From contig NZ_AUHO01000006.1 of NCBI RefSeq assembly GCF_000423225.1, forward strand, positions 248,001-312,000: 64,000 nucleotides of DNA, given 5' to 3'. The DNA comes from Kaistia adipata DSM 17808. Its GTDB lineage: Bacteria > Pseudomonadota > Alphaproteobacteria > Rhizobiales > Kaistiaceae. Positions 1 through 64,000 of the stretch are shown here, one piece after another (position 1 is the first letter of the stretch; every line of letters begins with the position of its first letter). The translations under genes and the position numbers were made by a program. The notes beneath the pieces were generated by a model. That model was not told the DNA's origin. It made no database searches and saw only the letters and a program-made list of their open reading frames with translations.

Positions 1-1574
1 GAGAGCACGAAGGTTACCGGACCGCCGAAGAAGGACGAGCCGAAATAGACCGAGCGCGCCGGAGCGATGTGATCCTCGCGCGTGGCGAGGTTGTAGACCG
101 GGATGGTGATGTCGCCGAGCGATAGGGCGTGCCCGTCGACGCTGAGTTCGCCTTCGGCCAGTTTGTTATCGAGATAGCAGTTGCGCAGATAGAACGAATG
201 GTTCGCCGCCGGCATGCGGGTAGCGTCGGCGTTCCAGTAGAGAAGATCGAACGGAATGGGCTCCTTGCCGCGGAAATAATTGTTCACGACATAGGACCAG
301 ATCAGTTCGTTCGAGCGCAGCATGTTGAAGGAGGCGGTCATGTTCTTCCCCTCCAGATAGCCGCGCACGCCCATCTTCTTTTCGACCGCCTCGATCTGCT
401 CCTCGTCGATGAAGACCTTCAGGTCGCCGGCATGGGTGAAGTCGACCTGGGTGGCGAACAGTGTCGCCGAGGCGACGCGGGTGTCGCCGACAGCCGCCAT
501 GTAGGCGAGGGTGTAGGAGAGCAGGGTGCCGCCGACGCAATAGCCGATCGCGTTCACCTCTTTCTCGCCGGTGATGGTCTGGATGGTGTCGAGCGATTCG
601 AGGATGCCCTCGCGCATGTAGTGCTCGAAGCTCTTCGCCGCCTGCTCCTCATTGGGGTTGATCCAGGAGATGACGAAGACGGTGTGACCCTGCTCGACCG
701 CCCATTTGACGAAGGATTTCTCGGGGTTGAGGTCGAGGATGTAGAACTTGTTGATCCAGGGCGGGACGATCAGAAGGGGACGCTTCAGGGCCTCCTTCGT
801 CGTCGCCTTGTACTGGATCAGCTGGCAGACATCGTTCTGCAGGATGACCTTGCCGGGCGTCAGCGCCAGGTTCTTGCCGATGGCGAAATGCGCCGTGTCG
901 GTCTGGCGGATGCGCAGCTCGCCATCGCCTGCCGCGATGTCCTCGGCCAGCATGTCCATGCCGCGCGCCAGGTTCTCGGCGCTCGAATCGAGCGTGTCGC
1001 GCAGGATCTCCGGGTTGGTGAACAGGAAATTCGACGGCGAGATCGCATTGGCGATCTGGCGGACATAGAAGGCCGCCTTGAGGCGGATATGCGGGTCGAG
1101 ATCGGCGGCGCCCTCGACCATCTCCTCGGCCCAGCGCGCCGTGATCAGGTAGAACTGCTTCACGAAGTCGAAGAACTGGTTCTCGGTCCACTGCGGGTCC
1201 TTGAACCGCTTGTCGCGCGGGCCAGGCTCGATGACCGGCGCGGCCGGCATCCCCGACATGCGCTGCATCATGCTCGTCCACAGCGCGAAGTAATTCGCGT
1301 AAAGCTTTGATTGCGCTTGTACGCTTCGGCCTGGTTCGGCGGTCCAGTACTCCACCACCTTGGCCAGGGTTCGGATCACCTCGGCGATGTCGTCCGTCGT
1401 TTCGGCGGAGAGGCGGCCGTCCTCGCGTGACTTGAGATAGGTGTTTGCGGCGCGCGTCAGCCCCTCGATCATGCGGGCGATATTCTGTGCGAACTTTTCG
1501 GGATCCTTGACGACGAGGTTGATGGAACTGCCGCTGACGCTGCCTTGATCGTTGCCGGATTTATCGTTGGCCAT
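1..1574 (-). CDS. phaC: Class I polyhydroxyalkanoate synthase PhaC (3' end off window)
   Basis: Polymerises (R)-3-hydroxyacyl-CoA into intracellular polyester granules. The minus strand translates from an ATG at 1574 (begins MANDKSGNDQ) as one open frame to the left edge, about 524 residues. The lipase-like box GYCVGG carries the catalytic Cys346, and RED-H near residue 500 carries the catalytic Asp501. The catalytic His lies beyond the edge, so about 50-100 residues are missing. The N-terminal PhaC domain precedes the alpha/beta-hydrolase core, as in class I enzymes, and no phaE-like partner is seen. It is divergent from the lipoprotein gene at 1703. Family and catalytic residues are seen directly; the class I assignment is from length and absence of a partner. 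Confidence 0.95.
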   Translation of the reverse strand, partial: MANDKSGNDQGSVSGSSINLVVKDPEKFAQNIARMIEGLTRAANTYLKSREDGRLSAETTDDIAEVIRTLAKVVEYWTAEPGRSVQAQSKLYANYFALWTSMMQRMSGMPAAPVIEPGPRDKRFKDPQWTENQFFDFVKQFYLITARWAEEMVEGAADLDPHIRLKAAFYVRQIANAISPSNFLFTNPEILRDTLDSSAENLARGMDMLAEDIAAGDGELRIRQTDTAHFAIGKNLALTPGKVILQNDVCQLIQYKATTKEALKRPLLIVPPWINKFYILDLNPEKSFVKWAVEQGHTVFVISWINPNEEQAAKSFEHYMREGILESLDTIQTITGEKEVNAIGYCVGGTLLSYTLAYMAAVGDTRVASATLFATQVDFTHAGDLKVFIDEEQIEAVEKKMGVRGYLEGKNMTASFNMLRSNELIWSYVVNNYFRGKEPIPFDLLYWNADATRMPAANHSFYLRNCYLDNKLAEGELSVDGHALSLGDITIPVYNLATREDHIAPARSVYFGSSFFGGPVTFVL

Positions 1575-1702
1575 CGCTTCCCCGAACGCAGTATGTCGTC
1601 CGACAAGCTGCGCTGCTTCCCCGGACGCGCAGAGTGTAATAACTTCACGCGCCGAGCGAAACGTTCCGCTCTCCGTCAGCGCGCTTACCAGATGAGTTCA
1701 CG

Positions 1703-2104
1703 ATGAAGCCGACCGGAATCCCGCGCTACCGCCCCGCGTCGTTCGTCCTTGCGCTGGCGCTCGCGGCCGCGCTTGCCGGCTGCTCGCAGCAGCTGTCCAA
1801 GACGTTCGACAACACGCCGGACCCGGAGCTCGACCGGCCGGGTGCGTTTCCCAACATCAACGTGGCCGGCAGCCAGCCGCCCGGCAAGCTGATGACGCCG
1901 GCCGAGCTCGAAAAGGCCACCGGCAGCCTGAAGTCCCGCGCTGGCCAGAACGACCCGCGCACGGCGGACGCGGCCCGCAAGGCCAGCGAAGCGTCGAACG
2001 CTGCGCTCGAGAAGACCGCCGCCACCCATGCCAAGCAGACTTTGAAGGATATTCAGAGCCGTTGCGGCGAACCGGGCGCGGACGCCACGAAATGCCCGCA
2101 ATAA
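1703..2104 (+). CDS. Small predicted outer-membrane lipoprotein
   Basis: A 133-residue protein with a basic N-terminus, a hydrophobic stretch and a lipobox LAGC with the Cys at about residue 27, so it should be lipid-modified and exported. The mature part is polar and Ala/Lys/Glu-rich, probably helical, with a C-terminal pair of Cys residues (SRCGEP and TKCPQ). No family recognised. No strong Shine-Dalgarno is visible before this ATG. The gene stands alone between divergent phaC and the aminotransferase gene. The N-terminal signal is the main support for it being real. Confidence 0.6.
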   Translation: MKPTGIPRYRPASFVLALALAAALAGCSQQLSKTFDNTPDPELDRPGAFPNINVAGSQPPGKLMTPAELEKATGSLKSRAGQNDPRTADAARKASEASNAALEKTAATHAKQTLKDIQSRCGEPGADATKCPQ

Positions 2105-2194
2105 GGGTGCTTTCATAGTCCGCGGTTCGGTGTAGAACCACCCTGCGCCAGGTGAGGCGCAATTTTACTATCCAGGAAAGATGGATCCGGAGCC

Positions 2195-3415
2195 ATGAGC
2201 GAGTTCCACAGCGTGCGGCGTCTGCCGCAATACGTCTTTGAGCAGGTCAACCGGCTTAAGGCGAGCGCTCGAGCCGCAGGCGCCGACATCATCGACCTGG
2301 GGATGGGCAATCCCGACCTGCCGACGCCGCAGCACATCGTGCAGAAGCTGGCCGAGACGGCGGGTCGTCCCGACGTGCACGGCTATTCGGCTTCGCGCGG
2401 CATCAATGGTCTGCGCAAGGCGCAGGCCGCCTATTACGATCGTCGTTTCGGCGTGAAGCTCGACCCCAACACGCAGATCGTCGCGACGATCGGCTCGAAG
2501 GAAGGCTTCGCCAACATGGCGCAGGCAATCACGGCGCCGGGCGACGTGATTCTGGTGCCGAATCCGAGCTACCCGATTCATGCCTTCGGCTTCCTGATGG
2601 CCGGCGGCGTGATCCGTTCCGTGCCGGTCGAGCCGGGCCCCGAGTTCTTCCACGCGATGGAACGTGCCGTGATGCACTCCATCCCGAAGCCGCTCGCGGT
2701 CGTGCTGTGCTATCCGTCCAACCCGACGGCGCATGTCGCGGATCTGGATTTCTATCGCGACGTCGTCGCCTTCGCTCGCAAGCACGATCTCTTCGTGCTG
2801 TCGGACCTCGCCTATGCCGAGATCTATTTCGACGACGTGCCGCCGCCTTCGATCCTGCAGGTTCCGGGCGCCTTCGACGTCGCCGTCGAGTTCACCTCGA
2901 TGTCGAAAACCTACTCCATGGCCGGCTGGCGCATGGGCTTCGCGGTCGGCAACGAGCGCCTGATCGCGGCGCTGTCGCGGGTGAAGTCCTATCTGGACTA
3001 CGGCGCCTACACGCCGATCCAGGTCGCGGCCACGGCGGCGCTGAACGGCCCGCAGGACTGCATCGAGGAGATGCGCCAAGTCTACAAGCATCGCCGCGAC
3101 GTGCTGGTCGACAGCTTCGGCCGCGCCGGCTGGCAGATCCCGGCGCCGCGCGCCAGCATGTTCGCCTGGGTGCCGATTCCGGACGCCTACAAGTCGCTGG
3201 GCAGCCTCGAATTCGCGAAGCTGCTGATCGAGAAGGCGGATGTCGCGGTCGCTCCGGGCGTCGGCTTCGGCGAGCATGGCGACGAATATGTCCGCATCGC
3301 ACTGGTGGAGAACGAGCAGCGGATCCGCCAGGCCGCGCGGAATGTCCGTCGCTTCCTTGAAACGGCCGACAAAACATTGCACAACGTCGTCCCGATCAGC
3401 AGCGCCCGGCGATAA
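2195..3415 (+). CDS. Class I/II PLP aminotransferase (AlaC / LL-DAP aminotransferase-like)
   Basis: A fold-type I pyridoxal-phosphate aminotransferase of 406 residues, the usual family length. Visible motifs are NPSYPIH, YPSNPT, SDLAYAEIYFDD and the PLP-lysine segment SMSKTYSMAGWRMG with Lys238. GGAG lies four bases before the ATG. It sits 24 bases upstream of homoserine dehydrogenase and is probably co-transcribed with it. Relatives are annotated as alanine (AlaC-type) or LL-diaminopimelate aminotransferases. The neighbour suggests amino-acid biosynthesis of the aspartate family, but the substrate cannot be read from sequence. Confidence 0.92.
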   Translation: MSEFHSVRRLPQYVFEQVNRLKASARAAGADIIDLGMGNPDLPTPQHIVQKLAETAGRPDVHGYSASRGINGLRKAQAAYYDRRFGVKLDPNTQIVATIGSKEGFANMAQAITAPGDVILVPNPSYPIHAFGFLMAGGVIRSVPVEPGPEFFHAMERAVMHSIPKPLAVVLCYPSNPTAHVADLDFYRDVVAFARKHDLFVLSDLAYAEIYFDDVPPPSILQVPGAFDVAVEFTSMSKTYSMAGWRMGFAVGNERLIAALSRVKSYLDYGAYTPIQVAATAALNGPQDCIEEMRQVYKHRRDVLVDSFGRAGWQIPAPRASMFAWVPIPDAYKSLGSLEFAKLLIEKADVAVAPGVGFGEHGDEYVRIALVENEQRIRQAARNVRRFLETADKTLHNVVPISSARR

Positions 3416-3439
3416 GCTGGGCCCCTCTGGGGCGAATTT

Positions 3440-4765
3440 ATGAACAATGCTCTTCGCTTGGGCGTGGCCGGCCTCGGTACGGTCGGCGCGTCCCTGCTGC
3501 GGCTCACGCAGCGCCATGCCGATGAACTGGCGCTGCGTTGCGGCCGCCCGGTCGTTGTCACCGCCGTGTCGGCGCGTGACCGCAATCGCGACCGCGGCGT
3601 CGACCTCTCCAGCGTCACCTGGTTCAAGGACCCGGTGGCGCTCGCCACCTCGGGCGAGATCGACGTCTTCGTCGAGCTGATGGGCGGCGCCGATGGCGTG
3701 GCCGCCGATTCGGTCCGCGCCGCGATCAATGCCGGCAAGCACGTCGTGACCGCCAACAAGGCGCTGCTGGCCAAGCACGGCACCGAGCTTGCGCGCCGTG
3801 CCGAGGAGAAGGGCGTTTCGCTCAACTTCGAGGCCGCCGCTGCCGGCGGCATCCCGATCATCAAGACGCTGCGCGAGGCGCTGGCTGGCAACACGGTCGG
3901 GCGCGTCTATGGCATCCTGAACGGCACCTGCAACTACATCCTGACGCGGATGGAGCGCGAAGGCCTCGCCTTCGACGCCTGCCTCGCCGAGGCGCAGCGG
4001 CTCGGTTATGCCGAGGCGGATCCGACCTTCGACGTCGACGGATTCGATACCGCGCACAAGCTGTCGCTGCTGACGGCGATCGCCTTCGGCACCGAGATCA
4101 GCGCCGACGCCATCTATGTCGAGGGCATCCGCTCGATCTCCACCGCCGATATCGAGGCGGCCGACGAGCTCGGCTACCGGATCAAGCTGCTTGGCGTCGC
4201 CACCCGCACGGATACGGGAATCGAGCAGCGCGTGCATCCGACCATGGTGCCGAAGTCCTCGCCGATCGCCCGCGTCGACGGCGTCACCAACGCGGTCGCG
4301 GTCGAGGCCGACTTCGTCGGTCGCCTGGTGCTGGCGGGACCCGGCGCCGGTGGAGACGCGACGGCCTCGGCCGTCATGAGCGACATCGCCGATCTGGCGC
4401 GCGGCGACGTGGTCGGCACGTTCGGCCGGCCGGCCCATACGCTGAAGCCCTACCAGCGGGCGGCGATGCGGGCGCATGCCGGCGGCTACTACATCCGCCT
4501 TTCGGTCTTCGATCGTCCGGGTGCCTTCGCCTCCATCGCCAAGCGCATGGCAGAGAACGACATTTCGCTGGAATCGATCGTCCAGCGCCGCCGCGCGCCG
4601 AAGGCCGATGCGCCCGAGCATCCGCGGCCGCAGGAGCCCCAGCCGGTCATGCTGATCACCTATGACACGACCGAGGCCCAGGTGAAGGAAGCGCTCGACC
4701 GGATCATGGCGGACGGTCATATCGCGGAGCGACCGCAGATGATACGAATCGAACAACTGGCCTGA
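3440..4765 (+). CDS. hom: Homoserine dehydrogenase
   Basis: Reduces aspartate semialdehyde to homoserine with NAD(P)H, the branch to threonine, methionine and isoleucine. The Rossmann motif GVAGLGTVG is at residues 8-16, NGTCNYIL follows, and the catalytic-domain signature EADPTFDVDGFDTAHKL contains the conserved Lys207. A C-terminal ACT domain (about 350-435, GGYYIRLSVFDRPGAFASI) points to threonine feedback control. The 441-residue length is normal for the monofunctional enzyme. It is third in a same-strand run from the lipoprotein to recJ; glpX follows after 16 bases. Confidence 0.97.
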   Translation: MNNALRLGVAGLGTVGASLLRLTQRHADELALRCGRPVVVTAVSARDRNRDRGVDLSSVTWFKDPVALATSGEIDVFVELMGGADGVAADSVRAAINAGKHVVTANKALLAKHGTELARRAEEKGVSLNFEAAAAGGIPIIKTLREALAGNTVGRVYGILNGTCNYILTRMEREGLAFDACLAEAQRLGYAEADPTFDVDGFDTAHKLSLLTAIAFGTEISADAIYVEGIRSISTADIEAADELGYRIKLLGVATRTDTGIEQRVHPTMVPKSSPIARVDGVTNAVAVEADFVGRLVLAGPGAGGDATASAVMSDIADLARGDVVGTFGRPAHTLKPYQRAAMRAHAGGYYIRLSVFDRPGAFASIAKRMAENDISLESIVQRRRAPKADAPEHPRPQEPQPVMLITYDTTEAQVKEALDRIMADGHIAERPQMIRIEQLA

Positions 4766-4781
4766 AAGCGGAGCACCCCCC

Positions 4782-5783
4782 ATGGCGATGACAGGTAATG
4801 CGAAGGCAGCGGGTCTCGACCGCATCCTGACGCTCGAGCTCGTGCGCGTGACCGAGCGCGCCGCTGTCGCGGCCGCCCGCTGGCGCGGCCGGGGCGACGA
4901 GATGGCGGCCGACCAGGCCGCCGTCGACGCGATGCGCCGGGAACTCAATCGTCTGCCGATCGAAGGTACCGTCGTGATCGGCGAGGGTGAGCGCGACGAG
5001 GCGCCGATGCTCTATATCGGCGAGAAGGTCGGCAAGGGCTCCGGCCCGCTGGTCGACATTGCGCTCGATCCGCTCGAGGGCACGACGATCTGCGCCAAGA
5101 ACCAGCCGAATTCGCTGGCCGTGATCGCGATCGCGGAAGGCGGCAGCCTGCTCTACGCGCCGGATGTCTACATGCAGAAGATCGCGATCGGCCCGGGCTA
5201 CGCCAAGGGCATCGTCGATCTCGACGCGACGCCGATGGAGAACATCCAGGCGCTGGCCGCCGCCAAGGGCGTGCCGGTCAACGAGATCACTGCCTGCATT
5301 CTCGATCGTCCGCGCCACGCCAAGCTGATCGAGGACGTCCGCGCCACCGGCGCCGCGCTTCGCCTGATCGGTGACGGCGACGTCGCCGGCGTCATCCACA
5401 CCACCAATCCGGACGAGACCGGCATCGACATCTATCTCGGCATCGGCGGCGCTCCCGAGGGTGTGCTGGCCGCGGCGGCGCTCCGCTGCATCGGCGGCCA
5501 GATGCAGGGTCGCCTCGTCACCCAGTCCGACAGCCAGCGTGAGCGGGCCGCCAAGATGGGCGTGAAGGACTTCGACAAGAAGTTCACGCATGACGAGATG
5601 GCCAAGGGCGACGTGCTGTTCGCCGCCACCGGCGTCACCGACGGCAACCTGCTCTCCGGCGTGCGCTTCGCCCGTAATGGCGAGATCACCACCGATACGG
5701 TCGTGATGCGTTCCTCCTCGGGCACGGTTCGCTGGATCAAGGCGACGCACCGCGACCTCGAGAAGTTCGAGAACGAGGGCTGA
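4782..5783 (+). CDS. glpX: Fructose-1,6-bisphosphatase class II
   Basis: Hydrolyses fructose-1,6-bisphosphate to fructose-6-phosphate in gluconeogenesis, a metal-dependent cytosolic enzyme. The 333-residue sequence carries the GlpX metal and phosphate motifs GEGERDEAPMLYIGE (about residue 67) and DIALDPLEGTT (about 93), with GDGDVAGVI and GIGGAPEGVLAA further on. GGAG precedes the ATG by eight bases. It lies 16 bases after hom and ten bases before recJ, so the three are probably one transcript. Confidence 0.96.
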   Translation: MAMTGNAKAAGLDRILTLELVRVTERAAVAAARWRGRGDEMAADQAAVDAMRRELNRLPIEGTVVIGEGERDEAPMLYIGEKVGKGSGPLVDIALDPLEGTTICAKNQPNSLAVIAIAEGGSLLYAPDVYMQKIAIGPGYAKGIVDLDATPMENIQALAAAKGVPVNEITACILDRPRHAKLIEDVRATGAALRLIGDGDVAGVIHTTNPDETGIDIYLGIGGAPEGVLAAAALRCIGGQMQGRLVTQSDSQRERAAKMGVKDFDKKFTHDEMAKGDVLFAATGVTDGNLLSGVRFARNGEITTDTVVMRSSSGTVRWIKATHRDLEKFENEG

Positions 5784-5793
5784 TCCAGTCCCC

Positions 5794-7608
5794 ATGACGA
5801 CGATGTCCAGCGACGCACGGCGCGCCTTTCTCGGCGTAGAGGGATCCGTGACGGGGCGCCGCTGGACGGAGCGCGCCGACCCCGCCGCGAGCCTCGCTGC
5901 GACGGCCATGGCGCAGCGCCACGAGATCCCCGAGTTGGTCGCCCGCGTGCTCGCGGGGCGGGGTGTCGCAATCGACGACGCGGCCGATTTCCTCGATCCG
6001 AGCCTGCGCCGGCTGATGCCGGATCCCTCCGTTCTCACCGACATGGACTCAGCCGCGGCACGCATCGCTGACGCGGTTGTCGCCGGCGAGCATGTCGCGA
6101 TCTTCGGCGACTACGACGTCGACGGCGCGACCTCGTCGGCGCTGCTGGCCCGCTTTCTCCGCCACCAGGGCGTCGAGACGCGGATCTACATCCCCGATCG
6201 CATCTTCGAAGGCTACGGCCCCAATCCGGACGCCATCCGCACGCTGGTCGAGGAGGGCGCCGACCTCATCGTCACCGTCGACTGCGGGTCGACCAGCCAT
6301 GAGGCGCTCGGCGTCGCGCGCGATCTCGGGCGGCTGGCTGTGGTGCTCGATCATCACCAGATGGGCGCCGAGCTGCCGCCGGCGCTCGCCGTCGTCAATC
6401 CGAACCGCCAGGACGATCTCTCGGGTCTCGGCCATCTTGCTGCAGTGGGCGTCACATTCCTGGCGATCGTCGCGACGAACCGGGAGCTTCGGAAGCGCGG
6501 CTGGTACGGGCCGACGCGGCCGGAGCCGGACCTGCTGCAATGGCTCGACCTGGTGGCGCTCGGCACCGTCTGCGACGTCGTTCCGCTGATCGGGCTTAAC
6601 CGTGCTTTCGTGACCAAGGGGCTGCTGGCGGTGCGCCGGCGGGCCAATCCCGGTCTGGCCGCGCTGTCGCTGGCCGCCCGCATCGACGTGCCGGTGGCGC
6701 CCTATCATCTCGGCTTCCTGCTCGGGCCGCGCATCAATGCCGGCGGCCGAATCGGCGATGCCGCGCTCGGGGCGCGGCTGCTGTCGCTGGACGATACCGC
6801 CGAGGCCGAACGCATCGCTGTCGAGCTCGACGATCTCAACAAGCAGCGCCAAGCCATTGAAACCTCGATGCTCGAGGAGGCGGTGGCCGAGGCGGAGGCC
6901 GAGATCGGCGCGGGCGAGGGGCCTGCCGTCATCGTCACGGCCAGCGATCGCTGGCACCCTGGCATCGTCGGCCTGATCGCCGCGCGGCTCAAGGAGCGCT
7001 TCCGCCGGCCGGCCTTCGCCATCGCCCTGCAGCCGAACGGCCTCGGTACCGGCTCGGGCCGCTCCGTATCGGGCGTCGACCTCGGCGCGCTCGTCCGGGG
7101 CGCCGTCGAGGGAGGACTTCTCGTCAAGGGCGGCGGCCACGCCATGGCGGCCGGCCTGACGATCGAGCCCGCGAAATTCGCGGAATTCCGCGCTTTCCTG
7201 GAGGCCCGCGCCGCCGAGGCGTCGCGCCAGGCGCGGCAGGCGGACCAGCTTCTGATCGACGGCGCGCTGACGGCGCGCGCCGCGACTCCCGATTTCATCG
7301 AGCGGGTGGAACGGGCAGGGCCGTTCGGGGCCGGCCATGCCGAGCCGGTCTTCGCGCTGCCGGCGCATATCGTCAACTACGCCGACATCGTCGGCAACGG
7401 TCATGTCCGGGTCACGCTTTCCGGCGGTGACCAGAACCTGAAGGCGATCGCCTTCCGCGCCGCCGAGTCGGACCTCGGCCGCACCCTGCTCGGCTCGCGC
7501 GGCCGGCCGCTGCATGTCGCCGGTTCGCTCAGCATCGACCATTGGCAGGGCCGCAAGCAGGCGAGCTTCCGCATCCTGGACGTGGCGCAGCCGCAGCCGT
7601 TGCGCTGA
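5794..7608 (+). CDS. recJ: Single-stranded-DNA-specific exonuclease RecJ
   Basis: A 5'-3' ssDNA exonuclease used in recombination and repair. The DHH phosphoesterase domain is complete, with FGDYDVDGATSSALL near residue 104 and the eponymous VLDHHQMG near 184. The DHHA1 domain ends in GSGRSVSGVDLG and GGHAMAAGLTI near 447, and an OB-like C-terminal region follows. The 604-residue length fits alphaproteobacterial RecJ. An in-frame ATG nine bases downstream (5803) is an alternative start, since no strong ribosome site separates the two. It is the last gene of the run and a GC hairpin follows. Confidence 0.96.
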   Translation: MTTMSSDARRAFLGVEGSVTGRRWTERADPAASLAATAMAQRHEIPELVARVLAGRGVAIDDAADFLDPSLRRLMPDPSVLTDMDSAAARIADAVVAGEHVAIFGDYDVDGATSSALLARFLRHQGVETRIYIPDRIFEGYGPNPDAIRTLVEEGADLIVTVDCGSTSHEALGVARDLGRLAVVLDHHQMGAELPPALAVVNPNRQDDLSGLGHLAAVGVTFLAIVATNRELRKRGWYGPTRPEPDLLQWLDLVALGTVCDVVPLIGLNRAFVTKGLLAVRRRANPGLAALSLAARIDVPVAPYHLGFLLGPRINAGGRIGDAALGARLLSLDDTAEAERIAVELDDLNKQRQAIETSMLEEAVAEAEAEIGAGEGPAVIVTASDRWHPGIVGLIAARLKERFRRPAFAIALQPNGLGTGSGRSVSGVDLGALVRGAVEGGLLVKGGGHAMAAGLTIEPAKFAEFRAFLEARAAEASRQARQADQLLIDGALTARAATPDFIERVERAGPFGAGHAEPVFALPAHIVNYADIVGNGHVRVTLSGGDQNLKAIAFRAAESDLGRTLLGSRGRPLHVAGSLSIDHWQGRKQASFRILDVAQPQPLR

Positions 7609-7640
7609 TCGGGCGGGTTAACGCGTCAACCCTCCGGTAG

Positions 7641-7658
7641 CGGGGCGTTAGCGCCCCG
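7641..7658 (+). terminator. GC hairpin after recJ, possible terminator
   Basis: A perfect 7-bp stem CGGGGCG / CGCCCCG with loop TTAG, 33 bases after the recJ stop. No T-run follows, so it is at best a weak or Rho-assisted terminator. Its position between two transcription units is the main argument. Confidence 0.4.
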
Positions 7659-7781
7659 TCAGTCCAGCCTCGGCCGCGTCCCTGCCGTCCCAGGCGGACG
7701 ACTCGATTGCGTCGGATCAAGGCGCGATCTCCCCGAGCATGGCAGGAAGATGGCGGCGCCGGCAAAGGAACTTGCCTTACA

Positions 7782-7800
7782 ATTTTAGCTATGGTGAAAT
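7782..7800 (+). promoter_or_regulatory. Candidate operator for the XRE-cupin regulator
   Basis: An AT-rich 19-base imperfect palindrome (ATTTTAGC-TAT-GGTGAAAT, 12 of 19 positions symmetric, arms ATTT/AAAT) lies 35 bases before the regulator ATG in otherwise GC-rich DNA. XRE-cupin regulators commonly control their own operon from such a site. The role is inferred. Confidence 0.35.
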
Positions 7801-7834
7801 ATTCGGATCGTCGCAATCGGCGACGGGAGGACGC

Positions 7835-8494
7835 ATGGACAACGATCCGCTCAAGGTCGGGCACAAGATCCGGGAGGCGCGCAAGCGGCGCCGGATGACG
7901 CTGCAGCGTGTCGCCGAGACCTCGGGCCTGTCGATCGGGTTCCTCAGCCAGGTCGAGCGCGACATCACGGCGCCGTCCTTGTCGTCGCTGGTGACGATCG
8001 CCAAGGTTCTGGATCTGCCGGTCAGCGCGTTCCTGGAGCAGCCCGAGATCCCGAGCGCGGTCTCGCGCCGCGAGGGCAGGGGCGCCTATGCCATCAATCC
8101 GGGCTGGATTTCCTACGAGCGGCTGTCGACCACTTTTCCCGGCCAGGCGCTGAGCGCGGTCAAGATGAACGTGCCGCCGCGCTATCTCTCGGAGACGGCG
8201 GCGCATGAGGGCGAGGAGATCGTCTATGTGCTGAGCGGCACGATCCGCTACGTGGTGGACGGTGTCGACCATGACCTCCAGATGGGCGACGTCCTGCATT
8301 TCTCGGCGCAGCGACCGCATCGCGTGCACAACCCGACCGACCAGGTCGCCGAGGTCCTCTCGGTCGGGACACAGCAATTATTCGCAGATTCCGCGCGTCA
8401 GGGCGGCCCATCCACGGCTGGCGACAAAGTCCAGCCGGGAAAAGGCAAGGCTGCCGCGCGCGCGAAGACAGAGGGTGAAGAAGAGGTAATCTGA
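7835..8494 (+). CDS. XRE-family HTH / cupin transcriptional regulator
   Basis: A two-domain regulator of 219 residues. The helix-turn-helix is at about 9-63 (IREARKRRRMTLQRVAETSG ... LSQVERDITAPS). A cupin sensor domain at about 105-180 holds HEGEEIVYVLSG and GDVLHFSAQRPHRV. The ATG at 7835 is chosen because GGGAGG lies five bases before it; an upstream in-frame ATG (7739) lacks a site. The charged C-terminal tail is low-complexity. Its stop overlaps the next ATG by one base (TGATG), so it is translationally coupled to the transporter operon and probably responds to the transported compound or a product of it. Confidence 0.93.
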   Translation: MDNDPLKVGHKIREARKRRRMTLQRVAETSGLSIGFLSQVERDITAPSLSSLVTIAKVLDLPVSAFLEQPEIPSAVSRREGRGAYAINPGWISYERLSTTFPGQALSAVKMNVPPRYLSETAAHEGEEIVYVLSGTIRYVVDGVDHDLQMGDVLHFSAQRPHRVHNPTDQVAEVLSVGTQQLFADSARQGGPSTAGDKVQPGKGKAAARAKTEGEEEVI

Positions 8495-10092
8495 TGAAGA
8501 GCTTCCGCACGACGCTGCTGATGGCGGCGCTTTCCACGACCGTGCTGGCGACGGCCCCGGCCTATGCCGAGACGGTGCTGCGCCTTGACGAGGTGCCGGT
8601 CGGCGAACTCGACCCGGCCAAGGCGTCGGACTATGCCGACTCGATTCTGATGTTCAACGTCTACGACACGCTGGTGCAGCCTTCCGCTGGCAAGCCCGGC
8701 ATGGAGCCGATGCTGGCCGCGAGCTGGACGGTCGACGGCAACGTCTACACCTTCACGCTGCGCGACGACGTCAAGTTCCACTCCGGCAACCCGCTCACCG
8801 CCGAGGACGTGGTCTATTCCTACGACCGCATGATCGCGCTGGGGCAGGGATTCTCGCATCTGTTCGCCGAGAGCGTCGACAAGGTCGAGGCAACGGACCC
8901 GAAGACGGTCAAGTTCACGCTGAAGGGGCCGTTCTCGCCCTTCCTGGCCTCGCTCGTCCGCCTGCCGGTCATCGATTCCAAGCTCGCCCGGTCGCATCAG
9001 GCCGAGGGCAAGTACGGCGCGTTCGGCGATTATTCGGAAGCTTGGCTGTCGGCCAACGACGCCGGCTCGGGCGCCTATGTCGTCGAGAGCCAGAACCCGC
9101 AGGCCGAGACGGCACTCGCCAAGTTCCCCGGCTATTTCCAGGGCGCGACGCCGAAGTCGCCCGACAAGGTCAAGTTCCGCTACGGCCTCGAGGCCTCGAC
9201 CGTCCGCGCCTTGCTGTCCAAGGGCGAGCATGACATCGCCTCGCAGTGGCTGCCGCCCGAGGTCGCCAAGGCGCTCGCCGCCGAAGAGACCATGCAGCTC
9301 CTGACCGAGACCGGCACCAACGTGTTCTACATCAAGCTGAACACGGCGAAGGCGCCGCTCGACGACGTGCACTGCCGTCGCGCGCTGACCTATGCCTTCG
9401 ACTACGCGACCGCGCACAAGATGATCGCCGTGACCGACAAGGTCTCGCTCGGCAATCCGGCCAACGGCCCGATCCCGAAGGGCATGCTCGGCTCCTCCAC
9501 CACCGTGCCTGACTTTGCGCAGGACATGGAGAAGGCCAAGGCCGAGCTGGCGCAGTGCAAGTACAAGCCGGCCGAGACGCCCCTGGAGATCTCCTGGATC
9601 GCCGAAGTGCCGCTCGAAGAGCGCTTCGCGCTGCTGATGCAGGCGAACTTCTCGCAGCTCGGCTTCAAGCCCGAGGTCAAGCGCGTGCCGTGGGCGCTGT
9701 TCACCGAGATGGTGACCAAGCCCGAGACGACGCCGAACATCTCGCAGATCTCCAACAGCGCCACGACGCCGGATCCGGACTCGCTGCTGTTCAACACCTA
9801 CCACTCGTCGGCCAAGGGCACCTGGCAGTCGCCGGAGTATCTCGAGGACGCCGAGGTCGACAAGCTGCTCGAGGCCGGCCGCGCCGAGACGGACCAGGCG
9901 AAGCGCCAGGCGATCTACGAGCAGCTGAGCCAGCGCCTGCGCGACCTCGCTCCGACGATCTATGCCTATGACCAGGTCGCGGTGTTCCCGGCGCGCAAGG
10001 CGGTCACCGTTCCGGCTCTGTCGGACGACGCCCACCGCTACGCGCTGTCTGGCTTCAGCTTCAATTTCCGCAACATGGAAATGGCGCAGTAG
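8494..10092 (+). CDS. ABC transporter substrate-binding protein, family 5 (dipeptide type)
   Basis: Periplasmic binding protein of 532 residues with a clear Sec signal peptide (cleavage after APAYA, residue 25). The SBP_bac_5 features LRDDVKFHSGNPLTAEDVVYSYDR and DPDSLLFNTYHSS are present. It is the first structural gene of the operon, followed by a strong hairpin, a repeat element and then the permeases. The family usually binds peptides, but with HyuA/HyuB downstream the ligand may be a hydantoin, oxoproline-like lactam or modified amino acid; this is inference. Confidence 0.93.
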   Translation: MKSFRTTLLMAALSTTVLATAPAYAETVLRLDEVPVGELDPAKASDYADSILMFNVYDTLVQPSAGKPGMEPMLAASWTVDGNVYTFTLRDDVKFHSGNPLTAEDVVYSYDRMIALGQGFSHLFAESVDKVEATDPKTVKFTLKGPFSPFLASLVRLPVIDSKLARSHQAEGKYGAFGDYSEAWLSANDAGSGAYVVESQNPQAETALAKFPGYFQGATPKSPDKVKFRYGLEASTVRALLSKGEHDIASQWLPPEVAKALAAEETMQLLTETGTNVFYIKLNTAKAPLDDVHCRRALTYAFDYATAHKMIAVTDKVSLGNPANGPIPKGMLGSSTTVPDFAQDMEKAKAELAQCKYKPAETPLEISWIAEVPLEERFALLMQANFSQLGFKPEVKRVPWALFTEMVTKPETTPNISQISNSATTPDPDSLLFNTYHSSAKGTWQSPEYLEDAEVDKLLEAGRAETDQAKRQAIYEQLSQRLRDLAPTIYAYDQVAVFPARKAVTVPALSDDAHRYALSGFSFNFRNMEMAQ

Positions 10093-10114
10093 TCGCAGGC
10101 TTGATCCAGACTTT

Positions 10115-10147
10115 CCGTGGGCGCGTTTTTATGGAACGCGCCCACGG
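10115..10147 (+). terminator. Strong hairpin between binding-protein and permease genes
   Basis: A perfect 13-bp stem (CCGTGGGCGCGTT / AACGCGCCCACGG) with a 7-base loop, 22 bases after the stop of the binding-protein gene and without a T-run. In binding-protein operons such hairpins typically protect the upstream mRNA and lower read-through into the permease genes. Confidence 0.6.
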
Positions 10148-10160
10148 CTGAACTTCTTCT

Positions 10161-10287
10161 TTCACCTCTCCCTGAGGGAGAGGTCGACGGCCGTAGGCCG
10201 GCGGGTGAGGGTTTACGGCCTCACCGGATGGTTCCCTAAACCCTCACCCGGAGCTTCGCTCCGACCTCTCCCTCAGGGAGAGGTGAA
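10161..10287 (+). repeat. 127-bp palindromic intergenic repeat, copy 1
   Basis: The element begins TTCACCTCTCCCTGAGGGAG and ends with its near inverse complement, GGGAGAGGTGAA. Inside are a 13-bp stem GGGTGAGGGTTTA / TAAACCCTCACCC and a small hairpin GGAGC-TTC-GCTCC. A copy of about 90% identity lies inverted at 49405-49531, and fragments are at 33564-33791 and 54640-54670. No coding capacity is expected. It resembles the small palindromic repeats common between genes in Hyphomicrobiales. Confidence 0.85.
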
Positions 10288-10314
10288 GCGCAGGACTCCA
10301 GCGAGCGGCTAGCA

Positions 10315-11343
10315 ATGTCGAACATCCTCAGATCCTTCCTGTACCGGCTCGGCGCCGCCCTGATCGTGATGATCGGCATCTCGATGCTGATCTTCGCGAT
10401 CGCGCGCGTCATGCCGGGCGATCCGGCGCGCATCGCGCTCGGCCCCAACGCCACCGCCGAACAGGTCGCGGCGCTGCGGCTCGAACGCCATCTCGATGCG
10501 CCCTTGCCGGTGCAGTACTGGGAGTTCGTCAAGTCGGTGGCGACGGGCGACCTCGGCAAGTCGCTCTATACCAACCGCCCGGTGACGACCGACATCGCGC
10601 AGTTCCTGCCGGCGACGCTGGAGCTGGTCTTCGTCTCCGGCATCCTGATGATCCTGATCGGCCTGCCGATCGGTATTCTCTCGGCGCATTATCGTGGTCG
10701 CTTTCCCGATCACGTCGGGCGGCTGATCTCGCTGCTCGGCGTCTGCACGCCGGCCTTCGTCTGGGGCGTGATCCTGCAGCTGGTGCTCGGCTATTTCTGG
10801 GGCTGGTTCCCGATCGAGGGCCAGCTCAGCCAGTCGGTCACGGCGCCGCCGGCCGTCACCGGTTTCATGCTGATCGACATGGCGCTCGCCGGCAACGGCG
10901 CGGGCTTCCTCGACGCGCTGCATCACCTGATCCTGCCGGCGCTGGCGCTGGCCATGTCGGGCCTCGGCCAGACGGCGCGGCTGACGCGCTCGAACATGAA
11001 CGAGGTCTATGAGCGGCCCTATGTCGAGATGGCGCGTGCCTACGGCTTTCCCGGCCGCCGCATCGCCATGCGCTACGGCTTCCGCCCGGCCCTGATCCCG
11101 ACGCTGACCATCCTCGGGCTCGAATTCGCGGCCATGCTCGGCAATGCCTTCCTGGTCGAGAAGGTGTTCGGCTGGCCCGGCCTGTCGCGCTATGGCGTCG
11201 AGGTGATCCTGCGCAAGGACCTGGATGCCATCGTCGGCACCGTGCTGGTGATCGCCGCCGCCTTCCTGATCGTCAACATCATCGTCGACATCCTGGTCAA
11301 CATCATCAACCCGCGCATCCGTCTCGCGGCGGGGAGGGCCTGA
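10315..11343 (+). CDS. ABC transporter permease, DppB type
   Basis: Inner-membrane permease of 342 residues with six predicted membrane segments. The family N-terminus is clear (LYRLGAALIVMIGISMLIFA, then RVMPGDPA), and the EAA loop is at about residues 225-255 (YVEMARAYGFPGRR). It follows the repeat element; the other transporter genes follow with gaps of three or fewer bases. It pairs with the DppC-type permease to form the channel. Confidence 0.95.
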   Translation: MSNILRSFLYRLGAALIVMIGISMLIFAIARVMPGDPARIALGPNATAEQVAALRLERHLDAPLPVQYWEFVKSVATGDLGKSLYTNRPVTTDIAQFLPATLELVFVSGILMILIGLPIGILSAHYRGRFPDHVGRLISLLGVCTPAFVWGVILQLVLGYFWGWFPIEGQLSQSVTAPPAVTGFMLIDMALAGNGAGFLDALHHLILPALALAMSGLGQTARLTRSNMNEVYERPYVEMARAYGFPGRRIAMRYGFRPALIPTLTILGLEFAAMLGNAFLVEKVFGWPGLSRYGVEVILRKDLDAIVGTVLVIAAAFLIVNIIVDILVNIINPRIRLAAGRA

Positions 11344-11346
11344 GTC

Positions 11347-12225
11347 ATGTCGGAACCCGATAGCCCCGTCATCGCGTCGCGGACGCGCACCCGCTCCAAG
11401 GCCTGGGCCGCGTTCAGCGCCGACCCGCTCTCGCTGGCGGGCCTGGTCCTCGTCGCCGCGATCGTCCTGCTCGCGATCTTCGCGCCCTTCGTCACGCCCT
11501 ATCCCGACCATGTCGGCCCGACCGGCGACTTCACGGCGATGACGGCGGCGCCGAGCGGCGCGTTCTGGTTCGGCACCGACATGATCGGCCGCGACCTCTT
11601 CACCCGCATCATCTTCGGCTACCGCCTGTCGCTGATCATGGCGATCGTCGTGCTCGCCATCGCGGTGCCGATCGGCGTCATCGTCGGGCTCGTCGCCGGC
11701 TACAAGGGCGGCTGGACCGACTACATCCTGATGCGGATCACCGACGTGTTCCTGGCGATCCCGCCACTCGTGCTCGCCATGGCGATCATGGGTTTCCTGG
11801 AGCCGACGCTGCTGAACGGCATGCTCGCCATCACCGCCATGTGGTGGCCCTGGTATGCGCGGCTGATCTACAACGTCACCCGCGCCGAGGCGCAGGAGGG
11901 CTATGTGCTGGCCGCCGAGACGGTGGGCGCCTCGACCGCGCACATCCTGTTCCGCGAGATCCTGCCGAACTGCTGGCCGTCGATCCTGACCAAGATGACG
12001 CTCGATGTCGGCTTTGTCATCCTAATGGCCTCGTCGCTCTCCTTCCTCGGCCTCGGCGTGCAGCCGCCGACCCCGGACCTCGGTTCGATGGTCGCCGATG
12101 GCGCCAAGTACATGCCCGACGCTTGGTGGCTGACGGTTTTCCCGGCGATCGCGATCCTGCTCGTCGTGCTCGGCTTCAACCTGGTCGGCGACGGCCTGCG
12201 CGAAGCCTTCGAGGCGGAGGGCTGA
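11347..12225 (+). CDS. ABC transporter permease, DppC type
   Basis: A 292-residue inner-membrane protein with the N-terminal segment typical of DppC/OppC (SLAGLVLVAAIVLLAIFAPF), followed by FGTDMIGRDLFTRIIFGYR. The EAA loop is near residue 185 (GYVLAAETVGASTAHILFRE). Three bases separate it from the preceding permease stop and one base from the next ATG, so the four transporter genes are co-translated. Confidence 0.95.
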   Translation: MSEPDSPVIASRTRTRSKAWAAFSADPLSLAGLVLVAAIVLLAIFAPFVTPYPDHVGPTGDFTAMTAAPSGAFWFGTDMIGRDLFTRIIFGYRLSLIMAIVVLAIAVPIGVIVGLVAGYKGGWTDYILMRITDVFLAIPPLVLAMAIMGFLEPTLLNGMLAITAMWWPWYARLIYNVTRAEAQEGYVLAAETVGASTAHILFREILPNCWPSILTKMTLDVGFVILMASSLSFLGLGVQPPTPDLGSMVADGAKYMPDAWWLTVFPAIAILLVVLGFNLVGDGLREAFEAEG

Positions 12226-12226
12226 G

Positions 12227-13129
12227 ATGCCGGACAACACGCAGAAGCCCGTCCTCGCCATCCGCGACCTCCGCGTCGCCTTCGGCGACCGCCGGCATGC
12301 GACGGAGGTGCTGCACGGCATCTCCATGCATATCCGCGCCGGCGAGAAGGTAGCGCTCGTCGGCGAGAGCGGCTCCGGCAAGTCGGTGACCGTGCGCCTC
12401 GCCATGGGTCTGCTGCAGGACCAGAAGCGCACCCATGTCGCGGGGCATATCTGGTTCGACGGCATCGACGCGGCGAAGGGCGGTCCTGAAGTCGCCAGGC
12501 GGCGGGGCAATCGCGTCGCCATGATCTTCCAGGACCCGACCTCGGCGCTCAACCCGACCTTCAAGATCCGCGGCCAGTTCCGCGACGTGCTCCGCTCCGG
12601 CGACCGCTCGATCTCTAAGGCGGATGCCGACCGGCGCGCGGAGGCGGCGCTCGCCGAGGTGTCGATCCCCGATCCGAAGCGGGCGCTCGATTCCTACGCG
12701 TTCCAGCTTTCCGGCGGCATGAACCAGCGCGTCATGATCGCCATGGCGCTGGCCAACCGGCCGCAGCTCCTGATCGCCGACGAGCCGGGCACGGCGCTCG
12801 ACGTGACTGTGCAGGCGCAGACGCTGAAGCTGATGCACGAGATGACCGAGCGGACGGGCACGTCGGTGCTGCTGATCTCGCACAATCTCGGCGTGGTGCG
12901 TGAATTCGCCGACCGCGTCTATGTCATCTATCGCGGCCGCATCGTCGAGCACGGCACGACGGCGCAGCTGTTCCACGATCCGCGCCATCCCTATACGCGG
13001 GCGCTGCTCGCCGCGATCCCGAAGATCTCGGGCGGCGGCCTGCCGGACCTGCCGGAGCGCAGTCCCGATTTCGAGAATCCGCTCATCGTGCACGAGGGTT
13101 GCGGCGAGCCGACGGAGGCCTTCGCATGA
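12227..13129 (+). CDS. ABC transporter ATP-binding protein, DppD type
   Basis: Cytosolic ATPase of 300 residues. Walker A GESGSGKS is near residue 46, the signature is LSGGMNQR, Walker B is LLIADEP and the switch His is in LLISHNLG. The C-terminal oligopeptide/dipeptide extension is present but short. Its last four bases overlap the next gene (ATGA at 13126-13129). Confidence 0.95.
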   Translation: MPDNTQKPVLAIRDLRVAFGDRRHATEVLHGISMHIRAGEKVALVGESGSGKSVTVRLAMGLLQDQKRTHVAGHIWFDGIDAAKGGPEVARRRGNRVAMIFQDPTSALNPTFKIRGQFRDVLRSGDRSISKADADRRAEAALAEVSIPDPKRALDSYAFQLSGGMNQRVMIAMALANRPQLLIADEPGTALDVTVQAQTLKLMHEMTERTGTSVLLISHNLGVVREFADRVYVIYRGRIVEHGTTAQLFHDPRHPYTRALLAAIPKISGGGLPDLPERSPDFENPLIVHEGCGEPTEAFA

Positions 13130-13962
13130 CCCGCGACATGAGCGCGCCGATCCTCGAACTCGACCATCTCGGCAAGGTGTTCGCCGCCGATGGCCACAGC
13201 GTCACGGCGCTCGATGATGTCTCGATCGCCTTCGAGCGCGGCGAATGCCACGCCATCGTCGGCGAGAGCGGCTCGGGCAAGACGACGCTCGCCAATATGG
13301 TGCTGGGCCTCCTCGGCGCGACGTCGGGCGAGATCCGCTTCAACGGCAAGCCGCTCGGCCGCAGCCGCACGCGCGACCAGAAGCGCGCGATCCAGCTGGT
13401 GCAGCAGAACCCGCTCTCGGCGTTGAACCCGCGCCGCAGCGTCGGCGCCTCGATCCGCCTGCCGCTCGACGTGCATGGCCTCGGCCGCGCCTCCGAGCGC
13501 AACGGGCGGGTCGCCTCGCTGCTGGAGGAAGTCGGGCTCGAGGCGGCGCATGCCCGCCGCTCGCCGCGCGGCCTTTCCGGCGGCCAGCGCCAGCGGATCG
13601 CGATCGCCCGCGCGCTCGCCTGCGAGCCGGAGCTGCTGGTGCTCGACGAGCCGACCTCTGCGCTCGACGTGCTGGTGCAGGCGCGGGTGCTCCAGCTGCT
13701 GCAGCGCCTGCGCGAAGAGCGCGGACTGACTTACCTCTTCATCACGCATGACCTCGCGGTCGTGCGCGCCATCGCCGACCGGGTGAGCGTGTTCCAGAAG
13801 GGACGCCTCGTCGAGACGGGCCCGGTCGAGGCCATCTTCTCCGATCCGAAGAGCGCCTATACGCGCGAACTGATCGGAGCCATTCCCGTCGTCACGGAGG
13901 CCGAGGCCGCACTGCGCGCCGAAATCCGAGCCGGAACGGATGTTCCCGCCGGGGCCGAATAG
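13126..13962 (+). CDS. ABC transporter ATP-binding protein, DppF type
   Basis: Second ATPase of the transporter, 278 residues from the ATG at 13126, chosen because GGAGG lies seven bases upstream and because it gives the usual ATGA overlap. Walker A is GESGSGKTTL, the signature LSGGQRQR, Walker B LLVLDEP and the switch LFITHD. The two different ATPases, two permeases and the binding protein make a complete importer. Confidence 0.95.
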   Translation: MTRDMSAPILELDHLGKVFAADGHSVTALDDVSIAFERGECHAIVGESGSGKTTLANMVLGLLGATSGEIRFNGKPLGRSRTRDQKRAIQLVQQNPLSALNPRRSVGASIRLPLDVHGLGRASERNGRVASLLEEVGLEAAHARRSPRGLSGGQRQRIAIARALACEPELLVLDEPTSALDVLVQARVLQLLQRLREERGLTYLFITHDLAVVRAIADRVSVFQKGRLVETGPVEAIFSDPKSAYTRELIGAIPVVTEAEAALRAEIRAGTDVPAGAE

Positions 13963-13974
13963 GAAGGAACTACC

Positions 13975-14523
13975 ATGACTCTCGCACAGCAGCCCGATCC
14001 CGTGGCGGATCGCCAGGCCTGGGACGAACTCATCGCGGCCCTCGGCGCCGGCGACCAGCCGACCGCGACGCTCGCCAAGGTCGAGGAGCTCTACCAGCGC
14101 GAAGTCGGCGCGATCATCTTCACCGTGATGAACGCCGATATCGCCTCGGGCATGTCGCGCCGCCTCTACTCGAACCATCCGGTGGAATATCCGACCTCCG
14201 GCTACAAGCAGTCGGCCGCCGGCAAGTGGAACGACCTCGTGATCGGCGAGAAGAAGCCCTATGTCGCCAACACGATCGAGGAGATCGCGACGGTCTTCCA
14301 TGACTATGAGCTGATCGAGCAGCTCGGCTGCGGCTCCTGCATCAACGTGCCCGTCGTGTTCGGCGGCGAGGTGATCGGCACCATCAACATCCTCGACAAG
14401 ACCGGCGCCTACACGCCCGACAAGGTCGAGCGCGCCATGGCGCTGCGCCCGTTCGCGGCGATCGGCATCCTGGCCGCCACCGTCACCGAGCAGGCATCGC
14501 AGATGCGCGAGGGAAAGAACTGA
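13975..14523 (+). CDS. Stand-alone GAF-domain protein
   Basis: A 182-residue protein that is almost entirely one GAF fold, with no HTH, kinase or cyclase partner domain. It begins 12 bases after the ATPase gene with GGAAGG before the ATG, and ends one base before hyuA. A segment near residue 122 holds two Cys (LGCGSCINVPVV), followed by GEVIGTINILD. GAF domains bind small ligands, and one family (free methionine-R-sulfoxide reductase) is an enzyme using Cys residues. Whether this one senses, carries or converts the operon's substrate is not known. Confidence 0.85.
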   Translation: MTLAQQPDPVADRQAWDELIAALGAGDQPTATLAKVEELYQREVGAIIFTVMNADIASGMSRRLYSNHPVEYPTSGYKQSAAGKWNDLVIGEKKPYVANTIEEIATVFHDYELIEQLGCGSCINVPVVFGGEVIGTINILDKTGAYTPDKVERAMALRPFAAIGILAATVTEQASQMREGKN

Positions 14524-14524
14524 G

Positions 14525-16600
14525 ATGAGCGACAAGACGATCCGCGTCGCCACCGACGTCGGCGGCACCTTCACCGACCTCGTCTATTTCGAGACCGACA
14601 ACGCGACCGGCCAGCAGACCGTCCGCACGGCGAAATCCGACACGACGCCGCCGAATTTCGAACAGGGCGTTCTCAACGTGCTCGCCAAGGCCGATGTCGA
14701 TCCCGCCGACATTGCCTTCTTCGCGCATGGCACCACCGTCGTCATCAACGCGCTGACCGAGCGCAAGGGCGCCAAGACGGCGCTGATCACGACCGAAGGC
14801 TTTCGTGACGTGCTGGAGATCGCGCGCGGCAACCGGCCCGATTTCTTCAACCTGCAATATGTGAAGCCGCAGTCCTTCGTGCCGCGCTATCTCTGCCGCG
14901 AGGTGCCCGGCCGCATCGCCTATACGGGCGAGGAGCGGACGCCGCTCGACCTTTCCGGCCTGCCGGCGATCCTGGAGGATTTCCGCGCCGAGGGCGTCGA
15001 CGCGATCGCGATCTGCCTGCTGCACGCCTATGCCGATCCCCGGCACGAGCAGGCGGTCGCCGCCGAGATCCGCAAGCTCTGGCCGGAGGTCTCGGTCGTC
15101 GCCTCGCACCAGATCACCCGCGAATGGCGCGAATATGAGCGCGCCTCGACGACGGTGTTGTCGGCCTATGTGCAGCCGGTCGCCAGCCGCTATCTCGGCC
15201 GGCTCGAGGACGGGCTCGCCTCGAAGGATTTCGGCGGCCAGCTCTACGTCATGCAGTCGAACTGCGGCGTCGACACGCTGTCGGCGACGCGCGAGATCCC
15301 GATCACCATGGTCGAGAGCGGCCCGGCCTCCGGCTTCTGGGGCGCAGCCGAGCTCGGCCGTATCATCGGCGAGAAGAACGTGCTGGCGCTCGACATCGGC
15401 GGCACCACGGCGAAGTGCTCGCTGATCGAGAACGGCCATGTGAAGATCATGACCGACTACTGGATCGAGCGCGACCGCACCGCGTCAGGCTATCCGATCA
15501 TGGTGCCGGTGGTCGACCTGGTCGAGATCGGCAATGGCGGCGGCTCGATCGCCTGGGTCGATGATTTCGGCAAGCTGCATGTCGGCCCGCAATCGGCCGG
15601 CGCTCTGCCGGGTCCGGCGGCCTATGCGCGCGGCGGCACGCAGGCGACGACGACCGACGCGAACCTGGCGCTCGGCCGCATCGACAAGGACTATTTCTGC
15701 GGCGGCACGATCACGGCCGACATGGCCGCGGTCGAAGGCGCGCTGAATGCGCTCGCGGAAAAGCTCGGGCTTTCGCCGATCGAGGCGGCGCGCGGCATCC
15801 TGCGCATCGCCAACAACAACATGATCAACGCGCTGAAGCTGGTGTCGCTCAACCGCGGCCACGATCCACGCGACTTCACGCTGGTCGCCTTCGGCGGCGG
15901 CGGCGCCATGCATGCGGTGGCGCTCGCCACCGAGCTCGGCATGAAGAAGGTGGTCATCCCGCGCGGCGCCTCGGTGTTCTCCGCCTGGGGCATGATGATG
16001 TCCGATCTCCGCCGCGACTTCTTCGTGTCGCGCCTGATCGAGGCGGGGGCCGGCCGTGCCGCGGCGCTGGAAGCGCTGCTGCACGAGACGAAGGAACGCG
16101 CCGTCTCGCAGTTCGTCGCCGAGGGCGTCGATGCCGGCAAGGTGAAGCTGGTGGCCTTCGTCAAGTGCCGCTACCAGAACCAGGAGCACGCGGTCGAGGT
16201 CGAGTTCCAGGGCGGTCGCGTCGACGCGGCGTCGATCGCTGCGATGATCGACACGTTCCACACGGCCTATGAGCGCGAATACACCTATCGCCTCGACGCG
16301 CCGGTGGAGATCGTCGGCCTGCATCTCGTCGCTTCGGCCGAGGTCGGCAAGCTCGAGATGAACGCGCTCCCGACGACGGGCGCGACGCTCGACCAGGCGG
16401 TGAAGAGCCGCCGCGACGTCGACTACGCGCTCGAAGGCGTGCACGAGGCGACGATCTACGACCTCGCCAAGCTGGAGCCCGGCATGCGCTTCGATGGCCC
16501 TGCCATCCTGGAGGATTCCGGCACCACCGTGGTGATCCACCCGGGCAACCGCGTGTCCATCGACGCCTATGGCAACACCCACATCGAACTGGGGGCCTGA
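14525..16600 (+). CDS. hyuA: Hydantoinase/oxoprolinase family protein, subunit A
   Basis: ATP-dependent ring-opening subunit of the N-methylhydantoinase/5-oxoprolinase/acetone carboxylase superfamily, 691 residues. The actin-like nucleotide motif VATDVGGTFTDLVYF is at residues 8-22, and a second one, LALDIGGTTAKCSLI, is near 288. FGGGGAMHAVAL marks the later nucleotide-binding loop. The frame fits a single-subunit HyuA, not the fused long oxoprolinase. It is paired with HyuB three bases downstream. The substrate class (cyclic amide, lactam or ketone) is not determined by sequence. Confidence 0.93.
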   Translation: MSDKTIRVATDVGGTFTDLVYFETDNATGQQTVRTAKSDTTPPNFEQGVLNVLAKADVDPADIAFFAHGTTVVINALTERKGAKTALITTEGFRDVLEIARGNRPDFFNLQYVKPQSFVPRYLCREVPGRIAYTGEERTPLDLSGLPAILEDFRAEGVDAIAICLLHAYADPRHEQAVAAEIRKLWPEVSVVASHQITREWREYERASTTVLSAYVQPVASRYLGRLEDGLASKDFGGQLYVMQSNCGVDTLSATREIPITMVESGPASGFWGAAELGRIIGEKNVLALDIGGTTAKCSLIENGHVKIMTDYWIERDRTASGYPIMVPVVDLVEIGNGGGSIAWVDDFGKLHVGPQSAGALPGPAAYARGGTQATTTDANLALGRIDKDYFCGGTITADMAAVEGALNALAEKLGLSPIEAARGILRIANNNMINALKLVSLNRGHDPRDFTLVAFGGGGAMHAVALATELGMKKVVIPRGASVFSAWGMMMSDLRRDFFVSRLIEAGAGRAAALEALLHETKERAVSQFVAEGVDAGKVKLVAFVKCRYQNQEHAVEVEFQGGRVDAASIAAMIDTFHTAYEREYTYRLDAPVEIVGLHLVASAEVGKLEMNALPTTGATLDQAVKSRRDVDYALEGVHEATIYDLAKLEPGMRFDGPAILEDSGTTVVIHPGNRVSIDAYGNTHIELGA

Positions 16601-16603
16601 CCT

Positions 16604-18280
16604 ATGAGCAGTGCAGCAACACAGAGCCCGTCGCACGATCCCGTCACCTTCGACATCATCCAGAACTCGCTGCAGGCGATTTCGGATGAAATGTTCGCGG
16701 CGATGCGCAAGACGGCGATGAGCGCCATCATCTACGAGGTGCTCGACATGGGCACCGGCATCTGCGCCGCCGACGGCGAGATCGCGTCGTCGGGCGCCGG
16801 CATCCCGTCCTTCATCGGCGTGCTCGACAAGGCGGCGAAGGCGATCCTGCGCAAGCATCCGCTCGCCACGATCCACGCCGGCGACGTCTTCGTCACCAAC
16901 GATCCGTTCTATGGCGGCGTCACCCATCTGAACGATGTCGTGCTGGTCATGCCGGTGTTCGCCGAGGGCGAGATCGTCGCCTGGACGGCCAACATCGCGC
17001 ACTGGAACGACGTCGGCGGCATGGTGCCGGGCTCGATGTCGACCGACGCCAAGGAGATCTACCAGGAAGGTCTCCGCATCCCGGCGATCAAGATCATCGA
17101 GAAGGGCGTGTCGAACCAGTCCGTCATGGACCTGATGACGGTCAATTCGCGCCTGCCCGAGTTCCTGAAGGGCGACATGTGGGCGGCCATCGCGGCGGTC
17201 CGCATCGGCGAGAAGCGCATCCTCGACCTCGTCAACAAGTACGGCAAGTCGACCTTCATCGCCGCCATGAAGCACTTCATGGACTATGGCGAGCAGGTCA
17301 CGCTGAAGGCGCTCAAGGAGCTGCCCAAAGGCAAGTTCTCCTTCGCCGAAGAGCAGGACAACGGCCAGACCTACAAGGTGACGGTCGAGATCACCGACGA
17401 TGAATTCATCGTCGACCTGACCGACAATCCCGACCAGACGCTGACCCCGAGCAACGCCAGCCGCGACGGCGTCGTCGTCTCGTGCCAGATGGCGATCAAG
17501 GCGATCACCGACGTCAGCGCGCCGGCGAATGGCGGCTCGTTCCGCCCGCTCGTCGTCAAGACGCGACCCGGCTCGATCTTCGACGCGCAGGAGCCGGCGG
17601 CGCACGGCTTCTACTACGAGGTCGAGATCCGCGTGTTCGACCTGATCCTGCGCTGCCTGGCGCAGCACCTGCCGGAGAAGCTCTCGGCCGGCAGCTTCGC
17701 CTCGATCTGCGGCACCGTGCTCGGCGGTCCGCATCCGGATACCGGCCGGCACTTCACCATCGTCGAGCCGGAGCTCGGCGGATGGGGCGCGATGCCCGGC
17801 CGCGACGGCAACAACGCGATCTTCTCCGGCTTCCACGGCGAGACGTTCAACTGCCCGGCCGAGATCGCCGAGGCGCGCTACGGCCTCTATGTCGACCAGC
17901 TGGCGTTGAACCCGGAGGAAGGCGGCGAGGGCCAGTGGCGCGGCGGCAAGGGCATCCGCATGGATTACCGCGTCCGCGCCGACGGCAACTTCCTGACCTG
18001 CGGATACACCCGTTCGAAGGTCATGCCCTGGGGCATGGAAGGCGGCCATGACGGCACTGGCAACCATGTCGACGTGATCAAGACGGATGGCAGCCGCAAG
18101 CGCTACTCCTTCGCCACCGGCGTCGAGCTCAACAAGGGCGACATCGTCCGCGTCGTCACCGGCAATGGCGGCGGCTACGGCGATCCGAAGAAGCGCTCCC
18201 GCGCCGCCGTGCTCGACGACATCAAGAACGGCTATCTCAGCGCCGAGCGCGCCAAGGCCATCTACGGCGTCGATCTCTGA
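16604..18280 (+). CDS. hyuB: Hydantoinase/oxoprolinase family protein, subunit B
   Basis: Partner subunit, 558 residues, with the HyuB N-terminus (DPVTFDIIQNSLQAISDEM) and conserved blocks GAGIPSFIGVLD, VTNDPFYGG and HWNDVGGMVPGS. GGKGIRMDYRV lies near the C-terminus. HyuA and HyuB form the active complex and are almost always adjacent. As the last gene of the operon it places the chemistry directly downstream of uptake: import, then ATP-driven ring opening. Confidence 0.93.
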   Translation: MSSAATQSPSHDPVTFDIIQNSLQAISDEMFAAMRKTAMSAIIYEVLDMGTGICAADGEIASSGAGIPSFIGVLDKAAKAILRKHPLATIHAGDVFVTNDPFYGGVTHLNDVVLVMPVFAEGEIVAWTANIAHWNDVGGMVPGSMSTDAKEIYQEGLRIPAIKIIEKGVSNQSVMDLMTVNSRLPEFLKGDMWAAIAAVRIGEKRILDLVNKYGKSTFIAAMKHFMDYGEQVTLKALKELPKGKFSFAEEQDNGQTYKVTVEITDDEFIVDLTDNPDQTLTPSNASRDGVVVSCQMAIKAITDVSAPANGGSFRPLVVKTRPGSIFDAQEPAAHGFYYEVEIRVFDLILRCLAQHLPEKLSAGSFASICGTVLGGPHPDTGRHFTIVEPELGGWGAMPGRDGNNAIFSGFHGETFNCPAEIAEARYGLYVDQLALNPEEGGEGQWRGGKGIRMDYRVRADGNFLTCGYTRSKVMPWGMEGGHDGTGNHVDVIKTDGSRKRYSFATGVELNKGDIVRVVTGNGGGYGDPKKRSRAAVLDDIKNGYLSAERAKAIYGVDL

Positions 18281-18299
18281 CGTCTGGCAGCGATCCGGA

Positions 18300-18327
18300 C
18301 GTCCCGCGCGATGTTGGCTGCGGGACG
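18300..18327 (+). terminator. Hairpin after hyuB, possible terminator
   Basis: An 8-bp perfect stem (CGTCCCGC / GCGGGACG) with a 12-base loop, 20 bases past the hyuB stop and with no T-run. Its place at the end of the operon suggests a termination or RNA-protecting role. Confidence 0.4.
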
Positions 18328-18339
18328 CCCGGGTTGCGT

Positions 18340-18645
18340 CTGGCCGGTCCAGGGCGAGCGATCGGCTCGCCGCGTTGATTTCCTCAGGATGCATTTCCGA
18401 ACGCGAGCCTCGTCCTGAGGCGCCCGGCGAAGCCGGGCCTCCAGGGAACGCCTGACGTCGCGCGCGGGATGCCCTTGATCCGCCGCTTACGGCACCATGC
18501 TTGGCCCTCCTTCGGGGCTTCGCTGTCGCGAAACACCTCACGATGATGGTCGAGCGAGCCGATCGGGGGCATCGTTCGCAACTGTTCAATGCTTCGGCGG
18601 AATGGATCCCGGATCTCCGCTTCGCTTCGTTCGGGATGACGGCGA
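18340..18645. repeat. Intergenic repeat-rich region between hyuB and sdhE
   Basis: No gene is supported in the 490 bases between hyuB and sdhE. Two repeat families lie here. About 18380-18560 holds fragments of the CTGAGG...hairpin...CTCAGG type (for example GCCCGGCGAAGCCGGGC at 18421-18437), related to the arms seen at 33630-33748. Positions 18601-18645 (starting AATGGATCCCGG, ending GGGATGACGGCGA) match 22735-22779 at 43 of 45 bases in direct orientation. Confidence 0.7.
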
Positions 18646-18770
18646 AGGTGGGGAGGCGGGGGAAGGCGGGGAACTGGGCGAGGGCGTCGCGGTCGCCGCT
18701 TCTCAGGCTGACAAGCCCGGACGAGAGGGCTATATCACGGCCCATCGGACATGAGCGGCGGAGTTGAGAT

Positions 18771-19058
18771 ATGAGCGGCACGACCTTGTCGAGCGAGGGG
18801 CTGGACGTTCGCCGCCGGCGCACCCATTTCCGCTGCTGGCATCGCGGCATGCGCGAGATGGACCTGATCCTCGGCCGCTTCGCCGATGCCCATATCGCGG
18901 ATCTCTCCGACGACGAGCTCGACATTCTCGAGGCTCTGATGGAGGAGCAGGACCGCGATCTCCTGATCTGGCTGACGGGCGAGGCCCCGACGCCGGACGA
19001 CGTCAACACAGAGTTCTTCCAGAAGCTCGCCGCGTTCACCGGCGCCAGCCCTCGTTAG
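18771..19058 (+). CDS. sdhE: FAD assembly factor SdhE (succinate dehydrogenase assembly factor 2)
   Basis: A small cytosolic protein (95 residues) that promotes covalent flavinylation of succinate dehydrogenase. The conserved RG-x-x-E box is seen as HRGMREMDLILGRF at residues 24-37, then LSDDELDILEALMEEQDRDL, typical of the family (formerly DUF339). GGAG lies about seven bases before the ATG. The gap to mfd is six bases, so the two form a unit. Confidence 0.95.
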   Translation: MSGTTLSSEGLDVRRRRTHFRCWHRGMREMDLILGRFADAHIADLSDDELDILEALMEEQDRDLLIWLTGEAPTPDDVNTEFFQKLAAFTGASPR

Positions 19059-19064
19059 GCCCCG

Positions 19065-22000
19065 ATGGTCCAGTTCAAATACATCCTCGGCCGTCCCTCG
19101 ACGGTCCTTTCCGGCGTTCCGGACGGCTTCGACGGCAAGGTCGTTGCCGACATCGCGGCGCTCGCCGCACGCGAGGAACTGCCCCACGTCCTGGTCATCG
19201 CCCGCGACGGCAACCGCATGGCCGATCTCGAGCAGGCGATGCGTTTCTTCTCGCCCGGCACCGAGGTGGTCGCCGTCCCGGCCTGGGACTGCATGCCCTA
19301 TGACCGCGTGTCGCCGAACACGGCGGTCGTGGCGCGGCGCATGGCGGCGCTCTCCTATCTCGCCCACTACCAGCCGGTGAAGGGCCGGGCGCTCGTCGTT
19401 CTGACCACCGTGAACGCCGCCGTGCAGCGCGTGCCGCGGCGCGAGCAGGTGGCGCGCCAGAGCCTGTCGATCGCCAGCGGCAACCAGCTTTCGATGGACA
19501 AGCTGATCGGCTGGCTCGAGGACAACGGATTCCTGCGCACCTCGACCGTGCGCGAGGCGGGCGAATACGCCGTGCGCGGCGGCATCATCGACCTCTTCGC
19601 CGCCGGACAGGAGGAGCCGATCCGCGTCGACTTCTTCGGCGACACCATCGATTCGATCCGCTCCTTCGACGTCGAGAGCCAGCGCACCATCGCGCAGAAG
19701 AAGCGGCTCGACCTCGTGCCGATGAGCGAGCTGGTGCTCTCGCCGGAATCGATCGCGCGCTTCCGCGAACGCTATGTCGCGACGTTCGGCGCCACCGACC
19801 GCGAGGACCTGCTCTACCAGTCGGTCAGCGAGGGCCGCCGCTACAACGGCGTCGAGCACTGGCTACCGTTCTTCGTCGACGGCCTCGACACGCTGTTCGA
19901 CTATCTGCCGGGCGCGCCGGTGGTGCTCGACCACCTGGCCGAGGAGGCCGTCGCCGAGCGCTTCGACGACATCATCGACCATTATGACGCCCGCAAGAGC
20001 GCCATGGGGCAGGGGCAGGGCGGGGTGCCCTATCGCCCGGTGCCGCCGGATCAGCTCTACCTGACGCAGGACGAGTGGAAGGGCCGCGAGAAGCTGGCGC
20101 CGCTGCTGCGCATGACGCCCTTCGCCGAACCCGACGACACCATGGTGGTCGATCTCGGCGGCCGGCATGGGCGCACCTTCGCGGCCGAGCGCACCGCCGG
20201 CGACGTCAACGTCTTCGACGCCGTCATCGACCACATCGCCGGCCTGCGCGAGAAGAAGCGCGTCATCGTCGCCTCCTGGAGCGACGGCGCGCGCGATCGC
20301 CTGGCGCAGGTGTTGGACGACCACGGGCTGAAGCGGGTCGAGCGGATCGACGACTGGGCGGGCGCCGAGAAGCTCGACAAGGGCGTCGTCGGCCTCGGCG
20401 TGCTCGGCCTCGAGGCGGGCTTCGAGACGCCCGACATGGTGATCGTCGGCGAGCAGGACATCCTCGGCGACCGCCTCGTCCGGCCGCGCAAGCGCGCCAA
20501 GCGCGCCTCCGACTTCCTGAGCGAGGTGACGGGCCTTTCCGAGGGCGACATCGTCGTCCACGTCGATCACGGCATCGGCCGCTTCAGCGGGCTGAAGACG
20601 ATCACGGCGGCCGGTGCGCCGCATGATTGCCTGGAGATCCTCTATCACGGCGGCGACCGGCTCTATCTTCCGGTCGAGAACATCGAGCTTTTGTCGCGCT
20701 ACGGCTCCGAGGATGCCGAGGCCGTGCTCGACAAGCTCGGCGGCGTCGCCTGGCAGGCGCGCAAGGCCAAGCTGAAGCAGCGCATCCGCGACATGGCGGG
20801 GCAGCTGATCAAGGTCGCGGCGGCGCGCGCCATGCGCCATGCCGAGCCGCTGGCGCCCGCCGACGGGCTTTATGACGAGTTCGCGGCCCGCTTCCCCTAT
20901 GAGGAGACGGAAGACCAGCTCGCGGCGATCGAGGCGGTCATCGCCGATCTCGGCGCCGGCACGCCGATGGACCGCCTGATCTGCGGCGACGTCGGCTTCG
21001 GCAAGACGGAAGTGGCGCTGCGCGCCGCCTTCGTCGCCGTGATGAGCGGCAAGCAGGTGGCGGTCGTCGTGCCGACGACGCTGCTGTCGCGCCAGCATTT
21101 CAAGACCTTCTTGACCCGCTTCGCCGGTTTCCCGGTTCGCGTCGAGCAGGCGTCCCGGCTCGTCTCGACGAAGGATCTGGCCGAGACCAAGAAGGGCATC
21201 AAGGAAGGCCAGGTCGACATCGTCGTCGGTACCCACGCGCTGCTCGGCAAGGGCATCGAGTTCCGGGATCTCGGCCTGCTGATCATCGACGAGGAGCAGC
21301 ATTTCGGCGTCAAGCACAAGGAGCGGCTCAAGGAGCTCCGCGCCGACGTGCATGTGCTGACCCTCTCGGCGACGCCGATCCCGCGCACGCTGCAACTCGC
21401 CCTGACGGGCGTGCGCGAGCTGTCGCTGATCACCACGCCGCCGGTCGACCGCATGGCCGTCCGCACCTTCATCTCGCCCTTCGATGCGCTCGTCGTGCGC
21501 GAGGCGCTGCTGCGCGAGCGCTATCGCGGCGGCCAGAGCTTCTATGTCTGTCCGCGTCTTTCCGATCTCGCGGACCGGAAGGAATTCCTCGAAAAATTCG
21601 TCCCGGAAGTGAAGGTCGCGATCGCGCATGGCCAGATGCCGCCGACCGAGCTCGAGGACATCATGACGGCCTTCTACGAGGGCGCCTATGACGTGCTGCT
21701 CTCGACGACGATCGTCGAATCCGGCCTCGACATCCCGACCGCCAACACGCTGATCGTGCACCGCGCCGACATGTTCGGCCTGGCGCAGCTCTACCAGCTG
21801 CGCGGACGCGTCGGCCGCTCGAAGACGCGCGCCTATGCGCTCTTCACCGTGCCGGCCGAGAAGCGGCTGACGCCGATGGCGGATCGCCGCCTCAAGGTGC
21901 TGCAGTCGCTCGACACGCTCGGCGCGGGTTTCCAGCTCGCGAGCCACGATCTCGACATCCGCGGCGCCGGCAATCTGCTCGGCGAGGAGCAGTCGGGTCA

Positions 22001-22568
22001 CATCAAGGAAGTCGGTTACGAGCTCTACCAGCAGATGCTGGAGGAGGCGGTGGCGCAGCTGCGCGACGGCGGCGCCGACGAGCACGAGGCGGATGGCCGC
22101 TGGTCGCCGCAGATCACGGTCGGCACGCCGGTCATGCTGCCGGAGACCTATGTGCCGGATCTGCAGCTTCGCCTCTCGCTCTATCGCCGCCTCGGCGACC
22201 TGGAGGAGCCGGAGCAGATCGACGGCTTTGGCGCGGAGCTGATCGACCGCTTCGGACCGCTGCCGGACGAGGTCGAGCATCTGCTCAAGATCGTCTACAT
22301 CAAGGCGCTCTGCCGCAAGGCGAATGTCGAGAAGGTCGACGCCGGCCCGAAGGGCGTCGTCATCGGCTTCCGCAACTCGACCTTCGCCAATCCGGCCGGC
22401 CTGATCCGCTACATCGGCGAGCAGGGCAGCCTGGCCAAGGTGCGCCCCGACCAGAAGATCGTGCTGATCCGCGACTGGGAGAAGCCCGAGCAGCGCCTGA
22501 AGGGCACGGCGGTGATCCTGACCCAGCTGGCGCGCATGGCCGAGGAAGCCAACAAGAAGGCGGCTTGA
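19065..22568 (+). CDS. mfd: Transcription-repair coupling factor Mfd
   Basis: Removes stalled RNA polymerase from DNA lesions and recruits UvrA. It has 1167 residues in the usual order. The UvrB-like N-terminal module is followed by the CarD-like RNA-polymerase interaction domain at about 485-555 (GDIVVHVDHGIGRFSGL). The RecG-like translocase carries Walker A GDVGFGKTEVALRAA near 641, DEEQ near 741 and SATPIPRTLQ near 767. The C-terminal TRCF domain is complete. All helicase motifs are intact. Confidence 0.98.
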   Translation: MVQFKYILGRPSTVLSGVPDGFDGKVVADIAALAAREELPHVLVIARDGNRMADLEQAMRFFSPGTEVVAVPAWDCMPYDRVSPNTAVVARRMAALSYLAHYQPVKGRALVVLTTVNAAVQRVPRREQVARQSLSIASGNQLSMDKLIGWLEDNGFLRTSTVREAGEYAVRGGIIDLFAAGQEEPIRVDFFGDTIDSIRSFDVESQRTIAQKKRLDLVPMSELVLSPESIARFRERYVATFGATDREDLLYQSVSEGRRYNGVEHWLPFFVDGLDTLFDYLPGAPVVLDHLAEEAVAERFDDIIDHYDARKSAMGQGQGGVPYRPVPPDQLYLTQDEWKGREKLAPLLRMTPFAEPDDTMVVDLGGRHGRTFAAERTAGDVNVFDAVIDHIAGLREKKRVIVASWSDGARDRLAQVLDDHGLKRVERIDDWAGAEKLDKGVVGLGVLGLEAGFETPDMVIVGEQDILGDRLVRPRKRAKRASDFLSEVTGLSEGDIVVHVDHGIGRFSGLKTITAAGAPHDCLEILYHGGDRLYLPVENIELLSRYGSEDAEAVLDKLGGVAWQARKAKLKQRIRDMAGQLIKVAAARAMRHAEPLAPADGLYDEFAARFPYEETEDQLAAIEAVIADLGAGTPMDRLICGDVGFGKTEVALRAAFVAVMSGKQVAVVVPTTLLSRQHFKTFLTRFAGFPVRVEQASRLVSTKDLAETKKGIKEGQVDIVVGTHALLGKGIEFRDLGLLIIDEEQHFGVKHKERLKELRADVHVLTLSATPIPRTLQLALTGVRELSLITTPPVDRMAVRTFISPFDALVVREALLRERYRGGQSFYVCPRLSDLADRKEFLEKFVPEVKVAIAHGQMPPTELEDIMTAFYEGAYDVLLSTTIVESGLDIPTANTLIVHRADMFGLAQLYQLRGRVGRSKTRAYALFTVPAEKRLTPMADRRLKVLQSLDTLGAGFQLASHDLDIRGAGNLLGEEQSGHIKEVGYELYQQMLEEAVAQLRDGGADEHEADGRWSPQITVGTPVMLPETYVPDLQLRLSLYRRLGDLEEPEQIDGFGAELIDRFGPLPDEVEHLLKIVYIKALCRKANVEKVDAGPKGVVIGFRNSTFANPAGLIRYIGEQGSLAKVRPDQKIVLIRDWEKPEQRLKGTAVILTQLARMAEEANKKAA

Positions 22569-22607
22569 GGGGGCGTGATTTGACGGGGCGGTGCGTGCGT
22601 TCCACGC

Positions 22608-22946
22608 GCCGCCGTCATCCCGGCGAAGCCCGGGATCCATGTTTCCGCGCGCTCGTTGCTATGGCTCGGCGCCAATTCGCTTCAGCTGCACTATGCCGGC
22701 GCGCCTGGCTGCCAGCCGCCTCAGGCGGCGGCCGAATGGATCCCGGATCTCCGCTTCGCTGCGTCCGGGATGACGGCGAGTGGGTGGCGAACCGGGAGCG
22801 TGCGCCAACGCGGCTCTTCCGCACGCTTGCCGGAGGGTTGGGCGGGAACTTCGCGCAGTCTAGAGGCGCAAAGACCGACACACCCTCCGCCGTCATCCCT
22901 GCGCAAGCAGGGATCCATGCCTCCGCGCGTCCGGGATGACGGCGAG
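22608..22946. repeat. Three dispersed GGATCC-type repeats between mfd and the YejA-like gene
   Basis: No gene is supported in the 406 bases after mfd. Three copies of a short repeat are seen. 22608-22640 runs CGCCGTCATCCCGG to GGGATCCAT. 22735-22779 is the reverse orientation and nearly identical to 18601-18645. 22889-22946 is an inverted pair whose outer arms CGCCGTCATCC / GGATGACGGCG can form a hairpin. Repeats of this kind sit between genes in many Hyphomicrobiales genomes. Confidence 0.75.
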
Positions 22947-22974
22947 CGGCGTTGCCGCCGCTCCCGCCGTTCCG

Positions 22975-24810
22975 CTACTTCGCCGGTGTCGCGTACCAGG
23001 TCGGGTAGGTGTAGCCGCTGACCGACTGCTTTTCCGGATGGTCGACGCGCGTCCAGCGGGCGACCCATTGCTCGGGCAGGAAATAGAGCGGCACGACATA
23101 GTGCTGCGAGATCAGCACGCGGTCGAGCGCGCGCACCGTCTCGATGAAGTCCTCGCGCGACTCGGCCGCGAGGATGTCCTTCAGCAGCGCATCGATCGCC
23201 GGGTTCCTGGCGCCGACATAGTTGTAGGAGCCGGGCACCTCGGCCTGGGCGCTCGACCAGCGATAGTTCTGCTCGTTGCCGGGCGAGAGCGAGGCGACCC
23301 ACGACGTCATGATCATGTCGAAGTCGAATTCCTGCACGCGCCGCTCGTATTGGGCCGAATCGACCGTACGGACGGTCGCCTTGATGCCGACGCGCGCCAG
23401 CGTGCGGGCGAAGGCGAGGCCGACACGTTCCTGCTCGCGGTCCTTCAGCAGCAGCTCGAAGGTGAGCGGCTGGCCCGTCTTGGTGTTGACCAGCGCGTTG
23501 CCCTTGAGCTCGTAGCCGGCCTCGTTGAGCAGGCCGAGGGCGGCGCGCAGAAGCTTGCGGTCGCCGCCCGAGCCGTCGCTCACGGCGGGGCGATAGCTGC
23601 CGTCGAGCACGGCCGGCTCGACCGCGTCCGGGAATTCCGCCAGCAGCGCCTTCTCCTTGTCGGAGGCCGGGATGCCGATCGAGGAGAGCTCCGAGCCCTC
23701 GAAATAGCTGGCATTGCGGTCGTAGACGCCGAAGAACAGGTTCTTGTCGAGCCACTCGAAATCGAGCAGCGAGGCGAGCGCCTTGCGGACGCGGACGTCC
23801 TCGAAGGTCGGCCGGCGCGTGTTCATGGCGAAGCCGAGCATGCCCTTCGGCAGGCCGGTCACGACGCTCTCCTTGACGACGCGTCCGTCCTTCACCGCCG
23901 GGAAGTCGTAGCCGCTGCGCCAGGTCGCGGGATCCGATTCGGCGTTGACGTCGTAGAGGCCCTTCTTGAACGCCTCGAACATCGAGCTGCGGTTGCGGTA
24001 GTAGTCGATGCGGATCTCGTCGAAATTGTCGAAGCCGCGCTTGATCGGCAGGTCCTTGCCCCAGTAGTTCGGATCGCGCTTCAGCGTGAAGCGCTCGCCG
24101 GGCTTTACCTCGCCCATCAGATAGGGGCCGCTGCCGATCAGTGGCTTCAGCGTCGAGCGGTCGAAATTCTCGATGTCGGTGGCATGCTTCGGCAGGATCG
24201 GCATCAGGCCGAGCAAGAGCGGCAGCTCGCGGTCGGCGCCGTCGGCGAACACCATGCGCACGCCGTTGTCGCCGACCTTCTCCATGGACTTCACCTTGGA
24301 GTACCAGGAGCGGTAGTTCGGGCGGCCCTTCTCGCGCAGGATCTCGACCGTGAACATCACGTCCTCGGGGGTCACCGGCTTTCCGTCCGAGAAACGCGCC
24401 TTGGGGTTGAGATTGAAGGTGATCGAGCTGCGGTCGTCCGGGACGTCGACGCTTTCCGCCAGCAGTCCGTAGAGGGTGAAGGCCTCGTCGCGATTGCGCG
24501 CCAGAAGGGCCTCGAACACGTTGTTGCCGAGCGACACGTCCCAGATGCCGCGCGCCGTCGTCTCGGCGCCCTTCACGATGAACGGGTTCAGGCTGTCATA
24601 GCTGCCAACGAAGGCGTAGGTGATTCTGCCGCCCTTGGGCGCGTCGGGGTCGGCGTAGGGCAGGTGGGTGAAACCGGCCGGCAGGGCCGGCTCGCCGTGC
24701 ATCGCGAGGCCGTGGCGGGGTTCGGCGCCGGCGGGGACGGCGAAGGGAAGGGTGGCGAAGACGGCCAGCGCCATGAGGGCGGCCGATGACCGGAGGGGGC
24801 CGATTGGCAT
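22975..24810 (-). CDS. Extracellular solute-binding protein family 5, YejA-like
   Basis: A 611-residue periplasmic binding protein with a signal peptide (cleavage near VPAGA-EP, residue 29). Family-5 blocks are LPYADPDAPKGGRITYAFVGS, then FNLNPKARFSDGKPVTPEDV and KDREQERVGLAFARTLARVGI. Length and the FTHLPYADPDAPKGG start match the YejA branch, whose members serve oligopeptide or microcin C-type importers. GGAG precedes the ATG. No permease or ATPase gene is next to it, so it is an orphan here and must use a transporter encoded elsewhere. Confidence 0.9.
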   Translation of the reverse strand: MPIGPLRSSAALMALAVFATLPFAVPAGAEPRHGLAMHGEPALPAGFTHLPYADPDAPKGGRITYAFVGSYDSLNPFIVKGAETTARGIWDVSLGNNVFEALLARNRDEAFTLYGLLAESVDVPDDRSSITFNLNPKARFSDGKPVTPEDVMFTVEILREKGRPNYRSWYSKVKSMEKVGDNGVRMVFADGADRELPLLLGLMPILPKHATDIENFDRSTLKPLIGSGPYLMGEVKPGERFTLKRDPNYWGKDLPIKRGFDNFDEIRIDYYRNRSSMFEAFKKGLYDVNAESDPATWRSGYDFPAVKDGRVVKESVVTGLPKGMLGFAMNTRRPTFEDVRVRKALASLLDFEWLDKNLFFGVYDRNASYFEGSELSSIGIPASDKEKALLAEFPDAVEPAVLDGSYRPAVSDGSGGDRKLLRAALGLLNEAGYELKGNALVNTKTGQPLTFELLLKDREQERVGLAFARTLARVGIKATVRTVDSAQYERRVQEFDFDMIMTSWVASLSPGNEQNYRWSSAQAEVPGSYNYVGARNPAIDALLKDILAAESREDFIETVRALDRVLISQHYVVPLYFLPEQWVARWTRVDHPEKQSVSGYTYPTWYATPAK

Positions 24811-25058
24811 GTGTACTCCTGCCGAAGGGGGGCTCGGGCGACGAATCGTTCAAAAAAAACGTAGCACGGCCACTGGGGCAATCTTGTGCCAGCTAGAAAT
24901 CGCAGCTTCGTCCGGCTATTGATGCGCCCGAGCTTCTCCGTCACCGTGTCGCCTCAATTGCTGGTCATCCAGCCTCGGCGCGCGGCAAGTCTGCCAACCC
25001 GCAGGCGAATGTCGGTCTCCGAAGCGCAGGGTTTGAGATAAACGCAAGGACACGCTCG
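24811..25058. other. Intergenic region between divergent yejA-like and ialB-like genes
   Basis: This 248-base region must hold the promoters of both divergent genes. On the minus strand an 8-T run lies about 50 bases before the YejA-like ATG. No confident -35/-10 pair, operator or small gene could be recognised. Confidence 0.4.
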
Positions 25059-25739
25059 ATGTCGCATCGTTGGAATTCTGGTCTGGTTCGGGTGCCGCAT
25101 CTGGCTGCTGCCGCGCTTGTCATGGCGCTGTCCGCGCCGCTGGCGCACGCCCAGGATGCTGCTCCGGCCGCTCCCGCCGCGAAGGCCCCCGCAGCGGCCG
25201 CCAATGCTGCCCCGCCGGTTTCGCCCTGGGTCAAGGAATGCGGCCAGGACCCGCAGTCCAAGAAGAAGCTCTGCATCACCTCGCAGGAGCTCCGCGCCGA
25301 GACCAACCAGTTCATCTCGTCGCTGCAGATCCGCCAGCTCGAAGGCGAGTCGAAGATGGCGCTCACCGCCATCGTCCTGACCGGCCAGCTGATCCAGCCG
25401 GGCCTGCGCGTTCAGGTCGACCAGAACAAGCCGGCCGAGCTCAAGTACGTCGTCTGCGAGCCGAGCGTCTGCTACGCCCAGGCCGAGGTCGACGCCGCCT
25501 TCATCGCTTCGATGAAGAAGGGCAACAAGGTCACCGCCATCTCGCTGAACCCGCAGGGCAAGCCGATGGTGTTCCCGTTCTCGCTCGCCGGCTTCACCAA
25601 GGTGATCGACGGTGAGGGCCTCGACCGCGCCGCCGGCCAGGCGCGCCGCAACCAGCTGCAGGACCAGCTGCAGAAGAACGCCGAAGAGAACCGCAAGAAG
25701 CTCATCGAGCAGCAGAACAAGGAGCGCGGCGCCGAGTAA
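25059..25739 (+). CDS. Invasion-associated locus B (IalB) family protein
   Basis: An exported protein of 226 residues with a signal peptide (ALSAPLAHA-QD, cleavage near residue 27) and an Ala/Pro-rich linker. The IalB domain has four Cys: ECGQDPQSKKKLC, then VVCEPSVC. A charged coiled-coil tail (about 185-226) is rich in Gln, Lys and Glu. IalB was described in Bartonella, but the family is widespread in non-pathogenic Alphaproteobacteria and its general role is unclear. It is monocistronic, closed by a good terminator. Confidence 0.88.
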   Translation: MSHRWNSGLVRVPHLAAAALVMALSAPLAHAQDAAPAAPAAKAPAAAANAAPPVSPWVKECGQDPQSKKKLCITSQELRAETNQFISSLQIRQLEGESKMALTAIVLTGQLIQPGLRVQVDQNKPAELKYVVCEPSVCYAQAEVDAAFIASMKKGNKVTAISLNPQGKPMVFPFSLAGFTKVIDGEGLDRAAGQARRNQLQDQLQKNAEENRKKLIEQQNKERGAE

Positions 25740-25766
25740 TCGGCCGGCCACATCCGGAATGAAGGA

Positions 25767-25799
25767 GGGCGCGTCCGCAGGGACGCGCCCTTTTTGTTT
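25767..25799 (+). terminator. Rho-independent terminator after the ialB-like gene
   Basis: A perfect 10-bp stem GGGCGCGTCC / GGACGCGCCC with loop GCAG, followed by TTTTTGTTT. It begins 28 bases after the stop codon. Confidence 0.92.
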
Positions 25800-25853
25800 G
25801 GCCAGTGGCCGCGCCCGGCGGGAGGCCGCGATCGGGCCCTTGGCAGCCATTCA

Positions 25854-25886
25854 TACGAAGTATATACGTTTCATATATTCTTCGTA
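25854..25886 (+). promoter_or_regulatory. AT-rich inverted repeat, candidate autoregulatory operator
   Basis: Arms TACGAAGTATATACG (25854-25868) and CATATATTCTTCGTA (25872-25886) are inverted with 13 of 15 positions matching and a 3-base spacer. The right arm ends on the Shine-Dalgarno of the ParD-like gene. In antitoxin operons the antitoxin usually binds such a palindrome over its own promoter; that role is inferred. Confidence 0.6.
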
Positions 25887-25900
25887 GGAAGGGAATCCCG

Positions 25901-26113
25901 ATGGGCATCGTGAACATCGACGACGACCTGCATGAGCAGCTGCGCCGGGCGAGCAAGGTCTCGTGCCGGTCGATCAACGCGCAGGCGGCTTTCTGGATCA
26001 AGGTCGGCATGCTGTGCGAGACCAATCCGACCATGAGCTTCACCGAGATCATGGAACGCGAACTGAGCGCCGCCGGCGTCTCGGCCCAGCCGCTGGTGGC
26101 GGGCCACGCATGA
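25901..26113 (+). CDS. ParD-like antitoxin-family protein
   Basis: A 70-residue protein from the ATG at 25901, chosen because AGGAAGGG lies about seven bases before it. It starts MGIVNIDDDLHEQLRRASKV, a ribbon-helix-helix-like N-terminus of the ParD_like family, and continues with helical segments (SINAQAAFWIKVG). Its stop overlaps the ATG of the aminopeptidase gene (ATGA). No ParE-type toxin is nearby; the partner is a methionine aminopeptidase. It probably represses its own promoter through the palindrome upstream. Confidence 0.75.
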   Translation: MGIVNIDDDLHEQLRRASKVSCRSINAQAAFWIKVGMLCETNPTMSFTEIMERELSAAGVSAQPLVAGHA

Positions 26114-26910
26114 CCAAGTCGCCGCAGGAGCTGGCTCTGCTGGCCGAATCCGGACGGTTGCTGGCATCCGTCTTCGAGATGCTGGACCGGACCGCGCTCG
26201 CGGGCCTGTCGACGCTGGAGGTCAACGACAGGGTCGAGCGTTTCATCGTGCACGATCTCCAGTCCCGACCCGCGAGCAAGGGCCAGTATGGCTATGGCTT
26301 CGTGCTGAACTCCTCGGTGAACGAGGTGGTCTGCCACGGCGTGCCGTCGCCGGAGGTCGTGCTTCGGGACGGCGATATCGTGAACCTCGACATCACCCTC
26401 GAGAAGAACGGCTACATCGCCGATTCCAGCAAGACCTACCTGGTGGGCGAGGTCGATCTCGCCGCCAGGAGGCTGGTGGAGACGACCTACGAGGCAATGT
26501 GGATGGGCATTCGCGCGGTGCGGCCGGGCGCCCGGCTCGGCGATATCGGCTGGGCGATCGAGCGGCACGCCAAGCGCAACGGCTATTCGGTCGTGCACGA
26601 ATATTGCGGCCACGGCATCGGCCGGAAGATGCACGAGGATCCGCAGATCCTGCACTATGGAAAGCCGGGAACGGGCCTCGCCCTGCGCGAGGGCATGGTC
26701 TTCACCATAGAGCCGATGCTCAATCAGGGCCGGCGCAACGTGAGGACCGAGGCCGACGGCTGGACCGTGGTGACGAAGGACGGATCGCTTTCCGCGCAGT
26801 TCGAGCACACGGTCGCGGTCACGTCGTCCGGCGTGTCGGTGCTGACGCTGCGTGCCGACGAGAAGAGCGCGCGACGGGCCCGGCGGCGCGCGGCGACGGT
26901 GTCCGCCTGA
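26110..26910 (+). CDS. map: Type I methionine aminopeptidase (ParD-linked paralogue)
   Basis: Removes N-terminal Met from nascent proteins. From the ATG at 26110 it has 266 residues. All five metal ligands of the family are present: Asp94, Asp105, His168 (CGHGIG), Glu201 (TIEPM) and Glu232 (FEHTV), plus the substrate His76 (VCHGVPS). The tail is Arg/Ala-rich. Coupling to an antitoxin-like gene suggests this is not the constitutive housekeeping copy but a regulated second one; a housekeeping map would be expected elsewhere. Confidence 0.93.
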   Translation: MTKSPQELALLAESGRLLASVFEMLDRTALAGLSTLEVNDRVERFIVHDLQSRPASKGQYGYGFVLNSSVNEVVCHGVPSPEVVLRDGDIVNLDITLEKNGYIADSSKTYLVGEVDLAARRLVETTYEAMWMGIRAVRPGARLGDIGWAIERHAKRNGYSVVHEYCGHGIGRKMHEDPQILHYGKPGTGLALREGMVFTIEPMLNQGRRNVRTEADGWTVVTKDGSLSAQFEHTVAVTSSGVSVLTLRADEKSARRARRRAATVSA

Positions 26911-26940
26911 GCCGACGCGCGGGCGGCGGCCCGGACGGGC

Positions 26941-27273
26941 TCAGTTCAGGTGCCCGCCCTTCGCGACATAGAGCTGGCCGCGCCGCTCCTTGAAGTGCTC
27001 GTGCAGCTTCGGATGACGCAGCGGCTCCTCGCTGTCGTCGGCGAGCAGGTTCTGCTCCGAGACATAGGCGACGTATTCGGTCTCCGCGTTCTCGGCGAGC
27101 AGGTGGTAGAAGGGCTGGTCCTTCGACGGCCGGGCATCGGCCGGGATCGCGTCCCACCATTCGTCGGTGTTGTCGAAGACCGGATCGACGTCGAAGATCA
27201 CGCCGCGGAACGGATGCGTCCGGTGGCGGACGATCTGCCCGATCTGGAACTTGGCGATGCGCGGCTGAACCAT
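26941..27273 (-). CDS. hspQ: Heat shock protein HspQ (hemimethylated-DNA-binding YccV-like)
   Basis: A 110-residue cytosolic protein with the whole HspQ domain: AKFQIGQIVRHRTHPFRGVIFDVDP, then DQPFYHLLAE and YVSEQNLL. HspQ is a Lon specificity enhancer in gamma-proteobacteria and was first described as binding hemimethylated oriC DNA. Convergent with map, with only 30 bases between the stops. It begins 91 bases from the stop of the monooxygenase gene and probably has its own promoter. Confidence 0.95.
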   Translation of the reverse strand: MVQPRIAKFQIGQIVRHRTHPFRGVIFDVDPVFDNTDEWWDAIPADARPSKDQPFYHLLAENAETEYVAYVSEQNLLADDSEEPLRHPKLHEHFKERRGQLYVAKGGHLN

Positions 27274-27364
27274 TTTCTGTGCCCCTCTTTACGGGACGGT
27301 CTAAAGCCATGCTGACCCGTCCGCGTCAACCCATTGCGCAGCGGAACCTTGAGCCGGCTTTCTG

Positions 27365-28525
27365 TCAAAGCCGTGGCGCCAGCCCCTGGTGCATGATGGC
27401 GCGCTTCAGTATCGGCACGCGATCGATGGCATAGAGGCCGATGCCGCGGAGCGCCTGGATCGGCAGGAAATCCGTCAGCAGGGTCCGGTTGAGCGCGTCG
27501 ACGGCGGTGGTGCGCGAGAGGATGTCGCCGACGCGTGCGCGGTCATAGGCTTCGAGCGCGGCGGCGCTGCCGGGATCGGCGCGGTGGTCGCGCACGACCG
27601 CTCCGAAAGCGGCGGCGTCGCGCAGGCCGAGATTGAGGCCCTGCGCGCCGATCGGCGGGAAGACATGCGCCGCCTCGCCGATCAGCGCGATGCGCCGCGC
27701 CGCGAAATGCCGGGCCGTCTGGCCGGAGAGCGGGAACACCTGCCGCTGACCGTTCAGGCGGATCTTGCCGATGATCGAGCGGCTGCGCGTCTCGAACTCG
27801 GCCGCGAGGGCGTCGTCGTCGAGCTTCGAGAGACGCTCGGCCTCGGCCGGGCCGACGACGCAGACGATGGCGGAGTTGAGCCCCGGCATCGGCACGATGG
27901 TGAAGGGGCCGGTCTCGGTGTGGAACTCGGTCGAGACGTCGTCATGCGGTAGGCTGTGGCTGATGTTCACGACCAGCGCCGCCTGCGGATAGGACCAGCT
28001 GCGCACGGCGAGGCCGGCGGCATCGCGGGCGCGCGAGCGGCGTCCGTCTGCGGCGCCGATCAGCCGGGCGCGGACCGATCCGGCGTCGGCGGTCGTGACC
28101 GTCACGGCGTCGTCGGCCGGTTCGACGGATTCGGCGAAGCCGGAAACCCGCTCGATGCCGGCCGCGTCGACGGCGGCGTCGAGCGCGGCGACGAGATGGA
28201 CGTTCGGGATGTTGTAGCCGAACGCCTCGCGGCCGATCTCGTGGGCGTGGAACTCGACCAGCGGCGCCCGGATCAGCCGGCGCGTGCCGTCGACGATTCG
28301 CATGGTGCGCAGCGGCGCCGACTTGTCGGCGAGGGCGGGCCAGACGCCGGCCTGTTCGAGGATCTCGACCGACTGGCCCAGCATCGCCACCGTGCGCTCG
28401 TCGCGCGGCGGCGCCTTCGGCGCGACCAGCACGACGGAGGCGCCGTGCTGGCGCGCCAGCAGCGCGGCGACGAGGCCCGCCGGTCCGGCGCCTACGACGG
28501 CAACGTCGCGAATCTCTTCAGTCAT
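27365..28525 (-). CDS. UbiH/UbiF/COQ6-family FAD-dependent monooxygenase
   Basis: A 386-residue aromatic-ring hydroxylase of the ubiquinone-biosynthesis family. The FAD dinucleotide fold VAVVGAGPAGLVAALLA is at residues 8-24, the middle motif is AADGRRSRARD, and the second FAD motif is ALIGEAAHVFPPIGAQGLNLGLRD (Glu replaces the usual Asp in GDAAH). It could hydroxylate a ubiquinone precursor. Its ATG overlaps the stop of the upstream YeeE/YedE gene by four bases, so it is translated from the same mRNA as the sulfur-transport-like pair. Confidence 0.9.
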   Translation of the reverse strand: MTEEIRDVAVVGAGPAGLVAALLARQHGASVVLVAPKAPPRDERTVAMLGQSVEILEQAGVWPALADKSAPLRTMRIVDGTRRLIRAPLVEFHAHEIGREAFGYNIPNVHLVAALDAAVDAAGIERVSGFAESVEPADDAVTVTTADAGSVRARLIGAADGRRSRARDAAGLAVRSWSYPQAALVVNISHSLPHDDVSTEFHTETGPFTIVPMPGLNSAIVCVVGPAEAERLSKLDDDALAAEFETRSRSIIGKIRLNGQRQVFPLSGQTARHFAARRIALIGEAAHVFPPIGAQGLNLGLRDAAAFGAVVRDHRADPGSAAALEAYDRARVGDILSRTTAVDALNRTLLTDFLPIQALRGIGLYAIDRVPILKRAIMHQGLAPRL

Positions 28526-28998
28526 GATTGGGCCTGCGTCTTGTCGTCATTGCGGGCGCCGGCGCGGCGCACCATTCGTACGCCGCCCCAGCCTGCCGCC
28601 ATGGCGACGAGAAAGATCAGAATTTCGGGCAGCGCGAAAGCGATATTGGCGATCGCCGGGCCGGGGCAGAGGCCGGCGAGACCCCAGCCGACGCCGAACA
28701 GCAGCGAGCCGATGACGAGCTGCGAATCGATCGGGCCAGCCTCGGGATTGGCGAAGGTGGGCGCGGCGACGGGATGGCGGTGGCGATGGGCGATGCGCAG
28801 CGCCGCCATGCTGACCATGACGGCGGCGGCGAAGACGAAGGCGAGGCTCGGGTCCCAGCCGCCGCTCGGAATGGCGCCGATATCGAGGAACGCCTTGACC
28901 TTCGCCGGATCGATCATGCCGGAGATCGCCAGACCCAGGCCGAACAGCAGGCCCGAGGCGAGAGCGGCGCAATTGGCAAGCGCGGGGCGATCCGTCAC
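28522..28998 (-). CDS. YeeE/YedE-family (sulfur transport domain) membrane protein, second half
   Basis: From a GTG at 28998 that overlaps the upstream stop (GTGA), 158 residues. Four hydrophobic segments are predicted, with the family motif GWGLAGLCPGPAIANI at about 105-120 and an N-terminal GLLFGLGLAISGMIDPAKV. This is the DUF6691-type partner of a split YeeE/YedE transporter. The conserved Cys in LCPGPA is thought to handle thiosulfate or sulfide in relatives. Its last four bases overlap the monooxygenase gene. Confidence 0.88.
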   Translation of the reverse strand: MTDRPALANCAALASGLLFGLGLAISGMIDPAKVKAFLDIGAIPSGGWDPSLAFVFAAAVMVSMAALRIAHRHRHPVAAPTFANPEAGPIDSQLVIGSLLFGVGWGLAGLCPGPAIANIAFALPEILIFLVAMAAGWGGVRMVRRAGARNDDKTQAQS

Positions 28999-29432
28999 GG
29001 GCCGTGCCTCATGATGTAGACGGTCAGGATGGCCGCGGCCATGAAAGCCAGCACCGCGACGATCGAGCGGCCGGAGATCCGCGCCAGGCCGCAGACGCCA
29101 TGGCCCGAGGTGCAGCCGCGCGCCAGCCCGGTCCCCGCGCCGACCAGCAGGCCCGCCGCGCCGAGGCCGAGCGGCCCCAGCTCGAGATCGGGAAGGTTGT
29201 GCGGCGCGTCCTGGATCCAGCCGGGCGAGAGCAGGAAGCCGACCGCCGCGCCGACCGGCAGGCCGATCAGGAACAGCAGCCGCCACGGTTCGGCGCGCAG
29301 CCGCCCGAACAGCGTCATGCCGAAGATCGACGACACGCCGGCGACGCGGCCATTCACAATCCACAGCAGACCGGCGGCCGCGCCGATCAGGGCGCCGCCG
29401 ATCGTGGCGGATAGGGGTGAGAAGCCTAGCAT
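28995..29432 (-). CDS. YeeE/YedE-family (sulfur transport domain) membrane protein, first half
   Basis: 145 residues with about four membrane segments. The typical motifs are NGRVAGVSSIFG (about 27-38) and GTGLARGCTSGHGVCGLAR (about 100-118), which bears the conserved Cys pair. Together with the next gene it forms the split form of the YeeE/YedE (thiosulfate-uptake-like) transporter. In many bacteria this pair follows an ArsR-type repressor and a sulfur dioxygenase. Neither is here, and a UbiH-type monooxygenase takes that place. Confidence 0.9.
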   Translation of the reverse strand: MLGFSPLSATIGGALIGAAAGLLWIVNGRVAGVSSIFGMTLFGRLRAEPWRLLFLIGLPVGAAVGFLLSPGWIQDAPHNLPDLELGPLGLGAAGLLVGAGTGLARGCTSGHGVCGLARISGRSIVAVLAFMAAAILTVYIMRHGP

Positions 29433-29625
29433 GGGTTACTCCTGCGACCCGTTCATGGTGGGGTCGCCCCGCCAGGCGGGCAATCCTGTCAGATGTCGCA
29501 GGACAGGACGCCGCAGAGCCTATTGCATGCCCGCCTGCGAGCACGTATCGACTGTAGTTCACCCAGCCAAGGGCGCTGGATGCGGCCGCACGACGCGTGC
29601 CTGGCCGATGCAGCAGGGGAGCCTC

Positions 29626-30321
29626 ATGCCGAAGACGAAGACCTGGGCCGTTCATCTCCTTACGGCGAGCGGCGCCGGCTTCGCGCTCCTGGCGGCGCTG
29701 GCCGTCATGCGCAGCGCCTGGGTCGAGACCTTCGTCTGGCTCGGCGCCGCCCTGTTCGTCGACGGCGTCGACGGTCCGCTGGCGCGCAACGTGCGCGTCG
29801 GCGAGCGCGTGCCGTGGTTCGACGGCGCCATCCTCGACATGGTGATCGACTATACGACCTATGTCTTCATCCCGGCGATGATCCTCGCCCATGCGGGGTT
29901 GATGCCGCAGGCGCTGGCGACTCCGGCCGCCATTCTCGTCGCCGTCATCGGCGCGCTCTATTTCGCCGACACGCGGATGAAGACGCGCGAATACGGCTTC
30001 CGCGGCTTTCCGGCCGTTTGGAACATGGTCGTCTTCGTTCTGATGGTGTTCGCGCCGCCGCCGGCCGTGTCGGTCGTCGTCATCGTCGCGCTCGCCCTCC
30101 TGACCTTCGCGCCGGTGGAGTTCGTGCATCCCGTCCGCGTCCAGCGCCTGCGGCCGCTGACCTTGCTGATGACGCTCGGCTGGGCGATCTTCTCGCTGCT
30201 CGCGGTGATTGCGGAACTTCGGCCGAATCAGCTCGTTCTCGCAGGACTGGGACTGACCACGATCTATCTGACGTTTGTCGGCGCGGCCCTGCAGGCCACG
30301 CGGCTTCGGCTGAAACATTAA
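29626..30321 (+). CDS. pcs: Phosphatidylcholine synthase
   Basis: Condenses CDP-diacylglycerol with choline to give phosphatidylcholine in the inner membrane. 231 residues from the ATG at 29626, with GGGGAG five bases before it. The CDP-alcohol phosphotransferase signature is present with Asp46, Asp49-Gly50, Ala53-Arg54, Gly67, Asp71 and Asp75; twelve residues separate Arg54 and Gly67, the spacing characteristic of Pcs rather than of most relatives. About eight membrane segments. Typical of Hyphomicrobiales that take choline from a host or soil. Confidence 0.93.
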   Translation: MPKTKTWAVHLLTASGAGFALLAALAVMRSAWVETFVWLGAALFVDGVDGPLARNVRVGERVPWFDGAILDMVIDYTTYVFIPAMILAHAGLMPQALATPAAILVAVIGALYFADTRMKTREYGFRGFPAVWNMVVFVLMVFAPPPAVSVVVIVALALLTFAPVEFVHPVRVQRLRPLTLLMTLGWAIFSLLAVIAELRPNQLVLAGLGLTTIYLTFVGAALQATRLRLKH

Positions 30322-30345
30322 CGCAGAGGCGAGGCATAGCGGCTC

Positions 30346-31065
30346 ATGAACTTCGAACTATTTCTTGAGCCGGCCGCCTGGGTCAGCTTCCTCACGCTCT
30401 CCGCCATGGAGATCGTGCTCGGCATCGACAACGTCGTGTTCATCTCGGTGCTCGTCTCCCGCCTGCCGGCGGAGCAGGCGAAGCGCGCCCGCCAGATCGG
30501 CCTGTCGCTGGCGCTGATCTTCCGCATCCTGCTCCTGATGGTGCTGTCGTTCCTGATCGGCCTGACGGCGCCGGTCTTCACCCTGTTCGAGCATCCCTTC
30601 TCCTGGCGCGACATCATCCTGCTCGCCGGCGGCCTGTTCCTGGTGTTCAAGGCGACGCACGAGATCCACAAGGGCGTCGAGGGCCATGACGAGGGCGCCA
30701 AGGGCGCGGTGATGGCCGGCTTCTCGGCGATCGTCGCGCAGATCATCGTCATCGACATCGTGTTCTCGGTCGATTCGATCGTCACCGCGATCGGCATGGC
30801 CGAGCATATCGAGATCATGGTCGCCGCCGTCGTCGTCGCGATGATCGTCATGTATGTCGCCTCGGGCCCGATCTCGGCCTTCATCGAGAAGCATCCGACC
30901 ACCAAGATGCTGGCGCTGGCCTTCCTGCTGATGATCGGCGCGGCGCTGATCGCCGACGGCGTCGGCTTCCATATCCCGCGCAGCTATCTCTATGCCGCGA
31001 TGGCGTTCTCGGCGCTCGTCGAGATGCTCAACGTGGCGGCGAAGCGCAACGCCAAGGCGCATTGA
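30346..31065 (+). CDS. TerC/YgdQ-family integral membrane protein
   Basis: 239 residues with seven predicted membrane segments and the TerC signature SAMEIVLGIDNVVFISVLV at about 19-37. Its internal repeat is QIIVIDIVFSVDSIVTAIGM. The paired acidic motifs (GIDN and SVDS) are thought to bind metal. Members export Mn2+ or assist membrane metal homeostasis; tellurite resistance is not implied for this short branch. It begins 24 bases after pcs, so it may be co-transcribed. Confidence 0.92.
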   Translation: MNFELFLEPAAWVSFLTLSAMEIVLGIDNVVFISVLVSRLPAEQAKRARQIGLSLALIFRILLLMVLSFLIGLTAPVFTLFEHPFSWRDIILLAGGLFLVFKATHEIHKGVEGHDEGAKGAVMAGFSAIVAQIIVIDIVFSVDSIVTAIGMAEHIEIMVAAVVVAMIVMYVASGPISAFIEKHPTTKMLALAFLLMIGAALIADGVGFHIPRSYLYAAMAFSALVEMLNVAAKRNAKAH

Positions 31066-31097
31066 CGCCCTGGCGGCCGCCGGGGCGCGAGCGGGCG

Positions 31098-31128
31098 GCT
31101 TGAATCGGTTCTAGAACCGGTTGCAAGC
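31098..31128. promoter_or_regulatory. Inverted repeat between terC-like and MFS genes
   Basis: The core CGGTTCTAGAACCG (31106-31119) is a perfect 14-base palindrome, extended on both sides (GCTTG ... CAAGC) with one unpaired base. It lies 33 bases after the upstream stop and about 50 bases before the MFS start. No T-run follows, so an operator is as likely as a terminator. Confidence 0.45.
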
Positions 31129-31175
31129 CCCCGGAGCCGCCTCTACTAATGATGGGATGATCCGAACGCCCTCCG

Positions 31176-32432
31176 ATGAACGGGGGGCGTTTTCTTGCGG
31201 CCGAGGCCGCGCCCACCACCCCAACCGTCCGAGTCGAGATGGGCCTTTCCTTCGCGTCCGCACGCCTCATCATGGCGTTGTTCTTCTTTTATTCCACCTC
31301 GATGTCGAACTGGCTGATCCGCATTCCGGACGTCCAGCACAAGCTTGGGATGGAGCCGGCGACGCTGGCGCTCTGCCTGCTCGGCGTGCCGCTCGGCCTC
31401 GTCACCTCGATGGCGTTTTCCGGCGCCGTGGTCGAGTGGCTCGGGCCGCGCCGCGCAATCAAGATCGGCTTTCCGCTGTTGCTCGCGCCGTTGCTGCTGC
31501 CGGGTTTCGCCACCACGCCGACGCTGCTCTTCCTCGCGCTCGTGCTCGTCGGCCTCGGCATGGGGCCGCTCGAGGTTGCCTTGAACGTGACCGCCGACCG
31601 CATCGGTCGCGCCATCGGCCGCACCGTGATGTCGCGCTGTCATGCGTTCTGGAGCTTCGGCCTGATGGGCGGCAGCGTCACCGGATCGCTCGCCGCCACC
31701 TACGGCCTTTCGACCGGCGTGCACATGATCATCGTCGTGATCGTCGTGCTGGTGATCGGTGAAATCCTGGCCTCGCGCCTGCCGCCGACCCAGACGGTCG
31801 CGGACGAGGCGCCCAAGGAAAAGACGCCGCATTTCGTCCTGCCGTCGCCCAAGATCGTGCTGCTCTGCCTGTTCGCCTTCGGAATGCTGCTGGTCGAGGG
31901 CGGCATCATCGACTGGAGCGCCATCTACCTGCGCGACGTGTTCGGTGCCCAGCCGCCGACGACCGGCTATGCGCTGACCGCGTTCAGCCTCGTCATGGCG
32001 TTTGGCCGCCTGGTCGGTGATTGGTTGTCGATGCGCTATGGCGCGGTGAAGATGGCGAGGGTCTGCTGCACGGTGGCGCTCGCCGGCCTGCTGGTCATGG
32101 TGCTCGCGGTCGATCCGTTCATGGTGATCGTCGGCGCGGCCGCCACTGGCTTCGGCGTCTCGATCGTCTTCCCGCTCGCCGTCACCGCGGCCGCCTCGCG
32201 CGAGGGCCCGCCCGCCGTCAACGTCGCGGCGCTGTCGCTGCTCTCCTTCTCGGGCTTCCTGCTCGGACCGCCGATGGTCGGCTTCGTCGCCCAGTTCGGA
32301 GGATATCGCATGGGCATGGCGACGCTGCTGCTGGCCGCCGTGATGAGCCTGGTGCTGTCCGGCGAGGTGCGTCCGCGCAAGCCGGCGAGCACGGTGGTGC
32401 CGGCCAAGGACGCGGTGCGCGGGGCGGCCTAG
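31176..32432 (+). CDS. Major facilitator superfamily transporter
   Basis: 418 residues with about twelve membrane segments in two halves separated by a charged loop (ASRLPPTQTVADEAPKEKTP). The core begins ASARLIMALFFFYSTSMSNWLIRIPDVQ, resembling the fucose-permease/YbjJ-like MFS branch. Neither candidate start (31176, or the in-frame ATG at 31239 just before the first membrane helix) has a strong ribosome site; the later one removes only a polar leader. Substrate unknown. Confidence 0.88.
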   Translation: MNGGRFLAAEAAPTTPTVRVEMGLSFASARLIMALFFFYSTSMSNWLIRIPDVQHKLGMEPATLALCLLGVPLGLVTSMAFSGAVVEWLGPRRAIKIGFPLLLAPLLLPGFATTPTLLFLALVLVGLGMGPLEVALNVTADRIGRAIGRTVMSRCHAFWSFGLMGGSVTGSLAATYGLSTGVHMIIVVIVVLVIGEILASRLPPTQTVADEAPKEKTPHFVLPSPKIVLLCLFAFGMLLVEGGIIDWSAIYLRDVFGAQPPTTGYALTAFSLVMAFGRLVGDWLSMRYGAVKMARVCCTVALAGLLVMVLAVDPFMVIVGAAATGFGVSIVFPLAVTAAASREGPPAVNVAALSLLSFSGFLLGPPMVGFVAQFGGYRMGMATLLLAAVMSLVLSGEVRPRKPASTVVPAKDAVRGAA

Positions 32433-32526
32433 TATCTTTGGAATCGTGACCGGGACGGAACGAAGCCCGTTCTGTCCCGTTCGGTCGGAGCAAGGCGCCG
32501 GCGGGCGCGGAAGGTGGGAGGCAGGA

Positions 32527-33519
32527 ATGGCAGAGGCGGTCAGCGCGCACGCGGTCCGGGTCCAGGCGCATGGCGGAGCCGAGGTGCTCTCCTTCGATAC
32601 GGTCGAGGTCGCGGCCCCGGCCGCCGGGCAGGTGCGCCTGCGGCAGACGGCCATCGGGCTCAACTTCGTCGACACCTATTTCCGGACCGGCCTCTATCCC
32701 GCGCCGGGCTCGTTCCCGTTCATCCCGGGCAGCGAGGGCGTCGGCATCGTCGAGGCGGTGGGCGAGGGCGTCAGCAACGTTCGGGTCGGCGACCGGGTCG
32801 GCTATGGCGACGCCATGGGTTCCTATGCCGATATCCGCCTGGCGCCGGCCGCGCGGATGATCCCGATCCCGGAGGGGATCAGCGACACGATCGCCGCCTC
32901 GGTGCTGCTGAAGGGCATGACCGCTCGCTACCTGCTGCGCGAGACCTTCAAGGTCGGGCCCGGCCACACGATCCTGTTCCACGCGGCGGCCGGCGGCGTC
33001 GGCCAGATCGCGACCCAATGGGCCAAGGCGCTCGGCGCCACGGTGATCGGCACGGTCGGCTCGCCCGAGAAGGCCGCGATCGCGCGCCGGCTCGGCTGCG
33101 ACCATGTCATCGATTATCGCAGCGAGAACTTCGTCGACCGCGTGCTGGAGATCACCGGCGGCGCCAAGCTCGACGTCGTCTATGATTCCGTCGGCAAGGA
33201 CACGTTCCCGGCCTCGCTCGACTGCCTCAAGCGGCGCGGGCTCTGGGTCTCGTTCGGCCAGTCTTCCGGCCCGGTGCCGCCCTTCAACATCGGCATCCTG
33301 AACCAGAAGGGCTCGCTGTTCGCGACGCGCCCGTCGCTCGCGGGCTATATCAGCGACCCGTCCGAACTGGCCGAGACGGCCAAGGACCTCTTCGACGTGC
33401 TGGCGTCGGGCAAAGTGATCGTGGCCGAGCCGCAGACCTTCCGCCTCGCCGACGCGACAGAGGCGCACCGGGCGCTGGAAGGCCGGAAGACGTCGGGATC
33501 GGTGGTCCTGATCCCGTAG
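32527..33519 (+). CDS. NADPH:quinone oxidoreductase, zinc-independent MDR family (QorA-like)
   Basis: 330 residues from the ATG at 32527, placed by GGGAGG seven bases upstream. Groes-like N-terminus (GLNFVDTYFRTGLYP, then FIPGSEGVGIVEAVG). The NADPH fold is HAAAGGVGQIATQWAKALGA at about 160-180, and the specificity loop contains DYRSENF. No catalytic-zinc Cys ligands are present, as expected for quinone reductases. Monocistronic, with a degenerate repeat region after it. Confidence 0.93.
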   Translation: MAEAVSAHAVRVQAHGGAEVLSFDTVEVAAPAAGQVRLRQTAIGLNFVDTYFRTGLYPAPGSFPFIPGSEGVGIVEAVGEGVSNVRVGDRVGYGDAMGSYADIRLAPAARMIPIPEGISDTIAASVLLKGMTARYLLRETFKVGPGHTILFHAAAGGVGQIATQWAKALGATVIGTVGSPEKAAIARRLGCDHVIDYRSENFVDRVLEITGGAKLDVVYDSVGKDTFPASLDCLKRRGLWVSFGQSSGPVPPFNIGILNQKGSLFATRPSLAGYISDPSELAETAKDLFDVLASGKVIVAEPQTFRLADATEAHRALEGRKTSGSVVLIP

Positions 33520-33563
33520 GCGGGGCCACGCCCAACGGGTCGAGGATGCTTGGCTGGGCTTGC

Positions 33564-33791
33564 CCTACCTCTCCCTGAGGAGACCTTCGCGTAACTTCAA
33601 ACAGCCGTCATGCAGCGTGCTGTCTGCAACATCCTGAGGAGGCTTGCGAAGCGAGCCGTCTCGAAGGACGCCCTGTCGAGGGGCCGTTCATCGATTGCAG
33701 GGACCACACTGCGTGCTTCGAGACGCCCCTCCGGGGCTCCTCAGCATGTCGAGGACGGCGTTGTGCCAAGCTGTCCGATGGGAGAGGTGGG
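33564..33791. repeat. Nested palindromic repeats after the quinone reductase gene
   Basis: The edges, ACCTCTCCCTGAGG (33567-33580) and GGGAGAGGT (33780-33788), look like the two ends of the 127-bp element. Between them lies another repeat with two similar arms in opposite orientation, 33630-33670 and 33712-33748. Each is CATSCTGAGGAG, an inner hairpin, then CGTCTCGAAGSACG on its own strand. The inner hairpins differ (GCTTGCGAAGCGAGC and CCCCGGAGGGG). No gene is supported in the 281 bases. Confidence 0.65.
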
Positions 33792-33800
33792 GTCCTGGGG

Positions 33801-34751
33801 CTAGCGCAGCTCGTCCGAGCCGTCGAAATGGCGACTCGCCAGGTTGAAGAAGGCGGCCGGCGCATAGCGCAGGTCGCCGCCCGCGCGGATGATCATGCCG
33901 AAGCGGTTGAGCGCCAGTCCCTTGTCGGCGATCGGCCGGAACACGACCTCGCCCGAGGCGAGCGCCTCCTCGATGCCGAGCGGCGTCATGAAGGCGAGAT
34001 AGCGGCCCGTCCGCGCCAGTTCGAACAGCAGGCGGATCGAGTTGACCTCGACGAAAGAGCGCTGGCCGCGCGCGCCCTGATCGAGGAACGGATCAATCAC
34101 CTCGCGGATCGACAGGCCGCGCCTGGGCACGGCGAAGGGATGGCCGAAGCAGGTGGCGAAGGTGAGCCGCGTCTCGCCGGCGAGCGGATGGTCGGCGCGC
34201 ATGACGGCGCCGACCGGCAGGTCGCGGCGGATGGCGATCTCGATCTCGCGGCGCGGCCGGGCGATGAAGCCGAAGCCGATATCGACCTCCGCCGCGATCA
34301 CCATGTCGATCACGTCCGAAGCCGATGCCATGCGGATGTCGACATGCAGGCCCGGATGGCGGGCGCCGAATTCCGCGACCAGGCCCGGCAGGATGGTCAG
34401 GCCGACGCTTTCCACCGTGGCGATCCTGACCGTTCCCGTCTTCATCCCGGCGAGCAGGCTGAGCTCGGAGATGGCCGCCTCGAGCGGGCCGGTCATCTGG
34501 CGGGCGTGGCGGAGCAGGATTTCGCCGGCCGGCGTCAGCCGCAGCCGGCGCGCCTCGCGCGTGAACAGCGGCATGCCCAGCGTCTGCTCGAGATGGCCGA
34601 TCTGCCGCGCGACGGCCGACGACGCGATGTTCAGCCGGCGCGCCGTCTCGCGCATCGAGAGCGTTTCCGCGACCATGACGAAATAGATCAGCGACGGCGT
34701 CTGGAACAGCCGCGCCAGGCTGGCGGGGGACAGGGCCGGCTTCATCTGCAT
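33801..34751 (-). CDS. LysR-family transcriptional regulator
   Basis: 316 residues. The HTH is at about 19-78 (LIYFVMVAETLSMRETARRLNIASSAVARQIGHLEQTLGMPLF), followed by the LysR substrate domain (VRIATVESVGLTILPGLVAEF). The ATG at 34751 has GGAGG six bases before it. It is transcribed away from uraH and the xanthine dehydrogenase genes with 255 bases between, the usual place for a LysR regulator of the adjacent pathway. The inducer may be a purine intermediate; that is inferred from position. Confidence 0.93.
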   Translation of the reverse strand: MQMKPALSPASLARLFQTPSLIYFVMVAETLSMRETARRLNIASSAVARQIGHLEQTLGMPLFTREARRLRLTPAGEILLRHARQMTGPLEAAISELSLLAGMKTGTVRIATVESVGLTILPGLVAEFGARHPGLHVDIRMASASDVIDMVIAAEVDIGFGFIARPRREIEIAIRRDLPVGAVMRADHPLAGETRLTFATCFGHPFAVPRRGLSIREVIDPFLDQGARGQRSFVEVNSIRLLFELARTGRYLAFMTPLGIEEALASGEVVFRPIADKGLALNRFGMIIRAGGDLRYAPAAFFNLASRHFDGSDELR

Positions 34752-35006
34752 GGGCGTTCCTCCCCATTGTCGGATGTCGCGACGATTGATGCCTTTTCGG
34801 CAGCAGTCCGCGCTTCAACATGCACTATCATGGACACCGCTGCCGGCCTAGCATGATGGCAGGGGATGGCGTCAGGTTTGCGTTGCGACGCGGACTTGCC
34901 GCGATAAGGTGCAGGGATCGATCGAAGAATCCGTTGATCACGCCTTGGGCAGTTCCCTATGGTTCGTCCAAGGTCGGACGCCGGTACGCACTGGAATGGA
35001 ACGGAA
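34752..35006. promoter_or_regulatory. Divergent control region between lysR and uraH
   Basis: The region should carry the promoters of both the LysR gene and the purine operon. LysR proteins recognise T-N11-A motifs in such intervals, but no single palindrome stands out clearly; a CATGCACTATCATG stretch at about 34829-34842 is the best candidate. No gene is supported here. Confidence 0.35.
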
Positions 35007-35357
35007 ATGGGCCGCCTCACCACGCATGTTCTCGACACCGCCGCGGGCCGACCGGCGGCCGGACTGAAGATCGAGCTCTACCGTCTCGGGAGCTCGCCCG
35101 AGTTGGTGAAAACGGTCACGACCAACGCCGACGGCCGGGTCGACGGACCTCTCCTCGAAGGCGAGGCGCTGACGGCCGGTCGATATGAGCTGGTGTTTCA
35201 TGCCGGCGACTATCTCCGCCGGTCGGGCGCCAGCCTGCCGGACACGCTCTTCCTCGACACCATCCCGATCCGCTTCGGCATCGCCGCGCCGGGCGAGCAC
35301 TATCACGTGCCGCTTTTGATCTCGCCCTACGGCTATTCCACCTATCGGGGCAGCTGA
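35007..35357 (+). CDS. uraH: 5-hydroxyisourate hydrolase (transthyretin-like)
   Basis: Hydrolyses 5-hydroxyisourate to OHCU, the second step after urate oxidation. 116 residues from the ATG at 35007, which puts the family start [17 protein letters not shown] at the N-terminus. The C-terminal signature YSTYRGS is intact and [15 protein letters not shown] precedes it. Its stop is one base before xdhA. First gene of the purine operon. Confidence 0.96.
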
Positions 35358-35358
35358 G

Positions 35359-36843
35359 ATGCGCGAGACCATCCGCTTCGTGCGCCGGGGCCAGATCGTC
35401 GAGACGGGCGCCGTCGAGCCGATGACGACCCTGCTCGACTATCTCCGCCTGACCGAGGGCACGACCGGCACCAAGGAAGGCTGCGGCGAGGGCGACTGCG
35501 GCGCCTGCACGGTGGCGATCGGGCGCTCGCGCGGGGGGCGTGTGGTCTATGAGCCCGTCAACGCCTGCATCCAGCTGCTCGGCATGGTCGATGGCTGCGA
35601 GGTCGTCACGGTCGAGGACCTGGCCGAGGGCGGGACGCTGCATCCGATCCAGCAGGCCATGGTCGAGAAACACGCCTCGCAATGTGGCTTCTGCACGCCG
35701 GGCTTCGTCATGAGCCTGTTCACGCTCTATCAGGGCACCGAGAGCGCGGTCGGGCGCGACACGATCAACGACACCATCGCCGGCAATCTCTGCCGCTGCA
35801 CCGGCTACCGGCCCATCGTCGAAGCCGGAATGGCGGTCTGCGCCGGCCCGCGTGACGACCGCTTCCGCAAGGCCGGCGAGGACACCGCCGGCGTGCTCGA
35901 TTTCATCGCCGACCATCGCGACATCTTCATCGGCGACGAGGACCATTTCTTCGCCGCGCCCGCCTCGATCGACGGGCTCGCCGCGCTCTACGAGCGTCAT
36001 CCGAACGCCGTGCTCGTCGCCGGCGCCACCGATGTCGGCCTCTGGATCACCAAGCAGCTGCGCGACATCCCGAAGATCATCCATCTCGGCCGCGTCCGTG
36101 GCCTGGACGGCATCGAGGATACGGGCCGCGAGATCCTGATCGGCGCGGCGGCGACCTATGCGAGCGTCGAGCCCCATGCGCAGGCGCTCGACCCCGACCT
36201 TGGCGAGCTGTTCCGCCGCATTGGCTCCAAGCAGGTGCGCGCCCGCGGCACGGTCGTCGGCAATGTCGCCAACGGCTCGCCGATCGGCGACACGCCGCCG
36301 GCGCTGATCGTGCTCGGGGCGACGATGGAGCTCCGGCGCGGCGATCGCGCCCGGGTCATGGCGGTCGAGGATTTCTACATCGACTACGGCAAGCAGAACC
36401 GCGCCGCCGGCGAGTTCGTCACCGGGCTGCTCATTCCGAAGTTGCGCGAGGACCAGATCTTCCGCTGCTACAAGGTGACGAAGCGCTTCGACCAGGACAT
36501 TTCCTCGGTCATGGGCGCCTTTCGCTTCACGCTCGACGAGCAGGGCCTGATCCGCGAGGCGCGCATCGCCTATGGCGGCATGGCGGGCATTCCGAAGCGC
36601 GCCAAGGGCGCCGAGGCGGCGCTGCAGGGGGCGGGCATCCGCGATGCCGCCGCGTGGTCGAAGGCGTTCGTCGCGTTGCGCGACGACTTCGCGCCGATGG
36701 ACGATCACCGGGCGAGCGCCGCCTACCGCGCCGAAACCGCGCATGCGCTGCTCGGCAAGGCGTTGCTCGAGGCGGCGGGGACGCCGACCGAGCGTACGCG
36801 GCTGGTCGGCCGGCGGGAGGGCTTCGTCCATGCTGCTGAATAA
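35359..36843 (+). CDS. xdhA: Xanthine dehydrogenase small subunit (2Fe-2S and FAD)
   Basis: 494 residues. The plant-type 2Fe-2S cluster ligands are Cys42, Cys47 and Cys50 (EGCGEGDCGACTV) with the fourth Cys near 72. The second cluster uses QCGFCTPG and NLCRCTGY. The FAD domain starts near residue 185 and contains LVAGATDVGLW and GTVVGNVANGSPIGDTPP. It transfers electrons from the Moco subunit to NAD+. It overlaps xdhB by 14 bases. Confidence 0.97.
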   Translation: MRETIRFVRRGQIVETGAVEPMTTLLDYLRLTEGTTGTKEGCGEGDCGACTVAIGRSRGGRVVYEPVNACIQLLGMVDGCEVVTVEDLAEGGTLHPIQQAMVEKHASQCGFCTPGFVMSLFTLYQGTESAVGRDTINDTIAGNLCRCTGYRPIVEAGMAVCAGPRDDRFRKAGEDTAGVLDFIADHRDIFIGDEDHFFAAPASIDGLAALYERHPNAVLVAGATDVGLWITKQLRDIPKIIHLGRVRGLDGIEDTGREILIGAAATYASVEPHAQALDPDLGELFRRIGSKQVRARGTVVGNVANGSPIGDTPPALIVLGATMELRRGDRARVMAVEDFYIDYGKQNRAAGEFVTGLLIPKLREDQIFRCYKVTKRFDQDISSVMGAFRFTLDEQGLIREARIAYGGMAGIPKRAKGAEAALQGAGIRDAAAWSKAFVALRDDFAPMDDHRASAAYRAETAHALLGKALLEAAGTPTERTRLVGRREGFVHAAE

Positions 36844-39148
36844 GCCGCCCATCGTCGCCGATGCCGACCTGGCCGTGGTCCGCAAGCCGCTGCCGCATGA
36901 CAGCGCCGAGCGCCATGTGACGGGCACCGCCGCCTATATCGACGACATTCGCGAGCCGGCGGGCACGCTGCATATCGCGCCCGGCTACGCGCCGATCGCC
37001 GCAGGGACGATCACGAGCCTCGATCTCGACGCGGTGCGTTCTTCGCCCGGCGTCGTCGCCGTCCTGACGGCGGCCGACATTCCCGGCGCCAACGATGTCA
37101 GCCCGAAGCTGATCGGCGACGACCCGGCGCTCGCCGTGGACCGCGTCCGTTTCTACGGCCAGGTCGTGTTCATCGTCGTCGCGACGACGCGCGACCAGGC
37201 GCGCCGCGCGGCGAAGCTGGCCAAGTTCACCACCGAGGCCGAAGCCCCGGTGATCACGGTCGCCGACGCGACCGAGACGGTGCTGCCCGAATATTCGTTC
37301 GGCCGCGGCGACGTCGAGATGGGGCTCGCGGCAGCGCCGCTGAAGCTCCAGGGCCAGTTCACGATCGGCGGGCAGGAGCATTTCTATCTCGAAGGCCAGA
37401 TCGCCATGGCCGTGCCGGGCGAGGCGGGCGAGATGCATGTCTACTCGTCGACCCAGCATCCGAGCGAGGTGCAGCACCTCGTCGCCCATGCGCTGCATGT
37501 GCCGTCGAGCGCGGTGACGGTCGAGATCCGCCGCATGGGCGGCGGCTTCGGCGGCAAGGAGAGCCAGGCGTCGCAATGGGCGGTGCTCGCGGCGCTCGCG
37601 GCGGTGAAGACCGGGCGGCCCTGCAAGTTCCGCCTCGACCGCGACGACGACATGATCATGACCGGCAAGCGGCATGATTTCGAGGTCGCCTACCGGGTCG
37701 GCGCGACAGCCGATGGCATCCTGCGCAGCGTCGACGTCGCGCTCAATGCCCGCTGCGGCCATTCCGAGGACCTGTCGATGGGCGTCGTCGACCGGACGAT
37801 GTTCCATTCCGACAATTCCTATTTCTATCCGACCTGCCGCATCCTGACCCGGCGCTACCGCACCAACACGGTCTCCAACACGGCGTTTCGCGGCTTCGGC
37901 GGCCCGCAGGGCATGCTGTTCGCCGAGCGGATGATGGATCATGTCGCCTACACGCTGAAGAAGGATCCGCTCGACGTCCGCAAGGAGAATTTCTACCGGA
38001 GTGGCCGCGACCACACGCCCTACGGCATGCAGGTCACCGACAATCTGCTGCACGATCTCGTCGGCCAGCTGGAGCGGACCAGCGACTACCGCGCCCGCCG
38101 CGAGGAGATTACCGCCTGGAACGCCAGGAGCCGCATCCTGAAGCGCGGCCTGGCGCTGACGCCGGTCAAGTTCGGCATCTCCTTCACGCTGATGATGCTG
38201 AACCAGGCCGGCGCGCTCGTGCATCTCTACCGCGACGGCTCGATCCACCTGAACCATGGCGGCACCGAGATGGGGCAGGGCCTGTTCCAGAAGGTGGCGC
38301 AGGTGGTGGCCGAGGCATTCGGCGTCGATCCCGGCAAGGTGGCGATCACCGCGACGCGCACCGACAAGGTGCCGAACACCTCGCCGACAGCGGCGTCGTC
38401 CGGCACCGATCTGAACGCCATGGCGGCGCTCAACGCCTGCAACATCATCAAGGACCGGCTCTTCGCCTTCATCGAGGAGAAGTGGCACGTCCGCCGCACC
38501 CAGGTGTCGTTCCGGGGCGGCCAGGTGATCTTCGGCAATCACGTGATGAGCCTCGCGGAGATCGCCAACGCCGCCTATGTCGAGCGCGTGCAGCTCTCCG
38601 CCGCGGGCTTCTACAAGACGCCGAAGATCGCGTGGAACCGCGACAAGGCCGAGGGCCGTCCCTTCTTCTACTTCGCCTATGGCGCGGCCTGCTCCGAGGT
38701 CACGATCGACACCATGACCGGCGAGATGAAGGTCGACCGGGTCGATATCCTGCACGACGTCGGCAAGTCGCTGAACCCGGCGCTCGACATCGGCCAGATC
38801 GAGGGCGGATTCGTCCAGGGCATGGGCTGGCTGACGACGGAGGAGCTGGTCTGGGACGACAAGGGCCGGCTGCGCACCCATGCGCCGTCGACCTACAAGA
38901 TCCCGGCCGCATCCGACATTCCGGCGCATTTCAAGACCGAGCTTTTCCAGTCGGAAGGGCCGCGCGAAGACACTATCTTTAAGTCGAAGGCCGTGGGTGA
39001 GCCGCCGCTGATGCTCGGCATTTCGGTCTTCTGCGCGATCGCCAACGCGATCGCCAGCCTGAAACCGGGTGTAATGCCCGCCCTCGACGCGCCGGCGACG
39101 CCGGAGGCGATCATGCGGGCGGTTCGAGGGATGACGACGACGGAATAG
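36830..39148 (+). CDS. xdhB: Xanthine dehydrogenase molybdopterin-binding large subunit
   Basis: Oxidises hypoxanthine and xanthine to urate at the molybdenum cofactor. From the ATG at 36830 (GGGAGG nine bases before) it has 772 residues, the expected length. Moco-binding motifs are GGGFGGKESQ, AFRGFGGPQGM and GGTEMGQGLF, and the catalytic Glu724 lies in VGEPPLML. The open frame extends upstream of 36830, but that part overlaps xdhA and is not protein-like. Confidence 0.97.
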   Translation: MLLNKPPIVADADLAVVRKPLPHDSAERHVTGTAAYIDDIREPAGTLHIAPGYAPIAAGTITSLDLDAVRSSPGVVAVLTAADIPGANDVSPKLIGDDPALAVDRVRFYGQVVFIVVATTRDQARRAAKLAKFTTEAEAPVITVADATETVLPEYSFGRGDVEMGLAAAPLKLQGQFTIGGQEHFYLEGQIAMAVPGEAGEMHVYSSTQHPSEVQHLVAHALHVPSSAVTVEIRRMGGGFGGKESQASQWAVLAALAAVKTGRPCKFRLDRDDDMIMTGKRHDFEVAYRVGATADGILRSVDVALNARCGHSEDLSMGVVDRTMFHSDNSYFYPTCRILTRRYRTNTVSNTAFRGFGGPQGMLFAERMMDHVAYTLKKDPLDVRKENFYRSGRDHTPYGMQVTDNLLHDLVGQLERTSDYRARREEITAWNARSRILKRGLALTPVKFGISFTLMMLNQAGALVHLYRDGSIHLNHGGTEMGQGLFQKVAQVVAEAFGVDPGKVAITATRTDKVPNTSPTAASSGTDLNAMAALNACNIIKDRLFAFIEEKWHVRRTQVSFRGGQVIFGNHVMSLAEIANAAYVERVQLSAAGFYKTPKIAWNRDKAEGRPFFYFAYGAACSEVTIDTMTGEMKVDRVDILHDVGKSLNPALDIGQIEGGFVQGMGWLTTEELVWDDKGRLRTHAPSTYKIPAASDIPAHFKTELFQSEGPREDTIFKSKAVGEPPLMLGISVFCAIANAIASLKPGVMPALDAPATPEAIMRAVRGMTTTE

Positions 39149-39152
39149 GATC

Positions 39153-40157
39153 ATGCTGGTCTGGCAGCGTCTGCTCGAAGCGATCGATCGTCATGGCAAG
39201 GCTGCCATGGCGACGGTGGTGGAGACGCGCGGCTCCGCTCCGCGCGAGGCGGGCGCCCGGATCGTGGTTCTCCCGGATGCCTCCTTTTTCGGCACGATCG
39301 GCGGCGGCACGCTCGAATGGCGGGCAATCGCCGAAATGCAGGCGGCGCTGGCGCGGCCGCAGCCGCATTACTACGAGAGCCGGCGCGTCGCGCTCGGGCC
39401 GGAGCTCGGCCAGTGCTGCGGCGGGCGGGTCGACCTGGCGCTCGAAGTGTTCGACCGCTCGCGCCGGCAGGAGGTCGAGATTCTGGCGGCCGCCGAGCAG
39501 GCCGCGCCGTTCCGCACGCGCGGCGAGCAGATGTCGGACGGCAAGCTGCACCGGACCCTCGATCCCGCGAGCATGGTGGCGATCGGCGCGGCGCGGATCG
39601 ACCACGGCATCGTCGAAGAGGGATTTGGCGACGACCGGCGGGTTCTCTACCTGTTCGGGGCGGGGCATGTCGGACGGGCGCTCGTGCTGGCGCTCGCGCC
39701 CTTGCCGTTCCGCGTCGTCTGGATCGATCCGCGTCCCGACGCCTTTCCACAGCATGTTCCCGCCAATGTCCGCTGCGTCCAGCCGGACGACACACCCTCG
39801 ACCCTCGACGGCGCGCCGTCGGGAAGCTTCGTGCTGGTGATGTCGCACAGCCACGCGCTCGACCTCGCCATCGTGGCTCGGGCGCTGAAAGGGCAGGATT
39901 TCGCCTATGTCGGGCTGATCGGCAGCGAAACCAAGCGGGCCCGGTTCTCGAGCCAGCTGACTGGCGCGGGACTTGCGAGGGCGGAAATCGAGCGCCTGGT
40001 GTCGCCGATCGGCGTCGCCGGGATTCGCTCGAAACTGCCCGCGGCTATTGCAGCGTCGGTGGCTGCCGATCTACTGGTGCGGGACGAGGCGATGCGCGGG
40101 GCGCTCGCGGACGGGGCGCGGGATGCCGAGGCGACGCGGGCTTTGAGGGGACGGTGA
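39153..40157 (+). CDS. xdhC: Xanthine dehydrogenase accessory protein XdhC
   Basis: Inserts the sulfurated molybdenum cofactor into XdhB. 334 residues with the XdhC N-terminal domain (MATVVETRGSAPREAGARIVV) and a Rossmann-like C-terminal domain (LFGAGHVGRALVLALAPLPF, DFAYVGLIGSETKRARF). Four bases after xdhB; the next gene starts one base after its stop. Confidence 0.96.
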   Translation: MLVWQRLLEAIDRHGKAAMATVVETRGSAPREAGARIVVLPDASFFGTIGGGTLEWRAIAEMQAALARPQPHYYESRRVALGPELGQCCGGRVDLALEVFDRSRRQEVEILAAAEQAAPFRTRGEQMSDGKLHRTLDPASMVAIGAARIDHGIVEEGFGDDRRVLYLFGAGHVGRALVLALAPLPFRVVWIDPRPDAFPQHVPANVRCVQPDDTPSTLDGAPSGSFVLVMSHSHALDLAIVARALKGQDFAYVGLIGSETKRARFSSQLTGAGLARAEIERLVSPIGVAGIRSKLPAAIAASVAADLLVRDEAMRGALADGARDAEATRALRGR

Positions 40158-40158
40158 C

Positions 40159-41749
<1,591 letters not shown>

Positions 41750-41760
<11 letters not shown>

Positions 41761-42904
41761 ACTGGTCCGCCGTGGCGAGCGATCCGCCGCCATGGCCTAT
41801 CTGTCGCCTCTTCTGGCGCTGCTGCTGACGCTGATCGGCGGCGCTCTGATCGTCGTCGTCTGGCGTGTCGTTGCGGCCGATCTGTCTTCGCCGGATTCCG
41901 GCGGTCTGGCCGGGGCGCTCGGCAAGGGGTGCTCCGACTACGGCAAGTTCCTCTACGTGTTCTTCATCGAGCCGCTGACGGCGATGTGGTCGCTCGAGGA
42001 CCTCGTCGCCAAGGCGACGCCGATCATCCTCGTCGCGATCGGCCTGTCTCTCTGCTACCTCTCCAATACCTGGAACATCGGCGCCGAGGGGCAGATCGCG
42101 GTCGGCGCGATCGCCGGCTCCTTCCTGCCGATCTTCTTTCCCGAGGCGCAGGGCCCCTTCATCCTGCCGGCGATGCTGATCCTCGGCATGCTGGGCGGCA
42201 TGGCCTATGCGGCGATCCCGGCGCTCCTGAAGATCCGCTTCGGCACCAACGAGATCCTGACCAGCCTGATGCTGGTCTATGTGGCGCAGCTTTTCCTCGA
42301 CTGGCTGGCGCGCGGCCCCTGGCGCAACCCGGCCGGCCACAATTTCCCGGACAGCCGCCCCTTCGACGGCGACCAGCTGCTGCCGACTTTGTTCGGCACC
42401 AACATCCGCATCAGCATCCTGTTCGTGCTGGTCGCCGCCTTCGCGGCCTGGTTCCTGATGCGCTGGACCCGCACCGGCTTCCAGATCCGCGTGCTCGGCC
42501 AGGCGCCGCGGGCAGGGGCCTTCGCCGGCTTCAGCCAGAACAAGATGGTGCTCCTGACCTTCCTGATCTCCGGCGCGCTCGCCGGCCTCGCCGGCATCTC
42601 CGAGGTGGCCGGCCCGATCGGCCAGCTCCGCACCACGGTGTCGCCCGGCTATGGCTTCACGGCGATCATCGTCGCCTTTCTCGGCCGGCTGAACCCGATC
42701 GGCGCCATCTTCGCGGGCTTCCTGCTGGCGCTCTCCTATCTCGGCGGCGAGGGCGCGCAGATCGCGCTCGGCATGTCCGACCAGACGACGCGCGTGTTCC
42801 AGGGCATGTTGCTGTTCTTCGTGCTTGCCTGCGACAGCTTCATCTTCTACCGGCTGCAGATCGTGCGCCGTCCCGTCACCCAGACCCAGGCGGTGGCGTC
42901 ATGA
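41750..42904 (+). CDS. ABC transporter permease (BMP/nucleoside type), first
   Basis: 384 residues from the ATG at 41750, which overlaps the ATPase gene by 11 bases and has a G-rich site before it. About ten membrane segments. The BPD_transp_2 family blocks ATPIILVAIGLSLCYLSNTWNIGAEGQIAVGA and the loop LGQAPRAGAFAGF are visible. The stop overlaps the next ATG (ATGA). Forms the channel with the second permease. Confidence 0.93.
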
Positions 42905-43824
42905 CCGCGCTCATGCTCGAAGGCATCCTGCTCACCATCATCACCGCCGCGACGCCGCTTCTGTTCGCGGCGATCGGCGAACTCGTCACCGAGCGCTCCG
43001 GCGTTCTCAATCTCGGCGTCGAGGGCATGATGGCGATGGGCGCCGTGATCGGCTTCGCGGTGGCGCACACCACCGGCAGCTTCGGCCTCGGCATCCTCGG
43101 CGCCATCGTCGCCGGGATGACGATGGCGGCGCTGTTCGGCGTCGTGACGCTGATCTTCGTCGCCAACCAGGTGGCGTCCGGCCTCGCGCTGACATTGTTC
43201 GGCCTCGGGCTCTCGGGCCTGATCGGCGATGCCTTCGTCGGCGTGCCCGGGGCGGGCCTCGCCCGCATCTCCATCCCGGTGCTCAGCGACCTTCCGGTGG
43301 TCGGCCTGCTGTTCCGGCTCGATCCGCTGACCTATCTCGCCATTGCCATCACCATCGCGGTTTCCTGGTTCATGTTCCGCATGCGCGGCGGCCTGGTCCT
43401 GCGCGCCGTCGGCGACAGCCATTCGTCCGCCCACGCGCTCGGCTACAACGTCATCCGCGTCCGTTTCATGGCGGTGCTGTTCGGCGGCGCCTGCTCGGGC
43501 CTCGCGGGCGCCTATCTCTCGCTCGTCTACACGCCGCAATGGACGCAGGCGATGACGGCCGGTCGCGGCTGGATCGCGCTGGCGCTCGTCGTTTTCGCCA
43601 CCTGGCTGCCTCGTCGTGTTCTGGTGGGCGCGCTGCTCTTTGGCGGCGTCAGCATCCTGCAGCTCCACGCCCAGGCGCTCGGCGTCGGCGTGCCGTCGCA
43701 GTTCCTGTCGGCGCTGCCCTACCTGACGACCATCGTCGTGCTGGTGATCATTTCGCGCAATCGCGCGCTCGTCCGGGCCAATACGCCGGCGGCGCTCGGC
43801 CAATCCTTCGTTCCCGATCGCTAG
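42901..43824 (+). CDS. ABC transporter permease (BMP/nucleoside type), second
   Basis: 307 residues, eight to nine membrane segments, with the family start TPLLFAAIGELVTERSGVLNLGVEGMMAMGA and the cytoplasmic loop VGDSHSSAHALGYNVIRVRF. The ATG overlaps the previous stop by four bases. 93 bases separate it from the binding-protein gene. Confidence 0.93.
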   Translation: MTALMLEGILLTIITAATPLLFAAIGELVTERSGVLNLGVEGMMAMGAVIGFAVAHTTGSFGLGILGAIVAGMTMAALFGVVTLIFVANQVASGLALTLFGLGLSGLIGDAFVGVPGAGLARISIPVLSDLPVVGLLFRLDPLTYLAIAITIAVSWFMFRMRGGLVLRAVGDSHSSAHALGYNVIRVRFMAVLFGGACSGLAGAYLSLVYTPQWTQAMTAGRGWIALALVVFATWLPRRVLVGALLFGGVSILQLHAQALGVGVPSQFLSALPYLTTIVVLVIISRNRALVRANTPAALGQSFVPDR

Positions 43825-43917
43825 TCGGGAGCTTCTTGCCAGGACGTGCCGCAGCGATCCGCGGCGATCTCCTGAACGAGTGGATCGCACTGGAAGACGG
43901 ATAGAGGGGAACAGGCC

Positions 43918-44988
43918 TTGAAACACATTCTGACCGCCGCAACCGCGGTGATTGCACTGGCCATCGGCGTCGGTTCCGCCAACGCGGCCGACAAGCTGAA
44001 GGCATGCTGGATGTATGTCGGTCCGCACAATGACGGCGGCTACAGCGAAGGCCACGACGTCGGCCGCCAGATGGTCGAGAAGGAACTCGGCGACAAGGTC
44101 GAGACCTCCTATGTCGAGAGCATCGCCGAGGGACCGGACGCCGAGCGCGCCCTGGAACGCCTCGCCCGCTCCGGCTGCCAGATCATCTTCTCGACCTCGT
44201 TCGGCTTCATGGACCCGACCATCAAGGTCGCCGCGAAGTTCCCGGACGTGAAGTTCGAGCACGCCACCGGCTTCAAGACGGCGCCGAATGTCGGCACCTA
44301 CAACGCGCGCTTCTATGAAGGCCGCTACATCGCCGGCCAGATCGCCGCGAAGCAGTCGAAGTCCGGCGTCGCCGGCTACATCGTCTCCTTCCCGATCCCC
44401 GAAGTCGTGATGGGCATCAACTCCTTCATGCTCGGCGCGCAGTCGATCAACCCCGACTTCAAGATCAAGGTCGTCTGGGTCAATTCCTGGTTCGATCCCG
44501 CCAAGGAGGCCGACGCCGCCAAGGCGCTGTTCGACCAGGGCGCCGACATCATCACCCAGCACACCGACTCGCCGGCGCCGCTGCAGATCGCGCAGGAGCG
44601 CGGCCTGCATGGTTTCGGCCAAGCCCACAACATGTATGAGTTCGCGCCGAAGGCCCAGTACACGGCCATCGTCGACACCTGGGGCCCCTACTACGTCAAG
44701 CGCGTCAACGCCGTGCTCGACGGCACCTGGAAGGCCGAGCAGATCTGGGACGGCCTGAAGGATGGCATCCTCGAGATGGCCGAGTACCACAACCTGCCGG
44801 ACGATGTCGTCGCCGCGGCCAAGAAGACCCAGGCCGACATCGAGGCCGGCACGCTGCATCCGTTCAAGGGCCCGATCTTCAAGCAGGACGGCACCGAGGT
44901 GATCGGCGAGGGCAAGAACCTCGACGACGGCACGCTCCTCAGCATGAACTGGTACGTCAAGGGCATCGACGACCAGCTGCCGAAGTAA
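43918..44988 (+). CDS. BMP-family ABC transporter substrate-binding protein
   Basis: 356 residues starting at TTG, with AGAGGGGA seven bases before it and no in-frame ATG nearby that would keep the signal peptide intact. The signal peptide (MKHILTAATAVIALAIGVGSANA) is cleaved after about residue 23. The Bmp/PnrA domain (ACWMYVGPHNDGGYSEGHDVG, ITQHTDSPAP, GFGQAHNMYEFAP) fits a purine-nucleoside binder. Its place within the urate pathway suggests a purine or nucleoside ligand. Confidence 0.93.
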   Translation: MKHILTAATAVIALAIGVGSANAADKLKACWMYVGPHNDGGYSEGHDVGRQMVEKELGDKVETSYVESIAEGPDAERALERLARSGCQIIFSTSFGFMDPTIKVAAKFPDVKFEHATGFKTAPNVGTYNARFYEGRYIAGQIAAKQSKSGVAGYIVSFPIPEVVMGINSFMLGAQSINPDFKIKVVWVNSWFDPAKEADAAKALFDQGADIITQHTDSPAPLQIAQERGLHGFGQAHNMYEFAPKAQYTAIVDTWGPYYVKRVNAVLDGTWKAEQIWDGLKDGILEMAEYHNLPDDVVAAAKKTQADIEAGTLHPFKGPIFKQDGTEVIGEGKNLDDGTLLSMNWYVKGIDDQLPK

Positions 44989-44999
44989 GCGACAGGCTC

Positions 45000-45035
45000 G
45001 ATCGCCCGGAACCGCCTCCGCGTTTCCGGGCGATC
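45000..45035 (+). terminator. 12-bp hairpin after the binding-protein gene
   Basis: A perfect stem GATCGCCCGGAA / TTCCGGGCGATC with a 12-base loop, starting 11 bases after the stop of the BMP-family gene. No T-run follows. It likely stabilises the abundant binding-protein mRNA or partly terminates before puuD. Confidence 0.6.
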
Positions 45036-45151
45036 CTCCACGGAGAAGGCCTAGCGCCGCTCCGTTCCCGACGTGATGCGCCGGGACGGAGGAGGCGGGG
45101 TCTTCACCGATCTTTCGGAACCGGCACCACAACGAGACCGAAGCCCACCAG

Positions 45152-46333
45152 ATGTCCGCATTCTACGTCGACTGGTTGAACCTGCTGATCCGCTGGGCCC
45201 ACATGATCGTGGGCATAGGCTGGATCGGAACCTCGTTCTATTTCATCGCGCTCGACCTCTCGCTGAAGAAGCGCGAGCAGATGAAGGAGGGCGTCTACGG
45301 CACCGCCTGGGAAGTGCATGGCGGCGGCTTCTATCACGTCGAGAAATACCTGGTCGCGCCGCCGGCGCTGCCCTCGGACCTCATCTGGTACAAGTGGGAA
45401 GCCTATCTCACCTGGGTCACCGGCTTCCTGCTGCTGATCGTCCAGTACTACTGGAACGCCAATACCTATCTGATCGACAAGTCGATCCTGCCGATGCTGC
45501 CGTCGCAGGCAATCGTCATCTCGATGCTGTCGCTCGTTGGCGGCTGGGTGATCTACGACCAGCTCTGCAAGTCGGTCATCGGCCGCAGCACGCCGCTTCT
45601 CGCCATCTGCGTCTTCGCGCTGATCGTCGGCGCCGCCTACATGTTCACCCATGTCTATTCGGGGCGTGGCGCGCTGATCCATGTCGGCGCCTTCATCGGC
45701 ACGATCATGGCGGTCAACGTGTTCGGCGTGATCATACCGAACCAGAAGAAGATCGTCGCCTCGCTCCTGAAGCACGAGAAGCCGGATCCGCGCCTCGGCG
45801 CGATCGGCAAGCAGCGCTCGGTGCACAACAACTACCTGACGCTGCCCGTGCTGCTGATGATGGTCTCGAACCATTATCCGATGCTGACCAGCCACCCGCA
45901 GAGCTGGCTCATCGTCGCCTTCATCCTGCTCCTCGGCGGCTCGATCCGGCATTTCCTCAACCGGCACGACGCGCATGACCCGTTCCGCAAGTTCGCCTGG
46001 ACCATTCCCGCGGCGGCGGTGGCGTTCGGCGTGTTGCTGGTCATGACGGCGCCCCGTCCGATCGAGATCGACCCCAGTCTTGCCGTCTCGGATGCGGACG
46101 TGCTGACGCTGACGGCCAAGCATTGCGCGGCCTGCCACGCCACCAAGCCGACCCATGACGGCTTCGATGCGCCGCCGAAGGGTGTCGTTCTTACCTCCAC
46201 GGATCAGCTCGCCGCGCACAAGCAGCAGATCATGGCGCAGGCCGTGAACGGCACGGCCATGCCGCTCGGCAACGAGCAGGGCATGACCGAGGACGATCGC
46301 AAGAGGCTTGGCGCGTGGCTGCAAAGCCATTAG
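45152..46333 (+). CDS. puuD: Urate hydroxylase PuuD (membrane urate oxidase with cytochrome c domain)
   Basis: Oxidises urate to 5-hydroxyisourate and passes electrons to the respiratory chain instead of making H2O2. 393 residues with eight or nine membrane segments, starting WLNLLIRWAHMIVGIGWIGTSFYF. A C-terminal periplasmic cytochrome c domain carries the haem site Cys325-Ala-Ala-Cys328-His329 and a distal Met candidate (GTAMPLGNE). Replaces soluble uricase in this pathway. The ribosome site is weak. Confidence 0.95.
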   Translation: MSAFYVDWLNLLIRWAHMIVGIGWIGTSFYFIALDLSLKKREQMKEGVYGTAWEVHGGGFYHVEKYLVAPPALPSDLIWYKWEAYLTWVTGFLLLIVQYYWNANTYLIDKSILPMLPSQAIVISMLSLVGGWVIYDQLCKSVIGRSTPLLAICVFALIVGAAYMFTHVYSGRGALIHVGAFIGTIMAVNVFGVIIPNQKKIVASLLKHEKPDPRLGAIGKQRSVHNNYLTLPVLLMMVSNHYPMLTSHPQSWLIVAFILLLGGSIRHFLNRHDAHDPFRKFAWTIPAAAVAFGVLLVMTAPRPIEIDPSLAVSDADVLTLTAKHCAACHATKPTHDGFDAPPKGVVLTSTDQLAAHKQQIMAQAVNGTAMPLGNEQGMTEDDRKRLGAWLQSH

Positions 46334-46366
46334 ACAGACCGGATTAGGGTCTGCAACCGGGATGAA

Positions 46367-46888
46367 ATGTCGACGCAGCCGCTGACGCTCGCCGCGGTCA
46401 ACCGCATGGATGAGGAAGCCTTCGTGACGAGTTTCGGCGATATCGCCGAACATTCGCCATGGGTGGCGGAGCTGGCGGGGAGGGTACGGCCCTATCCCGA
46501 CCGGGATGCGATGGTGGCGGCCTTCGCCACCGCCGTCCGGCAAGCCGGCGTCGAGGCGCAGCGCGCCCTGCTGCTCGCCCATCCCGACCTCGCTGGCCGG
46601 GCCGCGATTGCCAACGAACTGGCGCCCGAATCCCGCAACGAACAGGCCAGCGCCGGCCTCGACCGCATGACGGCGGACGAGTATGCGCGGTTCTCCGACA
46701 TGAACGCGCGTTACCGCGCCCGCCACGGCATTCCCTTCATCCTCGCGGTCAAGGGCGCCACCAAGCAGCAGATCCTCGATGCCTTTGAGGCGCGGGTCGA
46801 CAACGATCCGGCCGAGGAGTTCGCCACGGCGCTTTCGCAGGTCGAACGGATCATCCGTTTCCGCCTCGAGGATCGGGTCGCGTCATGA
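46367..46888 (+). CDS. uraD: OHCU decarboxylase
   Basis: Decarboxylates 2-oxo-4-hydroxy-4-carboxy-5-ureidoimidazoline to S-allantoin. 173 residues with the catalytic segment LLAHPDLAGRAA and the second signature NARYRARHGIPFILAVKG. Follows puuD by 33 bases and overlaps the amidohydrolase gene by four (ATGA). Confidence 0.95.
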   Translation: MSTQPLTLAAVNRMDEEAFVTSFGDIAEHSPWVAELAGRVRPYPDRDAMVAAFATAVRQAGVEAQRALLLAHPDLAGRAAIANELAPESRNEQASAGLDRMTADEYARFSDMNARYRARHGIPFILAVKGATKQQILDAFEARVDNDPAEEFATALSQVERIIRFRLEDRVAS

Positions 46889-48159
46889 GCGATGCCACGG
46901 CAATCCGCGCAGCCGGCACGCGCGCGCAGGAAATGATCGACGCGCTCGCCGCGATCTCGGCCGACAGCGACCGGCTGACACGGCTTTATCTCACGCCCGA
47001 GCACAAGCGCGCCGCCGAGCTGGCCGGCACGTGGATGGAACAGGCGGGGCTCTCCGTCCGCATGGACGCCGCCGGCACGATGCGCGGCTCCCTGCCGCCC
47101 GGCCGGCCGGGACCGAGCGGCAACAAGAGCCTTCTGATCGGCTCGCATATCGACACGGTGATCGATGGCGGCCGCTATGACGGCAATCTCGGCGTCGTCG
47201 TCGGCCTGCTCGCCATCGAGGCGCTGAAGGCGCGCGGCGAGGCGCTGCCCTTCGGCATCGAGCTTCTCGCCTTCGGCGACGAGGAGGGCGTGCGCTATCC
47301 GATCACGCTGACCTCGTCGGCGGTCGCGGCGGGCGTGTTCGACCCGGCCGCGCTCGACCAGAGCGACCGCTCCGGCGTCACGATGCGCGAGGCGCTGACG
47401 GCGTTCGGCGGCAAGCCGGAGGCGCTGGCCGGAGAGGCGTATCAGGCGGATTCCGTGCTCGGCTATCTCGAGGTCCATATCGAGCAGGGGCCCGTGCTGG
47501 AACGCACCGGCGCACCGCTCGGCGTCGTCACGGCGATCGCCAGCCAGAGCCGGCACCGGATCCGTATCAAGGGCGAGGCGGGCCATGCCGGCACCGTGCC
47601 GATGCCGATGCGTCGCGACGCGCTCGTGGCTGCGTCGGAGCTGATCGTCGGCATCGAGGCGATCGCGCGGAAGGACCGCAAGAATTCGCTGGTGGCGACG
47701 GTGGGCGAGATCGAGGCGCTGCCCGGCGCCTCGAACGTCATCCCGGCCGAAGTGCGCCTGTCGCTCGACGTGCGCGCGGCGACCGACGAAGCACGGCGCG
47801 ACGCCGTGGCGACGATCCTCTCCTTCGCCCGCAAGACCGAGGCCGTGCGCCAGGTCGCGCTCACCTTCGAGACGGTGCTGGAGAAGCCGGTCGCCACCTG
47901 CGGCCCGCGCATGATGGCGGCGATCCAGGAAGGCGCGTCCCGCGTCATGGGCAAGCCGGCGCAGCAGCTCCTCTCCGGCGCCGGCCATGACGGGCTGTCG
48001 ATGGCGCATCTCGCCGAGTATGGCATGATGTTCGTGCGCTGCCGGGGCGGCATCAGCCACAACCCGGCCGAGTTCGTCACGGTCGACGACATGGGCGCGG
48101 CCGTCGAGGGGCTGGTCGAGGCAATCCTGGCGCTGGCACGCCAGGAGGCGGCCCGATGA
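46885..48159 (+). CDS. Allantoate amidohydrolase-like M20 family hydrolase (AllC/HyuC)
   Basis: 424 residues of the amidase/hydantoinase-carbamoylase branch of M20 peptidases. Metal ligands are in LIGSHIDTVIDGGRYDGNLGV and LLAFGDEEGVRYP, with GRHRI-type and GASNVIPAEVRLSLDVR dimer-interface motifs. In this operon allantoate is the natural substrate, but N-carbamoyl amino acids or ureidoglycine are possible for the family. Four-base overlaps with uraD and with the next gene show tight coupling. Confidence 0.88.
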   Translation: MSDATAIRAAGTRAQEMIDALAAISADSDRLTRLYLTPEHKRAAELAGTWMEQAGLSVRMDAAGTMRGSLPPGRPGPSGNKSLLIGSHIDTVIDGGRYDGNLGVVVGLLAIEALKARGEALPFGIELLAFGDEEGVRYPITLTSSAVAAGVFDPAALDQSDRSGVTMREALTAFGGKPEALAGEAYQADSVLGYLEVHIEQGPVLERTGAPLGVVTAIASQSRHRIRIKGEAGHAGTVPMPMRRDALVAASELIVGIEAIARKDRKNSLVATVGEIEALPGASNVIPAEVRLSLDVRAATDEARRDAVATILSFARKTEAVRQVALTFETVLEKPVATCGPRMMAAIQEGASRVMGKPAQQLLSGAGHDGLSMAHLAEYGMMFVRCRGGISHNPAEFVTVDDMGAAVEGLVEAILALARQEAAR

Positions 48160-49373
48160 TCCGCGACGCCGTCGCGGCCAACTGGGAGCGCGAGGTCGCC
48201 TTTCTCAAGGCGATGATCCGGATCCCAAGCGACAATCCGCCCGGCCATTGCGCGCCCCATGCCGAAGCGACGGCCGTGGCGCTGGAGGCGCTCGGCTTCA
48301 CGGTCGAGCAATATCCCGTGCCCGAGCCCTATGTCCGCCAGCATGGGATGAAGAGCGTCACCAACCTGATCGTGCGCCAGACCTTCGGCGACGGCGAGGG
48401 ACCGGTGATCGCCTTGAACGCGCATGGCGACGTGGTGCCGCCGGGCCTCGGCTGGACCACCGATCCCTATGGCGCGGAGGAGCGCGACGGCGCGCTCTAC
48501 GGGCGCGGCGCGGCCGTTTCGAAGTCCGATTTCGCCACCTATGCCTTCGCGCTGCTGGCGCTCCGCCAGTCGCCCAAGCGTCTTTCGGGCGGCGTCGAGC
48601 TGCATCTCACCTATGACGAGGAGACGGGCGGCTTCGTTGGCCCGCAATGGCTGCTGGCGCACCAGCTGTCGAAGGCCGACTACGCCATCTCGGCCGGCTT
48701 CTCCTATGCGATCACGACGGCGCACAATGGCGCGCTGCATCTCGAAGTGGTCGTGCGCGGCCGCCAGGCGCATGCCGCCATGCCGTCCTCCGGCGTCGAC
48801 GCGCTGGAGGCGGCGACGCCGATCCTGACCGCGATCTATGCCGAGCGGCGGCGGCTCGCCGAGCGCGTCTCGACGGAGCGGGGCATCGGTTCGCCGCAGA
48901 TCACGGTCGGGCTGATCTCGGGCGGCATCAACACCAATGTCGTTCCCGACCGGATCGCCTTCCGGATCGACCGGCGCCTGATCCCGGAAGAGCAGGGCGA
49001 GGCGGTCGAGGCGGAGCTGATCGCCCTGATCGAGGCGGCGGCGCCCGGTACCGACGGCGTCGAGGTGGAATGCCGGCGCATCATGCTGGCGGAGCCGCTC
49101 CGGCCGCTGCCGGGCGTCGAGCGCCTCGTGGAGGCCGTGCAGGGACCGGCCAAGGCCGTGCTCGGCTTCCCGATCGAGCCGACCGGGGCGCCGCTCTACA
49201 CCGATGCACGGCACTATTCGGCGGCGGGCATCCCGACCATCCTCTACGGCGCCGGCCCGCGCTCCATCGTCGAGGCCAACGCCCATTCGGCCGATGAGCA
49301 TGTTCAGTTGTCGGACCTGCGGGCCGCGACCGAGATCGTCGCGCTGGCGCTGGAGGATCTGCTCACCGCGTGA
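48156..49373 (+). CDS. M20 family metallopeptidase (ArgE/DapE type)
   Basis: 405 residues. Metal-binding motifs NAHGDVVPPGLGW and GRGAAVSKSDFATYAFAL are present, and the catalytic Glu is in TYDEETGGFVG. The usual M20 dimerisation domain lies in the middle and the late His in HYSAAGIPTILYGAGP. A deacylase-like enzyme, but position as the last gene of the urate operon suggests a late nitrogen-release step such as on a ureido compound. The exact substrate is unknown. Confidence 0.85.
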   Translation: MIRDAVAANWEREVAFLKAMIRIPSDNPPGHCAPHAEATAVALEALGFTVEQYPVPEPYVRQHGMKSVTNLIVRQTFGDGEGPVIALNAHGDVVPPGLGWTTDPYGAEERDGALYGRGAAVSKSDFATYAFALLALRQSPKRLSGGVELHLTYDEETGGFVGPQWLLAHQLSKADYAISAGFSYAITTAHNGALHLEVVVRGRQAHAAMPSSGVDALEAATPILTAIYAERRRLAERVSTERGIGSPQITVGLISGGINTNVVPDRIAFRIDRRLIPEEQGEAVEAELIALIEAAAPGTDGVEVECRRIMLAEPLRPLPGVERLVEAVQGPAKAVLGFPIEPTGAPLYTDARHYSAAGIPTILYGAGPRSIVEANAHSADEHVQLSDLRAATEIVALALEDLLTA

Positions 49374-49404
49374 GCCGCCGTAGCGCACTTGCTGGAACTG
49401 TCTT

Positions 49405-49531
49405 CTCACCTCTTCCTGCGGGAGAGGTCGGCTCGAAGAGCCGGGTGAGGGGTTAGGGAACTATCCGGTTAGGCTGTAAACCCTCACCCGCCGGCCTGTG
49501 GCCGTCGACCTCTCCCTCAGGGAGAGGTGAA
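49405..49531 (-). repeat. 127-bp palindromic intergenic repeat, copy 2
   Basis: Same element as 10161-10287, in the opposite orientation, with about 13 differences in 127 bases. The small inner hairpin has changed from GGAGC-TTC-GCTCC to GGCTC-TTC-GAGCC, that is, on both arms so pairing is kept. It overlaps the 3' end of the methyltransferase-like gene, which reads into it and stops inside. Confidence 0.88.
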
Positions 49532-50064
49532 GGGGCGGCGTTTTTCATGGCAGTTGCGACCGGGCCTCTCCGTGCCCTCAGCGCCCGGTTCTCGATCTGG
49601 ATCCGGTAGGCCAGCATGGCGAGGTTCAGGATGCCGAACACCAGCGCCGGCACCGGCAGGTTGAGCACCAGCGCCAGGAGGGGGATCTCCAGCGCGACGA
49701 CGACGTAGTTCGGATGCCGCAGATAGCGGTACGGGCCGGTCGCCCGCAACGGCGCGCCGTCTAGCGTGATGATGCGGGTGGTCCAGTACGGACCGAGGGT
49801 CGCCAACACCCAGAGTCGCAGTCCCTGCAGCAGCGCGAAGGCCGCGATCAGGATCCAGTTCACCGGCGGGCTGGGCGCGGTCCATGCCGCGAGCGTGACC
49901 AGCCAGGCGGCATGCAGCAGCACGATGACGGGATAGTGCTCCGCGCCGACCTCCCTTGCGCCGCGCGCCAGAAGGTTGCGCGTGTTGCGACGGGCATAGG
50001 CGAGTTCGACGACGCGTTGCAGCGTCACGGCGAGGAGAAGCCAGTAGGCCCAGCCGATACTCAT
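49453..50064 (-). CDS. Isoprenylcysteine carboxyl methyltransferase-family protein
   Basis: 203 residues, four or five membrane segments, with the ICMT signature ATGPYRYLRHPNYVVVALEIPLL at about 110-132. The start ATG overlaps the stop of the polyketide synthase gene by one base (TGATG). Bacterial members beside type III polyketide synthases (for example BpsB of Bacillus subtilis) O-methylate alkylpyrones; that role is likely here. The last 25 or so residues (from SPLPEGEVDG) come from the repeat and are not expected in homologues. Confidence 0.88.
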   Translation of the reverse strand: MSIGWAYWLLLAVTLQRVVELAYARRNTRNLLARGAREVGAEHYPVIVLLHAAWLVTLAAWTAPSPPVNWILIAAFALLQGLRLWVLATLGPYWTTRIITLDGAPLRATGPYRYLRHPNYVVVALEIPLLALVLNLPVPALVFGILNLAMLAYRIQIENRALRARRGPVATAMKNAAPSPLPEGEVDGHRPAGEGLQPNRIVP

Positions 50065-51179
50065 CAGCCTTCCACCCGCACCATCTGGAAGGCCGCGGTG
50101 AATCCCGGGCCGAGCGACGACGCCAGCAGGTTGCCCTTCACGCCCGTGCGGATCAGCTCGTCGAGCACGAACAGAACCGTCGGCGCCGACATGTTGCCAT
50201 AGCCCGCCAGCACGCGCCGTTCGGCGTCGAGGCCGAACTTCGAATAGCCGAAGACGATTTCCAGCTCGTCCATCACCTTGGCGCCGCCCGGATGGCAGCA
50301 CGGCCGGTCGATCGCGTCGCGGGACAGGCCGTGGCGGTCGAGGAACCCGGCCAGGGCGGCCGGGTAGTCGCCGGCGATGATCTGGGGGATGCTCTGCTGG
50401 AAGATGACGTCGAAGCCCTGCGCGTCGATGTTCCAGCCCATCACGTCGAGCGTGTCGGGCCAGCAATGTTCGCCGCCGAGGCCGAGCGCGGCGATGGCCG
50501 CTTCGTCGTTACCGCTGGTGACCACCGCGGCTGCGGCGCCGTCGCCGAACAGCGCGCTGGCTACCAGGTTGCTCTTGGTCAGCCGGTCAAAGCGGAAGGC
50601 GAGGCTGGAGAGCTCGACGACGATCATCAGACAGCGGAGGCCTGGCTCGGAACGGGCCATCTGCGCCGTGCGCGTCAGCCCGAGGACGCCGCCGGCGCAA
50701 CCGAGCCCGAACACCGGCAGCCGCATCACGTCGCTGCGAAAGGGAATGAGGTTCATCAGCCGCGCGTCGATGCTCGGCGTCGATATGCCGGTCGACGAGA
50801 CGAAGACGATGGCGTCGATGTCCTGCGGGCGGAGTTCGGCCCTGGCGAGCGCGCTGTTGGCGGCCTCGAAGGCGAGGGCGGTCGCGTGTTGCTGGTAGAG
50901 ACGCGTCTTCTCCTCGAAATCCGCCGGTCCGAGGAACCATTCGACCGGCCGACAGCTGTAGCGGCCGTCGATCGCGGCATTGTCGAAGACCTGCTCCAGC
51001 TGGTCGAAGAACGGCATCCGGGTGCCGAACACCTCGCGTGCGCGTTCCTTGGCGACGGTCTGGGAAATCCGATAGGGCGGCACGGCGGTCACCAGCGAGC
51101 GCAGCGCCGCCGTTTTCGCCGGACTGCCGGCATCCGCCGTCATGACGGCGCCTGGGAGCTGGATCAGGTTCATGCCCAC
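50064..51179 (-). CDS. Type III polyketide synthase (chalcone/stilbene synthase-like)
   Basis: 371 residues with the complete triad: Cys161 in FGLGCAGG, His296 in CCHPGGAK and Asn329 in YGNMSAPTV. Condenses an acyl-CoA starter with malonyl-CoA to an alkylpyrone or alkylresorcinol without a carrier protein. Coupling to an ICMT-like methyltransferase favours methylated alkylpyrones that would reside in the membrane. An internal ATG at 51141 (MTADAGSP) is a possible alternative start. Membrane-lipid-like products fit the neighbouring envelope-stress genes, but that link is speculative. Confidence 0.94.
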   Translation of the reverse strand: MGMNLIQLPGAVMTADAGSPAKTAALRSLVTAVPPYRISQTVAKERAREVFGTRMPFFDQLEQVFDNAAIDGRYSCRPVEWFLGPADFEEKTRLYQQHATALAFEAANSALARAELRPQDIDAIVFVSSTGISTPSIDARLMNLIPFRSDVMRLPVFGLGCAGGVLGLTRTAQMARSEPGLRCLMIVVELSSLAFRFDRLTKSNLVASALFGDGAAAAVVTSGNDEAAIAALGLGGEHCWPDTLDVMGWNIDAQGFDVIFQQSIPQIIAGDYPAALAGFLDRHGLSRDAIDRPCCHPGGAKVMDELEIVFGYSKFGLDAERRVLAGYGNMSAPTVLFVLDELIRTGVKGNLLASSLGPGFTAAFQMVRVEG

Positions 51180-51308
51180 TCTCTCCGCTCGAAGGTGTTA
51201 TTCCCCGGGGCCGCTCGGTCCCGTCCCGCGCCTGGTGCCGGTCCCAGCGTGGCGGGGACCGGCCGTCCATCGGCGCTCAAGGTCGCCGCCGAAAGCCCGT
51301 GATCCGGT

Positions 51309-51584
51309 CTATTGGCCGCCCGGCAAGGCCCGGTCGTAGTCGAATGTGTTGGCTGCCCAGCTCGGCCCGCGTGGCCAGGCGGGTTGATCCGGCGGACCAT
51401 GCGCGCTGAAGGACAGGCAGCGTTGGTACTGGGTGTCCCAGACCTGCTCGTTGCCGCAGGGCGGCCAACGCGCATGGCTGGTCCTTCCATGGCCGCAGGC
51501 CCCAAAGCCGGGCGCCGCGGCGGCAAGGCTGCTCCACCCGATCAGGGCTGTCGCCAACAGGACGCGGACTGTTGCCGGGGTCAT
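51309..51584 (-). CDS. Small exported protein with Cys-x4-VWD-x3-QRC motif
   Basis: 91 residues from the ATG at 51584 (GGAG eight bases before). Signal peptide (VRVLLATALIGWSSLAAA, cleavage near residue 23). The mature part is short, rich in Pro, Trp and Gly, with the motif CGNEQVWDTQYQRC, which aligns column for column with motifs in the two TPR proteins upstream. Shares the conserved upstream element at the same distance as its neighbour. No known family. Probably periplasmic. Confidence 0.6.
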   Translation of the reverse strand: MTPATVRVLLATALIGWSSLAAAAPGFGACGHGRTSHARWPPCGNEQVWDTQYQRCLSFSAHGPPDQPAWPRGPSWAANTFDYDRALPGGQ

Positions 51585-51628
51585 CGAAATGTCTCCCTCA
51601 GCCAACTGCCGAAAGGCTAGCCCTTGCC

Positions 51629-51678
51629 GGCGTAGGTTTCGATCTCCAAATCCCGGCGCCGGGGTCACGAAGTGGTGA
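51629..51678 (-). promoter_or_regulatory. Conserved two-block upstream element, copy for the small exported protein
   Basis: On the minus strand TCACCACTTCGTGACC (51663-51678), then TCGAAACCTACGCC (51629-51642). The first block is 78 bases before the ATG at 51584. Copies are found before the two TPR genes at 52362-52410 and 53228-53275. Candidate promoter or operator of the neighbouring sigma system. Confidence 0.55.
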
Positions 51679-51734
51679 CGGCCGGGCCGGCGGCGCGCCC
51701 GAATGGACGTCGCCGGCTGGTTTCGGAATTGCCG

Positions 51735-52316
51735 TTACTCAGTTGGCTTGCCGGCGATCGCCGCGGCGAGATCCTCGTACTGCTCGCATTCCCTGCCGCC
51801 GCACAGTCTCTCGATGATGCCGAGCTCGGCCTTGGCGAGTTCCAGCTTCCCGGCGCTGGCATAGCCTTCGCCGAGATATTCGCGCGTGTTGAGGTTGTTG
51901 GGATCGATGGCGAGCGCCTGCTTGTAGAAGCCAATGCCGACGTCGGTGTCGCCCCTCTTGCGGTGGCTGTAGCCGATATAGGTCAGCACCATCGCGTCCT
52001 GCTTGTTCTGCACGGCGTCGAGCACGACCAGCGCGTCGTCATAATAGCCCGCCAGCGCCAGGGCCCGGCCCTGCTCGAGCAGTTCCTTGTCCGGCAGGTT
52101 GCTCGACTGGGCGCGGACGCAGCGCTGCAGCTTCTTGTCCCAGACGAGCCCCTGGCGGCATTGCGGCGGCGCGCTGCCCGAACCCGATGAACCGCCGCCG
52201 CCACCACCGCCGCCACTGGCGGCGAGGGCCGGCATCGCGCCGCCGAAGCCCATCATGCCCACGAAGATCGCGGCGAGCGCCGCCCGTGTCACGTCGTCGA
52301 AATGCGGTTTCATCAT
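51735..52316 (-). CDS. Exported tetratricopeptide-repeat protein, paralogue A
   Basis: 193 residues from the ATG at 52316 (AGAGGG eight bases before; a GTG at 52325 is an alternative). N-terminal signal peptide (ALAAIFVGMMGFGGAMPALA), a Gly/Ser linker, the motif CRQGLVWDKKLQRC, then two or three TPR units (ALALAGYYDDALVVLDAVQ, TYIGYSHRKRGDTDVGIGFYKQAL, YLGEGYASAGKLELAKAEL) and a Cys pair near the C-terminus (LCGGREC). About three-quarters identical to paralogue B over the TPR part. Periplasmic; function unknown. Confidence 0.85.
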   Translation of the reverse strand: MMKPHFDDVTRAALAAIFVGMMGFGGAMPALAASGGGGGGGGSSGSGSAPPQCRQGLVWDKKLQRCVRAQSSNLPDKELLEQGRALALAGYYDDALVVLDAVQNKQDAMVLTYIGYSHRKRGDTDVGIGFYKQALAIDPNNLNTREYLGEGYASAGKLELAKAELGIIERLCGGRECEQYEDLAAAIAGKPTE

Positions 52317-52361
52317 CGTCGTCACCCTCTTGCGGTTGCAGACGCTGAAACATCCATAGGT

Positions 52362-52410
52362 GGCGCCCTATTCGATGCCGGCAGGACGGCTACCGATCAC
52401 GAAATGGTGA
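52362..52410 (-). promoter_or_regulatory. Conserved two-block upstream element, copy for TPR paralogue A
   Basis: On the minus strand TCACCATTTCGTGATC (52395-52410), then TCGAATAGGGCGCC (52362-52375). The first block is 78 bases before the ATG at 52316, exactly as for the small exported protein. Confidence 0.6.
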
Positions 52411-52432
52411 GGTGCCGGGTTCGCGCGCGACG

Positions 52433-52487
52433 GGGGCGGCGGCCCGCGCCACGGGCCGCTGCCCCCGAGAACCCGCCGAAGGGCGGG
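52433..52487 (-). terminator. Tandem hairpins after TPR paralogue B
   Basis: Two hairpins lie downstream of the paralogue B stop on its strand. One has stem CCCGCC / GGCGGG (52472-52487). The other has a 14-bp stem with one wobble (52433-52446 with 52452-52465). No T-run. They probably end or protect the paralogue B transcript, so paralogue A needs its own promoter. Confidence 0.5.
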
Positions 52488-52503
52488 CATGCCGCCTGGA
52501 TCC

Positions 52504-53163
52504 CTATTCGGCCGGATTGCCGCCGACCGCGGCGGCCAGATCCTCGTATTGCTCGCATTCGGTGTTGCCGCACAGCTTCTGCACGATCGCGAGCTCGGCC
52601 TTGGCGAGCTCGATCCGCCCGGCGCTGGCATAGCCTTCGCCGAGATACTCATGCGTATTGAGGTTGTTCGGGTCGAGCGCGAGCGCCTGCTTGTAGAAGT
52701 CGATGCCGACGTCGGTATCGCCCTTCTTGCGGTGGCTGTAGCCGATATAGGTCAGCACCATGGCGTCCTGCTTGTTCTGGACTGCATCCAACACCTCGAG
52801 CGCGTTGTCGTGGTAGCCGGCCAGGGCGAGTTGCCGGCCTTGCTGGAACAGTTCCTGGTCCGTCAGGCCGCTCGACTTCGCCTTCACGCAGCGATGCACC
52901 TTCTGGCTGAAGACGAAGCCAAGACGGCAGACCTGGTCGGCGGGCATGAAGTGGCTGCTGCCACTGCTGCCGCTGCTCGCGCCACCGCCGCCGCCGCCCA
53001 TGCCACCCCCGCCGCCACCGCTGCTTCCGCCGCCGCCGCCACTGCTGCCACCGCCGCCACTGCTGCCACCGCTATGGGCGAGCGCCGCGCCGGTCGAGGC
53101 GAGCAGGCCAATGAATGCGATCGTGATGATCGATCGCGTCGTCTTTTCGAACATGGTTGTCAT
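52504..53163 (-). CDS. Exported tetratricopeptide-repeat protein, paralogue B
   Basis: 219 residues from the ATG at 53163 (GGAGG five bases before). Signal peptide (IITIAFIGLLASTGAALA), then a long Gly/Ser tract of about 45 residues encoded by CCG-rich codons on the plus strand, then CRLGFVFSQKVHRC, the same TPR array as paralogue A and a C-terminal Cys pair (LCGNTEC). The linker is much longer than in paralogue A. Divergent from the sigma-factor gene. Function unknown. Confidence 0.85.
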   Translation of the reverse strand: MTTMFEKTTRSIITIAFIGLLASTGAALAHSGGSSGGGGSSGGGGGSSGGGGGGMGGGGGGASSGSSGSSHFMPADQVCRLGFVFSQKVHRCVKAKSSGLTDQELFQQGRQLALAGYHDNALEVLDAVQNKQDAMVLTYIGYSHRKKGDTDVGIDFYKQALALDPNNLNTHEYLGEGYASAGRIELAKAELAIVQKLCGNTECEQYEDLAAAVGGNPAE

Positions 53164-53227
53164 CGGAGCCTCCGACTGGTTTCCTCTCGCCGCGAAGTCG
53201 AGAGTCGCGGCAAGAACAGCAGGGGCG

Positions 53228-53275
53228 GGAGCCCTATTCGTTCGCCCATGTCGAGCAGCGGTCACGATCCGGTGA
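53228..53275 (-). promoter_or_regulatory. Conserved two-block upstream element, copy for TPR paralogue B
   Basis: On the minus strand TCACCGGATCGTGACC (53260-53275), then ACGAATAGGGCTCC (53228-53241), 96 bases before the ATG at 53163. The first block overlaps the first codons proposed for the divergent sigma factor. Being partly palindromic (TCAC/GTGA), it could serve both directions. Confidence 0.55.
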
Positions 53276-53787
53276 AGGACGGCCTGGCGCTTCATCTCGA
53301 GGCGCTGTGGCGCTATGGCCTTGTGCTGTCGCGCAACCGCGACACGGCGGAGGATCTCGTGCAGGCAACCTGCGTCCGGGCGCTGGAGCGCGCCGAGCAG
53401 TTCGCCCCGGGCACCCGGCTGGATCGCTGGCTGTTCGCGATACTGCGCTCGATCTGGCTCAACGAGCTGCGCGCCCGGCGCGTGCGGCAGGGCAGCGGGG
53501 TCGTCGACGCCGAAGTCGCGCTGGTCTTCGAGGGAAGCGAGGCGATCGAGACGAATATTCTCGCGGCTCAGGTGTTAAGCGAGATCGGACGGATGGCCGA
53601 AGCTCAGCGGGAAACCGTCCTGCTGGTCTACGGCGAAGGTTTCTCGTATCGGGAGGCGGCCGACCTTCTCGGAGTACCCATTGGAACGATCATGAGCCGA
53701 TTGGCCGCCATTCGTGAAAAACTCAGTCCCCTGGCGGACATGTCCAGGCAGCCGGCGCCGCGCGGCAAGCGAGGCGACGATGTCTGA
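53248..53787 (+). CDS. ECF-family RNA polymerase sigma factor
   Basis: 179 residues if it starts at the ATG 53248; a GTG at 53272 would give 171 and would free the upstream motif from coding sequence. Sigma region 2 (LVLSRNRDTAEDLVQATCVRALERAEQF ... LDRWLFAILRSIWLNELRARR) and region 4 (GRMAEAQRETVLLVYGEGFSYREAADLLGVPIGTIMSRL) are intact. It overlaps the anti-sigma gene by eight bases and is divergent from the TPR genes it may control. Confidence 0.93.
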   Translation: MSSSGHDPVKDGLALHLEALWRYGLVLSRNRDTAEDLVQATCVRALERAEQFAPGTRLDRWLFAILRSIWLNELRARRVRQGSGVVDAEVALVFEGSEAIETNILAAQVLSEIGRMAEAQRETVLLVYGEGFSYREAADLLGVPIGTIMSRLAAIREKLSPLADMSRQPAPRGKRGDDV

Positions 53788-54613
53788 GCAATCTCATCCC
53801 GACGACCCCACCATCGTCGCCTATCTCGACGGCGAGCTGGATCCGGCCGAGCGCGCGGCGTTCGTCGCGCGGCTGGAGGCCGAGCCGGACTTGCTCCAGC
53901 GGCTTGAGGAGCTCGACCGCGGCGGCGCCGGCATCGCCGACGCGATGGCGGAACTGAAGGCGCGCGCGCCGAAGCCTCGGCTGGACGACATCCTCGCCCA
54001 GGCTGTCGCGCAGCACGCGGCGGAGGGAGACACGGTCGTGCCCTTCCGGCGCTCGCCCTTCGCGAACCTCAGCCCGCGCCAGTTAATCGCCGCGTCGGTC
54101 GCGCTGTTCCTGCTCGGCGGCATCGCCAACGACTTCCTGCGCGGGCAGCAGGCGCCGAGGCAGGAGCCGCAGCGAGCGGAGGAGGCGGAGACCACCCGGC
54201 GCGAGGACTGGCGGCAGGCCGTCGCCGAATACTGGTCGCTGACGACGCCGGAGACGCTGGCGCTGGCGCCGACGCCGGAGCGCGCCGCGGCGGAGCTGCG
54301 GCTCGCCTCGAGCAAGCTCGGCGTCGATCTGGCTGGCGTGCCCGGGCAGTTGCCGGGACTGTCCTTCCGGGGCGCGCAATTGTTCGATTTCCACGGCAAG
54401 CCGCTGGTGCAGATGGCGTTCCTCGATCCGGAGCACGGACCGATCGCCTATTGCGTGATCGATGATCCGCAGAAGGCGGAGATCGCCCGGACGACCGAGA
54501 CGCTCGACGACTTCACCATCGTGCACTGGTCATCGGGCGGCCAGGCGCGGCTGCTGATCGGCCGGGCGCCGGCCGGGCGGCTCGAGGCGCTGGCGGAGAA
54601 GGTTGCTGGCTGA
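53780..54613 (+). CDS. Membrane-anchored anti-sigma factor
   Basis: 277 residues from the ATG at 53780. The N-terminal cytosolic anti-sigma part (IVAYLDGELDPAERAAFVARLEAEPDLLQRLEEL) lacks the His-x3-Cys-x2-Cys zinc motif. A single membrane segment is at about 99-118 (LIAASVALFLLGGIANDFL), then a periplasmic domain of about 155 residues. Such a layout senses envelope signals and releases the sigma factor. Partner assignment rests on the overlap with the sigma gene. Confidence 0.9.
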   Translation: MSEQSHPDDPTIVAYLDGELDPAERAAFVARLEAEPDLLQRLEELDRGGAGIADAMAELKARAPKPRLDDILAQAVAQHAAEGDTVVPFRRSPFANLSPRQLIAASVALFLLGGIANDFLRGQQAPRQEPQRAEEAETTRREDWRQAVAEYWSLTTPETLALAPTPERAAAELRLASSKLGVDLAGVPGQLPGLSFRGAQLFDFHGKPLVQMAFLDPEHGPIAYCVIDDPQKAEIARTTETLDDFTIVHWSSGGQARLLIGRAPAGRLEALAEKVAG

Positions 54614-54639
54614 GGCCGGCGAGGCGGGCAGGGCGGCCT

Positions 54640-54670
54640 CTCACCTCTCCAGGAGGGAGAGGCGACGGGC
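54640..54670. repeat. Fragment of the 127-bp palindromic element
   Basis: CTCACCTCTCC-AGGAGGGAGAGG, one terminal hairpin of the element, lies between the convergent anti-sigma and rimO genes. The rest of the element is missing. Confidence 0.6.
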
Positions 54671-54694
54671 CCGCCAGCTACCGACCAACGATCC

Positions 54695-56011
54695 TCAGAC
54701 GACCGTGCCGTGCAGGTCGTAGGCGTCGGCGGCCTCGACCTTCGCCGTATAGATCTCGCCGACGCGCATCGGCCGGCGCGAGGTCAGGTGGATCGAACCG
54801 TCGATCTCCGGCGCGTCCCAGACGGTGCGGCCCTTGGCGGTGAGGCCGTTCGACTCGTCGATGATGACAGGGATGCGGCGACCGACCTTCTTGGCGAGGC
54901 GCTTGGCGCTGATCTCCTGCTGACGCTTCATGAAGCGGTGCCAGCGGATTTCCTTGACCTCTTCCGGAACCGGATTGGCCAGCTCGTTCGCCGGCGCGCC
55001 CTCGACCGGCTCGAACTTGAAGCAACCGACGCGATCGAGCTTCACCTCGTCGATCCACTCGAGCAGGAATTCGAAATCCTCGTCCGTCTCGCCGGGGAAG
55101 CCGACGATGAAGGTCGAGCGCACGGCGAGATCCGGGCAGATCTCGCGCCATTTGTGGATGCGGTCGGCCGTCTTCACCTGGTTGCCAGGGCGGCGCATCG
55201 CCTTCAGGACGCTGGGGCTCGCGTGCTGGAACGGGATGTCGATATAGGGAAGGATCTTGCCCTCGGCCATCAGCTCGACGACCTGGTCGACATGCGGGTA
55301 GGGGTAGACATAGTGCATCCGCACCCAGGCGCCGAGCTCGCCGAGCGCCTGCGAGAGGTCGAGGAACTTGGCGCGGACCTCGCGGTCGCGCCACTTGCTG
55401 GCCTCGTATTTCAGGTCGACGCCATAGGCGCTCGTATCCTGCGAGATGACGAGCAGCTCCTTGACGCCGGCCTTCACCAGACGCTCCGCCTCGCGCAGCA
55501 CGTCGCCGGCCGGGCGGCTGACGAGGTCGCCGCGCAGTTTCGGGATGATGCAGAAGGAGCAGCGGTTGTTGCAGCCTTCCGAGATCTTCAGATAGGCGTA
55601 GTGGCGCGGGGTGAGCTTGATGCCCTGCGGCGGCACCAGGTCGACGAACGGATCATGCGCCGGCGGCACGGCGGTGTGCACCGCCCCGAGCACGCTCTCA
55701 TATTGCTGCGGGCCGGTGATCGCCAGCACGTTCGGGAACGCCTCGCGGATCTGCTCGGGCTCGGCGCCCATGCAGCCGGTGACGATGACCTTGCCGTTCT
55801 CCTTCATCGCCGTGCCGATGGCTTCCAGCGATTCCGCCTTGGCGCTGTCGAGGAAGCCGCAGGTGTTGACGATGACGACGTCGGCGCCGTCATGATGGCG
55901 CGAGAGCTCGTAGCCCTCGGCGCGCAGATGGGTGAGGATCCGCTCGGAATCGACCAGGGCCTTGGGGCAGCCGAGGCTGACAAAGGAAATGCGCGGCGCT
56001 TCGCTGTTCAT
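54695..56011 (-). CDS. rimO: Ribosomal protein S12 methylthiotransferase RimO
   Basis: Radical-SAM enzyme that adds a methylthio group to an Asp of ribosomal protein S12. 438 residues: the MTTase N-terminal domain with Cys in [24 protein letters not shown] and [12 protein letters not shown]; the radical-SAM CxxxCxxC in [12 protein letters not shown] near 157; and a C-terminal TRAM domain. All cluster ligands are intact. Confidence 0.97.
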
Positions 56012-56267
56012 GCGGGCAAGTCTCGGTATGGGTTGGTCGGTGGCTGGTCCGGTACGACGGGCGTCAGGCGCGCCGCGCCAGCGGGCGCGGACAGGTCGAC
56101 GGGACGGGCTACCTTTTCATTGTTCTATTTCTGGTCGCCTAGATGTCGGAGCGGCTTCTGTCTGTCAATTGAAACCTTGGCCCCGCTTGCGGCGCCTCGT
56201 CACGCGGGCTTGTTCGGCGGCGCGCGGACGCCTAGCTGTGAGGCGACCCAGCGCAGCGGAGATGATC
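56012..56267. other. Intergenic region between rimO and the haemoglobin gene
   Basis: 256 bases between divergent genes. No repeat, clear promoter or small gene was recognised beyond an AT-rich patch near 56110-56135. Confidence 0.4.
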
Positions 56268-56687
56268 ATGGCGGGCGAGACCAGCGGATTCGGACACGGC
56301 ATCCCCGGCGTGGACGAGGCGTCGATCAAGACCCTGGTTCACACCTTCTACGACCGTGTCCGTCGCGATCCGCTGATCGGGCCCGTCTTCGAGGCCCAGG
56401 TCGACGACTGGCCCGACCATCTCGACAGGCTCTGTGCCTTCTGGTCGAACGTCGTGCTCAGGACCGGCCGCTACCAGGGCCGGCCGATGCAGAAGCATCT
56501 GCGCCTGCCGATCGAGGCCGAGCATTTCGACCGCTGGCTGGCGCTGTTCCGCGCTACTGCCGCCGAAATCATGCCGGCCGACGGCGCCGCCATCTTCATC
56601 GACCGCGCCAATCGCATCGCCGACAGCTTCGAGCTTGGCATCGGCACGGTTCGCGGGGAGGTCCGGCGCCCCCGCCATTCCGTGTGA
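56268..56687 (+). CDS. Group III truncated haemoglobin
   Basis: 139 residues from the ATG at 56268 (GCGGAG before it; another ATG six bases upstream is possible). Family blocks are IKTLVHTFYDRVRRDPLIGPVFE, LCAFWSNVVLRTGRYQGRPM and KHLRLPIEAEHFDRWLALF. His77 is the likely proximal haem ligand. Group III globins are linked to NO or low-oxygen metabolism; no partner gene here narrows the role. Confidence 0.92.
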   Translation: MAGETSGFGHGIPGVDEASIKTLVHTFYDRVRRDPLIGPVFEAQVDDWPDHLDRLCAFWSNVVLRTGRYQGRPMQKHLRLPIEAEHFDRWLALFRATAAEIMPADGAAIFIDRANRIADSFELGIGTVRGEVRRPRHSV

Positions 56688-56744
56688 GGCGATCGCCGGC
56701 CGCGACGCCTCCTCGCTATCCTTGCGTGCATTATTATTCGTGAT

Positions 56745-56760
56745 ACAACCTTATGGTTGT
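56745..56760. promoter_or_regulatory. Short perfect inverted repeat before the GIY-YIG gene
   Basis: ACAACC-TTAT-GGTTGT in an AT-rich patch, 65 bases before the ATG at 56826. Possible operator or promoter-proximal stem; the function is not known. Confidence 0.3.
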
Positions 56761-56825
56761 TGGCGGTGCGCTTCGGCTTCCCCCCGGCCGGTGCGCGGAT
56801 GATCGTGCATTGACGGGGAGGGCGC

Positions 56826-57557
56826 ATGGACACCATCTCGGCAATCTGCCTCGACGCGCTGGTGATCCTGCTGGTGACGCCGGTTCCATGGATCGCGGTC
56901 ACCCTCCGTTTCCGGCGCCATTGCGCCGAGAGTCGAGACCTGGAGGCGCGGCTCAACCTCGCCCTGGCCGAGGTCGAGACGGTGGCCTCGAAGCTCCGTC
57001 GCGAAGGGCGGGGCGGGGAGGGGCGTGGCCCTGCCCGCCGATCCGCACGGGCGCCCGCGCTCGCCGAAGTCACACGCTCCGGCTATGTCTACGTTGTCTC
57101 GAATATCGGCTCCTTCGGCAGCCGCGACGTCGTGAAGATCGGGCTCACCCGTCGCCTCGATCCGGCCGATCGCGTCCGCGAACTCGGCGACGCCAGCGTG
57201 CCGTTCGCCTTCGAGCTGCATGCGGTGATCTACAGCGACGACGCGCCGGCGTTGGAGCGGGCCCTGCACAACGCCTTTGATCGGGTCCGTGTCAACACGC
57301 GGAACTGCCGCAAGGAGTTCTTTCGGGCCAGCCTGGAGGACGTGGAGCGGGCGGTCCGGCGACTCGCGCCGGGCGCCGTGTTTCTTCGCGACGTCTCGAC
57401 GGTCGACTACCGCGAGGCGCGGCTGCGCCGCCAACAGACGCTGGCGCGGGTCGCGGCGGCCACCAAGGTGGCCGCGCGCTTCAAGGCGATGAAGCCGGTC
57501 GACATCCGGCTGGACAACGGTTCGAACGCGGACAGGCTCGGCGGCGCGTCCTATTGA
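56826..57557 (+). CDS. Membrane-anchored GIY-YIG (T5orf172/MUG113-type) nuclease-family protein
   Basis: 243 residues, GGGGAGGG before the ATG. An N-terminal membrane segment (about 6-28) is followed by a helical stretch (RDLEARLNLALAEVETVASKL) and a basic linker. The GIY-YIG-related domain starts near 85 (SGYVYVVSN, then VVKIGLTRRLDPADRVRELG, ERALHNAF and RKEFF). Larger relatives (DUF4041 proteins) have the same helix-plus-nuclease order. It overlaps the convergent DUF1868 gene by seven bases. Role unknown. Confidence 0.8.
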   Translation: MDTISAICLDALVILLVTPVPWIAVTLRFRRHCAESRDLEARLNLALAEVETVASKLRREGRGGEGRGPARRSARAPALAEVTRSGYVYVVSNIGSFGSRDVVKIGLTRRLDPADRVRELGDASVPFAFELHAVIYSDDAPALERALHNAFDRVRVNTRNCRKEFFRASLEDVERAVRRLAPGAVFLRDVSTVDYREARLRRQQTLARVAAATKVAARFKAMKPVDIRLDNGSNADRLGGASY

Positions 57558-58264
57558 GGGAACTCCCGCAAGATCTCGAAATGCTTCATGTCCTCGAAGC
57601 TGCAGAAGGCGGGCGGCCGAAGCTCGAGGCGGGGCGCGCGGCGGAGCAGGGCGAGGCACTCGTCGAACAGATCCTGCCACGCCTCCAGGCGTTCCTCGGG
57701 CAGCCATTCGATCACATAGGCGAGCGTCACATGGAAGACGTAGTCGTCATGGTCCGGATGGCGGTAGCCGAAGGTTTCGGCGAGCGCGTCGCGCCAGGCC
57801 TTCATCGCCCGCCGATCCGCCGCCGTCGCGCCGGCGACCGTCAGGCCGGTCGGCACGACATCGACGATCTCGACCGCGAACGGCTCCCGGGCGGCGAAGC
57901 CGGCCAGCCGGTCCAGATAATGCGTCGTCATCGCGTCGATCGACGCGTCGCGCGGCATGTCGGTCGGCCAGAACGGCGGATCCCGCCGGTCTTCGAGAAT
58001 GCCCTGGAACAGCGTCATGTGCAGGCTGGAGACCGGCGTGAAGGCGAGGCGGCCTGCGTCCGGCATGGCCAGCATCCGGCGGCGCACCTCGACGATCGCG
58101 GCCTGCGACGCCGAACCCTCGACCAGGTGGCAGACGATGGTGTTGCCGGGCTCGTTGAGGAAGGTGCCGTCGCGATCGTAGCGGCGGCCGAGATGGCGCG
58201 GCGGCGCCGCGTTAGCGCTGGCGGAGAAGCGGCCGAGCGAGGCGGCGGGGCGTGTTGTCGTCAT
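57551..58264 (-). CDS. DUF1868 protein (2H phosphoesterase / 2'-5' RNA ligase-like)
   Basis: 237 residues from the ATG at 58264. The two His-x-Thr motifs of the 2H superfamily are SSLHMTLFQG and DYVFHVTLAYV, about 120 residues apart. Begins with a Leu/Arg-rich N-terminus and FLNEPGNTIVCHL. The family is thought to act on cyclic or 2'-phosphate ends, but the substrate of this group is not established. No ribosome site is obvious. Confidence 0.85.
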   Translation of the reverse strand: MTTTRPAASLGRFSASANAAPPRHLGRRYDRDGTFLNEPGNTIVCHLVEGSASQAAIVEVRRRMLAMPDAGRLAFTPVSSLHMTLFQGILEDRRDPPFWPTDMPRDASIDAMTTHYLDRLAGFAAREPFAVEIVDVVPTGLTVAGATAADRRAMKAWRDALAETFGYRHPDHDDYVFHVTLAYVIEWLPEERLEAWQDLFDECLALLRRAPRLELRPPAFCSFEDMKHFEILREFPQ

Positions 58265-58500
58265 GCGGGAAAGACCGTCAGTTGGCGTCAGGAGCCGGCG
58301 CAGGCACGGCGACCGCCGTCTAGCGCGCGACCGTGAAGCGTGCGTGACAATGCCGCCGGAAGGCCGTCCGGCGGCGCGGGCAGGGCGGACGGGCGCCCTC
58401 CTCGCATTGACACCGCCCGCTCCCGCGCCAGTTGAAGTCATGGTGGCGCGGTGTTCGTCGCAGGCCGCCATCAAACGGGGTCGCATCCGGAAAGGAACAT

Positions 58501-59199
58501 ATGGTGGCCAAATCATCGGTGCCGGGCACGCGTGTCACGGTCACGAAGGACGGTCCGTATCTGGTGCGCGGGCAGGTACCACTGAGCCGACAGGCCATTG
58601 GCGCCGATGCGGCCGGCGAGTCGGTCGACTGGGTGCCGACGGAAACGATCGCCACCGCCGCCGCCTACAAGCTCTGCCGCTGCGGCCAGTCGGCGAACAA
58701 GCCATTCTGCGACGACAGCCATCGCAGGGTCGGGTTCGTCGGCGACGAGACGGCCAGCCGGCAACGCTATGCAGCCCTGGCGCAGGAGATCGACGGGCCG
58801 GCCATGGCGCTCACCGACGCCGAGTCGCTCTGCGCCTTCGCGCGCTTCTGCGATCGCGACGGCAAGGTCTGGAACAATGTCGCGCACACGAACTCGCAAC
58901 CGGGTCGCGAGGCCTTCGTGCGCCAGGTCGGACAATGTCCGTCCGGCCGTCTCGTGGCGTGGGACCTCGAGACGCGGTTGCCGGTCGAGCCGGAACTGCC
59001 GCCGTCGATCGTTCTCGTCGAGGATCCGTCGCAGGGCGTGAGCGGCCCGATCTGGGTGCGCGGCGGCATCGTGGTCGAGGCGGCCGACGGCACGCCATAC
59101 GAAATCCGCAACCGGATGACGCTCTGTCGTTGCGGCCAGTCCCGCAACAAACCGTTCTGCGACGGCACGCATGCCTCGATCGGCTTCAGGGATACCTGA
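58501..59199 (+). CDS. Double CDGSH iron-sulfur protein with central divalent-iron domain
   Basis: 232 residues from the ATG at 58501 (GGAAAGGAA before it). Two CDGSH-type clusters bracket the protein: CRCGQSANKPFCDDSH near 60-75 and CRCGQSRNKPFCDGTH near 204-219, each with three Cys and one His for a [2Fe-2S] cluster. The middle holds SLCAFARFCDRDGKVWNNV, a DUF1271-like block. Such proteins bind redox-active 2Fe-2S clusters; a function in iron or redox balance is probable but unproven. Divergent from the DUF1868 gene. Confidence 0.9.
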   Translation: MVAKSSVPGTRVTVTKDGPYLVRGQVPLSRQAIGADAAGESVDWVPTETIATAAAYKLCRCGQSANKPFCDDSHRRVGFVGDETASRQRYAALAQEIDGPAMALTDAESLCAFARFCDRDGKVWNNVAHTNSQPGREAFVRQVGQCPSGRLVAWDLETRLPVEPELPPSIVLVEDPSQGVSGPIWVRGGIVVEAADGTPYEIRNRMTLCRCGQSRNKPFCDGTHASIGFRDT

Positions 59200-59369
59200 A
59201 CCGCCACATTCGATGTGGGCAGCGCAGGCGTCTCATCACGACCGGAAAAATCTCTCCCAGGCGGGCTGGGGGAGGAAGCGGCGGGCCTTGTGGTCGCCGT
59301 CGCTCCCTGCATCCTCAATTCGCATAAGATATATTATGGAACTTAACCGTATGGGCGGATCGGCGAGGA

Positions 59370-60113
59370 TCAGTCCCGCTTCAGACCGACGCCCGAAACG
59401 GCGTTCTCGCTCCAGCGCATGATGTTGTCGACCAGCTTGCTGCTCTGCGTGACGACGGTCGCGGCGGCCGACGTCGTCGCCGACTTGGCCATGTCGCCGA
59501 TCGATGTCGGACCCTCGCGTTCGATCACGCGCGGCTCGTACTGCGCCGTCAGGTCCCTCGGCGCGATGTCTTGCGGCGGAATGTTCCGTCCCATGACCGG
59601 CGGCGGCATGACATCGTCGACGGGCGCGACGCCGCCGGTCGGATACGGATCGAACGGCTGGGCTCCGGCCGGTGCCGAGGCCGGAATCGGCGCCGCGCGT
59701 CCCTGGCCGGCCGGTCCGTTCGCCAGCGCCTTGTCCACGATCGATTCCCACGACTCGCACTTGGCGCCGTCGCAGTTGCGCGTCGCCGCCTTGACGGCGG
59801 GCTTGGCCACCGGCTTGGGCGGAATGGGCGCCGCGGCGACGGGCTGCGGCGCGGCCGCCGGCGTGCTGGCAGCCGCATCGGTGGCCGAGGAAACCACAGG
59901 CGCGGCCTCGGCCGGGTCGAGATCCGGCACCTCGTAGATCTGCGCGGTGGCTGGCGGCGTGGTGTTGGCGGCGCGCGGCTCGCCCGAACCCATCATGAAA
60001 TGGCCCACGAGGCCCGCGCAGACGATCGCCGCGAGCCCTGCCGAGCCGTGAATGGCCAGTTTCGGCAAGGTCTTGAGGCGCTGCCGAGATGCGCCGTCAT
60101 GGATCTTGTCCAT
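59370..60113 (-). CDS. Pro/Ala-rich single-span membrane protein, unknown
   Basis: 247 residues from the ATG at 60113 (AGAGGA six bases before). A short cytosolic N-terminus, one membrane segment at about 22-44 (LAIHGSAGLAAIVCAGLVGHFMM), then a low-complexity Pro/Ala-rich periplasmic part. One Cys pair lies near residue 118-122 (NCDGAKC), and a C-terminal amphipathic stretch (SSKLVDNIMRWSENAVSGVG) follows. No family recognised. Confidence 0.7.
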   Translation of the reverse strand: MDKIHDGASRQRLKTLPKLAIHGSAGLAAIVCAGLVGHFMMGSGEPRAANTTPPATAQIYEVPDLDPAEAAPVVSSATDAAASTPAAAPQPVAAAPIPPKPVAKPAVKAATRNCDGAKCESWESIVDKALANGPAGQGRAAPIPASAPAGAQPFDPYPTGGVAPVDDVMPPPVMGRNIPPQDIAPRDLTAQYEPRVIEREGPTSIGDMAKSATTSAAATVVTQSSKLVDNIMRWSENAVSGVGLKRD

Positions 60114-60247
60114 CGCGAATCCTCTGCTTGTTCGTACGGTTGCACGCAAGACTGGCAGCAATTCCCGACGTCAATTGGGCCGCTTTCGGGCAAAGCGGCG
60201 ACGGAAGCGCGATCTTCGAGGCACGTGGCGCATTGGCCACGCCTCAA

Positions 60248-60276
60248 TTGACACCTCGAAAGCGCAATCTTATCAT
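60248..60276 (+). promoter_or_regulatory. Sigma-70-type promoter of the family 2 glycosidase gene
   Basis: -35 TTGACA (60248-60253), a 17-base spacer and -10 TATCAT (60271-60276), about 140 bases before the GTG start. The match to the consensus is good and the spacing ideal. Confidence 0.6.
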
Positions 60277-60412
60277 AATACCATTGATCCCGGATCAGCG
60301 CAGGTTGGAGGAGGGCGGGTCCCCTGCCCTTGGGCTTGCAGATCGGGTCGCTCCGGCGTCCCGAGAACGGTTCGTTGCGGCCGGGGTCTTGGCAGGATTT
60401 GGAGGAAATCCC

Positions 60413-62227
60413 GTGGTCTACAGTTCCCACCCGCGGCCGCAGATGGAGCGCAGCCTCTGGCAGTCGCTCGATGGCGCGTGGCAGTTCGCCTATGACGATA
60501 CGGCCCAGTGGCAGCGTCCGGATCTGCCGGATTTCGCGCTGTCCATCAACGTTCCCTATGTGCCGGAGGCCCCGCGCAGCGGCCTCCACGACGAGGGATT
60601 CCATCCGGTCGTCTGGTATCGGCGGGTCGTCGAGCTGCCGGCGGAGCTGGCGATCGACGATAGCCATGACCTGATCCTGCATTTCGGTGCCATCGACTAT
60701 CGGAGCGACATCTGGATCGACGGCCAGCATGCGGCTTCCCACACCGGTGGCCACACGCCGGTGCGCATCGCCCTCGCCGGCCTGGTCAAGGGCCGCATAT
60801 TCGAGGTCGTCGTGCGGGCCGAGGACGATCCGGCCGACATGCACAAGCCGCGCGGCAAGCAGGACTGGCTGCCGGCGCCGCACGGCATCTGGTATCCGCG
60901 CACGACCGGCATCTGGCAGAGCGTCTGGATCGAGCGCGTCGGCCGCAGCCATGTCGACCGTCTGCATTGGACGCCGGACTATGCCCGGTTCGAGATCCGC
61001 CTCGATGCGCGCGTGGCGCAGCCGGCGGGTTGCCGCCTGCGGGTCAAGCTCTCGCTCGAGGGGCGCACGCTGGTCGAGGACGAGTATGCCGTGACCGGCA
61101 AGGATACGGGCAGGGTGATCGCCCTCCCCGACCCCGGCATCGATGATGCCCGCGCCGCCTTCGCTTGGTCGCCGGAGCATCCGCAGCTGATCGACGCCGA
61201 GGTGACGCTGCTCGACGCCAAGGGTGAGGCTGTCGACACGCTGAAGAGCTACACGGCGCTGCGGGCGGTCTCGACCGCGAATGGCCGCTTCGTCATGAAC
61301 GGACGCTCCTATTTCCTGCGCCTGGTGCTCGACCAGGGCTATTGGCGCGAAGGCGTCATGACCGCGAGCGACGAGGAACTGCGTCGCGACGTGGAGCTGA
61401 CCAAGCAGCTTGGCTTCAACGGCGTGCGCAAGCACCAGAAGATCGAAAACCCGCGCTTCCTCTACTGGGCGGACGTGCTCGGCCTGCTGGTCTGGGAGGA
61501 AATGCCGAGCGCCTACGCCTATTCCGTCGAGGCGATGACCCGCGTTACGGCGGAGTGGCAGGAGGCGATCGAGCGTGACTATTCGCATCCCTGCATTGTC
61601 GCCTGGGTGCCGTTCAACGAGTCCTGGGGCGTGCCCGAGCTGCCGCATGACGCGCGCCAGCGCAGCTACGTCCAGGCGCTCTATCACCTGACCAAGGCGC
61701 TCGACCCGTCCCGCCCCGTCAGCGGCAATGATGGCTGGGAACAGCTCGAGACCGATATCTTCGCCGTGCACGACTACCACCATAGCGGCGACGTGCTCGA
61801 CGGGCGCTATCGCACCGAGGCGGATTTCCGCGATGCCACGGCGACCTTCCGCTCCTCCGGCCGCGCGCTGGCGCTGGACGGTCACGCGTGGAACGGCCAG
61901 CCTGTGATGCTGACGGAGTTCGGCGGCATCGCTTATTTCATGGGCCAGGAAAAGGGCTGGGGCTACAGCCAGGCCAAGGATGCCGAGGATTTCCTGACGC
62001 GCTACGCAGATGTGCTCCGTGGCGCCACCAACTCGGTGATCCTGGCGGGCTATTGCTACACCCAACTGACCGACACCTATCAGGAACAGAACGGCGTGCT
62101 CACCATGGAGCGCAAGCCGAAGGCCGACCTCGCCCGCATCCGCGCCGCCAATCTCGGCGTGCCGGTCGAGCGCCTGCCGGAGCATCCGCTCGGCTACAAC
62201 GCCCGCTGGCTGGCCAGTCAGAAATAG
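60413..62227 (+). CDS. Glycoside hydrolase family 2 protein (beta-galactosidase/glucuronidase-like)
   Basis: 604 residues from a GTG at 60413, chosen because GGAGG lies seven bases upstream and the family N-terminus (RSLWQSLDGAWQFAYDD) follows soon after. Jelly-roll sugar-binding, immunoglobulin-like and TIM-barrel domains are in the usual order. The acid/base Glu403 is in FNESWGV and the nucleophile Glu502 in MLTEFGG. No signal peptide, so cytosolic. Specificity unknown; the sequence leans to beta-galactosidase-like members. No sugar transporter is adjacent. Confidence 0.92.
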   Translation: MVYSSHPRPQMERSLWQSLDGAWQFAYDDTAQWQRPDLPDFALSINVPYVPEAPRSGLHDEGFHPVVWYRRVVELPAELAIDDSHDLILHFGAIDYRSDIWIDGQHAASHTGGHTPVRIALAGLVKGRIFEVVVRAEDDPADMHKPRGKQDWLPAPHGIWYPRTTGIWQSVWIERVGRSHVDRLHWTPDYARFEIRLDARVAQPAGCRLRVKLSLEGRTLVEDEYAVTGKDTGRVIALPDPGIDDARAAFAWSPEHPQLIDAEVTLLDAKGEAVDTLKSYTALRAVSTANGRFVMNGRSYFLRLVLDQGYWREGVMTASDEELRRDVELTKQLGFNGVRKHQKIENPRFLYWADVLGLLVWEEMPSAYAYSVEAMTRVTAEWQEAIERDYSHPCIVAWVPFNESWGVPELPHDARQRSYVQALYHLTKALDPSRPVSGNDGWEQLETDIFAVHDYHHSGDVLDGRYRTEADFRDATATFRSSGRALALDGHAWNGQPVMLTEFGGIAYFMGQEKGWGYSQAKDAEDFLTRYADVLRGATNSVILAGYCYTQLTDTYQEQNGVLTMERKPKADLARIRAANLGVPVERLPEHPLGYNARWLASQK

Positions 62228-62260
62228 GGGCGGCGGGTCCCCTGCTCCTCGAAACAACGA

Positions 62261-62291
62261 AGCCGCGGCAAACGCCGCGGCTTTCTTTTTT
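62261..62291 (+). terminator. Rho-independent terminator after the glycosidase gene
   Basis: A perfect 9-bp stem AGCCGCGGC / GCCGCGGCT with loop AAAC, then TTCTTTTTT. 33 bases after the stop. Confidence 0.92.
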
Positions 62292-62331
62292 GGATGAGAT
62301 TGTCGCCGTAAGCGATTGATACCAGATCGAT

Positions 62332-63264
62332 CTACTCGTTGTCGCCACGCGCGAGCTGGGTCTTCTCGAAGACCAGGACGACGATCAGCGCGATGCCGAA
62401 CGGGACGAGAAGATACAGCAGCCGGAAGACGATCAGCGCTGCCAGCACGTCGTTCGGATCCATCTCGTGCAGAGCCGCCAGGAAGGTCACTTCCAGCACG
62501 CCGAGACCGCCCGGAGCATGCGACAGCAGCGCCAGCGTGAATGACGCCAGGAAGATGCCGAGGATGACGAGATAGCCGGGATTATTGGTGGCCGGCAGCG
62601 CGAAATAGATGATCGCGGCGGCGGCGGCGAGCTCCAGAGGGCCGGCGATGACCTGGCGCATGACGATTGGCAGGCGCGGATACTGCACGCTGATGCGCTT
62701 GAACTGCCATGGGGGGAACTGCAGCCAGGAGCCAAGGACATAGAGGCCGACGAGGCCCAGTAGCGCAAGGCCGGTGCAGAAGGCGATCCAGACCGGGATG
62801 TCGGCGATGCGCTGCACGATCCACGGCTCGATGGTGAGCACGAAGCCGCCCATCAGCACGGTGCCGAGCGCGAAGGTGAAGGAGCAGAAGACGATCAGCA
62901 GGCCGATTTCGTGGGGCGTCAGGCCGCGCGTCGAATAGGCCCTGTAGCGCACCACCGCGCCGGAGATCACGGAGGCGCCAATATTGTGCGACAGCGCGTA
63001 GGTGGTGAAGGAGCAGAGCGAGATGAAGAGCCAGGAGACCTTCTTGCCCAGATGCAGGATGGCGATCCGGTCGTACCAGGCGAGCGCGGCATAGGCGCAG
63101 AGGGTGGCCACGATGGCGAGGGCCCAGTTGCCGAACGTGATCGCTGCCAGGCTATCGGCAACTTCGGCGAAGGAGATCCGGCGGAACTCGCGATAGAGAA
63201 TGAAGACGGAGACAGCGACCGCGCCGATCCCGAAGATGGACCAGGCAGCGTTTCGGAGCTTCAT
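62332..63264 (-). CDS. YbhN/UPF0104 (LPG-synthase transmembrane-like) membrane protein
   Basis: 310 residues with about eight membrane segments. The flippase-like block (TTYALSHNIGASVISGAVVRYRAYSTRGLTPHE) and the LLSHAPGGLGVLEVTFLAAL segment near the C-terminus match the UPF0104 family. AAGGAG lies ten bases before the ATG. There is no soluble aminoacyl-transferase domain, so it is not a full MprF. Members are thought to move or modify membrane lipids. Confidence 0.9.
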   Translation of the reverse strand: MKLRNAAWSIFGIGAVAVSVFILYREFRRISFAEVADSLAAITFGNWALAIVATLCAYAALAWYDRIAILHLGKKVSWLFISLCSFTTYALSHNIGASVISGAVVRYRAYSTRGLTPHEIGLLIVFCSFTFALGTVLMGGFVLTIEPWIVQRIADIPVWIAFCTGLALLGLVGLYVLGSWLQFPPWQFKRISVQYPRLPIVMRQVIAGPLELAAAAAIIYFALPATNNPGYLVILGIFLASFTLALLSHAPGGLGVLEVTFLAALHEMDPNDVLAALIVFRLLYLLVPFGIALIVVLVFEKTQLARGDNE

Positions 63265-63386
63265 CAGGCAGCATCTCCTTATTCAATGGCGTTGAACGAG
63301 ATACCGCCGCATCCCGAATTCAAGATTGACACACTCCTGGCCCCGGCCACCAGACAAAGATCCGAATTCCGTTTGATTAATCGCGA

Positions 63387-64000
63387 TCAGAGGCCGAGGT
63401 TGACGACCATGCCGTCATGGGCCGGTTCGACGTCGCCGGGCACGCGGGCGACGAGCGTGGCGTAGTCGAGATCGCCGTGCATGTGGGTCAGGATCGTCCG
63501 GCGCGGCCGCAGGCGCTCGTGCCAGCCGAGCGTGTCGTCGACGCTGAAATGGCTCGGATGCGGCCGCCAGCGCAGCGCATCGACCATCCAGAGCGACAGA
63601 TTGGCGAGATGCGGCAGTGTCTCGTCCGGAATGGCGCTGATATCGCTCGAATAGACGAAATCGCCAATCCGGAAGCCGAGGCTGTCGATGTCGCCGTGGA
63701 TCTGTCTGAGCGGCAGGATGTCGACCCGGCCGCCGGGGCCGTCGACGGCGAAACCCTGCCCCGCCACGATCCGCGTCCGGCCGAGGATCGGCGGATAGCT
63801 GCCGCCGGCGGGCGTGCGGAAGCAATAGCCGAAGGCTTCCTCCAGCCGCTCCTGGGTGAAGTCGTCCGAATAGACCGGCACCAGCTGGTGCGTGTCGAGC
63901 CAGAACGAGCGCAGATCGTCGATGCCGTGCGTGTGGTCGGCATGCGGATGGGTGAACAGCACGGCGTCGAGCCGGTCGACGCGGGCGTCGAGCATCTGGT
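63387..64000 (-). CDS. MBL-fold metallo-hydrolase (PhnP-like), 5' end off window
   Basis: C-terminal 204 residues of a metallo-beta-lactamase-fold enzyme; the frame continues past the right edge. Metal site HPHADHTHGID, then HGDIDSLGFRIGDFVYSSDIS and LTHMHGDLDYATL. Similar to PhnP cyclic phosphodiesterases and to proteins often found after TatD and metG in Alphaproteobacteria. It lies 122 bases from the YbhN-like gene. Confidence 0.92.
   Translation of the reverse strand, partial: QMLDARVDRLDAVLFTHPHADHTHGIDDLRSFWLDTHQLVPVYSDDFTQERLEEAFGYCFRTPAGGSYPPILGRTRIVAGQGFAVDGPGGRVDILPLRQIHGDIDSLGFRIGDFVYSSDISAIPDETLPHLANLSLWMVDALRWRPHPSHFSVDDTLGWHERLRPRRTILTHMHGDLDYATLVARVPGDVEPAHDGMVVNLGL

Follow-up and report, generated by a model that had tools for sequence, protein, structure and literature searches.

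Three short sequence blocks precede a row of genes beside a divergent ECF sigma/anti-sigma pair in the window, a stretch of 64,000 nucleotides from contig NZ_AUHO01000006.1 of Kaistia adipata DSM 17808. The blocks keep their spacing, are conserved in related genomes and are linked to the presence of the ECF gene. From these comparisons we consider it probable that an ECF26-like sigma factor drives genes for TPR proteins, a polyketide synthase (PKS) and a methyltransferase through a -35 element CGAATA and a -10 element YGTT, and that a putative second protein on a palindrome further upstream most likely aids recruitment. The type III PKS and methyltransferase genes belong to the unit, which makes the regulon larger than in the initial annotation of this DNA, where both had been overlooked.

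The minus-strand genes follow one another in the order TPR3, TPR2, G1, PKS and ICMT, and the ECF and anti-sigma genes diverge from them (Table 1). TPR2 and TPR3 are paralogues with 76% identity across 141 residues; the export of TPR3 was judged by eye from its N-terminus. G1, found at 5 of the 14 genus loci with the window counted, is separated by 130 bases from PKS, whose sequence assigns it with certainty to the type III PKS family. Its closest PDB match is the alpha-pyrone synthase Pks11 (1.4e-49), and an alkylpyrone-type product may be expected. The start of the ICMT gene was picked by eye at the PKS stop codon. As in the ECF26 group, the anti-sigma gene lies directly downstream of the ECF gene, here with an overlap of 8 bases. 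For the layout of ECF26 anti-sigma factors (N-terminal anti-sigma domain, transmembrane segment, periplasmic C-terminal domain), the family matches are below cut-off and a hydrophobic stretch was seen by eye. Around the locus, similar intergenic stretches of the form CTCACCTCT...GGGAGAGG at 49400-49545 and ~54640-54670 look by eye like a dispersed repeat.

Table 1. Genes and upstream elements of the locus (positions in the window)
Feature	Position	Strand	Remark
ECF sigma factor gene, ECF26-like	53248..53787	+	Pfam Sigma70_r4_2 1.1e-11, Sigma70_r2 6.3e-10
Anti-sigma factor gene	53780..54613	+	NCBIfam antisigma 4.5e-9, zf-HC2 0.0012, both below cut-off
TPR3, Gly/Ser-rich TPR protein gene, probably exported	52504..53163	-	Pfam TPR_2 3.4e-8
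TPR2, TPR protein gene, probably exported	51735..52316	-	Pfam TPR_2 1.5e-7
G1, small protein gene, probably exported	51309..51584	-	without Pfam match
Type III polyketide synthase (PKS) gene	50064..51179	-	Pfam Chal_sti_synt_N 4.7e-21
ICMT-family methyltransferase gene	49453..50064	-	Pfam ICMT 1e-22
Block 1 (palindrome) upstream of TPR3	53260..53275	-	inside ECF coding sequence, 5' end
Block 2, -35 element CGAATA of TPR3	53235..53240	-	
Block 3, -10 element TGTT of TPR3	53215..53218	-	
Block 1 (palindrome) upstream of TPR2	52395..52410	-	non-coding
-35 element CGAATA of TPR2	52369..52374	-	
-10 element TGTT of TPR2	52349..52352	-	CGTT in L039, L040, L043
Block 1 (palindrome) upstream of G1	51663..51678	-	non-coding
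Degenerate -35 CGAAAC upstream of G1	51636..51641	-	CGAATA in L040, L041, L042, L044
Atypical -10 TAGC upstream of G1	51616..51619	-	

Block 1 is present in three exact copies on the minus strand, with zero further exact matches in the genome of 4.84 Mb. For the genes at 51584, 52316 and 53163 its end lies 78, 78 and 96 bases from the start codon, and 37, 36 and 35 bases lead from its first base to the C of CGAA; CGAATAGGGC is present at two of the three copies, the one before 51584 reading CGAAACC. The three two-block copies which the initial annotation had described are thus confirmed in coordinates and distances. Its statement that the surrounding DNA is intergenic needs a qualification for the third copy, which lies inside the ECF gene, and two of the genes concerned, TPR2 and TPR3, are the paralogous pair. 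All three zero-mismatch matches to block 1 in the window sit at these genes. With up to three mismatches, 10 matches are found in the window against a shuffle mean of 11.6, and since the count does not exceed this mean, loose matches are uninformative. In a rough test, the best shared 16-mer of the three 130-base upstream stretches scored 27, compared with at most 24 in 60 shuffles. The search of relatives that had been proposed for the two-block pattern supports the association: TCACNNNNTCGTKAYY-N16-22-GAATA has 26 matches in 18 of 61 genomes (the own genome and 60 relatives; control 0), and by coordinates every one of them adjoins a TPR match.

A third block follows GAATA. At a distance of 16 bases, T, G, T and T are found in 28, 25, 25 and 25 of 32 sites from the window and its relatives; these sites were chosen via block 1 and GAAT or CGAAA, and the third block lay outside the selection. 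We also took 83 anchors [GCT]GAATA, from 450 bases upstream to 60 inside the TPR, G1 and PKS matches, at loci whose ECF reaches 50% identity or more. YGTT is offset by 16 from 37 and by 15 from 10 of these anchors, not all of which need be promoters, and the other 22 offsets together account for 8. Excerpts of a study on Sinorhizobium meliloti give mapped ECF26-target promoters as CGAATA-N16-CGTC (SMc01022), GGAATA-N16-TGTC (SMc01418) and GGAATA-N16-CGTC (rpoE4), and the group consensus of its authors as -35 GGAATA and -10 GT (PMC6180224). GAA and GT motifs are named for RpoE1 and RpoE4 in an excerpt of another report (PMC3511301). As CGAATA-N16-YGTT matches the mapped promoters, we read block 2 as the -35 element, block 3 as the -10 element and block 1 as a separate site. 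The motif CGAATA-N15/16-YGTT agrees with the ECF26 consensus, and the local sigma would be its reader. In a comparison with the ECF sigma factors of pSymA and pSymB, which leaves the chromosomal RpoE1/3/4 outside, this sigma is nearest to RpoE6 (ECF26, 2.3e-33), followed by RpoE5 (ECF15, 4.8e-23) and RpoE8 (ECF29, 2.7e-7), the three being told apart by published promoter strings. Among the points against our explanation, G1 promoters have TAGC in place of YGTT, and that of the window combines this odd -10 with a degenerate -35. In the presumed leader of TPR3, an inverted repeat CTCTCG...CGAGAG (~53183-53207, minus strand) was noticed by eye, with a loop that varies; it is kept in close relatives.

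Block 1 is a palindrome, TCAC-N6-GTGA, with conserved outer halves and variable inner bases. Measured from the palindrome (GTGA or GTTA), the -35 element lies at 21 bases in 14 cases, at 22 in 10 and at 23 in 3; shorter spacings are 12 bases in 3 cases and 11 in 1. The remaining distances of 40 (2), 41 (1) and 46 (1) belong in three cases to a second GGAATA in G1 promoters and in one to L197. The two main spacing classes, 21-23 and 11-12, differ by one helical turn, which fits the expectation for an activator site, and a position upstream of -35 on a fixed helical face is that of a Class I activator. The palindrome centre would fall near -63 to -65, elsewhere -53 to -54, if the -35 element begins near -35. 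Of 397 genomes of the order, 15 contain TCACN6GTGA-N20-25-GAATA-N16-YGT, with 16 matches in total, each of which falls at this locus according to its coordinates (control 1). Within 450 bases of TPR, TCACN6GTGA is found in 23 of 41 rows with ECF versus 5 of 57 without (L063, L209, L221, L225 and L227; control 0 of 98). The other 18 ECF rows, five of which have GTTA (L039, L040, L045, L047, L172), show that the system can do without block 1; at L054, the promoter is present and the palindrome absent.

The TPR3 copy of block 1 coincides with ECF codons 5-10, and constraint on DNA and on protein is therefore mixed there: residues 6-7 of the ECF protein are [HN][DE] in 23 of 29 cases with the ATG at this place versus 0 of 10 with it placed otherwise (by eye; the broken L237 excluded). 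The argument for the palindrome is borne by the non-coding copies, which stand before TPR2 and G1 in the genus and between divergent PKS and TPR genes at L066, L197, L205 and L237. The palindrome is also found upstream of a gene for the binding protein of an ABC transporter, in 11 of 13 readable genus regions (L257-L262, L264-L268), with varying inner bases, ~300-340 bases before the mature part of the binding protein and adjacent to where an rsmE-like gene ends; we take the neighbouring genes to be rsmE and fbpA. It is absent there in the window's own genome and in L269, L270 being outside the 13 readable regions. Given this recurrence before a transporter gene, the palindrome probably serves a regulator that has other targets as well. 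Alternatively, block 1 could be bound by a repressor, or by a factor directed at the overlapped ECF gene, and not by an activator of TPR and PKS. Such a role would suit the TPR3 palindrome, which covers the ECF start region, and the remote position of the transporter-gene copies. However, the copies at TPR2, G1 and the divergent gene pairs are not at an ECF start, and the spacing to -35 is fixed and phased; we regard a repressor or an ECF-directed factor as unlikely.

In the 14 genus genomes, TCACNNNWTCGTGAYC has 29 matches, 15 of them at this locus; of the other 14, 6 lie between rsmE and fbpA, 3 at the end of an amidase-like gene and 2 before a cytochrome-b-type cluster, and 3 are single. 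Neither among the gene families common to at least four loci (representatives viewed by eye) nor at the other palindrome sites was a regulator gene for the palindrome-binding protein recognised. In two relatives (L102 in G009, L122 in G004), GTAAC-N17-CGTA follows the palindrome after 4 bases, near a cytochrome-b-type cluster and a gene for a small exported protein; this string resembles the ECF16 promoter reported for EcfF in excerpts of a Bradyrhizobium study (PMC3420878). At L239 in the window's own genome (C4, ~466 kb), an exact palindrome of the block 1 type lies where an lnt-like gene ends, and an XRE-like regulator gene follows it at a distance of 240 bases (both genes named by eye).

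The promoter and the ECF gene go together. In a base set of the window and 95 regions, in which the TPR matches left out are mostly the weaker ones, we took the 98 TPR matches that begin within the first 30 query residues and have 450 bases upstream at hand. Upstream of TPR, [GC]GAATA-N15/16-YGTY is present in 36 of 41 cases with an ECF in the region versus 5 of 57 without (L194, L204, L207, L210, L216), and in 0 of 98 in the reversed control. An ECF was counted from 50% identity upwards, and the regions with weaker ECF matches, L225 and L073, were scored as lacking one. The five ECF rows missing the promoter are L050, L057 and L058 (TGAATA), L056 (GAATTT) and L053. The resulting p = 4.6e-16 is nominal, because the rows are related species. 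This association bears out the suggestion that a compact regulon goes with the neighbouring ECF/anti-sigma pair. The promoter is also found upstream of cyt b-TPR-ECF on one Pantoea plasmid (L233), upstream of TPR-ECF on another Pantoea plasmid (L236) and in L234, and upstream of cyt b-ECF on a Cronobacter plasmid (L238). No palindrome is found at these four promoters, and in Microvirga (L235) TPR has an upstream palindrome and an ECF match is absent. Inspection by eye of the TPR3-ECF gap in the window showed no promoter of this kind directed towards the ECF gene. The general stress sigma EcfG (ECF15) might read these promoters in place of the local ECF, as EcfG promoters, GGAAC-N16/17-CGTT, resemble CGAAT-N17-YGTT. 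Excerpted RpoE2 promoter strings of S. meliloti show GGAAC and CGTT (PMC6180224). The -35 element is CGAATA, however, and the presence of the promoter tracks the local ECF, including the gammaproteobacterial plasmids that bear one, which makes a reading by EcfG very unlikely.

As to a wider regulon, the own genome contains 8 matches to CGAATA-N15/16-YGTTY, 2 of them at the locus (control 4), and CGAATAG-N14/15-YGTTY has 42 in the genus, 14 at this locus (control 3). Except for two look-alike pairs, the remaining genus matches are not recurrent by eye, and we claim no wider regulon. Two promoters of the CGAATAG-N15 type ending in GGCTGTTY, without palindrome, precede a Gly-rich exported protein and a DoxX-like protein in the own genome (L277, C5:328289; L272, C1:873517; names by eye), and are not recurrent in the genus. 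At three TPR loci without ECF (L176, L184, L192), GGAATA-N16-CGTA stands upstream of TPR, perhaps a promoter of the same class read by a distant ECF.

The initial annotation had likened the CGAA block to -10 elements of some ECF promoters and suggested either the -35 region or an operator for block 1. A layout with the -35 (GTGAYC) in block 1 and CGAATA as the -10 would account for the near-fixed spacing of blocks 1 and 2, but leaves YGTT, which had been missed, without explanation and requires a long spacer of ~19-21 bases. Moreover, CGAATA-N15/16-YGTT is retained at places that have only a degenerate block 1 or none, and the -35 of the mapped ECF26 promoters is GGAATA or CGAATA. We dropped this layout after the third block had been compared with the S. 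meliloti promoters, and consider it highly improbable. CGAATA is read as the -35 and YGTT as the -10, and for the palindrome, ~21 bases further upstream, an operator is the better of the two earlier alternatives.

The PKS pair gives a view of the unit in other bacteria. At all 14 loci of the genus, the PKS and ICMT genes follow TPR or G1 in the same orientation. Outside the genus, both are near TPR at L066, L173, L196, L197, L200 and L205; L237 has PKS only, as the region ends there, and L234 has weak PKS/ICMT matches. In six distant loci (L066, L196, L197, L200, L205, L237) PKS is divergent from TPR, and CGAATA-N15/16-TGTT is found on both sides of the divergent pair in 6 of 6. Between the two genes, one exact palindrome is present at L066, L197, L205 and L237, a one-mismatch form at L196 and none at L200. 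TPR, ECF and anti-sigma genes are in line at these loci, so the sigma would be self-activating there. Gene duplication as the sole source of the likeness between the three upstream regions would fit the paralogy of TPR2 and TPR3, but the spacers have diverged with the blocks retained, and these blocks reappear in other families as well as upstream of non-homologous PKS genes, which leaves this next to no probability.

The regulon had at first been matched to no described one. The promoter class is now recognised as ECF26, and for the targets and the palindrome no description was found: among the open-licence papers listed, no title or abstract links a sigma of the ECF26 group with a type III PKS or a palindrome of this kind. 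Among PKS systems, bpsB of Bacillus encodes an ICMT-family methyltransferase. Excerpts on bpsA-bpsB describe a type III PKS and a second gene in one operon with a methylated alkylpyrone as product, and mention no ECF promoter (PMC5686519). The nearest precedent found is AlgU of Azotobacter vinelandii, for which excerpts report ArsA, ArsB and ArsC, including two type III PKS, to be AlgU-dependent, that is, an ECF sigma over alkylresorcinol genes; the sigma is a different one with the promoter GAACTT/TCtgA, and TPR proteins or a neighbouring sigma gene do not appear in these excerpts (PMC10651043). With the S. meliloti ECF26 factors RpoE1, RpoE3, RpoE4 and RpoE6, the system shares the -35 GGAATA (CGAATA in SMc01022), GT in the -10 and an adjoining anti-sigma gene, whereas the targets named in excerpts of these reports include sulfite oxidation, a serine protease and a protein with a signal peptide, and an upstream palindrome, TPR proteins or a PKS do not appear in these excerpts (PMC6180224, PMC3511301). 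A context common in the ECF26 group, a lipoprotein upstream or a divergent serine protease, is replaced here by TPR, PKS and ICMT genes. The contexts of rpoE3 and rpoE4 are not widely conserved, according to an excerpt (PMC6180224), so we did not take gene context as defining ECF26. A resemblance in another respect is found with the Bradyrhizobium ecfQ promoter (ECF33), where the authors, in the excerpted text, ascribe conserved upstream boxes, one at -59, to an unknown regulator; those boxes precede the sigma gene itself and a promoter of another type, whereas the Kaistia element precedes target genes (PMC3420878).

In the proposed mechanism, a stress signal would release the ECF26-like sigma from its anti-sigma factor, and the sigma holoenzyme would read CGAATA and, after 15-16 bases, YGTT at the TPR genes. 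PKS and the methyltransferase gene would be transcribed probably through read-through from G1. A second DNA-binding protein would occupy TCAC-N6-GTGA with its centre ~63 (elsewhere 53) bases before the presumed transcription start and, phased upstream of -35, would most likely help to recruit the sigma-bound polymerase and so permit or tune firing. Much more tentatively, one may imagine a two-key switch in which full firing needs the palindrome-bound putative regulator, active also at the transporter gene. The exported TPR proteins, which accompany this sigma/anti-sigma pair from alphaproteobacteria to Pantoea plasmids, would in this view exert a periplasmic feedback on the anti-sigma factor, and the switch would lead to remodelling of the envelope by polyketide lipids.

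The usual description of an ECF promoter is a pair of short boxes which the sigma reads alone. An ECF26-type core joined to a phased palindrome that recurs at other genomic sites would be a case in which a second input gates an ECF regulon. A sigma group about which little is known thereby gains a testable job, with a type III PKS pair and exported TPR proteins under joint control, and such control would mean that envelope lipid and protein change through one switch.
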